64,000 nt of DNA from Pseudomonadota bacterium (GTDB lineage: Bacteria; Pseudomonadota; Gammaproteobacteria; Burkholderiales; Chitinibacteraceae): positions 29,755 through 93,754 of the forward strand of contig JAPLQI010000004.1 of NCBI GenBank assembly GCA_026399755.1, in the 5' to 3' direction. This document shows positions 1 to 64,000 of this stretch, one piece after another. Each line of letters begins with the position of its first letter. Position 1 is the stretch's first letter. A program made the translations under genes and the position numbers. The notes under the pieces were generated by a model. It saw nothing but the letters and a program-made list of their open reading frames with translations. It had not been told where the DNA came from and searched no databases.

Positions 1-199
1 AAGCCACCAGCCAAGATAAGCCCCAAGCGCTGGGCCAAAGATCAAACAGCCTAGATGTAAAACCCACACCACGCAAAGTGCTTATCAATGAAACAACGCA
101 AGTCATTAAAATAGAGAGTAAAAATGGCATAACTAAATTGGCATGCCTAGCGGGAATTAAGCCCAATCGGCGACGAGCGGAAGGATTTGATGATTTCAT
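1..199 (-). CDS. DUF2798-like small membrane protein (C-terminus cut off by window edge)
   Basis: Manual reverse translation from ATG at 199: MKSSNPSARRRLGLIPARHANLVMPFLLSILMTCVVSLISTLRGVGFTSRLFDLWPSAWGLSWLVA..., open to the window edge; resembles DUF2798 proteins (LxMTCxVSxISTLR ... WxSAWGLSWLVA). Not in the ORF track because it is truncated. Confidence 0.65.
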   Translation of the reverse strand, partial: MKSSNPSARRRLGLIPARHANLVMPFLLSILMTCVVSLISTLRGVGFTSRLFDLWPSAWGLSWLVA

Positions 200-425
200 A
201 GCAACTCCATAAGCCGGACAAACAAGCGCCTTTTTGCAGCAATGCGTCTTAAGCCCTTGCTCAGGGAAAAAAACGCTCATAAAAAAAAATTTCTTATGGC
301 AGCAGCAAAAAACAAGCACCGGAAATATCCGGCGGCTTTAGCGCGTTGATTGACGTAAACGCTTACGGCAAACCAAGAGATGATTTACACCATCATCATA
401 TCTAAACATACAAACAAGTTCAAGC

Positions 426-710
426 TTAAAATCCAGCCAATAATGCTTGGATTTTCCAAGCCCAACGGCGCACAGACGATGTATCAATGATGTGTATTTC
501 TACCCCGTCCCCCGCCAAGCTCACCCAGCCCGCTTCCTCTATCAACTCAAACTCGCCTTCAAGCAATACTCGGGTCTGTGGCAGTAAAAGCTCCCCCATA
601 TAATGCGGCGTGTATTGAAGATGCAGCTTGCCCCGCTGCACCAAGATCTGTGTGCCAGCCCTTAAATAGCCACGTACTACTTGGCCTTTGCGTAAAACTT
701 GCTTTTTCAT
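426..710 (-). CDS. Small conserved protein, DUF2917-like
   Basis: 94-aa ORF divergent from a MocR-type regulator; beta-rich sequence resembling DUF2917; overlapping + strand ORF is less plausible. Confidence 0.5.
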   Translation of the reverse strand: MKKQVLRKGQVVRGYLRAGTQILVQRGKLHLQYTPHYMGELLLPQTRVLLEGEFELIEEAGWVSLAGDGVEIHIIDTSSVRRWAWKIQALLAGF

Positions 711-902
711 CGCCTTGCTCCGCCACTTTTGATGCAGACCATCTTAAATTGCAGCAAGGCGCAAAAACAGCGACAAGAAATCAGCATCTGCTACGCAACA
801 AGGGCGATTTATTTCATCTGTTATGCTGTGGTTTATCGCTATCTATATCTATGTAAAAGCACACTGTTACTGCATGATTCCCTTTCATTAGGCGGAGGCT
901 TT

Positions 903-2348
903 ATGGATTATCTTTACCAGCGCTGGGCGTCGCACTATCTGGCCGCCATCGTGGCAGGCACGCTTAAAGTGGGTGAGCGCATGCCATCCCTGCGAGAGCT
1001 AATGCGCCTGCACGGCATCAGCCTCTCTACCGCCTTGCAATTGTGCCGCCAGCTTGAAACCGACGGCTATCTAGAGGCAAGACCGCGCTCCGGCTATTTT
1101 GTACGCCAAAGGATGCGCATCACGCCGGTGACAGAACCAAGGCTAGAGATCGATCCTGCGCAATATGTAGGAATTCATGCCCGTGTTTCTGGTTTTATTG
1201 CCCGCGGTAGACAGCAGACGATTAAGCATAATTTCTCAGTAGCCCGCTGCTCACCCGATCTTTACCCTGGCGAAGCGCTTAAAAATGCCGCGATTCGGGC
1301 CTTAAAGCAAAGCCCCGATTTATTTGTCAGCGCCGTCCCCAATAAAGGCCATCCAGAATTTAGAGCTGTATTGGCTAAGCGGGCAATGCGCATGGGCGTG
1401 CTGATGTCGCCCGATGAGGTGCTCATTACTCATGGCTGTATCGAGGCGCTTAATCTGGCGCTGCGAGCAGTAGCCCAGCCTGGCGACACCATTGCGGTTG
1501 AATCGCCGACCTTTTACGGGCTGCTGCAAGTTTTGGAAAGCTTGGGCCTACGTGCCATTGAAATTCCCACCAGCCCGCAAACCGGTATTTCTATCGAAGC
1601 CTTGGAGCTGGCTTGCCAAACTTACGACAATATCAAGGCCGTAGTGGTGGTGCCGCATTTGCAAAATCCACTGGGCAGCATCATGCCAGAGACGCATAAA
1701 GACCGGCTGGTAGCGCTTTGCGAAGCGCAGGCGATTCCATTAATCGAAGACGATACCTATAGCGAGCTAATCAACGACGACATTCCGCTGCGCGCCTTAA
1801 AAGCACGTGATCAAACCGGCAATGTGATTTATTGCGCGTCGCTGCATAAGATTTTAGCGCCAGGTATGCGTTTAGGCTGGATGAGCGGTGGGCGCTGGCA
1901 GGCGCGGATCGAGATGCTGAAATACGCGCAAACGCGCGATAACGAGGCATGGTCGCAAATTGCGGCTGCCGAATATATGGGCTCCAGCGCTTACGATCGG
2001 CATTTACGCAAGCTACGCAGCACGCTCAAAACCCAGCGGGAACGCACTGCCGAAGCCATTGCCCGCTATTTTCCAGTGGGTACACGGCTGAATGTGCCCA
2101 ATGGTGGGCTGGCATTATGGGTGGAGTTACCCGAGCAGCTATCGTCTAAGCGGGTTTTTGATGCAGCACTGAAAAAAGGGATTTTAATTGCACCTGGGCT
2201 GATGTTTTCTAACTCAAATCGCTTTGAGCATTTTATTCGCATCAACTGCGGCTGGCCGTTTAGCCCAGAAATAGATCGCGCTTTACAAAGCTTAGGCAAG
2301 CTCATAGAGGAAATGAGCAGCAGCTTAAGCACGACCCATTCTGCCTAA
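903..2348 (+). CDS. GntR/MocR-family transcriptional regulator with class-I aminotransferase domain
   Basis: ORF 699..2348; likely start at ATG 903 (MDYLYQRWASHYLAAIVAGTLKVGERMPSLRELMRLHGIS, wHTH), followed by PLP aminotransferase fold (LITHGCIEALNLALRAVAQPGDTIAVESPTFYG; YCASLHKILAPGMRLGW). Confidence 0.88.
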   Translation: MDYLYQRWASHYLAAIVAGTLKVGERMPSLRELMRLHGISLSTALQLCRQLETDGYLEARPRSGYFVRQRMRITPVTEPRLEIDPAQYVGIHARVSGFIARGRQQTIKHNFSVARCSPDLYPGEALKNAAIRALKQSPDLFVSAVPNKGHPEFRAVLAKRAMRMGVLMSPDEVLITHGCIEALNLALRAVAQPGDTIAVESPTFYGLLQVLESLGLRAIEIPTSPQTGISIEALELACQTYDNIKAVVVVPHLQNPLGSIMPETHKDRLVALCEAQAIPLIEDDTYSELINDDIPLRALKARDQTGNVIYCASLHKILAPGMRLGWMSGGRWQARIEMLKYAQTRDNEAWSQIAAAEYMGSSAYDRHLRKLRSTLKTQRERTAEAIARYFPVGTRLNVPNGGLALWVELPEQLSSKRVFDAALKKGILIAPGLMFSNSNRFEHFIRINCGWPFSPEIDRALQSLGKLIEEMSSSLSTTHSA

Positions 2349-2350
2349 AT

Positions 2351-3640
2351 TTAACTTTCACGCAAATGTAGAATTAAATCTTGTAATGCTTCTTGAGAAA
2401 CGCCATCCAATGTAGGGGAACGGCGCTCTATTTCATTGGCTAAATCAAAAAGCATCCATTCCATTTCGCTCAGCATGGCTTGCAATTCAGCCAGCATTTC
2501 AGGGTCTTCTTCCCCAAAGCTATACATAGACTGCACATCATCGGGGTTTAAACCTGCCTGAACAATCAGCGCACGAATGCTCTCCATACGCTCAAATAAA
2601 AATCCTAGCGGTGAATTAAGGCTCGCCCCTTCATTTATTTGTCCTTTTAACATGGCATGTAAAGCCAGCCATGCTTCAAGAAAATCAGCAATGTGCGCTA
2701 ACTGCAAGGAGACATCTCTTTCTACCACGACTAGATGTTCATCATTATGCACCGAGCCTAATAAATCCCTTAAAGCCTTAACCGTTACTGGATCAAAACG
2801 AGAACGAAGCAAAGTAAATAAAGCGTCTAATCGCTTTGAATCAAAACGATGTAATACCGCATCGGTGACGTCAGCAATGGCAATGATCTGCGCTAGACGG
2901 CTCACCGCGTCATCACGTAAACCATGGGGATAACCGCTGCCATCTAGACGCTCATGATGTTGCAAAATAGCATGCGCGGCAGCCAGCGAAAACACAGGGA
3001 AACTATGCACCAGCATATAGCTAGTAATTGGATGCACATAGATAAAGCGGCGCTCTTGCTGTGTAATTCTATGCGCGGGTGTCAGTAGTTCTGGGTCCGT
3101 ATGCATCTCACCCAAGTCGTGGCATAGCGCCGCCAACACTAAGGCCGTCTTATCAGATTCAGGCAATTTCAGCTGCTGAGCGAGGGAATAAGAAACAATA
3201 CAATTTCTTAGAGCATGTTCAAATAAATTAGGCCGCTGATTTTGCATCACCGTTAGCCTAAATCGAATAGGCATAGGCAAGACTAATGCCGCTAGCTGAT
3301 GCTTAATGGCTAAAGGATCGCCAGCCCTCGTGAGTAGTCTCGCTAAAGTCGGGTCTTTCTCTATTATTTTACCAACTTCAAAAGCCAATTGGCCGCCATC
3401 AAGGGGCCGATCCGTTGCTAAAAGTTGGTCGAGAGGCGTGGCTAATTTGTGCTTAACCAAAAGATCAAATTGGTGGCTGCTAATCTTTGCTCCTTTAGCT
3501 ACCAGCTTCATCCCATTGGCCGCAAAAATATCTTGATCAGCAATCACATCAAGGTGATCCCCCATTTGCGTAGCGGCACGCAAATAGTGAGGATTTTCTT
3601 CAGGCAATTCAGATAACTGCGATAAAGCATCTGGAGTCAT
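2351..3640 (-). CDS. HD-GYP domain protein, probable cyclic-di-GMP phosphodiesterase
   Basis: HD...(HDLGEMHTDPELL)...HHERLDGSGYPHGL signature of HD-GYP. Confidence 0.85.
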   Translation of the reverse strand: MTPDALSQLSELPEENPHYLRAATQMGDHLDVIADQDIFAANGMKLVAKGAKISSHQFDLLVKHKLATPLDQLLATDRPLDGGQLAFEVGKIIEKDPTLARLLTRAGDPLAIKHQLAALVLPMPIRFRLTVMQNQRPNLFEHALRNCIVSYSLAQQLKLPESDKTALVLAALCHDLGEMHTDPELLTPAHRITQQERRFIYVHPITSYMLVHSFPVFSLAAAHAILQHHERLDGSGYPHGLRDDAVSRLAQIIAIADVTDAVLHRFDSKRLDALFTLLRSRFDPVTVKALRDLLGSVHNDEHLVVVERDVSLQLAHIADFLEAWLALHAMLKGQINEGASLNSPLGFLFERMESIRALIVQAGLNPDDVQSMYSFGEEDPEMLAELQAMLSEMEWMLFDLANEIERRSPTLDGVSQEALQDLILHLRES

Positions 3641-3795
3641 ATTGATGTAATTAAATAAGTGAACTTTCTTAGTCTAGGCCATTTCAAACCTTACTGAGAT
3701 TTATCTTATTTAAATAAAATTGAATCCATGAAATACAGTATTTTTAGCCGCTATTACTTACTTTTCACCGATGATCGCATGCACTCTTTTACATA

Positions 3796-3826
3796 TAAAA
3801 AAAACGAGGCGAAGCCTCGTTTTTTT
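3796..3826. terminator. Rho-independent terminator (dxs operon)
   Basis: aaaaaaaacgaggc-gaa-gcctcgttttttt hairpin with A/T flanks just 3' of dxs. Confidence 0.8.
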
Positions 3827-3846
3827 AACGTAATCAAACCACAGAT

Positions 3847-5709
3847 TTAGATAGCCCAGCGCTCACGAATGCTGGTTTCAACCCCTGCGGCATCCAAGCC
3901 GCATTCGGCCAGTTGTACCTGCTGATCGGCATGCTCCACATAGCGATCAGGAAAGCCCAGTTGCAATACCGGCTTACACAAATCCTGAGCCATTAAGCTT
4001 TCTATTACTGCAGAGCCTGCACCGCCCATGATTGCGCCTTCTTCAACCGTCACCAGATAATCATGGCTGGCGGCCAATTCGGCAATCAATGCACTATCTA
4101 TAGGCTTCACAAAACGCATATTCACCACCGTTGCATCTAATGCTTCACCCGCCTCTAAAGCTGCGCTAAGCACAGGACCAAACGCCAAGATGGCGATCTT
4201 GCTGCCACGGCGGCGCACTTCAGCACAGCCCATAGGGAAAGCAGTCATCGTACTTTGCACTTCAACCCCTAGCCCTGTGCCACGTGGATAACGCACTGCG
4301 CTTGGGCCATCATGCAAAAATGCGGTGTAGAGCATCTGACGGCATTCGTTTTCGTCAGATGGTGTCAGCACCATCATATTGGGAATACAGCGCAGGTAGG
4401 AAAGATCGAATGATCCGGCATGCGTAGGGCCATCGGCCCCTACTTGCCCCGCACGATCGATCGCAAACATGACCGGTAAATTTTGCAAAGCCACATCATG
4501 AATCAGCTGATCATAAGCGCGTTGCAAGAAGGTGGAATAAATCGCCACCACGGGCTTTAAGCCTTCACAAGCCAAACCACCAGCAAAGGTCACCGCATGT
4601 TGCTCGGCAATGCCCACATCAAAATAGCGATCAGGGTGTTCTTGCTCAAAACGCACCAGCCCCGAGCCTTCACGCATGGCAGGAGTGATGCCTAATAAGC
4701 GCTTATCCATTTTGGCCATATCGCACAGCCAATCGCCAAACACCTTGGTGTAGCTGACTTTGGCGGCTTTCGCGCCCTGCATGCCGTCTTCTCTCTCAAA
4801 TGGAGTGACCGCATGGTATTTCACCGGATCGGCAACAGCTTTTTTATAGCCCTCGCCTTTTCGCGTTACTACATGCAAAAACTGCGGGCCTTTAAGCTGC
4901 TTAATATTCGCCAGCGTAGTGACCAGCGTGTCTAAATCGTGGCCATCAATCGGGCCGATGTAATTAAAGCCAAACTGCTCAAACATCGTGCCAGGTGTGA
5001 GCAAGCCTTTAACGTGTTCTTCGCCTTTTTTGGCCAACTCTTTTAAAGGCGGTACCACATCCAGCACTCGGCCGGAGGCGCTGCGAATGCCGTTATAAAA
5101 CTTGCTCGATAATAATTTAGACAAGTAATTGGTGAGTGCGCCCACATTGGGGGAGATCGACATTTCATTGTCGTTCAGCACCACCAGTAAATTCACATCC
5201 CGATGGCCCGCATTATTAAGTGCTTCAAATGCTTGGCCTGCGGTCATCGCTCCATCGCCAATCACAGCAATCGCGTGGCGATCTTCGCCCTTGAGCTTAG
5301 CCGCCTCGGCAAAACCTAAGGCTGCACCAATCGACGTGCTGGAATGCCCCACGCCAAAAGTGTCGTACTCACTTTCTTCACGCTTTGGAAAGCCTGCCAA
5401 GCCATGCTGTTTGCGCATGGTATGCATCTGAGCACGACGGCCCGTTAAGATTTTATGCGGATAGCTTTGATGACCCACATCCCAAACCAAACGATCGTGC
5501 GGTGTGTCAAACACATAATGCAGGGCAACGGTTAGCTCGAGCGCGCCTAGATTAGAAGCAAAATGCCCTCCGGTCTGGCTCACAGAATCAAGCAGGTAGT
5601 TGCGCAATTCATTGGCAAGCTGAGGCAAATCGGCTTTGGCCAATTTTTTAAGCTCCAGCGGACAAGACACCTTATCTAGCAGGGGATAACTCATATCGAG
5701 TTTCTTCAT
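3847..5709 (-). CDS. dxs: 1-deoxy-D-xylulose-5-phosphate synthase
   Basis: 620 aa; [53 protein letters not shown]. Confidence 0.97.
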
Positions 5710-6602
5710 CAGTTAGTGCGTTCCACAATAAAATCGGCCAATAGCACCAAACTACGGGCTTTTTCACCAAAAGGTGCAATTGCCGCCAGCGCATCCGCTT
5801 TCAACTCCACCGCCTTTTGCTTAGCAGCCGCTAAGCCAAGCAATGAAACATAGGTGGGCTTGTTATTGGCCGCATCTTTTCCTGCTGTTTTGCCCAAGGT
5901 GGCCGAATCCGCCTCTTCATCCAAGACATCATCGACCACTTGAAACGCCAAGCCGATACATTTGGCATAGTGATCTAAGCGAGCGCGATCCTCATCATTC
6001 ATGGCCTCGCCACAATAAGAACCCAACAAGACCGCAGCCCGAATCAAAGCACCCGTTTTTAAACCATGCATTTGTTCTAACTCAGGCAGGCTCAAGGCTT
6101 GGCCTACGCTGTAAAGATCGATTCCTTGTCCGCCACACATGCCTAAACTGCCCGATGCGCGAGCGAGGATATTCACCATTTTTAGCTGGTCGCTAGGATC
6201 ATTGGCTAAGGTACAGGAAGTCAATATTTCAAATGCGGTAGTTTGCAATGCGTCCCCCGCCAATAATGCCGAAGCTTCACCAAAGGCAATATGACAAGTT
6301 GCCTTGCCACGACGCAACACATCGTTATCCATCGCAGGCATATCGTCGTGCACCAGCGAATAGGCGTGGATCAGCTCTACCGCTGCAGCCACATATTGCA
6401 AACGCTCGAACGAGGCGTCAACTACTGCACCCGCAGCAAACGCCAATAAAGGCCGCACCCGCTTGCCGCCATCCAATACTGAATAGCGCATGGCGGTATG
6501 TAATTGAGCAGGAAGATGATTGTCGCTTGGTAGCAGCGCCTCAAGCGTCTGTTCCATGCGATTCTGGACGTCTTGCATCCAGTTTTTAAATTCTAAGGTC
6601 AT
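5709..6602 (-). CDS. ispA: Polyprenyl (farnesyl) diphosphate synthase
   Basis: DDMPAMDND and DDVLDEEAD Asp-rich motifs; overlaps dxs start. Confidence 0.95.
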
Positions 6603-6833
6603 TTATTCTTTATCCGCAGAGAAGGGCTTGAGCTCAGCACCTTCAAGCACTCGAATACGCTGTTCAGCGTCAGCTAAGCGGCTTTCGCAAAATTGCAGTA
6701 GCTCGGTTCCGCGTTGATAAGTAGTGAGGGCCGTTTCCAGCGGTAAGGAGCCCGCTTCCATTTCAGCAATCAAACTTTCTAACTCTTGGAGACCGACTTC
6801 AAAGCTAACGGGGCTTTTAGTGGCTTTCGGCAT
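6603..6833 (-). CDS. xseB: Exodeoxyribonuclease VII small subunit
   Basis: 76 aa: SFEVGLQELESLIAEMEAGSLPLETALTTYQRGTELLQFCESRLADAEQRI. Confidence 0.95.
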   Translation of the reverse strand: MPKATKSPVSFEVGLQELESLIAEMEAGSLPLETALTTYQRGTELLQFCESRLADAEQRIRVLEGAELKPFSADKE

Positions 6834-7170
6834 GCGCTAAATATCCCGAATAAAGGCGCAAACTTTAATCCTCTGGGGCTATACAGTCAATATTCATCGG
6901 GCTTTTAGCAAGGCGCTGCTATTTTAAATGCCTGATTGCCACATGATTAATTAATAATACAATCCTAGCAGCGATGATTTAATTGATTTATGAGGATAAA
7001 AATAGTCATATTTTCCTTACAACTTTTATTATTCCCTCTATTTAAAACAAAAATATCAAGCTCAACACCCGCCGTATCAGCTCGCTGCACGGCCTCACAT
7101 CGTGCATAGCATCATTGATTGATTACCTATTCAGGTTAAAATCAAGCTCTATTACCGATGGATACTCAGA

Positions 7171-8022
7171 ATGCGTATTGGCTATTTAATCCTTTGCCAC
7201 GCCCACCCTGCGCAATTAGGCCGGCTTTGCCAGCAAATTTCTGAAGAAAATACCCGGCTTTATATTCATGTAGATGCCAATACATCAGAGCATGAATTTG
7301 AGGCCATGAGAGCAGCTGCCCCCAAAGAGGCGCACTTTATCGAGCGGCAACGCTGCCGCTGGGGAGGATTTTCCTTGGTAAGTGCCAGCTTGGCCTTGAC
7401 TCAGGCGGCGCTGAAAGACGATTGCGATTATATGGTTTTATTATCTGCACAAGATTTTCCGATTAAATCGCAGCAAGAAATCGTTACGCAATTACAAGGC
7501 AGGGCTGGGTTTATTGAGTTTCGCCGCCAGCCAGACCCAGAGTTTGATATTCGCTATCGCTACCAAAGCTATCATCCAGAATGGCTAAAAGGCAGCCTCG
7601 CAGGCAAATTGCTACAAAAAATACAGCGCCCGATTAACAAATTTGGCTTATTTAAGCGCAGCCTGCCCCAGCCATTAACAGCGATTTATTCTGGCTCACA
7701 GTGGTGGTGTTTATCTAAACGCGCCTGCCAAACGCTGCTTCATTTTTGTGAGCAAAATCCAAACATCATTGCTTACTTTCGCCAAACCTTAGTACCCGAT
7801 GAAATGTTTGTGCAAACCATTTTGATGCACACGCCCATCAAGGATGAGCTAATCAACAATTCACAGCACTATCTGGAATGGGCAACTGGCGCTTGGTCGC
7901 CTCGTACCTTTGAGCTCAGTGATATTGAGCGCTTACTGGCGCATCCTGCACTCTTTGCCAGAAAATTTGCGATTGACGGCCAAGTGACAACGCAAATCAG
8001 TCAGCATTTAAAACTCATATAA
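7171..8022 (+). CDS. Core-2/I-branching-type (GT14-like) glycosyltransferase
   Basis: MRIGYLILCHAHPAQLGRLCQQI...LYIHVDANT...CDYMVLLSAQDFPIKS...GSQWWCLSKRA pattern typical of beta-1,6-N-acetylglucosaminyltransferases. Confidence 0.82.
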   Translation: MRIGYLILCHAHPAQLGRLCQQISEENTRLYIHVDANTSEHEFEAMRAAAPKEAHFIERQRCRWGGFSLVSASLALTQAALKDDCDYMVLLSAQDFPIKSQQEIVTQLQGRAGFIEFRRQPDPEFDIRYRYQSYHPEWLKGSLAGKLLQKIQRPINKFGLFKRSLPQPLTAIYSGSQWWCLSKRACQTLLHFCEQNPNIIAYFRQTLVPDEMFVQTILMHTPIKDELINNSQHYLEWATGAWSPRTFELSDIERLLAHPALFARKFAIDGQVTTQISQHLKLI

Positions 8023-8111
8023 TCATGCACTTATTCAAAACTCAATGAGTCATGAAATTTTGATTTTTATATCAGATAATACAAAGGACTATATCAATCT
8101 AGAGACACAAA

Positions 8112-9899
8112 ATGGGTGCTTTGATCGGAATCGTTTCTCAGAACAATGTTCTGAGCAATATTAATCAACAACTCGCCCCTCTAATTGAACAAGGCCATTG
8201 CAGCGCAACCCTTATTAGCGATCAAGCCGATGCGCAAATTCTATCCTGCCCTATTCTCACCTTGCACCGGCATTTGCACGAGCAAACGGCACATCGGGTT
8301 TTAATCCGCTTAGATTGGGATAAGCCCAATAGTAGTAGTGTGGCCAACTGCCGACAATTTATATCCGTGTGTTGTCGAGGCTTAATTGAAAATAGTGAAG
8401 CCTTGCAAGATAAATTGGCCATCTTGGGCTATTTAAACGAGAGAGTAAGCACAGCCCAACTTGCCGCCGATTTAATTCACTGGCATTACCGCACCCAACA
8501 TGATTTATTAAAAGCGGTTCATTTAGCCGCCAGTGAAATCTGCGGTGTTTATGCCTTGGGGGTGATATCGACAGATCATCCTGATGAAATCATCTGCACC
8601 TCAAAGCAGATTCCTCTCTTTATTGCGCTAGGGGAAAGCTGCGCAGCTTTCTCAGACCAGCCACAAGTACTCCAAAGCATTGCTCCAGAAATGCACTGCT
8701 TGGCCCTTGGTGATACAGCAAAATTTAGCACTAAGGAATGCACCATTGTCGATCATCAGGGCGAGCCCTGCCAACGATTGGCGACAGATCTTCAGCAAGT
8801 CAGCATCAAGCTGCATGGCTTTCATCACTATATGCAAAAGGAAATCAAAGAGCAGGCGGCCATTTTTGCCGACATCCTTGATGACACGGGTTGTGACGCC
8901 AATTTAGCTCAGCTACTCGATAGCGATGCCGCGCGGGTACTTTGCGATATAGAAGGCATTTCATTACTGGCCAGTGGCAGTAGTTATCATGCGGCACTGA
9001 TCGCTCGCTACTGGTTTGAAGCCTTGGCTGGCCTCCCCTGCACAGTAGAATTAGCCAGTGAATATCGCTATCGCGATGCAGTTCAGCACCATAACACGCT
9101 GATTATTGCGATCTCCCAATCAGGGGAAACCGCCGACACCATTGCCGCACTGAAACATGCACAAAGCCAAAATCACGAACACACACTGGCCATCTCTAAT
9201 GCGTCCCCCAGCACCTTGATGCAATTGGCTCGCTTCCAGCTCTTTTTAGCTGCGGGGCCAGAAATTGGCATTACCTCAACCAAAACTTTTAGCACCCAAT
9301 TGCTTGCCTTATATCGACTAGCGCTCAGTTTTTCAAAATTACGGGGTCATCTTGCTCCCGCAGCAGAAGCCGCTGCCTTTGATGACCTGCAACGCCTACC
9401 CCGTGCAGCAAGTGAGCTAGATAGCATCACCGAACAATTGCAAGAATGGGCAAAAATGATATACGCCTGTAAGCATCTGTTTTTTGTTGGCCGCCATCTT
9501 TATTACCCCCTCGCCCAAGAGGCTGCTTTAAAGATGCAAGAAGTCGCTTATATCCATGCCTATGGCTTCCCTGCTGGTGAACTAATCCACGGACCACTGA
9601 CATTAGTAAACAAAGACTTACCTGTCATCGCCTGCTTACCATGGAACCGCCTAACCGAAAAACTACTTGCTAATTTGCAAGAAGTCAGGGCACGAGGTGG
9701 CGAGTTATTTATTTTATCTGATGCAGGGCTCGCCTCAGCAGAACACTTTAATGTGATTTGCATGAGCCATAATCTGCACGATTTAAATCCCGTTTTATAC
9801 GGCATTGCCTTACAAAAATTGGCATATTTAACTGCAATATTACAAAATAACGACGTGGATACCCCAAGATTTCTAAGCAAATCGGTAAAGAAATCTTAA
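8112..9899 (+). CDS. GlmS-like protein: degenerate N-terminal glutaminase (GATase) domain plus intact double-SIS isomerase domain
   Basis: SIS domain: ISQSGETADTIAALKHA, STKTFSTQLLALY, ALKMQEVAYIHAYGFPAGELIHGPLTLV, C-term PRFLSKSV. N-term MGALIGIV lacks the usual MCGIVG Cys. Confidence 0.88.
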   Translation: MGALIGIVSQNNVLSNINQQLAPLIEQGHCSATLISDQADAQILSCPILTLHRHLHEQTAHRVLIRLDWDKPNSSSVANCRQFISVCCRGLIENSEALQDKLAILGYLNERVSTAQLAADLIHWHYRTQHDLLKAVHLAASEICGVYALGVISTDHPDEIICTSKQIPLFIALGESCAAFSDQPQVLQSIAPEMHCLALGDTAKFSTKECTIVDHQGEPCQRLATDLQQVSIKLHGFHHYMQKEIKEQAAIFADILDDTGCDANLAQLLDSDAARVLCDIEGISLLASGSSYHAALIARYWFEALAGLPCTVELASEYRYRDAVQHHNTLIIAISQSGETADTIAALKHAQSQNHEHTLAISNASPSTLMQLARFQLFLAAGPEIGITSTKTFSTQLLALYRLALSFSKLRGHLAPAAEAAAFDDLQRLPRAASELDSITEQLQEWAKMIYACKHLFFVGRHLYYPLAQEAALKMQEVAYIHAYGFPAGELIHGPLTLVNKDLPVIACLPWNRLTEKLLANLQEVRARGGELFILSDAGLASAEHFNVICMSHNLHDLNPVLYGIALQKLAYLTAILQNNDVDTPRFLSKSVKKS

Positions 9900-10054
9900 T
9901 AAAAATTCAGCAAAAAAAATACTCAAGACAGCTATTGTTAGCTACATAAGGATGGGCTACCACCTCACCCTCAAGCTAATGACTTGTCATTAAAACGCAA
10001 TGTAATAGTCATATTCTTCGACGTTTTTCTGCACCACAGATTTAGAGACGCCTG

Positions 10055-11707
10055 ATGAAAATGACCACGCAATTAAAATGGGTAAGCAGCTTAACCGTCG
10101 CTGCTCTTATTTCTCTTGGCGGCTGGATGGCCTGGGAAACCCATGCACTTGCACATGATTTTACCGTGGATAGAGACAGTCAAGATGCCGTAAAAGCACT
10201 GAATAAAGCCCGTAATACCATGCTCATTATTTCCCGCTTAGACCCTCTGGCAGAATCGGCGAATAGCCAATTAAACGCAGCCCAACAAAGCGTGCAAACG
10301 GCAGTGCCCATCATTAAAAAATACTTAAGCCCCGCCGCCAAGCAACAATTAGACGGCATGCTCAGTGGTCATTGGCAAAATTATCTAAAGCAGTTTCAAA
10401 GTGCCATCACTATTGCCACAGACAGCCCGCAAGACGCTTTAAGCATTCCTGAGCAAATCTATAAAAATGAATTAGAACCTAGCTTGGCGGTACTCAATCA
10501 AATTGAAATGGCTTTACAAAGCCAATCACAAGCAGCCAATCACATTATTGATTCACGGATTAATCATTTATTATTTGTTGTGCTCTTGCCGCTACTTTTG
10601 TGCGCTCTATTTATTTTGGCCAGCCAGCTGCATTTTGCCCGCAAACTAAAAAGCCGCTTACAAGCCATGGCTATTGAAACGGCAAAACTAGAAATGGGAG
10701 ATTTAAGCTGCCGTATTGCAGAAACACCCGATGAAATGGGTGAGCTGGGCCGTGGGATCAATCGATTTTTAAATCAGCTAGAAAGCACACTGCAGCAAGC
10801 ACGACTAGCCTCACAGCTGTCTAGAGAAGAAGCAGGCCATGTAACGCACCTTGCCCAAGCCAACCATGAAGGTGCCACATTACAAAGCAATCACTTACTA
10901 GAAATTGGCTCAAGTAGTGTGCTACTGCAAGATTCTATTAACCATATCAGTGTACAAGCCTCTCGAACCGCCAGTATCAGCCAACAATCGCTGCATAGCG
11001 TACAAGCAGCTCATTCGGCAGGCAACGATTCAAGGCTCAAGCTAGAAGCACTGGCGGGTGACTTTAATCAAATCGAAACCACCATGCAGGCTTTAAGCCA
11101 AGCCATCCGCCAAATTGTAAATGTAGCTGGCATGATCGAAGACATTGCAGGGCAAACCAATCTACTCGCGCTCAATGCCGCCATTGAAGCAGCTCGCGCT
11201 GGCGAGCATGGCCGTGGCTTTGCGGTAGTGGCCGATGAAGTACGCAAACTATCCCAGTCCACGGCAGAATCAACCAAAAATATTCGCCGTATTTTAGTTG
11301 ACACCCAAACCTGCACCCAAGACACCCTAGAAGCCATGCAATCTGCCGCCACCCGTGTGACCGAATGCCAACAAGATAGCCAAACGATTAGTAGCGCCTT
11401 AGGAGATATCAATCAGGCCGCGAGCAAGGTGCACGATATGATGGCCACCATCACCGCCTCAGTAGAAGAGCAAAGCTCATCTAGCGAAGCGATGAATGAA
11501 AGATTGCGTGATATTGGCGGCAACGCACAGGCGAGCAGCCAACGTAGCGAACAAATGCTGAACGAAATGCGCGAGCTGACTTTTGCTGCCAATCATCTCG
11601 ATACACAGCTGGCCTTCTTTAAATTTCGCCGTCACGGCCATGATCATAAAGAAGAGCCAATTTCTATCAGACCAATGACTCATTTCGATTTGCGCTTGGC
11701 CGCTTAA
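10055..11707 (+). CDS. Methyl-accepting chemotaxis protein
   Basis: N-terminal TM, TM at ~aa 170, HAMP, hairpin tip [43 protein letters not shown]. Confidence 0.95.
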
Positions 11708-11726
11708 TAGGGGAAGTTTGGAACAT

Positions 11727-11761
11727 AAAAAACCCGAGCCTTCATGTCTCGGGTTTTTTAT
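11727..11761 (+). terminator. Rho-independent terminator after MCP gene
   Basis: aaaaaacccgag-ccttcatgt-ctcgggttttttat. Confidence 0.8.
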
Positions 11762-11882
11762 TCTCAGTAGCACGGGTAGCTTGGGCTAAAGCTTTATCAG
11801 CCCAACATGCCAATAGACGGGTGATGCGTTTAGCTGATAAAGCGCTCGCAGCATGACGGCACTTCGGCGTAATGCCAACAAA

Positions 11883-12155
11883 TCAAGATTTACGGCGTTT
11901 ATTCATCACAAAACGAGCAATCTGTACCACACCAAACGCGAGGGCTAGGTGCTTTTTTAAGCCTTCAGAACGTAAGGCATATCGGGCTAATTTTAACCAG
12001 CCCAATACGCCACCTTGAGGCTGACTCATCGCCAAGCCTTCTTGCAAGATATTCATCGGTTGAGAAAAAGCTTTCAACTCTTGCCTTAACGCTTGCCGCT
12101 GCTGCTCGGCCTTAAGTTGTAGAAATTGCTTACGGTAGAAGCGGGCGAGTTTCAT
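11883..12155 (-). CDS. YqjK-like small protein
   Basis: Start at ATG 12155 (MKLARFYRKQFLQLKAEQQRQALRQEL); overlaps upstream YqjE-like gene; three-gene yqjDEK-like order. Confidence 0.6.
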   Translation of the reverse strand: MKLARFYRKQFLQLKAEQQRQALRQELKAFSQPMNILQEGLAMSQPQGGVLGWLKLARYALRSEGLKKHLALAFGVVQIARFVMNKRRKS

Positions 12156-12544
12156 GCCTCCTCCTCCTGACCGGCTTGCAATAAAGCTTTTCGGTCTCGT
12201 GCTAGCTCGGCACACGTTACTGGAAATAAATCAGCAGCATGCCTTAGCCGATAACGCAAGCAAGCAACGCATGCCAGCGCAGCAGTGCCATAAGCCAAGG
12301 TTAAGCCCAGCGCGACCGCGATCCGATGACTATCCCAAAAGATAATCAGCAGCAGTATTGCAGCGAGGGCTAAGCACAATCCCCCTAAGATGGCGGCGAT
12401 CACACCTAAAATAAGATGACTTAAAAAGCGCTGCAAAGCGTCTTGCAGCTCTAAGCCAAACAACTCTAAGTGCGTACTAGCCAAGCCGAGGCCGTGCGCA
12501 AAAATTCGCCGCACACCTGTAAAAAGAGGAATTGAGGGTTTCAC
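12152..12544 (-). CDS. Phage holin family / YqjE-like membrane protein
   Basis: Likely GTG start at 12544 (VKPSIPLFTGVRRIFAHGLGLASTHLELFGLELQDALQRFL), two TM segments; overlaps DUF883 stop. Confidence 0.75.
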   Translation of the reverse strand: MKPSIPLFTGVRRIFAHGLGLASTHLELFGLELQDALQRFLSHLILGVIAAILGGLCLALAAILLLIIFWDSHRIAVALGLTLAYGTAALACVACLRYRLRHAADLFPVTCAELARDRKALLQAGQEEEA

Positions 12545-12546
12545 GA

Positions 12547-12846
12547 TTAGCGGCGCGAAATCAGCATGCCGACCAGTGCACCCACCGCAGCAGCCACACC
12601 AATGGCCTGCCAAGGATGGTCATGCACATACTCGTCGGTTACTTTTGCCGCTTGTTTTGCCTTAGCAACAGCCACTTGTTCTACTTCAACTAAACGCACT
12701 TTAGCCGTACGTAAGCGCTCCACCGCGCGGGCGTACAACGCTTCAGCATCTTTGCCACCTGCTTGTGATGCTTCAAGCAAGAGTTGTTCCGCTTCTAGTA
12801 AGATATCTTGTGATTGATCGAGTAAAGTTTCGCTATTGGTATTCAT
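12547..12846 (-). CDS. DUF883 (YqjD/ElaB-like) membrane-anchored protein
   Basis: C-term YVHDHPWQAIGVAAAVGALVGMLISRR is typical of DUF883. Confidence 0.9.
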   Translation of the reverse strand: MNTNSETLLDQSQDILLEAEQLLLEASQAGGKDAEALYARAVERLRTAKVRLVEVEQVAVAKAKQAAKVTDEYVHDHPWQAIGVAAAVGALVGMLISRR

Positions 12847-12924
12847 AAGAAAGACTCCTTAGAAGTACATAAGAAAAAAAACTGACACAAGTTACGAAGT
12901 GATTTAGCTGGAAAAGTTCAGTCT

Positions 12925-13758
12925 TTAAACAAAACGCATCGATAAATCGACCGCTTGAATATCTTTGGTCAGCTTGCCAATCGAAATACGTTGCACGCCC
13001 GTCTCGGCAATTTCGCGCACGGTCAGCTCATCTACACCACCCGAGGCTTCTAAAATAGCACTGCTTCCTGCCAATGCCACTGCCGCCCGTAAATCTGTTA
13101 AGTTCATATTGTCGAGTAAGACCGATGTAGCGCCTGCATGTAGAGCTTGTTCTAGCTCATGAATAGTTTCTACTTCAATTTGAATACTAACATCAGGCGG
13201 TGCCAGTTTCACAGCAGAGTGTAAGGCTGCGGCAATACTACCGGCAGCTAGAATATGGTTCTCTTTAATTAAAATGCCATCGTATAAGCCAAGACGTTGA
13301 TTTTGGCCACCTCCCACGGTTACCGCATATTTTTGCGCCAAACGCAGCCCAGGCAAAGTTTTGCGGGTGTCATGAATTTTTGCCGTGGTGTGTGCAACTA
13401 AATCAACGTACCGACGGGTTTCTGTCGCCACTGCAGATAAAGTTTGTAAAAAATTCAAAGCACTTCGTTCTGCCGTCAATAAGCTACGTGCCAAACCATC
13501 GATGCGGCAAAGCGTTTGATTTTCTTCAACACGCTCGCCTTCTTTAACCAGCCATTCGACTTTTACCTTGGCATCCACTTGGCGAAATACTTCGTCAAAC
13601 CAAGCCTGCCCACACAGCACGGCACGTTGGCGAGCAACCACCGTAGCTGTGCCTTGGGTGTCGCTAGCAATCAATAACGCAGTCCAATCACAACAAGCAA
13701 TATCTTCTAATAGGGAGCTCGCCACTTGAGCGGCAATCAAATGTGAAGCAGGAATCAT
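12925..13758 (-). CDS. nadC: Nicotinate-nucleotide (quinolinate) pyrophosphorylase, carboxylating
   Basis: Likely start ATG 13758 (MIPASHLIAAQVASSLLED); ERSALNFLQTLSAVAT, DTRKTLPGLRLAQKYAVTVGGGQNQRLGLYDGILIKENH. Confidence 0.95.
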   Translation of the reverse strand: MIPASHLIAAQVASSLLEDIACCDWTALLIASDTQGTATVVARQRAVLCGQAWFDEVFRQVDAKVKVEWLVKEGERVEENQTLCRIDGLARSLLTAERSALNFLQTLSAVATETRRYVDLVAHTTAKIHDTRKTLPGLRLAQKYAVTVGGGQNQRLGLYDGILIKENHILAAGSIAAALHSAVKLAPPDVSIQIEVETIHELEQALHAGATSVLLDNMNLTDLRAAVALAGSSAILEASGGVDELTVREIAETGVQRISIGKLTKDIQAVDLSMRFV

Positions 13759-13861
13759 CGTTTTTTCCAAAAATAAATCTACACGTGTCAGTAAAGTCTT
13801 GCTTAGAGTAATACAAGTCAACTCTATAAGTATCACACTAAGGCCGTATAGTAAAAATCAT

Positions 13862-13921
13862 GTAGGGCGGGTGAAACCCGCGAGCAATCGTGCATAAATA
13901 CGCGGGTTTCACCCGCCCTAC
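13862..13921. repeat. REP-like palindrome, family 1 (perfect 21-bp arms)
   Basis: gtagggcgggtgaaacccgcg (13862-13882) / cgcgggtttcacccgccctac (13901-13921). Confidence 0.95.
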
Positions 13922-14043
13922 AAATGCCCAAATACCTAAGTCAATCCTTATAAGGGTGATGTACATACCCCAATGGGAATACATATAGCAGCATCTACCC
14001 TAGGTGATTTTTCTCTAAAAAAATACGTCCACAACCATCGTTC

Positions 14044-15393
14044 CTACGCTCGCGGAAACTCAAGCGGTGCAATCGCGGCCGCTAATTCTGAACGTATCCT
14101 TGCTAAGCCCAAGGGCGTTTGCGCCTCTATCCTAAGCGTTAATACGGGCGTGGTATTAGATGCGCGAATCAGGCCAAAGCCATCGGCGTATTCAATGCGT
14201 AAACCATCAATCGTAAAAATCCGTAAAGCCTGAGGGAAAACAGCTTGTTGGCTAATTTGAGCCACTAGCTGATGCCCATCTTGCGCCAAAGCCACTTGCA
14301 GCTCAGGCGTGGAAACAGAAGTGGGCAAGCTGAGCAACATTTGCTCCAAATCATGCTCAGCCATCAGGCTTAAAAAACGCGCACCTGCAAACAAAGCGTC
14401 ATCATCTTGCCAATCAATAAAAGCAAAATGCCCCGATAACTCGCCAGCCAGTAAGGCTTGAGAAGCGTGTAAATGACGCTTCATATGCCCGTGGCCCGTC
14501 GGAATCGCAGCGCAACTACCGCCTTTGCTTTTAACCCATTCGGCAATTAAACCGCTCGATTTCACATCGTATAAGATATGACCCGGCTGCTTTTCTAGGG
14601 CGGCGGCGGCAAATAACATTAGCAATCGATCGCCAGGGATGCTTGCACCATGACGAGTCACCACACCTAATCGATCGCCATCGCCATCAAATGCCAAGCC
14701 AATATCTGCACCATGTTCTTGTACCGCAAGTTTTAAATCTGCGAGATTCGCCTCAACCTGTGGATCGGGATGATGATTAGGAAAAGCACCATCAACTTGG
14801 CAAAACAGCTCAATCACTTCACAGCCTAATGCGCGATATAAATCAGGGGCAAAAGCACCTGGCACGCCATTACCACAATCGACCACAACCTTAAAAGGCC
14901 GCGCTAAAGGGCTAGTAGCAGCCACAGCCGCATAATAATCAGCAGCAATATTTAGCGGCTGAATCTGGCCGCTACCAACAATAAAATCATCAGCCTCAAT
15001 CCGCAGCCTTAAAGCTTGCAAGGCTTCACCATCAATGGTTTCGCCAGCCAACGTCATTTTAATACCGTTATAGTCAGCAGGATTATGGCTTCCCGTAATC
15101 ATGACGCCTGAGCCAGCGGCATACTGACGCGCCGCAAAATAAAGCAAGGGCGTGGCAGCCATTCCCAAATCCAAGACAGTGATGCCACTCTGGACCAGCG
15201 CATCAATCAAGGCACCTGCTAAGGCAGGGCTTGAAAAACGACCATCTCTTGCCACGGCAATCTGCTTAACCCCCCGCGCATGTGCTTCGGCACCGAGGCC
15301 TAAGCCAATAAAATGGGCAGCCTCTGGGTTCAGCAAGGAAGTTTTAGCGCGAACATCGTAAGCTTTAAAGAGGGACGGAGAAAGGATAGGCAC
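14044..15393 (-). CDS. Phosphomannomutase/phosphoglucomutase
   Basis: Likely GTG start 15393 (PILSPSLFKAYDVRAK); catalytic GVMITGSHNPADYNGIK; DGDGDRLGVV metal loop. Confidence 0.93.
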   Translation of the reverse strand: MPILSPSLFKAYDVRAKTSLLNPEAAHFIGLGLGAEAHARGVKQIAVARDGRFSSPALAGALIDALVQSGITVLDLGMAATPLLYFAARQYAAGSGVMITGSHNPADYNGIKMTLAGETIDGEALQALRLRIEADDFIVGSGQIQPLNIAADYYAAVAATSPLARPFKVVVDCGNGVPGAFAPDLYRALGCEVIELFCQVDGAFPNHHPDPQVEANLADLKLAVQEHGADIGLAFDGDGDRLGVVTRHGASIPGDRLLMLFAAAALEKQPGHILYDVKSSGLIAEWVKSKGGSCAAIPTGHGHMKRHLHASQALLAGELSGHFAFIDWQDDDALFAGARFLSLMAEHDLEQMLLSLPTSVSTPELQVALAQDGHQLVAQISQQAVFPQALRIFTIDGLRIEYADGFGLIRASNTTPVLTLRIEAQTPLGLARIRSELAAAIAPLEFPRA

Positions 15394-15403
15394 AAGTAAC
15401 TTC

Positions 15404-16396
15404 CTAACGGGGTAGATGACACTGAAAAAAACGATGCAAAGTTTGCGGCAGCCATTGCAAATGGCCGGGCATGCCACCAGAAACAAAACCAACATGCCCG
15501 CCTTCTAGAGTCTGCATCAGTGTAACGCGATCGGACACATCCGCCTGCGAAGGCAAAGATTCAAAAGGCACAAAAGGATCGTTTTTTGCATTAATCACTA
15601 AACTAGGCAGGCGAATCGCAGCAAGATAAGGCTTACTACTCGCGGCCTGCCAGTAATGTTCGACACCTTTAAAGCCATGAATCGGGGCGGTGACTAAATC
15701 ATCAAACTCACGCAAAGTGGTGGCGCGGCGTAAGCCTATCTGATCTAAAAAAGGGTTATCGACCAGCTTGAGCTTAGCAAAGGTCTTTTTGCGTAAGCTG
15801 CGCAAAAATTCACGTGTATACACTCGGCGATTAAAGCCCTGATCTAAAGCCACACCCGTCGCGGCCAAATCCATCGGTGCGCAAACGGCCGCAGCCCCAT
15901 CAATCACCGCCGCCGCAGCATCGCCCTGCTCTCCCAACCACTTGAGTAAAGCATTTCCGCCAAGCGATACACCAACCGCAAAGATCGGCACATCGGGATG
16001 CTGCGCACGAATACGGCATAACACCCAATCGATTTCAGCAGAATCCCCTGCGTGATAAGCCCTAGGTAAGCGATTAATAGCATTACCACATGAGCGAAAA
16101 TGCGGCACAACGCCCCGCCAGCCTTGCAAATAAAGATAATCAAACAGGGATGTAGCGTAATGGCTACGTGAGCTGCCTTCTAAACCGTGAAATAACACCA
16201 CCAAAGGTGTTCCGGCTCGGCCATCAACCCAATCGACCACAATGGAATCCAAATCGGGCGTGATCCATGATTCTCTTCGATACGCCGGCATTTTTTTCCA
16301 CATCATGGTGGCAGGATAAATCGTCTGCGCATGCCGACCCGGCAGCCATGCAGGAGCTAGATAAGCCGGTACAGAAAAAGGAAGGGCACGAGACAT
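15404..16396 (-). CDS. YheT-family alpha/beta hydrolase
   Basis: PAWLPGRHAQTIYPA, LFHGLEGSSRSHYA, FAVGVSLGGNALLKWLGE; start ATG 16396. Confidence 0.9.
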   Translation of the reverse strand: MSRALPFSVPAYLAPAWLPGRHAQTIYPATMMWKKMPAYRRESWITPDLDSIVVDWVDGRAGTPLVVLFHGLEGSSRSHYATSLFDYLYLQGWRGVVPHFRSCGNAINRLPRAYHAGDSAEIDWVLCRIRAQHPDVPIFAVGVSLGGNALLKWLGEQGDAAAAVIDGAAAVCAPMDLAATGVALDQGFNRRVYTREFLRSLRKKTFAKLKLVDNPFLDQIGLRRATTLREFDDLVTAPIHGFKGVEHYWQAASSKPYLAAIRLPSLVINAKNDPFVPFESLPSQADVSDRVTLMQTLEGGHVGFVSGGMPGHLQWLPQTLHRFFQCHLPR

Positions 16397-16434
16397 AGCC
16401 AGAGAAATATCCAAAAAGGAAAAATGGGCAGAAA

Positions 16435-16462
16435 AAAAGGGGCGAATAAACGCCCCTTTAAT
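16435..16462. terminator. Putative terminator hairpin between two minus-strand genes
   Basis: aaaggggcg-aataaa-cgcccctttaatttt. Confidence 0.6.
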
Positions 16463-16535
16463 TTTAACACCAAAACTTACATAAAGTTTTCTTTAGATTT
16501 CAAAAAAATAAGCATTTTGAAATGAGTGATGCAGC

Positions 16536-18140
16536 TTAATCAAGACCTCGGCTCGCCAAGTAATCTTCATATCCACCCACATAGTAATTATATGTGCCAT
16601 CACCATTGAGTTCTAAGATTTGCGTTGCTAACGAGCTTACAAAAATACGGTCATGCGATACAAACAGCAGCGTGCCCTTGAATAAATCGAGCGCCAAATT
16701 CAAAGATTCAATCGACTCCATATCCATATGGTTAGTCGGCTCATCCATAATCAGCACATTTGGCGTTTCAAGAATTAACTTACCGTATAGCATGCGGCCT
16801 TTTTCACCACCTGACAGCACGGTAACCATTTTCTTCACATCATCGCCGCCAAACAATAAGCGGCCCAAGATGCTGCGAATGACTTGATCGTCGGTACCTG
16901 GCTGGCTCCACTGCTTCATCCAATCAAACAGGGTGATTTCTTGTTCAAAATCGGCTTCATGATCTTGAGCAAAATAACCAAGCTGAGCTTTTTCTGCCCA
17001 TTTGATCTTGCCGCTATCAGGATGAATCACATCCATCAGCAGCTTCATCAGCGTGGATTTACCTACACCGTTACCACCAATGATGGCGATTTTCTGACCC
17101 GCTTCGATAATCAGATCCAGATTTTGGATCAACGGCTTATCAAAAGACTTAGACACCAAGGACAGCTCAACCGCTTGACGATGCAGCTTGGATTTTTCTT
17201 CCACTTCAAAGCGGATATAAGGGTTCTGGCGGCTCGATGGTTTAACATCGACCATGCCTTCTTTAATCTTATCAGCCAGCTTCAAGCGGCTGGTTGCCTG
17301 ACGTGCTTTCGATTTATTAGCCGAGAAACGCGCAGCAAAGGAATTGAGCTCAGCTACTTTTTCTTTGGCTTTTTGGTTATCTGTCAGCAAACGTTCACGC
17401 GCTTGCGTCGATGCGATCATATAATCGTCGTAAGTACCCGGATAGATGCGGATTTCACGGAAATCTACGTCGGCCACATGAGTGCACACTTGATTCAAGA
17501 AGTGCCTATCGTGCGAGATAATAATCATGGTGGAATCGCGCTCATTCAGCGAGTTTTCCAACCAACGAATCGTGTTGATATCCAAGTTATTGGTCGGCTC
17601 ATCGAGCAGTAATACTTCAGGATTAGAAAACAGCGCTTGCGCCAGCAATACACGCAATTTCCAACCTGGCGCTACATCGCTCATCGGGCCAGAGTGCTGC
17701 TCAATCGGAATACCTGCACCTAATAACAAAGCACCTGCGCGCGCTTCGGCAGTGTAGCCATCGTATTCGGCTACTTTACCTTCCAACTCAGCCGCACGCA
17801 TATAATCATCTTCGGTGGCTTCTAAATTGGCATAAATCGCATCACGCTCTGCCAATACAGCCCACAACTCTGCATGACCTTGCATGACCACATCGATTAC
17901 ACGCAAGTCTTCAAATGCAAATTGATCCTGTGTCAGTTTACCCAGACGCACGCCAGGCTCTAACATCACATTGCCACCGGTCGGCTCTAAATCGCCGCCC
18001 AGAATTTTCATAAAGGTTGATTTACCGCAACCATTTGCGCCAATCAAGCCATAACGATTACCGTCGCCAAATTTGACCGAAACCTTTTCAAACAAAGGCT
18101 TTGCGCCAAACTGCATCGTAATATTAGCCGTACTAATCAT
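16536..18140 (-). CDS. ABC-F family ATPase, YbiT-like
   Basis: Two Walker A ([18 protein letters not shown]), two LSGGE-type/DEPTN motifs; [25 protein letters not shown] start typical of YbiT. Confidence 0.93.
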
Positions 18141-18298
18141 GGTCCGTTTACCCTATTGCTGCACAAAGACATCGTTGTATTATTCAAAAGAAATGACCAT
18201 TTACTGACTTTTGCGCAGATGGCCATCTGTAATATTAACCGCACTTATCGTGATCCGTTTACTGCTGCACAAAGACATCGTTGTATTTTTTAAGAAAA
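18118..18298. repeat. Tandem direct duplication of ~70 bp spanning the ybiT-like 5' end and upstream region
   Basis: gtaatattagccgtactaatcatggtccgtttaccctattgctgcacaaagacatcgttgtatt (18118-) repeated with changes as gtaatattaaccgcacttatcgtgatccgtttactgctgcacaaagacatcgttgtatt (18229-). Confidence 0.85.
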
Positions 18299-18843
18299 TA
18301 TATTTTTTACTGATTCGTCAAACAGAGATGCGCTGTCGCAATTTCAAAGTAGAGACTACGCCAGTACGCCAGCATAAAGGGGAGGATTTTATCACAGCAC
18401 AGCCACTTGATCGCCATGCTATCCCCAGCAGCCGATTAGATGTGAGTAGAAAAGGTAAAACAAGGGCCTTAGTGGCATTAATTGCGTAAGCAAGGCTTTA
18501 AGTTGTAAGTGTAGCAACGCTATACTAAAGCGACTTTCTTACTCCGTATCTATACTGATGTGGTGTCTTTCACATAAAACATCGGCTTCACCAAGACACG
18601 ATCAATGACTCAGGCATTATCCTTTCTAATTATGTAAAATAAAACAATATTAAATTTAATTGACTTGGAAATTTGCTGTTAATTATTAAAAGAGAAAAAA
18701 TGCATTAACCGATCTATCGAGATAAATCGCAAAGCAATAGAATTGTTATTTCAAAAAAGAACAGCTCAGCCCTTTTTTTACGCATAGCATGCGACTTAGT
18801 AATATTTTTCAACCGATTTTGTGCAGCAAGGTAGGACCACGCA

Positions 18844-20364
18844 ATGTTTGATATCAAAGGCCTTGTAAATTCACTCTTTCAGCAAAACACGCAAGAAGGT
18901 GTTTTTGATCTGAAATCCGCCACAATTTTTATGGAAGAGCTGCCTGAGAGTGATATTTTACAAGCGCAAATAGAAATCGTTAAAGCACTAAAACAGCTCA
19001 ATAGCACCCCAAAAGTCAGTATGAGCGAGCGCTTTAAAACCATCCCCTACCTTGAAGAAAAAGCACAACCACTACAGAACCACTTACTTGATATCTACCA
19101 TGGACGCCTTATTGAAGAAGGCATCACCGCCCACCAAGTTTTGCCCACCATATTAAGTTTTTGGCATGAAATGGCAACCGGATATCTGAGCTGTATTAAG
19201 CAAGTTAATCAGAAAAAGTTCACACTTATACAAGAAAAAAAAATCGAGCTTTTTACGCTAAGAGCAATGGAGCTATATGCTATCCAAGCGCAATACTCTT
19301 ATATGCGCCACTTGGAGATTGATCATCAAATTTGGCGCAATCTCAATCGCCTGTATCACTTTGCAGAACAAAGCAATTTTGCAAATAAATCACTAAATGC
19401 AGAAAATACCAGCATTCAACGCTGCTATATTCAAGCCCTCATGTTATCGCTTTCTAATCCAGAAAAACTACAATCCGCCCAAATAGAACTCATTGCAATC
19501 TGGCTACAAAAATGGAGTGCTGAGATTAAGCTTGAAACAGCGCTACAAACACAACAACACTTATTTGCTATTAATTTAACTGGCACATCCGCCCCCAAGC
19601 GTATCCGCCGCGATATGGTGGGGGAAAACTGGCGCTATTGGTCAGCAGATCCTATTACAGAACAAATCCAAAAACTCATTACACAGCTCAAGCAAGGTGA
19701 AACGCCTAATAACTTAGGCCTCCCCACAGAAACAGCATCCCCAATTAATTTAGAACAATTACAGATTCTCAGCTCTTTATGGTCACGCGACGCAGAAACA
19801 CCTATACGCAAACACCAAAGGCAAAATAATACTAAATCAATTCGAGTGATGATCGGGATTCAACACATTGTTCCCTATATGGCTCAGCAAGGGAAAACAT
19901 CCAGTAATAGTGGCGATCATATCAGTACCGAAAAATGGGAATTAGGCGACGAAAGCGCCAGCGGCTTTGGCTTAAATTACCATAGTGAGACTCAACTCGA
20001 AATTGGTGAGTTGCTAGGCTTAGCCAATCTAAGCAACTATCCATTTACAATTGGTATTGTGCGCCGCTTCAATCGAAGTCATAAAGGCTTTGTAAATGTT
20101 GGAGTAGAAACACTCACACAAAGCCCTGTAATGGTTGAGCTCACCCCTCTACTCAGTGAAAACAGCTTTCAGTGTATTTATGCCCCCGAAGGGCCTAGCA
20201 GCAGCCCCGCGCGTTTTCTGATCATCCCCAATGCGGCATACTCTGAAAACAGAGAATATAAATTCACTGCCCAAGGTAAAAGCTACCGCATTCGGCTGTC
20301 CCCAGCGCTTGAGCATACCACCTCTTTTGTGCTGGCTAAATTTACTGTTTTAGAAAAACTTTAA
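18844..20364 (+). CDS. Hypothetical protein, helical N-terminal region and beta-rich C-terminal region
   Basis: 506-aa uninterrupted ORF; no confident family motif recognised; C-terminal third looks beta-rich and could be PilZ-like (weak). Confidence 0.8.
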   Translation: MFDIKGLVNSLFQQNTQEGVFDLKSATIFMEELPESDILQAQIEIVKALKQLNSTPKVSMSERFKTIPYLEEKAQPLQNHLLDIYHGRLIEEGITAHQVLPTILSFWHEMATGYLSCIKQVNQKKFTLIQEKKIELFTLRAMELYAIQAQYSYMRHLEIDHQIWRNLNRLYHFAEQSNFANKSLNAENTSIQRCYIQALMLSLSNPEKLQSAQIELIAIWLQKWSAEIKLETALQTQQHLFAINLTGTSAPKRIRRDMVGENWRYWSADPITEQIQKLITQLKQGETPNNLGLPTETASPINLEQLQILSSLWSRDAETPIRKHQRQNNTKSIRVMIGIQHIVPYMAQQGKTSSNSGDHISTEKWELGDESASGFGLNYHSETQLEIGELLGLANLSNYPFTIGIVRRFNRSHKGFVNVGVETLTQSPVMVELTPLLSENSFQCIYAPEGPSSSPARFLIIPNAAYSENREYKFTAQGKSYRIRLSPALEHTTSFVLAKFTVLEKL

Positions 20365-20465
20365 GACGCCAAACCCGTTTAAATCTTTTTTCATAATTTT
20401 CTTTACACATTCTAAAAAGTTCCGCTATAATGCGTTCCTGTCTGAGTTGCAAGACAAAGACGAAA

Positions 20466-20555
20466 GGAAGTGTGGCCGAGTGGTTTAAGGCAGCAGTCTT
20501 GAAAACTGCCGAGGATGCAAGTCCTCCGTGGGTTCGAATCCGACCGCTTCCGCCA
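20466..20555 (+). tRNA. tRNA-Ser (anticodon UGA)
   Basis: Acceptor ggaagtg/cgcttcc, anticodon stem-loop gcagt-ctTGAaa-actgc, long variable arm, TPsiC ggttcgaatcc, encoded CCA. Confidence 0.96.
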
Positions 20556-20566
20556 GGATTCAACTA

Positions 20567-20597
20567 AAGCCCCTGATGAAAATCAGGGGCTTTATGC
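20567..20597 (+). terminator. Terminator-like hairpin downstream of tRNA-Ser
   Basis: aaagcccctga-tgaaaa-tcaggggcttta. Confidence 0.65.
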
Positions 20598-20761
20598 GTT
20601 TGTAAGTCAGATAAATAAGCACAAAAAAAACAAAACATCATCATCCTCAATACCAGAAATAGCCGCCAATACCCCCTCAAAAATCCCTACTGACACAGAC
20701 AGATCACCACTAGACCCCACTTAATACAGCACTTTAAGTAAATATTGGGCAATACTTAAAA

Positions 20762-20794
20762 CGCAAAAAACCCCACCTAAGTGGGGTTTTAATA
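20762..20794 (-). terminator. Rho-independent terminator of porin gene
   Basis: gcaaaaaaccccac-ctaa-gtggggtttt. Confidence 0.75.
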
Positions 20795-20815
20795 TCATTT
20801 AATTGAGTTAAATGA

Positions 20816-21973
20816 TTAGAAGCCTGTCCATGTACCAACAGTGATACGTGTGCTGTTACCTGAATCAGCAGTCGAACCATCGAAGTGAGTCGATGCTTTA
20901 GAATCATACTTGTGGTAACGGCCCTGTACGAAGAACTGAGTGTTTTTCGACAACATATAGCCCCACTGACCAGCAAACTGCTGAACACCAGAATCAACAG
21001 TATCGCTACCCTTGTTTGCTGCGCGAAGACCACCAGCCAACTTAGCATCCATAATTTGCTGATAGCTAATGTTAATACTGTTTTTGCCGAAGTTATAACC
21101 ACCACCAATCAACCATTGGTTAACATCAACTGAAGATGCACCACCGCCAACTTTAACGTAGTTACGCTTGTACAGACCACGAACATTGAAATCACCAAAT
21201 GTTGCACGGGCGCCAGCAAAAGCCAAACGTGATTCGTTACCAGCTTCAGTTACATCGCCCCAGTTAGCAGGGCCATTGCCATTTGCCAGCGCCATTTGTA
21301 CAAAGGCGCGATCATTTTGCTGCTGATAACCAGCATCAAGATTGAAGTTAGCATAGGCCACATTACCAGTCAGGTCGTAAGCGTATGTATTTGTATCGCC
21401 CTTACCAGCTGGCGTGAAATCATTTTTACCTGTTTCTGCATTCAACGAATACTTAGCTGCAGCCGGGCCAGCTTTGTCACCAATCTTGTACTGAGCAGCA
21501 AAAGAAACAGGACCAAACTTAGGTGACATATAGTTCAGGGAATCTTTCCACTTGTCTTGTGAAGTACCAAAGTCAGCAGTGAGATTGCCAGAACCATTTA
21601 CACCATACGGCCAGTCAAGCACGTTCAGGTAAGAATTAACAAACTGCGTACCAGCACGTAGTTCACCCCAAGTACCAGCATAACCAATCCAAGCTTCACG
21701 ACCACCAAAACCATCATAACGATCTGGTGTTGCAACTTTAGAAGCAACACGCCACTTCATTGTGCTGCCGTTATCTAGTTTGTCGGAGCCATCAAAGTTA
21801 ATAACGATTGCTGTTTCTTGGTATAACTCACCACCGGACTTACCAGCACCCGTTTCACGGTTTGTACCAAACATCAGGTCCATTTCAGCAGAACCATTAA
21901 TAGACACATCAGCAAAAGCTGGGGCAGAGCATGCAGCTGCAACAGCAGCGACGATCAGAGCACGTTTAAACAT
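20816..21973 (-). CDS. Gram-negative general porin
   Basis: Signal peptide MFKRALIVAAVAAACSAPAFA; DVSINGSAEMDLMFGTN; terminal Phe (RITVGTWTGF). Confidence 0.93.
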   Translation of the reverse strand: MFKRALIVAAVAAACSAPAFADVSINGSAEMDLMFGTNRETGAGKSGGELYQETAIVINFDGSDKLDNGSTMKWRVASKVATPDRYDGFGGREAWIGYAGTWGELRAGTQFVNSYLNVLDWPYGVNGSGNLTADFGTSQDKWKDSLNYMSPKFGPVSFAAQYKIGDKAGPAAAKYSLNAETGKNDFTPAGKGDTNTYAYDLTGNVAYANFNLDAGYQQQNDRAFVQMALANGNGPANWGDVTEAGNESRLAFAGARATFGDFNVRGLYKRNYVKVGGGASSVDVNQWLIGGGYNFGKNSINISYQQIMDAKLAGGLRAANKGSDTVDSGVQQFAGQWGYMLSKNTQFFVQGRYHKYDSKASTHFDGSTADSGNSTRITVGTWTGF

Positions 21974-22159
21974 TATTCATCTCTCTCTTAAAGGGATATG
22001 GTTTTTTTAACTTCAGTACATCAAGGCATATTTGCTTGTGTTACGGAGCAAGAATACTCAATAGGTACAAACCCATGCAATATTGCGTCGCTTATCTGCA
22101 ACATTGTGTGGCCCAAATGCAACACAGATCCTTCAAGAGTGGCGTAGATACTAGCGCGC

Positions 22160-22198
22160 ACAAAAAAACGCCACGACTTGCGTCGTGGCGTTTTTTTT
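22160..22198. terminator. Rho-independent terminator hairpin
   Basis: caaaaaaacgccacgac-ttgc-gtcgtggcgtttttttt. Confidence 0.8.
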
Positions 22199-22261
22199 AT
22201 GCTTTTAAAGTGTTAAACCAGCATTTGATGCTTGTTTTTCACTTTTAGGGCAGGTTCTAAA

Positions 22262-23380
22262 TTAGAACGCTGTCCATGTACCGATCAAGAAGCGTGTAGA
22301 GCTATCTTTGTTCACACCAGCAGAACCATCAAGCTGTGAAGCACTTGTCATTACGCTAGCTTGACCAGCAGTATCTAACATGTGATGACGAACTTGAGCG
22401 AAAGCTACAGTGTTCTTAGACAGTGTGTAGTTGTACTGAGCATTGATAACGTTCATACCGTTATCAAATTTCTGACCGTCAGTCTTGCTGTCTTGAACGC
22501 GTTGATAACCAAGGTTGAAGTTGTTCTTACCCATCGTGTAACCAGCAGCAACCAAGAACTGGTCAACTGTAGTCTTGCTACCGGCCTTGTCACCAGCAAT
22601 ACCTGCCAGATTTACTTTACCGTTCCATTGGTTACGCTTGTAACCAGCAGCTAAATCAAATGCGCCAGTTTTGTACTTAGCATCGATATTGTAAGTGCGT
22701 GCTGAGTTTTCAGCTGGTGAATCATTGGTAGTGAACTCGCCAGAATGACCCCAGTTACCGTTACCACCAAATGTACCAGCATCAGAAGACAAGTTCTTAG
22801 CATTTTTTGCTTCAGAAGCACCAGCAGATACATCAAAACCGTAGCCAGCGTAGTTAGCTGTCAATTCCATAGCGCGGGCTGAGTTACGACCGTTACCTAA
22901 ATCGTATTGACCAGCAAAGCTAAAGCCGCTGAATTTAGGTGAGAAGTAGCTTACGCCGTTAGCGTATTGAACTTGTTGCGAACCAAAATCAGCCCACAAG
23001 TTACCTGAACCATTGTTCGCGAAACCATCCATTTCTAGGTATTGGTTAGAGAACTGGTTACCGAAGCGAACTTCACCGAACTTAGTTTCGTAACCGATCC
23101 AAGCTTCACGTTGACCAAAGCTGTCGTAACGACCTGGTGTTGCTACTTTTTGCGCAACACGCCATTTTAGTGTATCGCCAGAATCAAGCTTATCGCGACC
23201 ATCAACATTGATCACAACAGCGATTTCTTCAGCAACTTTGCCTTTACCATCTGTACCAGCTTGGTTGGTCTTGTACATCAAGTCCATTTCAGCAGAACCG
23301 CTGATAGTTACTTCGGCGAATGCAGCAGGAGCTGCAAACATTGCGGATACGGCAGTAGCGATAAGAACGCGCTTAAACAT
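22262..23380 (-). CDS. Gram-negative general porin (paralogue of adjacent porin)
   Basis: Signal peptide, EVTISGSAEMDLMYKTNQ, terminal Phe (RFLIGTWTAF); same architecture as 20816..21973. Confidence 0.93.
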   Translation of the reverse strand: MFKRVLIATAVSAMFAAPAAFAEVTISGSAEMDLMYKTNQAGTDGKGKVAEEIAVVINVDGRDKLDSGDTLKWRVAQKVATPGRYDSFGQREAWIGYETKFGEVRFGNQFSNQYLEMDGFANNGSGNLWADFGSQQVQYANGVSYFSPKFSGFSFAGQYDLGNGRNSARAMELTANYAGYGFDVSAGASEAKNAKNLSSDAGTFGGNGNWGHSGEFTTNDSPAENSARTYNIDAKYKTGAFDLAAGYKRNQWNGKVNLAGIAGDKAGSKTTVDQFLVAAGYTMGKNNFNLGYQRVQDSKTDGQKFDNGMNVINAQYNYTLSKNTVAFAQVRHHMLDTAGQASVMTSASQLDGSAGVNKDSSTRFLIGTWTAF

Positions 23381-24221
23381 ACTGAGATTCCTTTATCAAT
23401 TTTAAGAGCCACGAATCCATAGTTGAATTCGGATCCATAGGATTTGAAAGACCACTCAAGCACTAATTTTTTTAAAGCCAACTCAGTGAAAAAACTGAAT
23501 CTACTTAATAAAAAATTGAGCGTGTTAAGTGCTCCGAAGCCCGTATATAACCACAGAGATAATTTTTGTTCTGCTGTAAAAATACCAAACCCTTATACGT
23601 AAAAATACCAACAAGTATTTAATTGGCATACACTAGGTAATGCACCCTATATATAAATAATCGAGCGCAAAAATACATTAAAAATAATATTTAATATCGT
23701 AAATAATTTACACATTAACAAGGAAAAATACACGTACTTTTAATTGTTTTTAATGTAAGTAAATCAGTGTTATTTAAGTTTTAATTCAAAAGGAATAATC
23801 AATTGTCATTTTTTCTTTAGTGCGTTCATTTTCAAATTTATGAAATTTGAGCTTTTACTCCCACGGAACAGCAGCCTAAAACTTAATCAACAAGTTATGC
23901 GCGTTGCTAATTTGCAACATGTTTTCTTATAAAAAAATCAGAAAATATAGTGTAGTAACCAAGCATAGTTAGTGGACTTAGCACAATTCTGCGTAAACCT
24001 AGGGTGCTCAGATGCTTTTCTTAGGCGCTGCTGTAACCGCAAAAACATCCTTCTCAAGCAATTTGCGGCTAAGCCGTTTTTAGGGCATTTGTACTTACGT
24101 AGAGAGGATTTGGGGATGGCGTTATAGGTTTGCACCGGAGAGCAGCCCTGTATCGCACCTTAAGCAAAACAGCCTTAGTACAAGCAAGCCCTCCCTCACA
24201 AGTATTTGCTATTCAGCAGGC

Positions 24222-24254
24222 AAAAAAATACCCGCATCGCTGCGGGTATTTTTA
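24222..24254 (-). terminator. Rho-independent terminator of gap
   Basis: aaaaaatacccgca-tcgc-tgcgggtatttttat. Confidence 0.75.
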
Positions 24255-24296
24255 TGAAACTCGATACTTATTGAAAGCAGAAATAAGCCAAAACGC

Positions 24297-25313
24297 TTAT
24301 TTAGCGTTCCACAGAGCCTTAGTAGTATCAAGCATACGGTTGGAGAAGCCCCACTCGTTATCGTACCAAGACAATACTTTTACCAAAGTGCCACCAGAAA
24401 CCTTAGTTTGCGATGCTTCATAGGTAGAAGAAGCTGGATCATGGTTAAAGTCGATCGACACCAATGGCAGGTCGTTGTAGTTCAACACGCCTTTCATTGG
24501 GCCTTCGGACGCTTCTTTCATGATCTGGTTGATTTCTTCGACAGTCGTTGCACGAGCAGCGGTGAAAGTCAGGTCAACCAAGGACACATTGATTGTTGGT
24601 ACGCGAACAGCGAAACCATCCAGCTTACCTTTCAGCTCTGGCAATACCAGTGCAACCGCAGCTGCTGCGCCAGTTTTAGTTGGGATCATTGAATGTGTTG
24701 CTGAACGGGCACGACGCAAGTCTTCGTGATAAACGTCAGTAAGCACTTGATCATTGGTGTAGCTGTGGATCGTGGTCATCAAGCCTGAAACCAGACCGAT
24801 TTTATCGTTCAGTGGCTTAACCAGCGGCGCAAGGCAGTTGGTTGTGCATGAAGCGTTAGAAATAACGGTGTCGCTTGCTTTCAGCGTGTCGTGGTTTACA
24901 CCAAACACGATGGTTGCATCGACATCATTACCACCAGGAGCGGAGATAATGACTTTTTTCGCGCCTGCAGTAATGTGAGCCGAAGCCTTTGCTTTGCTAG
25001 CGAAGAAGCCAGTACATTCCATCACGACATCAACACCGATTTCAGCCCATGGCAGATCAGCTGGATTGCGCTGAGCACAAACGCGAATTTTGTCGCCGTT
25101 TACGATCATGAAATCGCCATCAACCGATACTTTGCCAGCAAATTTGCCGTGCACGGTATCGTATTGAGTCAGGTGAGCATTGGTCTTAGCGTCGCCCAAA
25201 TCGTTAATTGCCACGATTTGGAATTCATCAGTACGGCCAGACTCATACAAAGCGCGCAGTACATTGCGACCGATACGACCGTAGCCGTTAATTGCGATAC
25301 GAATTGCTGCCAT
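24297..25313 (-). CDS. gap: Glyceraldehyde-3-phosphate dehydrogenase, type I
   Basis: Start ATG 25313 ([24 protein letters not shown]); active site [12 protein letters not shown]. Confidence 0.96.
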
Positions 25314-25495
25314 TGCCTGGTGCTCCTCAGAGAGTTCAGAAAAAACGCGCTCGCTACAGAGGCGCGCATAAAAAAATTGAATACAAAGAATACCCAACTG
25401 TCGCCTTGCTGACGATATGGCTATTCCCTATAAATAATAAAATATTGATTTAAATCTTAGGGTGAGCAAGTTTTTGCCCCCACCTTACAATTTAA

Positions 25496-26119
25496 TTACT
25501 TTCTAAATGCAGCCGCAGCACGAGCTAGAGCGGTAATTCCAGCCCAATCACCTGCCGCAACCATTTCTTTTGGTGCCAGCCATGAGCCACCTACACAACC
25601 AACATTCGGCATCGCCAATAGCTTAGGCGCAGATTCTGGGCTTACACCGCCAGTTGGGCAGAATAAGATTTGTGGCAATGGGCCGCCCATTGCTTTAAGC
25701 ATGCCGATGCTGCCGGCTTGCTCAGCTGGGAATAATTTCAAAGCATCAAAACCTTCTTCCAAAGCAGCAATCGCTTCGGATGGGGTCATTACACCGGGTA
25801 GTAATTGGATATCGGCAGCACGGGCCGCAGCAGCCAGCTTAGGTGTTAAGCCAGGCGTCACCGCAAATACCGCGCCAGCGGCTTTAGCTTCAGCAAATTG
25901 CTCTGGGCGCACGACAGTGCCCACGCCAACAATCGCACCAGGTACGTTATCAACAATGGCGCGCACTGCTGCCAAAGCTGCATCGGTGCGTAAAGTTACT
26001 TCAAGCACACAAATACCACCCTCAACCAAGGCTTTTGCCAATGGAACTGCGTGCTCTACTTTCTCGATTACCAAAACCGGCATCACCGGACAAGAGCGCA
26101 TGATTTCGCGAATTTGCAT
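25496..26119 (-). CDS. eda: 2-keto-3-deoxy-6-phosphogluconate aldolase
   Basis: Start ATG 26119 (MQIREIMRSCPVMPVLVIE); GVGTVVRPEQF, DALKLFPAEQAGS, FCPTGGVSPE. Confidence 0.95.
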   Translation of the reverse strand: MQIREIMRSCPVMPVLVIEKVEHAVPLAKALVEGGICVLEVTLRTDAALAAVRAIVDNVPGAIVGVGTVVRPEQFAEAKAAGAVFAVTPGLTPKLAAAARAADIQLLPGVMTPSEAIAALEEGFDALKLFPAEQAGSIGMLKAMGGPLPQILFCPTGGVSPESAPKLLAMPNVGCVGGSWLAPKEMVAAGDWAGITALARAAAAFRK

Positions 26120-26269
26120 GGGGTTGTTCTTCCTGTTCTGTAACAATTAGATATATAAGGATGGGAGGAGCAGAGTGATACCCATCAGTAATGACGATTC
26201 GATGAGTATCTCGCTGAGTGCAAATGCTTTGCTTCACCCAGCGATGCTCCCCCATCAAAAAAAACTTAA

Positions 26270-28102
26270 TTAATGAGCAAGGCCCATGCTGATTGCGCCT
26301 TCTTCAGCACCAGTAGCCGCCGCGCGGAATGTGGCAAACAACTCGCGCCCCATACCATGCTCGTTAGCAGTTAAATCTGCTGTATCCACAGTGCGAGCAG
26401 CCCATTCAGCAGCATCGACCTTGGCTTCAACCACACCAGCATCAGCATCGAGGCGGATAATGTCGCCCGTTCTGACCTTGCCCAATGGGCCGCCATTTAA
26501 TACTTCTGGTGTCATATGAATGGCAGAAGGCACTTTGCCGGACGCGCCCGACATACGGCCATCGGTGACCAAGGCCACTTTAAAGCCGCGATCTTGTAAA
26601 AGTCCTAGCACCGGCGTGAGCTTATGCAGCTCTGGCATACCATTGGCACACGGGCCTTGGAAACGCAGCACGACTACAAAGTCTTTTTCCAACTCGCCAC
26701 GCTTAAAGGCTGCCAACACGTCATCTTGATCATCAAACACAATCGCAGGCGCTTCTACACAGCGATTTTCTGGCTTAACTGCAGAAATTTTGATGACAGA
26801 GCGGCCCAAGTTACCCGCCAACAAGCGTAAACCACCGTCAGCACTAAATGGATTACTTGCATGGCGAACCACATTATCGTCCACAGGCTCAAGAGGTGCA
26901 GCGCGCCATACTGCCTTGCCATCTTCACCTAAGAAAGGCTCGTTGGCGTAAGGACGTAAACTTTTGCCAGCAACGGTCAGCACATCTTCATGCAGCAAGC
27001 CCGCATCGAGCAATTCGCGAATCAAGAAGCCCATTCCACCCGCAGCGTGGAAGTGATTTACATCGGCAGAGCCATTTGGATAAATCTTTGCCAGCAAAGG
27101 AATAATGGCTGATAAATCATCAAAATCAGTCCAATCAATAATGATGCCTGCCGCTCGAGCAATCGCGATCATATGGATGGTGTGATTGGTCGAGCCGCCT
27201 GTTGCAAGCAAGCCAACAATGCCGTTCACAATGCATTTTTCATCGACCACTTTACCTACTGGCGTAAATTCATTGCCTTTATAAGTAATTGCAATCGCAC
27301 GTTGTGCCGCAGCAACAGTCAGGGCTTCACGTAAGGGAGTATTAGGATTAACGAAAGCTGCGCCAGGTAAATGCAGGCCCATCACCTCCATCAACATTTG
27401 ATTTGAGTTAGCCGTACCAAAGAAGGTGCATGTTCCTGCACCGTGGTAAGAGCCTTCTTCAGAAGCCAATAATTCTTCACGGCCACATTTGCCTTCAGCA
27501 AATAACTGACGTGCTTTGGCTTTTTCGCTATTGGCGATGCCCGAAGTCATTGGGCCTGCTGGCACAAATACCGTCGGTAAATGGCCAAATTGCAAAGCAC
27601 CAATCAATAAACCCGGCACAATTTTGTCACAGACGCCTAAGCAAACCACACTATCAAATACATTGTGTGAAAGTGCTACAGCAGTCGACATGGCAATCAC
27701 ATCACGGCTAAACAGGCTGAGTTCCATGCCCGGCTGGCCCTGAGTGACACCATCACACATGGCAGGCACGCCACCTGCAAATTGTGCCGTGGCTCCTGCC
27801 TGACGAACGGCCTCTTTAATAATGGCGGGGAACATTTCAAAAGGCTGATGCGCCGACAGCATGTCATTGTAAGCAGAGACAATACCCAGATTGGGCTGAC
27901 GCATTTCACGCATCATAATTTTGTCGTTTTCAGGCGCCGCAGCCCAGGCATGAGCCTGATTGGTACAGGCTAAGCCTTTACGCGATGGCTCCTTGCTGGC
28001 GGCCTTTTCGAGGCGGGCTAAATAACGAGAGCGTGGGCCTTGGCTTCTTGCGATAATGCGCGCAGTGACTTCGGCAAGCTTGGGATGAACGGACATAGAC
28101 AA
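26270..28102 (-). CDS. edd: 6-phosphogluconate dehydratase
   Basis: 610 aa; [68 protein letters not shown]. Confidence 0.97.
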
Positions 28103-28158
28103 AGGCTCCGAGTTACGGCGCGATCACAGCACGCCACGTGCGTTTCTATAAAATTGAT

Positions 28159-28173
28159 CGTAGTTTTACTACA
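28159..28173. promoter_or_regulatory. Predicted HexR operator (edd side)
   Basis: cGTAGTTTTACTACa; near-perfect palindrome matching the known HexR pattern TGTARTnnnAYTACA. Confidence 0.75.
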
Positions 28174-28328
28174 AAGCATCTATAACTTCAACCGCATCAG
28201 CGTGGATTGTTCGTTTCATTGCTCTGCATCAATAGTCAACATTTACACAGGGTTACCATTCTACGCTACGTGTTAACCCCCACCATTCAGGGGCCTAGGC
28301 GAATTTCGTTTGCGCCACTATTTAATGG

Positions 28329-28343
28329 TGTAGTAAGATTACA
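28329..28343. promoter_or_regulatory. Predicted HexR operator (zwf side)
   Basis: TGTAGTAAGATTACA 59 bp upstream of zwf ATG. Confidence 0.75.
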
Positions 28344-28401
28344 AAGTCTTACGTGCCCGCCAAGGCCCGAAAACCGACTCAAAGAATAAGGACTCTCGCG
28401 G

Positions 28402-29856
28402 ATGACTCAGATCGACGCTTTCGACATGGTGCTGTTCGGCGGCACTGGCGACTTGGTAATGCGTAAATTGCTACCTGCGCTCTATCACCAACATCAAGAA
28501 GGCAATCTGCCCCAAGAAGGACGTATCGTCTGTTTGGGTCGCAGTGTTCCAGATACCGCTGCTTACCTCAAGAAAGCCCATGCCTTAGCCGTTGGCTACT
28601 TAGGCAGCCACTACAACGATGCTGATTGGGCCACGTTTGCTGAGCGAATTGAATACCTGCACCTCGATGCAAATCACCCCGCAGAATTCACCAAATTAGC
28701 CGATGCACTGAATGCTTTTCCTAAGCGCGTTCGTGTGTTTTACCTCTCGACTGCACCTGATTTATTCGCCCCTATTTCAAAGAGTCTATCCGAAGTGGGC
28801 CTTGCAGCTGGCAACGCTCGCGTCGTGCTTGAAAAGCCATTGGGACACGATTTAGCCTCATCAAACAAGATTAATGATGAAGTCGGTGAATATTTCCAAG
28901 AACACCAAATTTATCGCATCGACCATTATTTAGGCAAAGAACCTGTCCAAAATTTGATGGCTTTACGCTTTGCCAACACATTGCTCGAGCCGCTCTGGCG
29001 TCGTGAATGGATACGCGACGTACAAATTACTGTTACCGAGCAAGTTGGCGTTGAATCCCGCGCTGATTTCTACGACAAAACCGGTGCGCTGCGCGATATG
29101 GTGCAAAACCATCTCTTGCAACTGCTGACTATTGTTGCGATGGAGCCACCTGCATCGATCGATGCCGATGCAGTTCGCGATGAAAAACTCAAAATTTTAC
29201 GCGCCTTAAAGCCCCTCTCTACTGAAGACGTTCACACTAAAGTAGTTCGTGGTCAGTATCGCGCAGGTGCAGTGGCTGGCAAGCCAGTTCCTGGTTATTT
29301 GAACGAGCCTGATGTGCCTGCTGGCTCCAAAACAGAGACCTTTGTTGCGCTCAAGGTAGAAATCCAAACTTGGCGTTGGGCAGGTGTGCCGTTTTACCTG
29401 CGCACCGGTAAACGTCTATCAGACCGCCTTGCCGAGATCGTGATTAACTTCCGTGAAACACCACATTCTATCTATGGCCGCACCGCCAGCACGCCGAATC
29501 GCTTAGTGATTCAGCTGCAGCCTGATGAATCCGTACGCCTCTATATGATGGCAAAAGAGCCGGGCAATCAAGGCCGCTTGCGCCCTGTGCATTTGGATAT
29601 GGATTTCAAAGAAACCTTCCAAACCCGCAGCCCAGAAGCTTACGAGCGCCTGTTGCTAGATGTGATTCGTGGTGATCTGTCCTTGTTTGTACGTCGCGAC
29701 GAGCAACGTGCGGCATGGCGTTGGGTTGAACCCATTATCGACAACTGGGAAAACAGCTCCGACAGCCCTAAGCCTTATACTGCGGGCACTTGGGGGCCAG
29801 CGGCATCATCTGCCTTGCTATCCCGTGATGGCCTTTGCTGGCATGAAGAAGAATAA
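28402..29856 (+). CDS. zwf: Glucose-6-phosphate 1-dehydrogenase
   Basis: FGGTGDLVMRKLLPALY, RIDHYLGKEPVQNLMALRFAN. Confidence 0.97.
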   Translation: MTQIDAFDMVLFGGTGDLVMRKLLPALYHQHQEGNLPQEGRIVCLGRSVPDTAAYLKKAHALAVGYLGSHYNDADWATFAERIEYLHLDANHPAEFTKLADALNAFPKRVRVFYLSTAPDLFAPISKSLSEVGLAAGNARVVLEKPLGHDLASSNKINDEVGEYFQEHQIYRIDHYLGKEPVQNLMALRFANTLLEPLWRREWIRDVQITVTEQVGVESRADFYDKTGALRDMVQNHLLQLLTIVAMEPPASIDADAVRDEKLKILRALKPLSTEDVHTKVVRGQYRAGAVAGKPVPGYLNEPDVPAGSKTETFVALKVEIQTWRWAGVPFYLRTGKRLSDRLAEIVINFRETPHSIYGRTASTPNRLVIQLQPDESVRLYMMAKEPGNQGRLRPVHLDMDFKETFQTRSPEAYERLLLDVIRGDLSLFVRRDEQRAAWRWVEPIIDNWENSSDSPKPYTAGTWGPAASSALLSRDGLCWHEEE

Positions 29857-29872
29857 TTAAGCACTGAATCAA

Positions 29873-29902
29873 GCGGGCCGGTTTTCTGGCCCGCTCTTTC
29901 AT
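29873..29902 (+). terminator. Putative hairpin/terminator between zwf and pgl
   Basis: agcgggccgg-ttttc-tggcccgctctttc. Confidence 0.55.
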
Positions 29903-29917
29903 TCTCAGAGGTAAAAC

Positions 29918-30613
29918 ATGTTGTCATGGCACGAATGCTCGTCAAAAGACGAATTAGATCAACAACTGGCTGATTTCATTGCTGAGCAATTAAGTGCAGC
30001 CATTGCAACACGTGGCCAAGCAGGAATTGCCGTCTCAGGCGGTAGAACCCCTGCGGGCATGTTTAAAGCCTTGCGAGTTAAAGAGTTAGATTGGTCAAAA
30101 GTCGTGATTACCTTGGCTGACGAGCGCTGGGTAGCACCGGACCATGCAGATAGCAATGAGCGTCTTACCCGTGAAAACTTGCTGCAAGATAAAGCCGCGA
30201 GCGCGACTTTTATCTCACAAGTGTCTAGCGCAGCTACCGCGCATGAAGGCCAAGCGACGATCGAAACGCGCCTTGCTGCCCTACCCTCACCGCTGGATGT
30301 CTTGATTTTAGGCATGGGTGATGATGGCCATACCGCATCGCTATTTCCTAATGCGGCCGAATTAGAAGCCGCCTGTGCATCTGATGCGCTGTGCGCGGCA
30401 GTCACTCCACCAGCAGCGCCCCATCAGCGAATCACGCTCACTTTGCCGACCCTAGCCAAAGCCCGCTCGGTAATCGTACATATCACTGGCGACAGTAAAA
30501 AAGCATTATTACAAGCTGCTTTACTTGAACAAAAACCAGAAACTGAGCTGTTCCCGATCCGCCGTGTGCTAGATAAGTGCAATGGACTCAAACAGGTATT
30601 TTGGGCTACTTGA
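29918..30613 (+). CDS. pgl: 6-phosphogluconolactonase
   Basis: IAVSGGRTPAGMFKAL, LADERWVAPDHADSN, LGMGDDGHTASLFP. Confidence 0.95.
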   Translation: MLSWHECSSKDELDQQLADFIAEQLSAAIATRGQAGIAVSGGRTPAGMFKALRVKELDWSKVVITLADERWVAPDHADSNERLTRENLLQDKAASATFISQVSSAATAHEGQATIETRLAALPSPLDVLILGMGDDGHTASLFPNAAELEAACASDALCAAVTPPAAPHQRITLTLPTLAKARSVIVHITGDSKKALLQAALLEQKPETELFPIRRVLDKCNGLKQVFWAT

Positions 30614-30691
30614 TACGCGGCCTTAGGCGATCTGAGTACGTGGTTTACCTCGTTCAACGATGTGCCCCTAGCCCCGAGCTTCATGTGCCAT

Positions 30692-30732
30692 GGTGGGTTA
30701 CGCCCAGCCAAAAACCGCTGGGCTAACCCACC
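30692..30732. repeat. Palindromic intergenic repeat (pgl-hexR spacer)
   Basis: ggtgggttacgcccagc ... gctgggctaacccacc. Confidence 0.75.
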
Positions 30733-30755
30733 CTACAATTGTGTGAGAAAAATAC

Positions 30756-31607
30756 ATGCTCGAACGTATCAAGGCCGCACTCGATAGCCTCAGCAAATCA
30801 GAACGCAAAGTCGCAGAGTTGGTGATTGAGCAACCTAATTTGGTGGCTAACGCACCGATCGCTCAAATTGCCGAACTGGCATTGGTTTCACAGCCTACCG
30901 TGATTCGATTCTGTCGCTCACTCAACTGCTCTGGCTTGCAGGATTTCAAGCTACGTCTTACACGCAGCTTGGTGTCTGGCGTGCCCTATGTGCACTCTAT
31001 GGTCAGCCGCGATGATTCGGCTCACGATTTAGCGCGTAAATTATTCGACAATAATATTTCGCATCTGCTGCGCTGCCGTAATGAGCTTGATACCGAGGTG
31101 TTAGAGCGCGCCATCACCATTTTGTCGAATGCTAAAAAGATTGAAGTCTATGGCCAAGGGCAATCAGGTGCGGTGGCCATTGATGCACAGAACAAGTTTT
31201 TCCGCTTGGGCGTGCCTACTGTTTCCTATACCGATCCGCATATGCACGGCATGAGCGCATCGATGCTCGGGCCAGGGGACGCCGTTGTGGCCGTTTCTAA
31301 CTCGGGACGCACACTGGATTTACTGCGCTCAGTAGAAATTGCCCGTGATGCAGGGGCGGATGTAATCGGGATTACCCATTCCAAATCGCCCTTAGCCAAG
31401 CGTTGCTCGCTTTGCCTCTATGCTGACACGATGGAAGACCCTGATCTTTACACCCCAATGATTACCCGTATTGTGCACTTGGTGATTATTGACGTACTTG
31501 CCGTAGGCGTAGCACTCAGACGCGGGCCAGAACTCATAGACCAGCTCGAAAAAATGAAACGCAGCCTCAAAGAAAAGCGTGTTCGTGGTCATGACAACTA
31601 CAGCTGA
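30756..31607 (+). CDS. hexR: RpiR-family regulator HexR (HTH + SIS)
   Basis: [81 protein letters not shown]; context zwf-pgl. Confidence 0.93.
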
Positions 31608-31630
31608 TTTTTAAGGACCCATTTACTATC

Positions 31631-33277
31631 ATGCAAAACCTCACACAAACACCAGCGTGGCTTGCTCTAGAAGAGCACTTCAACGAAGTGTCTCCCTTGC
31701 ATCTGCGCGATCTGTTTAACGATGATCCACAGCGCTTTGAAAAGTTTTCGCTTGAATCAGGTGGCTTGTTTTTTGATTATTCAAAAAACCGCATCACCGC
31801 CAAGACCATGACTTTGCTGATGGATTTGGCACGTCAGTCTGGGCTGGAAGATCGCATCAAAGCGATGTTTTCTGGGCAAAAAATCAACAGCACCGAGCAT
31901 CGTGCCGTCTTGCACACTGCGCTGCGCAATCTAGACAAACATCCGCTGATTGTGGATGGCGAAGATGTGCTGCCCAAGGTCAATGCCGTTAAAGAAAAAA
32001 TCGGCGTTTTCTCAGATAAAGTGCGCTCGGGTGAGTGGCTGGGTTACACTGGCAAGGCGATTACAGATATTGTAAATATTGGAATTGGCGGCTCAGATTT
32101 GGGCCCGCTGATGGTGTGCCAAGCGCTGAAAGATTACGGCCATAAACGCTTAAAAATGCATTTTGTTTCAACGGTAGATGGCGACCAAGTGATGTCAGTG
32201 CTCGCTGAACTTAACCCAGAAACAACGCTCTTTATTATTTCTTCTAAAACATTTACCACCCAAGAAACGCTGACCAATGCCCGCACATCGCGTGCTTGGT
32301 TTGTAAAAGCCTCGGGTGATGAAAAACATATTGCCAAGCATTTTGTGGCCGTTTCGACCAATGCCAAAGCCGTTAGCGAATTCGGTATTGATATCAACAA
32401 TATGTTTGAGTTTTGGGATTGGGTTGGTGGCCGCTATAGCCTATGGAGCGCAATTGGTTTACCGATTGCTATTTATTTAGGCAAACATAATTACCAAGAT
32501 TTGCTGCATGGTGCATATACCATGGATCAGCATTTTTGCAGCAAGCCCTTAGAGCAGAATTTGCCGGTGATTATGGGCATGCTTGGGGTTTGGTATGTTA
32601 ATTTCTTTGGCGCATCCACCCAGCTTATTTCTCCTTATAATCAATCGCTTTATCGATTCCCAGCTTATTTGCAACAGTTGGATATGGAATCAAATGGTAA
32701 AACGGTTGATTTGAATGGCAAACGCGTGAATTATCGCACCGGACCTGTTGTATGGGGTGACACCGGTATTAACGGGCAACACGCTTATTACCAGTTATTG
32801 CATCAGGGCAGCCAAATCGTACCGGTCGATTTTATTGCCACAATTGAGCATCCAGATATTCCTGAACCGCATAACACGATTCTGATGGCCAATGTATTTG
32901 CCCAAACAGAAGCGTTTTTACGCGGTAAAAATGAAGCCGAAGTACGGGCAGAATTAGATATTCAAGGCATTATCGGCGAAGAGCAAGATGCTTTAGTTCC
33001 ACATAAAGTATTTGAGGGTAATCGCCCAACTAATACCATCTTAATGCAGCGTTTATCTCCGCGGCGTTTAGGTGCACTGATTGCCTTGTACGAGCACAAA
33101 GTATTCGTACAGGGCACGGTCTGGAATATTAATTCCTATGACCAATGGGGGGTTGAGCTTGGTAAACAATTGGCAAAAGCCATTGAAGCCGATTTAACCA
33201 CTCCCGGTTTAACCACAAACCATGACGCTTCGACCAATGGTCTGGTGAATTATTACAAGCGAAATACCCCCCGTTAA
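31631..33277 (+). CDS. pgi: Glucose-6-phosphate isomerase
   Basis: [61 protein letters not shown]. Confidence 0.97.
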
Positions 33278-33396
33278 ATGGGATGTATTTTTATTTGCCT
33301 ATTACAATGCAGGCCTTTTAAAGCAGGCTGATCCACACAATCAGCCCGCCTTCGCACAGAGCGAAGAATTAACCCACTCACAAGGTAGAGAGACCA

Positions 33397-36054
33397 ATGG
33401 CAGAGCAGCTTCATGACCTCGATCCCCAAGAAACGCAAGAATGGCTAGAGTCACTCGATAGCGTCCTCGAAAAAGAAGGCGCAGAGCGCGCCCATTTCCT
33501 GGTTGAAAAGCTTGTTGATCATGCACGCCAAGATGGCGTCAATATTCCGTATACAGCAACTACCGCTTACATCAATACCATTCCAGCACACCTGCAAGCC
33601 AAGCACCCAGGTAAGCCTAATCTGGAAGAACGTATTCTGGCCTATACCCGCTGGAATGCAGCGGCGATGGTGGTTAAAGCCAATCGCGACGAAGCAGAGC
33701 CGGGCGGCCATATTTCTTCATTCGCCTCCGCAGCCACTTTATACGATATCGGCTGGAACCACTTCTGGCACGCGCCTTCAGAAAACCACGGCGGCGACTT
33801 GGTTTACTTCCAGGGCCACTCTGCGCCAGGCGTTTATGCACGGGCTTTCCTTGAAGGCCGCATTACTGAAGACCAACTGAATAAATTCCGCCGTGAAGTA
33901 GAAGGCGGCGGTTTGTCGTCCTATCCGCACCCTTGGCTGATGCCTGATTTCTGGCAGTTCCCAACGGTATCAATGGGTCTTGGCCCACTGATGGCGATTT
34001 ACCAAGCCCGCTTTATGAAGTACCTAGACGATCGTGGCTTTAAGCAAAAAGGCGATCGTAAAGTTTGGTGCTTCTGCGGCGATGGCGAGATGGACGAGCC
34101 AGAATCCTTGGGCGCGATTTCCCTAGCTGGCCGTGAAAAGCTCGACAATCTGATCTTTGTGATTAACTGCAACTTGCAGCGCCTTGATGGCCCTGTACGC
34201 GGTAACGGCAAAATTATTCAAGAACTGGAAGGCGATTTCCGTGGCTCGGGCTGGAATGTGATTAAAGTTGTCTGGGGCACAGGCTGGGATGCCATCCTTG
34301 CTCAGGACAAAAAAGGCCTGCTGCAAAAACGTATGATGGAAGTAGTCGATGGTGAATACCAGACTTACAAATCCAAAAACGGCGCTTATGTACGCGAACA
34401 CTTCTTTGGTGCTTACCCAGAATTGCTCGACTTGGTTGCGGCCATGTCGGATGACGATATCTGGCGTCTGACTCGCGGCGGTAACGATCTTTATAAAGTG
34501 TACGCAGCTTATAAAGCAGCGTCCGAGCACAAAAATCAACCGACACTGTTGCTGGTTAAAACAGTGAAAGGCTTTGGCGTAGGCGCGGCTGGCGAATCGC
34601 AAAACGTAGCGCACAACACCAAAAAGTTGTCCGATACCGATCTGCTTTACCTGCGTGATCGCTTTAATATCCCGCTGACTGACGAAGAAGCAATTGCTTG
34701 CAAATTCTACCGCCCTGCTGACGATAGCCAAGAGCTGAAGCATATGCACGAGCGCCGTTCGGCACTTGGCGGCTTTGTGCCATCCAGAAAGCCCATCGAC
34801 GAGCCACTGGAAGTACCTGGCTTAGACGCATTGCAAGGCTTATTGGGTAGCAGCGGTGAGCGTGAAATGTCCACCACCATGGCTTTTGTTCGCATCTTGA
34901 ACACCTTGGTTAAAGACAAAAAAATCGGTAACCGCATCGTGCCTATCGTGCCGGATGAATCGCGCACCTTTGGTATGGAAGGCATGTTCCGTCAGCTAGG
35001 TATTTGGTCGCATGTGGGTCAGCTTTACGAGCCACAAGATGCTGATCAGCTGATGTTCTACAAGGAATCCAAGACTGGCCAAGTGTTGCAGGAAGGGATT
35101 AACGAAGCCGGTGCGATGAGCGATTGGATTGCCGCGGCAACGTCCTACGCCAACCACGGCGTCACCATGATTCCGTTCTACATCTACTACTCGATGTTTG
35201 GTTTCCAACGTATTGGCGACTTGGCATGGGCAGCGGGCGATTTACGCGCTCGCGGCTTCTTGGTCGGTGGTACGGCTGGCCGCACTACGCTGAACGGCGA
35301 AGGCTTGCAGCACCAAGATGGTCACGGCCATCTGTTTGCTGAATTTATCCCGAACTGCGTGTCTTACGATCCAACCTTCGCTTACGAGCTGGCGGTGATT
35401 GTGCAAGACGGTATGCGCCGCATGTATCAAAATCAAGAGAACATCTATTACTACTTATCAGTAATGAATGAAAACTACAGCCACCCAGCTATGCCAGAAG
35501 GCTCGGCTGCAGGCATCTTGCGCGGCATGTATATGTTCCAAGAAGGTAGCAAAGATGCGGCACTGAAAGTGCAGCTGATGGGCTCAGGCACGATCTTCCG
35601 CGAAGTAATCGCTGCGGCAGACTTACTGAAAGCCGATTTCGGCGTGGATGCAGATATCTGGTCTTGCCCAAGCTTTAACGAATTGCGCCGTGATGGTATG
35701 GCGGTTGAGCGTCACAATATGCTCAACCCAATGGCAGCGCAGCAAGTGCCTTATGTAACTGAATGCCTGACCGGTCGTACTGGGCCTGTGATTGCGGCAA
35801 CCGATTACAAACGCGCCTTTGCAGATCAAGTTCGTGAATACGTTCCTGCTAAATACGTAGTGCTGGGTTGTGACGGCTATGGCCGCTCCGACTCACGCAA
35901 AGCATTGCGTAGCTTCTTTGAAGTTGACCGCTTCCACGTTGCGGTTGCTGCACTGAAAGCACTGGCTGACGAAGGTAAAATTCCTGCTGCGAAAGTAGCA
36001 GAGGCCATCGAAAAGTACGGCATTGCCAACCGCCCAGCGCCTTGGACCGTGTAA
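33397..36054 (+). CDS. aceE: Pyruvate dehydrogenase E1 component (homodimeric type)
   Basis: 885 aa; CFCGDGEMDEPESLGAISLAGREKLDNLIFVINCNLQRLDGPVRGNGKIIQELE; EGLQHQDGHGHLFA. Confidence 0.97.
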   Translation: MAEQLHDLDPQETQEWLESLDSVLEKEGAERAHFLVEKLVDHARQDGVNIPYTATTAYINTIPAHLQAKHPGKPNLEERILAYTRWNAAAMVVKANRDEAEPGGHISSFASAATLYDIGWNHFWHAPSENHGGDLVYFQGHSAPGVYARAFLEGRITEDQLNKFRREVEGGGLSSYPHPWLMPDFWQFPTVSMGLGPLMAIYQARFMKYLDDRGFKQKGDRKVWCFCGDGEMDEPESLGAISLAGREKLDNLIFVINCNLQRLDGPVRGNGKIIQELEGDFRGSGWNVIKVVWGTGWDAILAQDKKGLLQKRMMEVVDGEYQTYKSKNGAYVREHFFGAYPELLDLVAAMSDDDIWRLTRGGNDLYKVYAAYKAASEHKNQPTLLLVKTVKGFGVGAAGESQNVAHNTKKLSDTDLLYLRDRFNIPLTDEEAIACKFYRPADDSQELKHMHERRSALGGFVPSRKPIDEPLEVPGLDALQGLLGSSGEREMSTTMAFVRILNTLVKDKKIGNRIVPIVPDESRTFGMEGMFRQLGIWSHVGQLYEPQDADQLMFYKESKTGQVLQEGINEAGAMSDWIAAATSYANHGVTMIPFYIYYSMFGFQRIGDLAWAAGDLRARGFLVGGTAGRTTLNGEGLQHQDGHGHLFAEFIPNCVSYDPTFAYELAVIVQDGMRRMYQNQENIYYYLSVMNENYSHPAMPEGSAAGILRGMYMFQEGSKDAALKVQLMGSGTIFREVIAAADLLKADFGVDADIWSCPSFNELRRDGMAVERHNMLNPMAAQQVPYVTECLTGRTGPVIAATDYKRAFADQVREYVPAKYVVLGCDGYGRSDSRKALRSFFEVDRFHVAVAALKALADEGKIPAAKVAEAIEKYGIANRPAPWTV

Positions 36055-36154
36055 AGCAGTGAGACTTTGTCTTAAGCAGCACGCTTAAAAGACAAGGAGA
36101 AGGGATTCGTCCCTTCTCCCCTCTCACTCCATACCCCTCACAGGATTCGTATAT

Positions 36155-37795
36155 ATGAGCACATTGATTGAAGTAAAAATCCCCGACATCGGCGGCCACG
36201 AGGGCGTTGAAGTGATCGAGGTTTTTGTAAAAGTTGGCGATACCATTGAAGTAGAGCAATCACTGATTACACTCGAAACCGACAAGGCAACGATGGAAGT
36301 GCCATCGACCCACGCCGGTGTAGTAAAAGAAATGAAGATTAAAATTGGCGATAAAGCGTCTGAAGGCAGCATTGTTTTACTGCTAGAAGCCGCAGATACC
36401 GCCAGTGCAGCTGCACCTGCTGCGGCTCCCGTTTCAGCTGCGCCTGCTCCTGTAGCTGCTCCAGCTCCGGCAGCGGCAGCGGCAGCGGCTCCCGTAGCCA
36501 GCGTTGCCAGCAGCATCGAAGTGCGCGTACCGGATATCGGTGGCCACGATGCAGTTGATGTGATCGAAGTGTTTGTAAAAGTCGGTGATGTGGTTGAGAA
36601 AGAGCAATCACTGATCACGCTAGAAACCGACAAAGCCTCGATGGAAGTGCCGTCCCCTGAAGCGGGTGTGGTTGAAAGCATCACGCTCAAAGTAGGCGAC
36701 AAAATCAGCGAAGGTGGCTTGATTCTGGTACTGAAAGGCACTGCATCATCGGTAGCCGCAGCCCCCGTGGCTGCAGCTGCTAGCGTTGCGGCTCCAACAC
36801 CAGCTCCTACTCCAGTTGCAGCACCTGCTCCCGTTGCAGCTCCCGCAGCAGTAGCGCGTCCAGTTGACGAAGCCAGCTTCAAAAAATCCCATGCATCGCC
36901 TTCGATTCGCAGCTTTGCACGCGAATTAGGCGTTGATCTGGGCCGCATCACCGGCACTGGGCCTAAGGGCCGTATTCTGCACGGCGATGTACAAGCTTAT
37001 GTGAAATCAGTCATGAGCGGCCAGGCTGCAGCGCCAAATGCGCCCGCAGCAACAGGCTCTGGTCTTGATCTGCTGCCTTGGCCAAAAGTTGATTTTGCCA
37101 AGTTTGGCCCAATCGAAACCAAGCCTTTAAGCCGCATTCAAAAGCTATCTGGCGCTAATCTGCACCGCAACTGGGTGGTGATTCCGCATGTGACGTTTAA
37201 CGACGAATGCGATATCACCGAGCTGGAAGAATTCCGCAAATCCATTGGTAAAGAGTGGGAAAAGAGCGGCATGAAGCTCTCGCCACTGGCCTTTATTATT
37301 AAAGCCGCGGCTGAAGCGCTTAAAGCTTTCCCTACCGTCAACGCCAGCCTCGATGGCGACAATTTGATCTTAAAACAGTATTACAACATCGGCTTTGCTG
37401 CTGACACGCCAAATGGCTTGGTTGTTCCTGTTATCAAAAATGTCGACCAAAAAGGCCTGAAGCAAATCGCCAAAGAATTGACCGACCTTTCCGCCTTAGC
37501 GCGTGAAGGGAAACTCAAGCCAACCGATATGCAAGGCGCAACCTTTACCATTTCTAGCCTTGGCGGCATTGGCGGCACTAGCTTTACGCCTATAGTCAAC
37601 GCACCTGAAGTGGCGATTCTTGGCGTGTGCAAATCCCAAGTTAAGCCGATCTGGAATGGCAAAGAATTTGTGCCACGCCTGATGTGCCCATTGTCGCTAT
37701 CCTTCGATCACCGCGTAATCGACGGCGCAATGGCCGGCCGCTTCACCGTGCAACTCGGCAAGCTCCTAAGCGACATCCGCCGCTTGGTGTTGTAA
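36155..37795 (+). CDS. aceF: Dihydrolipoamide acetyltransferase (PDH E2), two lipoyl domains
   Basis: Two ETDKA(T/S)MEVPS lipoyl motifs, Ala/Pro linkers, PSBD ([28 protein letters not shown]), catalytic [15 protein letters not shown]. Confidence 0.97.
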
Positions 37796-37807
37796 GCAGA
37801 CAAAGAT

Positions 37808-37913
37808 CTGTAGACACAGAGAAAAAATAAGAACACAGAGCACACAGAGAAAAACAAAGATTAAGGTTTTCTCCGTGTTCTGCTTTTAAGCTCTGTGTGC
37901 TCTGTGTCTACAG
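37808..37913. repeat. CACAGAG-type palindromic repeat (copy 1), aceF-lpd intergenic
   Basis: ctgtagacacagag (37808-37821) / ctctgtgtctacag (37900-37913); also acacagagcacacagag (37833-37849) / ctctgtgtgctctgtgt (37891-37907). Confidence 0.95.
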
Positions 37914-37956
37914 AATTTTTAGACGTTCAGCCCCTTGCACAGATCAAATGGAATAA

Positions 37957-39726
37957 ATGATGAGCAATCTAATCGAAATTAAAGTCCCCGATATCGGCGG
38001 CCATGACAATGTGGATATCATCGAAGTCTTCGTTAAAGTCGGCGACACGGTGGCCGTTGAAGAATCCCTGATTGCGCTAGAAACCGATAAAGCGACGATG
38101 GAAGTGCCTTCCACCCATGCTGGCGTAGTAAAAGAAGTCAAAGTTGCAGTTGGCGGTAAAGTTTCTGAAGGTAGCCTGCTGGTGATTTTAGAAGTGGCAG
38201 CAACTGCCACCGCTACTCCAGCACCAAGCTCAGCAGCTCCTGCCCCAGCACCACAAGCCGCCCCAGTCGCTGGCAGCCACAGCGGCGCTGCCGACTACGA
38301 ATGCGAAATGGTGGTACTCGGTGGTGGCCCCGGTGGCTACTCCGCCGCTTTCCGTGCTGCTGACCTTGGCATGAAAACCATCGTCGTTGAGCGTTTTTCT
38401 AAGCTGGGCGGTGTGTGTTTAAACGTTGGTTGTATTCCTTCTAAAGCCCTGCTGCACAATGCGGCGGTGATTGACGAAGTGAAACACTTGGCGGCCAACG
38501 GGATTAAGTTTGGCGAGCCAGAGATCGATATCGACGCGCTGCGTGGCTTTAAAGAAAAAGTAATTGGTAAGCTGACTACTGGCTTAGCCGGTATGGCCAA
38601 GGCGCGCAAAGTTGAGTTTGTACGTGGTGTAGCGCGCTTTATTGATCCTCACCATATGGAAGTGCAAATCACTTCGGGTGATGGCAAAGAAGTCACTGGC
38701 GAAACAAAAATCATCAAGTTCCAGAAAGCGATTATCGCCGCTGGCTCTTCTGTATTTAAGCTGCCTTTTGTGCCGAACGATCCACGCGTGGTTGATTCAA
38801 CTGGCGCGCTGGAGCTCAAATCAGTGCCAAAACGTATGCTGATTTTGGGCGGCGGGATTATTGGTCTGGAAATGGGCACGGTTTACTCCACATTGGGCGC
38901 ACGCCTTGATGTGGTAGAAATGCTCGACGGCCTGATGCAAGGTGCTGATCGCGACTTGGTTAAAGTATGGGAAAAATGGAATTCCCATCGCTTTGACAAC
39001 ATCATGCTCAAGACCAAAACCGTCGCACTAGAAGCTAAAGAAGACGGCATCTGGGCTACGTTTGAAGGCGAAAATGCCCCGAAAGAGCCGCAATGCTACG
39101 ATCTCGTGCTGCATGCTACTGGCCGTGTACCTAACGGCGGCAAAGTCGGCGCAGAAAACGCGGGGGTGATCGTGACTGATCGTGGCTTTATCCCTGTCGA
39201 CAATCAAATGCGCACCAATGTGCCGCATATTTTTGCGATTGGCGATTTGGTTGGCCAACCTATGCTGGCGCACAAAGCCGTGCATGAAGCGCACGTTGCC
39301 GCTGAAAACGCAGCCGATCACAAAGCCTTCTTTGATGCCCGCGTAATTCCTGGCGTGGCCTATACCGATCCTGAAGTCGCCTGGGTGGGTGTTACCGAAG
39401 ATGAAGCCAAGAAAAACGGCATCAACTACGGTAAAGGCGTATTCCCATGGGCAGCATCTGGCCGCGCCATTGCCAATGGCCGTGACGAAGGCTTTACCAA
39501 ATTGATCTTTGATCAAGACACCAAGCAAATCATCGGCGGCGCGATTGTTGGCCCGCACGCTGGCGATATGATCGGTGAAATCTGCCTAGCAATCGAAATG
39601 GGTTGCGATGCCGTGGATATCGGCAAAACCATCCATCCTCACCCAACCATGGGCGAATCGATTGGTATGGCCGCCGAAGTATTCAAAGGCGTATGTACAG
39701 ATCTACCTCCGCAGAAAAAGAAGTAA
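37957..39726 (+). CDS. lpd: Dihydrolipoyl dehydrogenase with N-terminal lipoyl domain (PDH E3)
   Basis: Lipoyl [57 protein letters not shown]. Confidence 0.96.
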
Positions 39727-39736
39727 CACTTCTTCT

Positions 39737-39769
39737 GTAAAAAAACCCAGCTTGCTGGGTTTTTTTACG
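39737..39769 (+). terminator. Rho-independent terminator of PDH operon
   Basis: gtaaaaaaacccag-cttg-ctgggtttttttac. Confidence 0.85.
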
Positions 39770-39886
39770 CCTATGTTTTTTAAGCAAGGCAGATCACTCA
39801 AGCCATGACCATGCAGTGTTGCAGTGCGGGTGAAACCCACCGAACGTTGGCATGAAATTACGAACCCATCGGGTTTCATTCCATAT

Positions 39887-40185
39887 GCGCTAATCAATTA
39901 GCTTTTATTTCAGCAAACAACGAAAAATACAATAACCATGGCTACCTGCATGGGGCTTGAAAATCCCCTTGAAGCACGCCGAAGCGAGGAATAAGCGGTT
40001 CGGGGTTTCGGAAAAGGGGTAGCGGGCTTGCTCCCGAGCAGGCTTTGTCGACTAGCCGATTATCCGCAGTGAGGGGCCTTCGTGCTTTGGGGGTTGCGGC
40101 TTGGCTTCGTTTCTTGGCCGCGCAAGAAAGGAAGGTCCAGCGGGACGCCCGCACCTAAATTAACGTGCCGAAGGCACTAAAAAGA
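39887..40185. repeat. Non-coding element, family 2, copy A
   Basis: Shares ccccttgaa(g/a)cacgccgaagcgagga..aagcg, cagtgaggggccttcgtg, ttggcttcgtttcttggc..gcaagaaaggaag and acgtgccgaaggcactaaaaa blocks with three other loci in this window. Confidence 0.85.
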
Positions 40186-40474
40186 ACTGTTGTTGGGTAT
40201 GGTTAGCCCAGAGAGGATTTCACTCCATACGAATACCATGGCACCTGCAAACGTGCTGCACACCATCCTTACCCACCACAAAACGCCCATCGCATAGGGG
40301 CATTTTCTCATTTCAAGCAACAAACTTACAAAAAATCAAAAAAACTTACAATAAAATAGCCTAAAAACTTAAAAAATAACTACCGTTAAATTACAAGAGC
40401 CTTGAACGTTGTCCAGACTAACCTAAGCTGCATAAGGGAAGAGATGAATATTCCGTTCAGAAGGTAATCTACGA

Positions 40475-43400
40475 ATGCTCGCTACCTTAAATGAAATCGC
40501 CCAACAGCAACTGCTTGATCAGGTTCCGTGTAGCATTTATCTATGTAATGCCAGCGGGCAGTGCCGTTATACCAATACCGCTCTACAAACAATGTTTGGG
40601 CTATCGCAGAGCGATTGCCTCGACTATGGCTGGCTAAAAAAGCTACATCCTGAAGACAGCAAAGCAGTCTATGCACAGTGGCAAAAAGCCCTCGCCACCC
40701 CTCATGAATTTGAGATTTCATTTCGTATTTTGCAAGCCAATCACGAAGTTCGCTTTTTACGCTCTAAAACAAAGCCAATCTGGGATGCTCACGGCCAGAT
40801 CTCTGGCTATATAGGCTGTGTAGAAGACCATTCTTTCAATTTACAAGAGCAAGATGACAGCCGTTTTTATACCATTATCAAAGCATCCCCCGTGCCCAGC
40901 GCCATTTATGATGCTAGGGGTAAGGTTATTTATCTAAACCCTGCGTTTAACCGTACTTTTAGTTATTTTCTGGATGATATTCCTAAACTAGAAGACTGGT
41001 GGAGCCTCGCTTATCCCGACCCTGCTTACCGACAATGGGTAATAGAGCAAAGTTTGCTCCCTCAGACCATAGAAGACGATTACGTATTCCCTAATTTAGA
41101 ATTACGTGTCTGCTGCAAAAATGGCCTTTATAAAACTGTGGCAGTAAGCCGCAGCCTCTTGCCATTTAAGCAAGCCATTTTAATTACCTTGGTTGATCTC
41201 ACCGAGCTACATCAGCAAAAAGCCACCTTACAAGAACGGGCGCAGCGTTATCGGCAGTTATTCGACAATGCTGATCTATCAATCTGGAATCAGGACATGA
41301 CCACCCTGCTCACCCATATCACAGCACTAAGGGAAGCGGGGATTACTGATTTAGCGGCTTACCTCGATGAAACACCCACCGCTTTGCTCAATATGATCAG
41401 CATGTTTCGCGTGATCGATATTAATCCCGCCACCCTTTTACTGTTTGATGGCCGGAGCAAAGCTGAATTTATGCAGGGCTTTACATCCCTTTTTGGACAA
41501 GATGCCCTTGAGGTGATTCGCCAAGAGTTGCTGGCTTTTTGGCGCAAAGATGCTATTTTTCGCAGCGAAATTAATCTTAAAACCTTAAAAGGTAAATCTT
41601 TCCCTGCGCTACTCTCCTACCCAATTCCTACATCGATGGATGAGGCGCGGATTGTTCCTGTAAGTATTCAAGATATTAGTGAGTTAAAAGAGAGTGAAAG
41701 CCGCTGGCAATTTGCCATCGAGGGCTCTGGTGACGGGCTTTGGGATTGGAATATTCAAGAAAACACGGTTTTTTACAGCCGCCGCTGGAAGGAGATGCTG
41801 GGGTTTTCTGACGATGAAATTAGTAATACTTTGCATGAATGGGAAAAACGCGTTTACCCCGATGATTTCCCTCGCGTGATTGCCAATGTACAAGCGCACC
41901 TCAATGGCAACACGCCGCACTTCTGTCATGAATACCGGATTCACAATAAAGATGACAGCTGGAAATGGATCATAGATAGAGGCATGGTCGTTGCGCGTGA
42001 TATGGAAGGCTTGCCACTGCGCGTGATAGGCACGCTACATGATATTACCGAACGCAAAAATAATGAGAATGCACTCTTAGCCAATCGCAGCCAGCTGGCC
42101 GGCATGATCGATTCGGCAATGGATGCCATTATCACTACCGATGACCAATTCAACATTATTCTATTTAACCAAGCGGCTGAGAATATGTTTGGTTATTGCG
42201 CACAAAAATTGCTGTACACCCCTATCGAACAACTACTACCTAAATCTCAAGCCGCCAAACATGGCGAGCTGATGCATCAATTTGCCAAGCAAGGTGAAGG
42301 GCATCGCAAAATGGGGGGAAGTGCCGCACGCCAAGTGATGGGGCTGCACGCCGATGGGCATGAGTTTCCGGTAGAAGTGGCGATTTCTTATTTAGATAAT
42401 TTCGGCAGCCCAATTTACACCGCCATGGTGCGCGATATTACCGATCGTTTGGCTTATGAATCCAGCCTGCTGCAATTGGCCACAACATTAGAGCATCGCG
42501 TTATCGAGCGCACCCAGGAATTAGAAGCGGCCAAGCAACTCGCGGAAAATGCCACCCATGCCAAGAGTGCATTCTTAGCCAATATGAGCCACGAGATTCG
42601 CACCCCGCTCAATAGCGTACTGGGCATGGCACATCTGGCGCAGCTCACCCCTTTAAGCCCCAAGCAACAAGATTATCTGCAAAAAATCACTTTATCTGGC
42701 ACTCATCTGCTTGATCTTCTCAACGATATTCTCGATTTTTCCAAAATAGAAGCCGGCAAGCTCGAAATTCATAAGCATGATTTTAACCTGCCCGAGCTGC
42801 TAGATAATGTTTACGAGCTGATCCAGCAAAAAGCAGAAGAAAAAGGCTTACAACTTATTATTACCATGAGCGAGACTTTGCCCACCTTTTTGCACGGTGA
42901 TGAATTACGCATTAAGCAAGTGCTGCTCAATTTACTCAGCAACGCCATTAAGTTTACCGAAAGCGGCAAGATCACCCTCAGCACTCACTTTAATACACCT
43001 TCTGGCCAGATCTCATTTAACGTACAAGATACCGGCATCGGAATTTCGGCCAGCGCTCAAGCCCAGCTATTTCAATCTTTTCAGCAAGCGGATAACTCCA
43101 TTTCCCGCAAATATGGCGGCACGGGGCTGGGGCTAGCCATCAGCAGCCAATTAGTGCAACTGATGGGGGGCGAATTAACTGTAGAGAGCCAGCTTGGCAC
43201 AGGGAGTAACTTTAAATTTTCACTCACACTACCGCAAGTACTCTCGCCATTACAAACACGCCCAGCGGTCACAGATATTGATACCTCTTTCCTAGCTGGA
43301 AAACGCATCTTACTGGCCGATGATCACCCCTTTAACCAACAAATTGGCGCCGAGTTATTGCAGATTATGGGTGCAGATGTAGTGATTGCTAATCATGGCC

Positions 43401-45364
43401 TTGAAGCCGTGCTGCTCGCCAGCCAAAGCAGTTTTGATGCCATCTTAATGGATGTGCAAATGCCTGAAATGGATGGCATCACCGCCAGCCAAACGCTCAG
43501 AAAAAACCCAGAATTTAGCACGCTGCCCATTATTGCTATGACAGCCAATGTTTCCAGAGAGTACCGGCAACACTGCCTAGATGCAGGCATGAATGATTTT
43601 ATTGGCAAGCCGGTTCAAGCAGAAAAACTCTATCAAACACTAGCTTACTGGTTGGGGCCTCAGCCCCAACCCAACCATACTACCCAAGACTCAGAGCCTG
43701 CCGGATTAATCCATCCACCTGAGCTCAGTACTGATTCTGACCTGATTAATCTGGCCGAAATGCAGAGTATGTTGGGCGATAATCCACAGCGCCAAAGAAA
43801 ATACTGTGCAAAATTTGCACTAGCCATGCAAGAAGGGCTAAGTATCCTCACAGAGGCACAGCTCAATAGTGCAGAGTGCCTTAGCCCCGAAAACGGCGAA
43901 AATAGCCCCTTAAGAAACCAAGAACAACCTTTTTTCTCTTATAAAATTGCACAAGAATGCCATCGCTTAAAATCGATTGCCCGCACCGTTGGCGCAATGC
44001 GTTTAGGTCAGCAACTCGCTAAGCTAGAAAAAATAGACCCTAATACTGACCTTAAGTGGTTACTAAGTGAAATTAAGCAGCTGCATATTTTGCAGCAGCA
44101 AAGCTGTGAACAACTACAGCAAATGGGCTTGCTTAACAGCACACCAGCTCCCCTTGCTACTTCAAATGAACACCATCAATCCATCAGCGTGCTACTGGTG
44201 GATGATGATCATTTTATGCTGGAAGTCATACAGCAACATTTGAGTGATTTAGGCATTGCACAAGTTAGCCCCTTTCTAAATGCAAAAGCCGCCTTGGCGC
44301 GCCTCGACCAAGCTAACCCTCCAAACTGGGTGTTTTGCGATCTACAAATGCCTAATATGGATGGAGTCGCTTTTTTACGGCAACTTGGCATTCAGCATTA
44401 CAGCGGCAATATCGCCATCCTCTCGGCCATGGACAGGCAAGTGCTGAAAGCCGCTGAATTACTCGCCCATTCATTTAATCTCAATCTCGGTGGTGTACTC
44501 ACCAAGCCAGTTAAAAAGAGCGAGCTGGCCACACTACTACTCCAACACCCCGCTCAGGCCACCTTAAAAAAACATATTGAGCCAGAGCTGCAGCTAATTG
44601 AAGAAGAACTACGCAGCGGCCTGAGTAAGGGCGAAGTAGAGCTCTACTATCAGCCCAAAGTCAGCACCAGCCAGCGGATTGTGATTGGTGCTGAAAGCCT
44701 GGCTCGCTGGCGCCACCCTAGCCGTGGCTTATTGGGGCCTCATCTCTTTGTACCTGCTATTGAAGCGCTGGGATTAATTGATGAGCTGACCTTTTGCGTA
44801 CTGCGCCAAGCCGCAAAGCAACTGCGTATTTGGCAAGAACAAGGCGAGCAAATTAAGCTTTCGATCAATGTATCGATGGGAAATCTTCATTGCTTAGAGC
44901 TACCCGAGCGCTTCGCTGCCATCTTGCAAGAAAACCATGTAAGCCCCGAATACATTACGCTCGAAATTACTGAAACCCAGCTTTCACACGATTATGTGCT
45001 GAGCCTCGACATCCTCACTCGTCTACGCATTATGGGATTTGGCTTATCGGTCGATGACTTTGGTACCGGGTTTTCTACGATGGAGCATTTGATTCAAATC
45101 CCCTTTACCGAGCTAAAAATCGATAAGGCTTTTGTACGGGGTGCCACTCAAGATATCTCCGCCAAAACCATACTCGAACACAGCGCCAATTTGGGTCGGA
45201 AATTTGCGCTCAACCTCGTCGCGGAAGGCGTTGAAACACAAGACGATTGGGACTTGGTCGCCTTAATTGGTTGCAATGAAGTGCAAGGCTATCTAGTCGG
45301 CCGTCCCATGCCCGCTGCCGATTTTATTCAGTGGAAAAACAAATGGGAGGCAAATTCTCCTTAA
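40475..45364 (+). CDS. Multi-PAS hybrid histidine kinase with REC, HPt-like, second REC and C-terminal EAL domain
   Basis: 1629 aa: several PAS/PAC, HisKA ([23 protein letters not shown]), HATPase ([12 protein letters not shown]), REC ([12 protein letters not shown]), HPt-like ECHRLKSIARTVGAMRLG, REC2 (VFCDLQMPNMDG), EAL (GAESLARWRHPSRGLLGP...LSVDDFGTGFSTMEHL...LKIDKAFVR...VAEGVET). Confidence 0.93.
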   Translation: MLATLNEIAQQQLLDQVPCSIYLCNASGQCRYTNTALQTMFGLSQSDCLDYGWLKKLHPEDSKAVYAQWQKALATPHEFEISFRILQANHEVRFLRSKTKPIWDAHGQISGYIGCVEDHSFNLQEQDDSRFYTIIKASPVPSAIYDARGKVIYLNPAFNRTFSYFLDDIPKLEDWWSLAYPDPAYRQWVIEQSLLPQTIEDDYVFPNLELRVCCKNGLYKTVAVSRSLLPFKQAILITLVDLTELHQQKATLQERAQRYRQLFDNADLSIWNQDMTTLLTHITALREAGITDLAAYLDETPTALLNMISMFRVIDINPATLLLFDGRSKAEFMQGFTSLFGQDALEVIRQELLAFWRKDAIFRSEINLKTLKGKSFPALLSYPIPTSMDEARIVPVSIQDISELKESESRWQFAIEGSGDGLWDWNIQENTVFYSRRWKEMLGFSDDEISNTLHEWEKRVYPDDFPRVIANVQAHLNGNTPHFCHEYRIHNKDDSWKWIIDRGMVVARDMEGLPLRVIGTLHDITERKNNENALLANRSQLAGMIDSAMDAIITTDDQFNIILFNQAAENMFGYCAQKLLYTPIEQLLPKSQAAKHGELMHQFAKQGEGHRKMGGSAARQVMGLHADGHEFPVEVAISYLDNFGSPIYTAMVRDITDRLAYESSLLQLATTLEHRVIERTQELEAAKQLAENATHAKSAFLANMSHEIRTPLNSVLGMAHLAQLTPLSPKQQDYLQKITLSGTHLLDLLNDILDFSKIEAGKLEIHKHDFNLPELLDNVYELIQQKAEEKGLQLIITMSETLPTFLHGDELRIKQVLLNLLSNAIKFTESGKITLSTHFNTPSGQISFNVQDTGIGISASAQAQLFQSFQQADNSISRKYGGTGLGLAISSQLVQLMGGELTVESQLGTGSNFKFSLTLPQVLSPLQTRPAVTDIDTSFLAGKRILLADDHPFNQQIGAELLQIMGADVVIANHGLEAVLLASQSSFDAILMDVQMPEMDGITASQTLRKNPEFSTLPIIAMTANVSREYRQHCLDAGMNDFIGKPVQAEKLYQTLAYWLGPQPQPNHTTQDSEPAGLIHPPELSTDSDLINLAEMQSMLGDNPQRQRKYCAKFALAMQEGLSILTEAQLNSAECLSPENGENSPLRNQEQPFFSYKIAQECHRLKSIARTVGAMRLGQQLAKLEKIDPNTDLKWLLSEIKQLHILQQQSCEQLQQMGLLNSTPAPLATSNEHHQSISVLLVDDDHFMLEVIQQHLSDLGIAQVSPFLNAKAALARLDQANPPNWVFCDLQMPNMDGVAFLRQLGIQHYSGNIAILSAMDRQVLKAAELLAHSFNLNLGGVLTKPVKKSELATLLLQHPAQATLKKHIEPELQLIEEELRSGLSKGEVELYYQPKVSTSQRIVIGAESLARWRHPSRGLLGPHLFVPAIEALGLIDELTFCVLRQAAKQLRIWQEQGEQIKLSINVSMGNLHCLELPERFAAILQENHVSPEYITLEITETQLSHDYVLSLDILTRLRIMGFGLSVDDFGTGFSTMEHLIQIPFTELKIDKAFVRGATQDISAKTILEHSANLGRKFALNLVAEGVETQDDWDLVALIGCNEVQGYLVGRPMPAADFIQWKNKWEANSP

Positions 45365-45460
45365 AGTCGCTTATCCCAATCAGCGGCAGATTACCCACTC
45401 GCCAAGCACACTTTACAATTTTCGCAATCATCACAACGACCACTATTACAGGAATTTTTT

Positions 45461-46606
45461 ATGAATGACCAAGAAAAACCACTGGTACTCATCGTTGATG
45501 ATGATCTATTTATGCTGGATTTTATCTTTGACGCACTGAGTGAATCCTGCAATGTCATTACCGCTGAAAACGGCAAAACAGCACTCCAACTGGTGCAGCA
45601 ACAACACCCGCAGCTGGTATTGGCCGATGTAAAAATGCCAGAAATGGATGGCTATGAATTATGTCGGCAAATCAAAGATGATTTTGATATCAGCGATACA
45701 CCTGTGCTGTTTTTATCGGCGCTTGATGGGATAGAAGATCGCTTGCAGGGCTTTGATGTGGGGGGCGAGGATTTTGTACTCAAGCCCGCTAACCCCAAAG
45801 TACTGCAAGCTAAAGTCGCCCATGTTTTGCAACTGATTAAAGAGCGGCAACAATTAAAATCGCAAGCCCAATACGCCACTGATACCGCCATGCTGGCCAT
45901 GGCGAGCATGAGTGAAACCGGCTTATTAATTGAAGGCATTAAGTATTTTAATAATTGCACGATGCCGTTGGAGCTTGCCAAGGCACTGATCAGCGCCATC
46001 GCACTTTTTGAAGTTGAAAGCGTGGTTGAGCTCATTCTGCCCAATGGAGAATCCCTCGCCGTGAATGCGCGCGGGCCTGCCAGTGCGCTAGAAACCTCGA
46101 TCATGCACCATATGTCGACCATGGATCGCATCACCCAATTTAAAAGCCGGATGGCGATTACCTATCCGCATATTCGCGCCTTTATCAGCAATATGCCCGA
46201 GCATGATCCCGATCGTTGCGGACGCTTGCGCGATAACCTCGCCATCTTGCTTGAATCCACAGAATATCGGCTCGAAGCGCTCAATATCATGATGCAAGCC
46301 AAGCAGCGCGATCTTGCCATTGCGAGCACCATCAAATCGCTGACGATAGCACTCAGCAGTATCGATGAAAAACAAAGAACGGGCCGCGCCTCAGTCGCTA
46401 TTATTTTAAGCTCTGTCACCGCCAGAATAGAAGCCGCCTTAGTCGGCTTACAACTCACAGAGCGCCAAGAAACGTCCTTGATCGATATTGTTCGTTTTGG
46501 CTTAGAAGACGTTTCCAACACCCTACATGCCGATGCAGATTTTCAAGATCAACTTAGCCAAGCGATTAAAGCGCTACAGAACACAGCGTTGAGCAGCCAA
46601 GCCTAA
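45461..46606 (+). CDS. Response regulator with receiver domain and uncharacterised C-terminal domain
   Basis: REC: VLIVDDDLFMLDF...LVLADVKMPEMDGYEL...PVLFLSAL...FVLKPANP; C-term ~240 aa without a recognised DNA-binding or GGDEF/EAL motif. Confidence 0.88.
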   Translation: MNDQEKPLVLIVDDDLFMLDFIFDALSESCNVITAENGKTALQLVQQQHPQLVLADVKMPEMDGYELCRQIKDDFDISDTPVLFLSALDGIEDRLQGFDVGGEDFVLKPANPKVLQAKVAHVLQLIKERQQLKSQAQYATDTAMLAMASMSETGLLIEGIKYFNNCTMPLELAKALISAIALFEVESVVELILPNGESLAVNARGPASALETSIMHHMSTMDRITQFKSRMAITYPHIRAFISNMPEHDPDRCGRLRDNLAILLESTEYRLEALNIMMQAKQRDLAIASTIKSLTIALSSIDEKQRTGRASVAIILSSVTARIEAALVGLQLTERQETSLIDIVRFGLEDVSNTLHADADFQDQLSQAIKALQNTALSSQA

Positions 46607-46690
46607 GCCATCTCGTATAAATCGTGTAGGGCGTAGCTACGAACTTAAGCGAGGGGGATATAGAGCAAAATTCCTAAGCACCAAATGATC

Positions 46691-46759
46691 GTAGGGCGGG
46701 TGAAACCAGCCGCTTTTTAGCATTCCATATCAAAGTCTGGCGGGTTTCACCCGCCCTAC
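46691..46759. repeat. REP-like palindrome, family 1
   Basis: gtagggcgggtgaaacc ... ggcgggtttcacccgccctac. Confidence 0.9.
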
Positions 46760-46859
46760 AAAAAAAATACGGTCGTCATCGGCTTAACTTGGTGCGTATA
46801 ACGCAATAAAGCCGTTAACCCAAGGTATTCGCCAATAAAACCATCAAATGGAGAGAGGC

Positions 46860-49800
46860 ATGATCCGCTGGCTACGGCGCTCGCTCAGTACCCGAGCCAC
46901 CCTTTTTACACTGCTTATTTTTATAATCAGCATCTGGGTGCAGGCCTTCTATGCAAGGTGGATTCTGCACGAAGATATGCAGCGCTTACTTAGCTATCAA
47001 CAGTTTTCCACCGCCACCATCGTAGCAACAGATATCGAGCAACATCTGCAAGATAGGATGGATGCACTCCAGCGAGTAGCGTTAAGTATTTCCCCCTCAA
47101 GCTTTAGCCATGACGATGAGCTACAAGATCTTTTAGAAAAAAATACCCTGTTCCAATCTTTATTTAATGGCGGCACATTTATCACCCAAATAACAGGCTC
47201 GGTGACCGCCTCGGTGCCGCGCTCTGCCAAGCAGCGTGGCGTCAATGATATGGAGGGTGATTTGATTGCCGCCACGTTGCGGACAGGAAAACCTATGATC
47301 GGCCAACCCATCATAGGTAAGCAGCTTAACGCGCCTATTTTTGTGATGGCCGTGCCGATCAAAAACCAGCAAGGCCACGTCATCGGTGGCTTGGCAGGGG
47401 TGATTAATCTGGGGCTACCTAATTTTTTAAATGCCAGTATTGGTCATCGCTACGGCCAAACGGGTGGCTATCTCTTGATCGCCCCGCAGCAGCGCTTAAT
47501 AGTCGCCGCCAGCGATAAACGACTAATGATGACCCACACTCCAGCGTCGGGAGAAAGCCCTCTTGTCGATCGATTTATTCAAGGCGGTGAGGGCACGGGG
47601 ATTTTGGTTAACACCCTAAATATTCAAGTGCTCTCCGCCACTAAACGAGTCCCTGTGGCTGGCTGGTATGTCGCCATCTACCTACCTACCTCCGAAGCCT
47701 TTGCGCCTATCCTGAAGATAGAGCGGCGGATGTTCTTGATCACGGGCGTGATGACCCTGCTGGCAAGCTTACTCTGCGGCTGGTTGCTTAGACGCCAGCT
47801 TTCTCCACTCAGCTCAGCGGTTAGTCTTGTGGCCCAAATGGTCCAAAGCGAGCATCCACTGCCGCCGCTGCCCATCGCCAGAGATGATGAAATTGGCCAG
47901 CTGCTGAGCAGCTTTAATCACCTGCTCACAACCTTAGCAGAACGAGAAAGTGCCCTCAAAAAGAGCGAATCTTTTATTCGGACCATCACCGAAAATATCC
48001 CCGGCATGCTGGCCTATTGGACCACTGAACTACACTGCTCTTTTGCCAATAAACCTTATTGCGCATGGTTTGATCGCACTTTAGAGCAGATACAAAATAT
48101 ACCCATGCAGGAATTATTAGATGACAGGCTATTTGCAAGAATAGAACCCTATGTTCGTGGCGCCTTGCAAGGTGAAGAGCAACACTACGAGCGCTCCATC
48201 ACCAAGGAAAATGGTGAAGTCGCTTATCTTTTTGCCCAATATATTCCGCATAAAATCGAAAATGTGATCCAAGGTTTTTTTGTATTACTCACCGACATTA
48301 CCAGCATTAAACACGACCAAGAGCAGCTTAGATTAAGCGATATCACCCTGAAAGCCATCTCCCAAGGGGTGCTGGTTAGCAATGCAGAACAAAATATTAT
48401 TTCAGTGAATCAAGCATTACTGACCATTACCGGCTTTAGTGAAGAAGAATTCCTAGGGCGTAATTGCCGTTTTTTGCAAGGACCACTTACCCACCCCGAT
48501 ACCATCGCTCAGATCCAAGTTGCCCTGCGAAATAAATTGGAATTCTCGGGTGAGATTCTTAACTATCGCAAAGATGGCAGTGTTTTTTGGAATGATTTAA
48601 GCATCTCACCTGTTCTCAATAAGAAGGGAGTAATTAGCCACTTTATTGGGATTACTCGAGATATCACCACTCGAAAAAATGCCGAAGCTGCGCTACTAGC
48701 CAATCAAGCACAGCTGCAAGGCATGATAGACACCGCGATGGATGCCATTATCAGCACCGATGCGGAATTTAATATCATCTTATTCAATACTGCAGCCGAA
48801 AAAATGTTTGGCTATCCAGCGGCTAGAATCTTAGGCAGCCCCATTGAGGTACTCATCCCCGTTGCACTCGCCCTCAGCCACCGTGAGCAAATGCACCAAT
48901 TTGCCAAGCTAAAAGAAAACACACGGCTCATGCAGGGGCGATCTGTACGGCCCGTATTGGGGCGGCATGCAGATGGCCATGAATTTCCTGCCGAAGTGGC
49001 GATTTCTTATTTAGAAAACGAAAAACATCCCATTTTCACCGCCATGGTGCGCGACATCACCGAGCGCAAAGCGCTGGATGAGGCCTTGATGCAATTTGCC
49101 ACCACGCTAGAGCTGCGCGTCATTAGCCGCACACAAGAGTTAGAAGTCGCCAAGCTGCAAGCAGAACACGCCAATCAAGCAAAAAGTATTTTTTTAGCCA
49201 ATATGAGCCATGAAATTCGCACGCCACTCAATAGCGTATTAGGCATGGCGCATCTGGCCCTCATGACAGATTTAAACAGTAAGCAGCGTGATTACCTGCA
49301 AAAAATCAGCCTATCGGGCACGCTGCTGCTCGATTTAATCAATGACATTCTGGATTTTTCAAAAATAGAAGCAGGCAAACTCGAGCTAAACCCCAGCGAC
49401 TTTAGCTTGCCGGAGCTGATCAATCATGTCTGCCAGTTGATCCAACACAGGGCGCTAGAAAAAGGCCTAGCCCTGCACATTCTGATCGATGAAAAAATCC
49501 CCAAAGCGCTGCACGGCGATGATTTACGCATCAAACAGGTGCTGCTGAATTTACTCAGCAATGCGATTAAATTTACCGCGCAGGGCAGTATTACCCTATC
49601 GGTAACGGCGGCGCTTGGCGAGAGCCAAATTTTATTTAGCATTATCGATACCGGTATCGGCATTTCCCCATCCGGCCAAGCACAACTCTTCCAATCTTTT
49701 CAGCAGGCAGATAACTCCATCACCCGCAAATACGGCGGCACGGGCTTGGGGCTAGCCATTAGCCGCCAGTTGGTAGAACTCATGGGAGGTAAACTCGGCA

Positions 49801-50729
49801 TGCAGAGCCAACTCGGCCAAGGGAGCGCATTTAGTTTTCAGCTTTGCCTACCTCAAGCCGCTGCCAACGTACCCACACCTCAAGATGCAAGCAGCCCAGA
49901 CACACTCTTTTTGCAAGGTAAACACATACTACTGGCCGATGATCACCCGTTTAATCAGCAAATAGGCGCTGAATTACTCGAACTCATGGGGGCAAAAGTA
50001 GTGATCGCCAACAATGGCCTTGAAGCGGTGCAATTAGCCAGACTATCCCGCTTTGATGCTATTTTGATGGATGTGCAAATGCCTGAAATGGATGGCATTA
50101 CCGCCTGCCAAACGCTCAGAAAAGACCCCAAATTCGATCACATACCGATTATCGCCATGACGGCCAATGTATCAGTGGAATATCAACAACGCTGTATTGC
50201 AGCAGGCATGAATGGCTTTATTGGTAAACCTATCCAAGCTGAAAAGCTATATCTAACATTAATGATCAGCTTTAAAAAACAAGAAAACGTAGCCATCGCT
50301 GAAGTCATGCTCGATACAAAAATATCTGCAGCATCAAAAGAAACAACAGCAAGGCCATCTGAATTAATCAACCGATTAGAATTGCAATCCTTGCTCGGAG
50401 ATAATACTGAACGCCAATTAAAATACTGCCTTAAGTTTGTCGCAGCTATGCAAGAAGGGATTGCAAGTATAGATCAAGCCCAAACCAACCATAATTACCT
50501 ATTGATTAGCCGAGAGTGTCATCGTTTAAAGGCTATTGCACTCACCATCGGTGCAATGCCATTAGGCGCATTACTAGCAAAGATGGAAAAAGAAGAGCAA
50601 GCTTTAGAAGAAAAAATAAATGATATCGCAGAATTAAAATTGTTATTTCAACAAAGCTGCGAGCAGCTTCAACACATGCAATTACTTGATAGCGAGTTAA
50701 ACACGGCAGCTCATAAATTTTCAGGATAA
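46860..50729 (+). CDS. Cache-HAMP-PAS-LOV-PAS hybrid histidine kinase with REC and HPt
   Basis: Start ATG 46860 ([16 protein letters not shown]) or 46848; periplasmic Cache-like region; LOV motif [10 protein letters not shown] ... [12 protein letters not shown]; His[35 protein letters not shown]; HPt [19 protein letters not shown]. Confidence 0.92.
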
Positions 50730-50839
50730 TGTCTATAGATAGACTAGGTGAATTTTATTGCTTGCAGCTTGCGGCACAGCTCTACCGATTTAGCTAAATA
50801 TCACAGTGCCTACCGCACAATGACAAGCATTGAGTCATT

Positions 50840-50898
50840 GTAGGTTGGGTGAAACCCGCGTATTTTTCAGTATGGCTCGCGGGTTTCAGCCGCCTTAC
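50840..50898. repeat. REP-like palindrome, family 1
   Basis: gtaggttgggtgaaacccgcg ... cgcgggtttcagccgccttac. Confidence 0.88.
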
Positions 50899-51006
50899 GA
50901 AAAATATTTCCTTAAGCTGATAAGATTTGGTTTCATTCGCCTAACAATACGAATTAAACACGGCAGCTCATAAAGTTTCATTCGATTCCCCCTCAAAGGA
51001 TTCCCC

Positions 51007-51531
51007 ATGCGCTTACTTGCCCTACTTAGTTTTTGCAGCTCAATCAGCGTTGCAGCCTGCCCGCCGTTGCTGAATTACCAAACAAAAACACTAAAAGGAG
51101 AATCTTTTGATTTTTGCAGCTATAGCGGCAAACCTATTCTAGTGGTCAATACCGCCAGTAAATGCGGCTTTACCCCACAATTTGATAAATTAGAAAAAAT
51201 CTATTCTAAATATAAAGAACAAGGCTTATTGGTGGTCGGCTTTCCATCGAATGATTTCAAACAAGAGTTAGCCGACAATAAAGAAATCGGCGATTTCTGC
51301 CGCCTTACCTATTTTGTAGAGTTCCCCATGCTAGAGAAATCTAGCGTGCGTGGCGCAGACGCCAACCCTCTGTTTAAGCGATTAACGGCGGCATCAGATA
51401 CCTCACCCAAATGGAACTTCTATAAATACCTGATCGCCCCAGATGGCAAAACAGTCACCGCCTATAGCTCGATCACCGAGCCTGACGATAAGGAAATTAT
51501 GAGTAAGATTGAAGGCTGGCTGAAGAAATAA
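51007..51531 (+). CDS. Exported glutathione peroxidase (Cys type)
   Basis: Signal peptide MRLLALLSFCSSISVAA; NTASKCGFTPQFDKLEKIY; GFPSNDF; KWNFYKYLIAPDG. Confidence 0.92.
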   Translation: MRLLALLSFCSSISVAACPPLLNYQTKTLKGESFDFCSYSGKPILVVNTASKCGFTPQFDKLEKIYSKYKEQGLLVVGFPSNDFKQELADNKEIGDFCRLTYFVEFPMLEKSSVRGADANPLFKRLTAASDTSPKWNFYKYLIAPDGKTVTAYSSITEPDDKEIMSKIEGWLKK

Positions 51532-51793
51532 ACCAAAAGAAAGCGCAGATTAAAACGCCATCCCTAGGAACGAACCGCATGGCGTTTTGTACCTAGGGAA
51601 TAAGCCAAAAGCCTGAATGAATACGCTTAGGCAACCTTCGCCCCAAACCTAGCGAACAAAACTTGTAATTAAAATTTATAGGTTTTATCCACCAAACCCC
51701 AATTGAGTTTTCTTATATCTTTCACTAAGCTGATATCGGTCATTTGGCTCAGATCAAAGACCTACAACTCTTATAACGATGGATGAGAAAACG

Positions 51794-53101
51794 ATGAATA
51801 AATACGCTCTGCCAGCCTTGCTGGCTAGTCTGCTTGCGCCGATTGCCAGCACCCACGGCACGATGGAAGTACCGATCAGCCGTATCCTAAGCTGTTTTAA
51901 AGAAGGCCCAGAAAACCCAAAATCAGCAGCCTGCCAAGCAGCAGTTGCGCTCTCTGGCCCGCAAATGCTTTACGACTGGTCTGGCGTTAATCAGCTGCCC
52001 AATGGCGATCACAAAGCCTTTGTACCAGATGGCCAACTTTGCGCCGGAGGGAAATCTAATTATGCAGGGCTGAATCTGCCACGTACCGATTGGCCAGTAA
52101 CACCGATTGCGGCGGACGCAAATGGGCAATTTGATTTTATTTATACCGCCCCTGCTGCGCACCAAACCCGTAATTGGCAATTCTTTATCACCAAAGATGG
52201 CTGGAATCCTAATAAAGCACTGGCTTGGTCTGATCTGGAAGAAACGCCCTTTTGTACGCTGGGCAATACCGCCGCAATCGATAAAAAATACAAACTAAGC
52301 TGCCCGCTGCCTAAAAAAACCGGCGTGCATATTATTTATAATGTGTGGCAGCGTAGCGACAGCGCCGAGGCGTTTTATTCCTGCTCGGATGTTAATTTCT
52401 CTGGCGCGCTTTCTACCTATAAAGAACTGGGCCAGATTCGTGCTCAGCAGGATTTAAAAGCCGATACCAAGGTGACATTCCGCCTGTTTGATAAAGAGGG
52501 CCGCGATGTGGAGAGCTTCTCGATCACTACCGGCTACGATAGCCAAACGGGTGAAAATACCGCTTTAGCCGTGAACTGGCCTTTCTATTTGGCGCAGAAA
52601 GTGAATGTCAACTCGCGCTATATCAGCGTGGGCGTACTGGCGAGCAACGGCAGTGTTTCACCCGTTAAATCGGTGCAAGACAACCGTGTCTATGCCCGCA
52701 ATAATGGCGAATACAGCTTTAAAGTGGATATCGGTGGCGTGATTGTGCCGACACCTACTCCAACACCTGTGCCCACTCCAGTACCAACACCTGTACCAAC
52801 TCCAGTTCCAACGCCTGTACCCACTCCGGTTCCTACACCAGTTCCAACGCCTGTACCGACTCCTGTTCCTACGCCAGTGCCAACACCTGTGCCGACTCCT
52901 GTTCCTACGCCAGTGCCAACACCACCACCATCCAGCAGCTGCGCGCCAGATTGGAAGACAACCAGCACTTATGCCACGGTCAATACCAAGGTCAGCCAGA
53001 ACCTGCGCAACTACCAAAACAAATGGTGGACCGTCGGTGAAGAGCCAGCAAAAAGCGGCCAGTGGGGCGTGTGGAAAGACCTAGGCGCTTGCAATAAGTA
53101 A
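51794..53101 (+). CDS. AA10 lytic polysaccharide monooxygenase with PTPV linker and C-terminal chitin-binding-like module
   Basis: Start ATG 51794; signal peptide ...LLAPIAST then [10 protein letters not shown] (mature N-terminal His); [29 protein letters not shown]; (PTPV)n linker; C-term [51 protein letters not shown]. Confidence 0.92.
52749..52927 (+). repeat. Coding tandem repeat: (PTPV)n linker, 12-bp unit
   Basis: Repeated cc(a/t/g)ac(a/t/c)cc(t/a/g)gt(g/a/t) units within the LPMO gene. Confidence 0.93.
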
Positions 53102-53158
53102 ATCTTTTAGGGCGTTTTATGTCTTAAAAGCTTATAAACGTCGGGTTTAACCCCATGT

Positions 53159-53492
53159 GCGCTAAGCAAATGGTTTTTTCATGTGCAAGCAGCGAAAAAA
53201 TCTATTGACCACGTTCTTTGCACGGGGCTTTTTGAACTCCCCTTGAAACACGCCGAAGCGAGGAACAAGCGCGCGGGGTTTCTTTGATGCCTGTTTGAGC
53301 GAGCCTGCGAGCGAGCGAGTTCCGCAGCCGCCGCTCGATTGTCCGCAGATGAGGGGCCTTCGTGTTTCGTGGGGTCGCCTTCTTTGGCTTCGTTTCTTGG
53401 CGAAGCAAGAAAGGAAGACCCTGCGGTGGCTAACCGCTCCAAAATCAACGTGCCGAAGGCACTAAAAAGGTCTTTTTGACTTTGCTTAGCGC
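53159..53492. repeat. Non-coding element, family 2, copy B, with 12-bp perfect terminal inverted repeats
   Basis: gcgctaagcaaa (53159-53170) / tttgcttagcgc (53481-53492); internal core shared with the other three copies. Confidence 0.9.
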
Positions 53493-53644
53493 CTATGGTG
53501 TTTCACCTGCCCTACAAATGATGCATGCAAGTGAGTAGTAGAAATATGCCAAACAGCCGCGAGAACCCACAGGTCTTCGCGGCTGTTTTATTTAATGTCG
53601 TACCACGGTGCGTAACACCTCTGGCGTTTTGCACCCTATAAACT

Positions 53645-55189
53645 TTAACTACGCATCAAATGATCAAATGCACCCAGTGAAGCTTTTGCACCATCACCCA
53701 TGGCAATCACAATTTGCTTGAATGGCACGGTGGTCACGTCCCCTGCTGCAAATACGCCAGCTAAAGAAGTTTGGCCACGGTTATCCACTTCAATCTCGCC
53801 GTGTTTACTTAAATCCAGCGTACCTTTTAGCCAATCGGTATTCGGCAACAAGCCGATTTGCACAAAGATACCTGCCAGATCAACCTGATGCGATTCACCT
53901 GTTTGTCTATCGGTATATTGCAATCCGCTGACCTTTTGCCCATCGCCTAATACCGATGTGGTTTGCGCTTGTTTAATCACCACTACATTGGGCAGGCTAT
54001 AAAGTTTTTTCTGCAATACTGCATCGGCGCGCAGATCTGCGCCAAATTCCAGCAGAGTAACGTGTTCCACAATCCCAGCCAGATCAATCGCTGCTTCTAC
54101 GCCAGAATTACCCCCGCCTACGACGGCAATGCGTTTACCTTTAAATAGCGGGCCATCGCAATGCGGGCAGTAAGCCACACCGCGGCCACGGTATTCTTTT
54201 TCCCCCGGCACATTCATTTCGCGCCAGCGCGCACCGGTCGCAATAATCACCGATTTGCTTTTTAAAGTAGCGCCACTGGCAAGACGAATATGGCTAATGC
54301 CGTTTTCATCGAGGCTGAGCGATTCGGCGCGTTGCAGATTCATAATATCCACATCGTATTGCTTTACATGCTGCTCCAGCGCCGTCACCAGCTTAGGGCC
54401 TTCGGTTTCTTGCACCGAAATAAAGTTTTCAATACTCATGGTGTCCAGCACTTGCCCACCAAAGCGCTCGGCCACTACACCGGTGCGAATTCCTTTACGT
54501 GCGGCATACACCGCCGCTGCCGCACCTGCTGGCCCGCCGCCAATCACCAGTAAATCAAATTGATCCTTGCCTGAAATCGCTTCTGCCTGAAGCTCTGCGG
54601 AGCCGGTATCAAGCTTGGCAACGATTTCCTCTATCCCCATCCGACCCTGACCAAAGACTTCGCCATTTAGATAAACCGAAGGCACGGACATAATTTGCCT
54701 TGCGTTGACTTCATCTTGATACAGCGCGCCATCAATCATGACATGGCTAATCTTTGGATTAAGCACTGCCATTAAATTAAGCGATTGCACCACTTCTGGG
54801 CAGTTTTGGCAGGTCAGCGAGATAAACGTTTCAAAGCGCAATTCACCTGGTAGATTCTTAATTTGCTCAATCAGTGCTGCTTCAATCTTGGGCGGATGGC
54901 CACCAACTTGCAGCAAACCCAGCACCAAGGAAGTAAACTCATGTCCCATCGGAATCCCAGCAAAGCGCACACGGGGCTCTTCGCCAACTCGGGCAATGCC
55001 AAAGGAAGGTTTCAACGCAGCATCATCAAAGCGCAGGGTAATTTTGTCTGATAGCTCGGTGATTTCTTGCAATAAGCTATTCATTTCTAATGCAGCACTA
55101 CTTTCATCTAATGAAGCAATGAGCTCAATTGGGAATTGCAGTTTTTCTAAATAAGCAGCGAGTTGCGTTGTGATATTAGATTCAAGCAT
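53645..55189 (-). CDS. ahpF: Alkyl hydroperoxide reductase subunit F
   Basis: Start ATG 55189 ([17 protein letters not shown]); [48 protein letters not shown]. Confidence 0.96.
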
Positions 55190-55270
55190 GATGAATTCTC
55201 CGAAATCGTTTTTATTGAAAAAGCGCTTTGCGCTAAGAAGAAAAGTGCTTTTGCAATAAAAGCGAGGGTC

Positions 55271-55329
55271 GTAGGGCGGATGAAACCCGCGAGCAATGCT
55301 GAAAAATACGCGGGTTGCATCCACCCTAC
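55271..55329. repeat. REP-like palindrome, family 1 (ahpC-ahpF spacer)
   Basis: gtagggcggatgaaacccgcg ... cgcgggttgcatccaccctac; arms carry compensating changes (ggatg/catcc). Confidence 0.9.
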
Positions 55330-55387
55330 GAATGACACAACTTATAGTTGATAGGGTGAGAATGCCCCACCCAACCAGATCAATTAA

Positions 55388-55951
55388 TTAAATCTTGCCC
55401 ACTAAATCAAGCGATGGAGCCAAGGTTGCTGCACCTGGTTGCCATTTAGCTGGGCAAACTTCGCCTGGGTGCTTGGCGATATATTGAGCGGCTTGCACTT
55501 TGCGCATTAGCTCAGAAGCAGAGCGGCCAATACCGTTATCGTGAATTTCGCACAGCTTGATCTGGCCTTCTGGGTTGATCAAGAAAGTGCCGCGCAGTGC
55601 TAGGCCTTCTTCTTCGATCATCACATCAAAATTGCGAGTCAGTGTGCCGGTAGGGTCAGCCAGCATCGGGTAGTTAATCTTTTTGATCGTGTCCGATGTA
55701 TCGTGCCAAGCCTTGTGAGTGAACTGGGTGTCTGTTGAAACCGAGTAAACCTCTACGCCCATTTTTTGGAATTCTGGGTAAAAATCAGCCAAGTCGCCCA
55801 ATTCTGTAGGGCAAACAAAAGTGAAATCGGCTGGGTAGAAGAACACAATCGACCACTTGCCTTTTAGATCCGCTTCGCTTACTGAAGTGAATTTACCTGC
55901 ATGGAATGCGTTAACTTTAAATGGTTTAATTTCGCTATTGATCAAAGACAT
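55388..55951 (-). CDS. ahpC: Alkyl hydroperoxide reductase subunit C (peroxiredoxin)
   Basis: [33 protein letters not shown]. Confidence 0.97.
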
Positions 55952-56187
55952 GGTGTAACTCCTAAGTAGAGAAAGTGTTGTTTGTGAAGCAGTGAAGTCA
56001 TCTTAAGCCCCTCGCTCTCTCAGGTCCAATTGATAGTTTAAATCTTGTACATTGATAATTGCTATATACAAAATCTATTCATACATCATGGCAGAATCCC
56101 TCCTCCACACAAGGTAGAAGACCGTTACACGCCAATTTAGAAACCCCTGCCTCATTCAACTAGAATGAAAGTGATTTCTTATAAAGG

Positions 56188-56772
56188 ATGTCCGGTATGG
56201 GCAAAACGCGTTTGGAAGCATTCAGTGATGGGGTGATCGCTATTATTATCACCATCATGGTTTTGGAACTCAAAGTGCCACACGGGGAAGATGCCCATGC
56301 GCTCTTGCTAATGATTCCAATTTTTTTAGGCTATGTATTCAGCTTTATCATGGTGGGGATTTATTGGAATAATCATCACCATATGCTGCATATCGTACAC
56401 AAGATAAATGGCCCTGTTTTATGGGCCAATTTGCACTTACTTTTTTGGCTGTCTTTGATTCCGGTAACTACCGCCTGGATGCAGGAAAGTCACTTCGCCC
56501 CCCCAGCAGTCGCCCTCTATGGCTTTATTCTTTTTATGGCGAGCGTAGCCTGGCCAATTCTGGCCCATTTTTTGATTAAAATTCATGGCAATCAATCCGA
56601 GCTAGCCATCGCTTTTGGGGAGGATCGCAAAGGAAAAATATCCATGCTGATGTATCTGCTCGCCATTCCTCTCGCCTTTCTCAATGTATGGATAGCGATT
56701 AGTCTATATATTGCAGTGGCCGTGATCTGGTTTATTCCGGATCAGAGAATTGAAAAAACCCTGCATCACTGA
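56188..56772 (+). CDS. TMEM175-family (DUF1211) potassium channel-like protein
   Basis: GKTRLEAFSDGVIAIIITIMVLELKVP; start at 56188 or 56197. Confidence 0.9.
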   Translation: MSGMGKTRLEAFSDGVIAIIITIMVLELKVPHGEDAHALLLMIPIFLGYVFSFIMVGIYWNNHHHMLHIVHKINGPVLWANLHLLFWLSLIPVTTAWMQESHFAPPAVALYGFILFMASVAWPILAHFLIKIHGNQSELAIAFGEDRKGKISMLMYLLAIPLAFLNVWIAISLYIAVAVIWFIPDQRIEKTLHH

Positions 56773-56804
56773 GTAGATACAGGGTTTCTTTAGCGAAAGC
56801 GCGC

Positions 56805-57104
56805 TTATTGATTAAGCTGCCAGCGGGCGGTCAGGATAGGGATGCGCTTTCTTTGCTCCATGCAATCAAAATCACCCTCCTGATAATCACGACAAATCCA
56901 CGGCCTTTGCTCATAGATCGTACACATCATGCTGCGGCGATCCAGCGCAGCACACCAGCCGTCTTCCAGCCTATGCATAATCTCGCCGCCCCAAGCATCC
57001 TTCTCAACATACTCCGGCGGCACATCATCATCCCCAGCAATCAGCATGACTTCCAACTGGCAACAACAGGCTTTACAGCTACTACAGGATACGGCGGAAG
57101 ACAT
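56805..57104 (-). CDS. YkgJ-family cysteine cluster protein
   Basis: CSSCKACCCQLEV...CAALDRRSMMCTIYEQRPWICRDYQEGDFDC. Confidence 0.88.
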   Translation of the reverse strand: MSSAVSCSSCKACCCQLEVMLIAGDDDVPPEYVEKDAWGGEIMHRLEDGWCAALDRRSMMCTIYEQRPWICRDYQEGDFDCMEQRKRIPILTARWQLNQ

Positions 57105-57176
57105 AGTTCACTCGATTGTTCTGTGAGATTCAATTTTATAAAAATTGCGTCATGCGTAGGCTGGGTGAAACCTCAT

Positions 57177-57502
57177 ACGCTCTAAGCAATTAGTTTTGCA
57201 ATAGCAAACAACCAAAAAACATACTGACCTCGCTCTCCGCATAGGGCTTTTAAAGTCCCCTTGAAACACGCCGTAGCGAGGAACAAGCGGGGCGGGGGAT
57301 CGCTTGGGAGCGAGGCAGCGAGCTGATCCCGCCCGCCGCCGACTCGATTGGACCGCAGCAGGGGCCTTCGTGTTTTTGAGGTTGCGGCTTGGCTTCGTTT
57401 CTTGGCCGTTCAAGAAAGGAAGGCCCCCGCGGTGGCCAACCGCTCCTAAATCAACGTGCCGAAGGCACTAAAAAGATCTTTTAGACTTTGCTTAGTGCTC
57501 TT
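57177..57502. repeat. Non-coding element, family 2, copy C (imperfect terminal inverted repeats, flanked by family-1 half arms)
   Basis: core ccccttgaaacacgccgtagcgaggaacaagcgg ... acgtgccgaaggcactaaaaagatcttttagactttgcttagtgc. Confidence 0.87.
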
Positions 57503-57571
57503 GGCGTGAAACCTGCCAATACTATGAGTAAATTCGGCGGGTTGCACCCGCCCTACAAAACCATAAACACC

Positions 57572-60253
57572 TCACAGCTCCTTCACCACCCACTTCAACC
57601 CATTGTCTTCTGGATGAGTTTGAATGGTGAAGCCAAGGTGTTTCATAAAGGCCAGCATGGTTTTGTTACTGGTGAGCACTTCGCCTTCGATAATCGATAA
57701 ACCCATATCGCGGGCGGCAGTGAAGAGGGCTTCCATCAGGCGATTACCTAGGCCTTTGCCTTGCCATGCATCGTCGATCACCACGGCAAATTCGCAGCTG
57801 TCTTTATCGGGGTTGGCAGTATAACGGGCTACGCCGATAATTTGCTCGCCTTGGCCAGCTTGCACCGTGGCGGCAATCGCCATTTCTCTTGCGTAATCAA
57901 GATGAGTAAAGCGCGCCAGCAGGCTTTGCGGCAGGGATTTGAGCACACTCATATAGCGGTTATAACGCGTCTCATCCGATAGGCGGCTAACAAACTGAAT
58001 CAGCAATTCGGCGTCTTCTGGCCGAATCGGACGCAAGATCATCGGCATGCCGGTTTTGAGCTGGGTAAGCTGCATCAGATGCGATGGGTAGGGATGAATC
58101 GCCATATGCGCGTAGCGGCGGGCTTTGGGGTCAACGGCAGCCACAATAATGCTAGCATCCACGGCAATCACGCCGTTTTCATCGCTAATCAGCGGGTTGA
58201 TATCCAACTGCTGAATCTGTGGCAATTCACAGACCATTTCAGACACGCGTAGCAAGACGTTTTTAACCGCCTCGATATTCACTGCGGGCTGGTTTCTGAA
58301 AGGAGCCAGCATTTTTTTAATCCGCGTGCGGCGGATTAAATGCTCGGCCAGATAATCATTTAAGGGCGGCAGTGATACCGCAATATCGTTAAATACTTCT
58401 ACCGCAATCCCACCCGCACCAAAGCTAATCACCGGGCCAAAGGCCGAATCGTTAACCACCCCCACCATCAGCTCACGGGCGTGCTTTTTGCCGTGCATAG
58501 GTTGCACCGTCAGGCCACGCACGCGCTCGACTCCCAGCTTATCGTGGGCACGGCTGAGCATTTTATTGGCTTCACTGGCCACACCAATCAGGCTGTTTAA
58601 ATTAAGCACCACGCCGTCGATATCGGTTTTATGCATTAAATCGATGGCGTCTATTTTCAGCACCACCGGCAGGCCCATGCCCATGGCGGCATTCACCGCA
58701 TCGTCGGCGCTATTAGCACGCACCGTCATCGCAACGGGAATATGAAACGCCCTTAGAATCGCTTTTGATTCAATTTCATCCAATAGGCTGCGGCCATCGG
58801 CCAATACTTTATCAATCACCATATGCGCCGTTTCCATATCCGGCGCTTCCCACTCACCCAGCGGCGCTGGCGTTTGCAATAAAAGCTGCTGGTTATGCTG
58901 CCATGCGGCTAAAGAATAAAACACTTCTACTGCATGCTCTGGCGCAGAAAAGCTTGCACATCCGGCCTTAACCAAGAGCTTGCGGCTGGCATCGACTTTT
59001 TTACCGCCTATCCACGCCATCAGCAGCGGTTTGTCGCTAGTTTTTTTAAGCGCGATCATCGCCTCCGCAGTGCGTAAATGATCGGTGCCTGCCTGCGGGG
59101 TAAACACCACCAAGACACCATCAATATTTGGATCGGCCAATACCGCTTCAACCGCCAATTTAAATCGCTCGGGCGAGGCGTCCCCCAAGATATCGACTGG
59201 GTTATTGCGGCTGGCTTGCGCGGGCAGATTTTTAGCCAGCCAAGCCACGGTGCTAGGGGCCAGCTCAGGTAAAAGCACGTGTAAATCACGCGCTCTATCC
59301 ACCGCCATCATCCCCGCGCCAATGCCATTGGTGACCACCGCCAAGCGGCGACCCTTGGTTTTGAACGTGCCATTCAATACTTTTGCAGCCGTAAACAGCT
59401 GATTAATCGAGCGTAGGCGCAGCACACCGGCGCGTTTAAGCGCGGCATCAAACACATCATCTCGGCCAATTAGGCGCTCGGAATGAGTGCGGCCATGCGC
59501 GGCAGAGGCATCGTTATAACGGCCAACTTTTAGCGCCATCACTGGCTTAGAGCGCGCCGCAGCCCGTACTGCCGACATAAAGGTGCGGGCCTCTTGCAAA
59601 TCTTCGATATACAGCAAAATGCTCTGAGTTTTAGGGTCTGCCACTAGGTAATCCAGCACCTCGCCCACATCCACATCTGCCGCCGAGCCTAAAGACACCA
59701 CAGAAGAAAAGCCCACATCGTGCGATTCGGCCCAATCTAAAATCGCCGAGGTAATCGATGAGGATTGCGATACCAAAGCCATGCTGCCATTTTTAAGCTT
59801 GCCCTGATAATTGCCCGCCATAAATTTAGCGCTCACGCGGCAGAGGCCAAATACCGTTGGCCCCATAATCCGAATGCCGTAATGCCGCGCCCTCTCCATA
59901 ATCTTATCGAGCTGTGCCTGGCTCTTTTTATCTGTCCCCACAAAATCGCAAGACATAATCACCACCGCTTTAACGCCTTTTTTGCCACACTCTTCAATTA
60001 AATCGATCAAGGTTTTGGCAGGGGTCGCGATAATCACCAAATCCACCACCATCGGCACTTTGGCGAGTGATTTAAATGCCGCAATGCCCTGCACCTGATC
60101 GTGATGCAAATTAACGGGAAATAGTTTTCCGGTGTAGCCGCCATCTAGCAAATTGGCAAACACCGTGCTGCCCACTGCACCGGGCGTTTCAGATGCACCA
60201 ATCACCGCCACCGAGCGGGGGTCAAACAGAGGGGAAAGATAGTGTGGTTTCAT
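57572..60253 (-). CDS. Protein acetyltransferase, NDP-forming acyl-CoA synthetase-like + GNAT fusion (Pat/Pka type)
   Basis: Start ATG 60253 ([36 protein letters not shown]); CoA-ligase domains; C-terminal [42 protein letters not shown]. Confidence 0.92.
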
Positions 60254-60423
60254 GGCTGACAAATCATAAAGGGTTGCTGCGTAGTGTATACCGCCCAAGT
60301 GTTCATTGCTGTGTAAGGAGTGCTTATTATATATGGAGCAAAATACCTACAAGCAATGATGCATGCCGCCGCCGCAAGCCTTATAATTGCCGCCGTTCTC
60401 AATTGAAACTATGGAATCATCCA

Positions 60424-60951
60424 ATGGACATCAGCAAAATTGCCGCAGGCAAAGATTTACCAAACGATTTCAATGTCATTATCGAAATCCCTGCTAATGC
60501 ACCACCGATCAAATATGAATTCGATAAAGCATCGGGCGCTATCATCGTCGATCGTTTTGTTGGCACATCGATGTCCTACCCAATGAACTACGGCTTTGTG
60601 CCGCACACCCTGTCGCTAGATGGCGATCCTGTGGATGTGCTGGTTCACACACCATTCCCATTGCTGCCAGGTATGGTTATCAAATGCCGCGCGATTGGCG
60701 TATTGGGCATGGAAGACGAAGCCGGTATGGACGCAAAAGTGATTGCCGTACCCGTAGAGAAAGTATGTGCTATGTATGCACACATCCAAAAACTGGAAGA
60801 CCTGCCAGAACTGCTCTTGGCTCAAGTAAAACACTACTTCGAGCACTATAAAGACTTAGAAAAAGGCAAGTGGGTGAAGATTACAGGTTGGGGCGACAAA
60901 GCCGCAGCCCACGCAGAGATCATGGAAAGCTACGATCGCGCACAGAAGTAA
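60424..60951 (+). CDS. ppa: Inorganic pyrophosphatase
   Basis: Start ATG 60424 ([35 protein letters not shown]); [14 protein letters not shown]. Confidence 0.97.
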
Positions 60952-60987
60952 TAAATACTCGGCACCCTGCCGATAGATGCACGCTAA

Positions 60988-61052
60988 AACGCGGGTTTCA
61001 CCCGCCCTACAAGATAATTGATCTTGAAGGGTGGGTGGGGCCCGCGTTTTTT
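60988..61052. repeat. REP-like palindrome, family 1, degenerate; likely doubles as ppa terminator
   Basis: aaacgcgggtttcacccgccctac ... gggtgggtggggcccgcgttttttatt. Confidence 0.75.
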
Positions 61053-61187
61053 ATTGTACTTTTAGCTTACAAAACTCAAATCTTGAATCACGGAGAACAC
61101 TGAGAAAAACAAGGCTTGAGTTATGTTGTTTTGTAGATTTTGAGTATTTTAAAGCCCCGCAATAAGGATTCATATAGCCGCTGGTGG

Positions 61188-61424
61188 TATGGGGCTTAAA
61201 CCTCCCCTTGAAACACGCCGGAGTGAGGAACAAGCGGGGCGGGGTTTCGGCAAGGGAGCGAGGAACGAGCCAATCCCGCCCGCCGCCGACTCGATTGTCC
61301 GCAGCGCAGGGGCCTTCGTGTTTCGTGGGGTCGCCTTCTTTGCTTACTTTCTTGGCGAAGCAAGAAAGTGAGTCCCCGCGGGGATCCCGCACCAAAACCA
61401 ACGTGCCGAAGGCACTAAAAATGA
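61188..61424. repeat. Non-coding element, family 2, copy D
   Basis: ggggcttaaacctccccttgaaacacgccggagtgaggaacaagcgggg ... acgtgccgaaggcactaaaaa, abutting the fghA stop codon. Confidence 0.85.
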
Positions 61425-61425
61425 A

Positions 61426-62271
61426 CTACGCCCCCAAATGATCCGCATGAAAACGTAAATGCGCTTCAATAAAGCTGGCGATAAAGTAATAGCTGTGGTC
61501 GTAGCCGGGCTGGATATTTAATGTAAATGGCCACTGTTTGGCCAAGGCGATTTTCTCTAAGGCTTCCGGCTGTAATTGCTGTGGCATAAAGCTATCTTGA
61601 TCGCCCTGATCAATCAGTAGCGGCAACATTCGGCTTGCGTGCTGCATTAAATGGCAGCTGTCATAAGCCAGCCATGTATTTCTATCATCCCCCAGATACT
61701 CACTAAACGCCGTTTCACCCCAAGGCACTTGGGCGGGATTCACAATCGGCGCAAAAGCCGAGGCGGATCGATAGGCTTGCGGGTTTTTTAAAGCAATCAT
61801 CAAAGCGCCATGCCCTCCCATCGAATGCCCGCTAATGGACTTTATATTCGTCACAGGAAAATGGCCCTCGATTAAAGCAGGCAATTCGCTGACGATATAA
61901 TCGTACATCTGGTAATGCCGCTGCCACGGTGCCTCGGTGGCATTCACATAAAAGCCCGCGCCCTGCCCCAAATCATAACGCCCCGCATCGGCCACTTCAC
62001 TGCCACGCGGGCTGGTGTCTGGCATGACCAAAGCAATCCCCAACTGTGCCGCCACCCGCTGCACACCTGCCTTGGTGGCAAAGTTTTCGTCATTGCAGGT
62101 CAGGCCAGATAGCCAATAAAGTACCGGAACCTTGCCACCTTGCGCCGTTTGCGGCGGTAAATACACTGCAAACGTCATCTCGCACGAAGTGCTGCTGGCC
62201 TGATGCTTATAACGTTTATGCCAGCCACCAAAGCTGCGGTTACTGCTGATAAGTTCCAGAGACATAAGCAT
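61426..62271 (-). CDS. fghA: S-formylglutathione hydrolase
   Basis: [55 protein letters not shown]. Confidence 0.96.
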
Positions 62272-62315
62272 CCTTTAGATACCCAAAAGCTAAATGCAAA
62301 AAACCTAAAACAGAT

Positions 62316-62432
62316 CTGTAGACACAGAGAACACGAAGAAGAACAGCGAGAAAACCATTAAGAAAAAGCAACGCTGAATTCATTCGTTTTTCTCTGTGTA
62401 CTCTGTGTTCTTAACGTTCTCTGTGTCTACAG
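62316..62432. repeat. CACAGAG-type palindromic repeat (copy 2), adhC-fghA intergenic
   Basis: ctgtagacacagag (62316-62329) / ctctgtgtctacag (62419-62432), identical arms to the aceF-lpd copy. Confidence 0.93.
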
Positions 62433-62462
62433 AATTTAGGATTTTTATACGCGGATCAAACC

Positions 62463-63602
<1,140 letters not shown>

Positions 63603-63881
63603 TTACCACCATTTTAACCATTACCCAATTAAAGATAATTAGCCTAATAAGAAAGATATTGTTACTGGTGTGTAATAATTAATACGCGGGAGAACCCCAT
63701 CAAGCGGAAAAAACCCAAATCTTGAACCACTTCGGCCCCAGAGAACACGGAGTTTCACGGAGAAAAATAGGTTTTGAATTACGATATTTAAATAGGTTTT
63801 AAATGTTTTCAAACCCAGCGAACTAACTTTTTATCGCGACTCGTGACATGGGGCTTAAATCCCAATCCTATCAACTTAAGC

Positions 63882-64000
63882 TCAAACCCCTGATTTATAG
63901 GCTGTAAAATCATGCGGCTTAGGGTGTTTGGGGCGATCTTTTTTTGCATGAGGGTCGAAGTAAATCACTGCTTTGCATAGCTCATTCAGTGCCAGTTTTA
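63882..64000 (-). CDS. Possible C-terminus of a CDS continuing past the window edge
   Basis: Minus-strand open frame ...KLALNELCKAVIYFDPHAKKDRPKHPKPHDFTAYKSGV* open to window end; no family recognised. Confidence 0.35.
   Translation of the reverse strand, partial: KLALNELCKAVIYFDPHAKKDRPKHPKPHDFTAYKSGV

Follow-up and report, generated by a model that had tools for sequence, protein, structure and literature searches.

GlmS, the two-domain GlcN6P synthase (NCBIfam TIGR01135), in which we take Trp74 to be the channel gate, has SIS-only relatives in the GlcN6P deaminases NagB-II and GlmD. According to a review of GlcN6P synthases, Cys1 is the sole catalytic residue of the glutaminase domain, Glu488, His504, and Lys603 are the catalytic residues of isomerization, and these enzymes cannot use ammonia (PMC9272926). 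NagB-II, the SO3506-type SIS GlcN6P deaminase (NF046059), performs GlmS-related SIS chemistry without glutamine hydrolysis, and the archaeal deaminase GlmD (NF041128) aminates Fru6P with ammonium, a reaction that yielded GlcN6P in engineered yeast (PMC12385614). In addition, amino-linked sugar phosphates are the substrates of two further kinds of SIS enzyme, the fructoselysine-6-phosphate deglycase FrlB (NF008481) and AgaS-type proteins, and a C1A laboratory mutant of E. coli GlmS (PDB entry 3ooj) represents a glutaminase-dead form.

Our analysis of a 64,000-nucleotide stretch of an Iodobacter genome (Chitinibacteraceae; 4.95 Mb in 145 contigs), hereafter the window, concerns a gene with the working name glmS2, whose product is almost certainly a glutaminase-dead GlmS paralogue (Table 1). 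A preliminary description of the window had reported here an ORF without the N-terminal catalytic Cys, and this reading held: the product begins with MGALIGIVSQNN, and MGALIG stands where canonical GlmS has MCGIVG. Since the frame is open upstream of the ATG for only three codons (RHK) before a stop, there is no alternative start with an N-terminal Cys, and a different true start that restores it can be ruled out. The same description had called the gene a GlmS paralogue and advised looking for a canonical glmS elsewhere in the genome; indeed, a separate copy, whose product starts with MCGIVGAVAQ, was found on contig C65 (35715-37253; G000, L002 and L076), and glmS2 is thus not the sole glmS. 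The two proteins share 40% identity over 513 residues, which is far above chance, and the glmS2 protein is 33-34% identical to E. coli GlmS in a full-length fold alignment. It scores above the TIGR01135 cut-off (451 vs 418 bits) in an alignment that starts at residue 79, and SIS domains are the only Pfam domains above threshold. We also observed the glmS2 locus, at 96% protein identity, in a metagenome-assembled genome titled Janthinobacterium (L034, JANYCY010000097.1), a title that looks misnamed.

Table 1. Features at the glmS2 locus (positions in the window)
Feature	Position	Strand	Basis
Core-2/I-branching (GT14-type) glycosyltransferase, upstream neighbor	7171..8022	+	Domain search
GATAAT, probable -10 box within the TATATCAGATAAT block	8075..8080	+	Consensus match and conservation
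glmS2, encoding a 595-aa GlmS paralogue with a dead GATase domain	8112..9899	+	ORF, ATG start
N-terminal domain, residues 1-225; glutaminase (Ntn) fold that lacks the catalytic residues	8112..8786	+	Alignment and structure prediction
Residues 66-69, Arg-Leu-Asp-Trp replacing canonical His71-Thr72-Arg73-Trp74	8307..8318	+	Invariant R, D, W among 15 core relatives; L in 14
Residues 89-94, RGLIEN replacing canonical NGIIEN; oxyanion Asn98 replaced by Arg89, Gly99 kept	8376..8393	+	Alignment
Tandem SIS (isomerase) domains, residues 240-595	8829..9896	+	PF01380; superposes on E. coli isomerase domain
SQSGET phosphate-binding loop (E. coli S347-Q348-S349...T352)	9114..9131	+	Active-site alignment
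Lys474...Glu477 (E. coli Lys485, catalytic Glu488)	9531..9542	+	Active-site alignment
His493 (E. coli His504, catalytic)	9588..9590	+	Active-site alignment
CLPWN family signature, invariant Cys508, Pro510, Trp511	9633..9647	+	Sequence comparison
Lys590 (E. coli Lys603, catalytic)	9879..9881	+	Active-site alignment

We compared the active sites of 39 canonical GlmS proteins of the same order with those of 32 paralogues, one of which has no N-terminal domain, leaving 31 full-length sequences. All 39 canonical proteins carry C1, R26, R73, W74, A75, T76, H77, N98, G99, and D123. Among the full-length paralogues, C1, R26, N98, and D123 occur in none (0/31), the placement of R26 and D123 following an alignment of ~22% identity, and only G99 (31/31) and W74 (25/31) are still widespread. 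The window protein differs from GlmS in having lost Cys1, Arg26, Arg73, His77, Asn98, and Asp123, and in carrying a pocket with Arg66, Asp68, and Arg89 as well as the CLPWN signature in its SIS half, where the Trp position is mostly occupied by Asn in canonical GlmS; the Trp74 position persists as Trp69. The preliminary description had listed YRGYDS, HTRWATHG, the Asn of HNGIIEN, and TDTE as missing, and our motif check agrees. Judged from the lost site, glutamine-dependent GlcN6P synthesis by the glmS2 protein is very unlikely. As for the SIS half, which was said to retain the isomerase catalytic residues, the window protein has every residue of the scored set, and across the paralogues S303, S349, K485, H504, and K603 are present in 32/32 and S347, Q348, T352, and E488 in 31/32.

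Structure prediction is consistent with this division. AlphaFold2, run on the family alignment, gave a full-length model (mean pLDDT 86.4, pTM 0.90) whose closest PDB structures are those of E. coli GlmS, with the C1A mutant 3ooj at the top; that mutant differs by a single engineered change, whereas the entire glutaminase site of glmS2 has been replaced by evolution. The SIS half of the model matched E. coli isomerase-domain entries with TM scores of 0.92-0.94 normalized by target (rmsd 1.7-2.4), and the isomerase domain with GlcN6P (1moq) at 0.92. Predicted alone, the N-domain (pLDDT 91.5, pTM 0.90) found its top match in the E. coli glutaminase domain 1xff (TM 0.84 normalized by query length, 22% identity), and the fold is therefore predicted to persist without its chemistry.

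The glmS2 protein thus shares with GlmS the two-domain architecture, the predicted fold of both halves, and the SIS catalytic residues. In contrast, NagB-II and GlmD have no N-domain, and the glmS2 protein scores 113 bits against the NagB-II cut-off of 430 and 72.7 bits against the GlmD cut-off of 580; in the tree, it groups with GlmS and not with NagB-II-like proteins. FrlB is similarly distant (30.5 bits, cut-off 430), and AgaS was unmatched. The open-access literature that we searched yielded no description of a glmS2-type protein or of natural dead-glutaminase intermediates. The parts are known; their combination, a naturally glutaminase-dead, long-kept, and remodeled two-domain GlmS with later domain loss, is new with respect to that literature.

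With regard to distribution, we searched 61 relatives and then 43 genomes of the family, nine of which were re-searched with a divergent member. The paralogue is present in 33 of the 43 Chitinibacteraceae genomes and in 8 of 11 genera, and genome searches found it absent from genera g3, g5, and g9. A further form, group B, has diverged more and occurs as a second type in genera g6, g10, and g11, with g10 having group B alone; its members (L049, L051, L053, L056, L058, L059, L061-L063, and L065) lack the Arg-Leu-Asp-Trp set and have Trp at the Trp74 position. An N-domain profile run against 369 genomes of the class found no other comparable scorer (best non-self score, 147 bits vs 334), a search that an independently dead GlmS could escape.

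In trees built from SIS columns only, the dead copies form a single clade (98/100, and 100/100 with a reduced set) set apart from canonical GlmS in both trees, with group B as a sub-clade (100/99). The dead clade joins the family's native canonical clade at 84/95, both being long branches, and its descent from that native GlmS is uncertain. As far as sequence comparison can tell, glmS2 represents a long-standing GlmS paralogue of the Chitinibacteraceae in which glutamine hydrolysis has been abandoned. The canonical GlmS proteins of Iodobacter and genus g8 (G000 L002, L076; G042 L100) cluster, with good support, with other families of the order and apart from the 15 other canonical GlmS proteins of the family; Iodobacter GlmS is 85% identical to the GlmS of another family (f7) and groups there. 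Because of this grouping, Iodobacter and g8 appear to have swapped their essential canonical GlmS for foreign copies in two separate events while retaining the paralogue. As a separate observation, one g6 genome (G428, contigs C1 and C4) has two canonical glmS copies with equal scores.

The strength of selection on the two halves was assessed by pairwise dN/dS (Nei-Gojobori), the ratios being rough as many dS values are near saturation. Within Iodobacter, the ratios were about 0.03-0.07 for the SIS half and 0.07-0.13 for the N-domain, and in genera g4, g7, and g8 they were 0.09-0.23 and 0.26-0.38, respectively; canonical GlmS gave 0.01-0.15. Both domains are well under 1 in every genus tested, which points to an N-domain that is under looser purifying selection, constrained rather than in free decay. 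In a core set of 15 sequences from five genera, in which the window N-domain is 28-36% identical to those of other genera, every member has Arg66, Asp68, and Trp69; Leu67 and Arg89 each occur in 14/15. These residues sit at the canonical positions His71 (Arg66), Thr72 (Leu67), Arg73 (Asp68), Trp74 (Trp69), and Asn98 (Arg89). Of the columns at the former glutaminase site, 6/12 are conserved, compared with 25/224 in the domain (hypergeometric p = 0.0006), and a strict site list gave 4/9 (p = 0.01), in a test that is post hoc and uses related sequences. These data are suggestive of a former glutaminase pocket that was remodeled, not just eroded, in the core family. Hence the preliminary description was right that the GATase domain is retained, but "eroded" does not do justice to the new conserved residues of the core family. 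The Arg66/Leu67/Asp68/Trp69/Arg89 set varies in g6, g11, and group B.

The genomic neighborhood of glmS2 offers little guidance. Beyond the glycosyltransferase, the opposite strand carries ispA and dxs; these and the other housekeeping genes nearby are uninformative for function, and no fixed operon partner or special-sugar-pathway operon was found around the glmS2 copies across the family genomes. The glycosyltransferase adjoins glmS2 in Iodobacter, g11, and one g6 genome (G428). Functional coupling of the two genes is weak, as their presence is not linked across the family: glmS2 occurs without the glycosyltransferase in g2, g4, and most of g6, and the glycosyltransferase occurs without glmS2 in g3, g5, and g9. 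Of seven Iodobacter loci, six keep the TATATCAGATAAT block and one has a variant of it, and on account of this conserved block with its -10-like GATAAT, glmS2 probably has its own promoter. An Rfam search at the locus gave no match. A methyl-accepting chemotaxis protein gene (10055-11707) directly follows glmS2, and similar genes, which are numerous, are also found close to glmS2 in g7 and g8 and close to group B in g11.

We tentatively read the glmS2 protein as a glutamine-independent SIS enzyme that catalyzes with free ammonia, and, arguing by analogy, we put the probability of this reading at about 0.48. Its SIS half would open and isomerize a 6-phosphosugar by GlmS chemistry (Lys603, Glu488, and His504), and free ammonia would be exchanged instead of channeled glutamine nitrogen (GlcN6P <=> Fru6P + NH3), either in the deaminating direction or, at high ammonia, in the aminating one, as in the SIS-only GlmD and NagB-II. 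The dead N-domain may then serve as a lid, a gate, or an allosteric module, and the Arg66/Asp68/Trp69/Arg89 set could form a salt bridge that plugs the pocket, or could bind some other ligand. We favor ammonia exchange because the full SIS catalytic set is strongly constrained and the glutamine half alone has been given up, and because GlmD shows that such chemistry is possible. Given that GlcN6P synthases are reported to be unable to use ammonia, glmS2 would have to gain that ability.

Several observations count against ammonia exchange. The canonical glmS, nagB (contig C36; 278.5 bits, above the cut-off), and pgi (contig C71) of the source genome already cover all obvious reactions. A stand-in role for a missing nagB is ruled out, since nagB is present in every paralogue-bearing family genome of that search, and the same applies to pgi, found in 37/37 genomes searched. 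Moreover, the protein lies far under the NagB-II and GlmD profile cut-offs, and catalysis cannot explain the constraint on a set of domain-less copies in g11. In four species of that genus (G034, G431, G432, and G433), a 351-368-aa copy (L121-L124) wholly lacks the N-domain and adjoins the same GT14-type glycosyltransferase on its downstream side. Here, SQSGET is changed to AESGEA and Glu488 to Ala, with the C-terminal Lys also gone in one copy, and the GlmS mechanism is unlikely to operate in these proteins, which are probably non-catalytic. Among the four, dN/dS is 0.14-0.20 and there are no frameshifts, so they are still constrained. No other observation argues as strongly that glmS2 has a non-catalytic role, in g11 at least.

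The main rival to ammonia exchange, possible but less probable in our estimation, is a sensor or regulator with little or no catalytic activity, whose SIS half would bind GlcN6P or Fru6P and whose N-domain pocket or interdomain motion would signal to a partner, be it canonical GlmS, a regulator, or another protein. It is supported by the g11 copies, where selection persists although the N-domain, Glu488, and residues of the phosphate loop are gone; by the overlap with glmS, nagB, and pgi; by the new conserved residues at the former glutaminase site; and by a precedent in Salmonella, where GlmS is inhibited by its binding partner EIIA-Ntr (PMC5024086). However, all full-length members keep the SIS catalytic set despite N-domains that are up to 72% different, and Iodobacter and g8 apparently took a foreign GlmS yet kept the paralogue, which would be unexpected for a partner closely tied to GlmS. 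Nor did a Pfam search of the glmS2 protein find a DNA-binding domain that would fit a regulator, and a fixed operon partner is likewise missing from the family loci. A bolder proposal, which we consider rather unlikely, is that the glutamine pocket was rebuilt (Arg66-Leu-Asp-Trp69 and Arg89) as a new ligand site, so that the protein became a dedicated amino-sugar or nitrogen sensor, and that duplication, N-domain loss, and loss of SIS catalysis followed later under selection.

It is improbable that the protein is a plain 6-phosphosugar isomerase (Fru6P <=> Glc6P, or another phosphosugar) evolved from the GlmS isomerase domain. All ring-opening and isomerization residues are kept, several SIS families are such isomerases, and weak profile matches to them exist, but the ubiquity of pgi in the genomes searched and the lack of a special-sugar-pathway operon at the family loci weigh against this role. 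That glmS2 is a relic in slow decay, without any present role, is more improbable still. Two of nine Iodobacter genomes have a broken or absent copy (G003 carries an internal deletion that fuses an N-terminal stub to C-terminal fragments, and G005 has no copy at the expected site next to the glycosyltransferase and ispA), leaving the paralogue in 7/9, and the N-domain evolves faster than in canonical GlmS; yet a relic would not be expected to show dN/dS well under 1 in both domains of every genus, retention in most genomes of the family, selectively retained catalytic residues, and a conserved promoter-like block. Finally, a working glutamine-dependent GlmS with another nucleophile is hardly credible: Ser follows Met in about half of the paralogues and the TIGR01135 cut-off is exceeded, but the position is variable (G, S, A, N, D, or P) and Arg26, Asn98, and Asp123 are lost in all, so that an alternative nucleophile in glmS2 can be ruled out with the remaining site gone.

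Scoring above the curated GlmS cut-off, the glmS2 protein would receive the annotation GlcN6P synthase, which would mislead metabolic models of these bacteria, members of a family of aquatic and often chitin-degrading organisms. Collectively, this one bacterial family offers a graded series that runs from canonical GlmS through a GlmS with a dead glutaminase and a second duplicate to a probably non-catalytic form that has shed the N-domain and remains under selection. The clade makes it testable how an amidotransferase abandons glutamine, and what purpose the retained dead domain serves.
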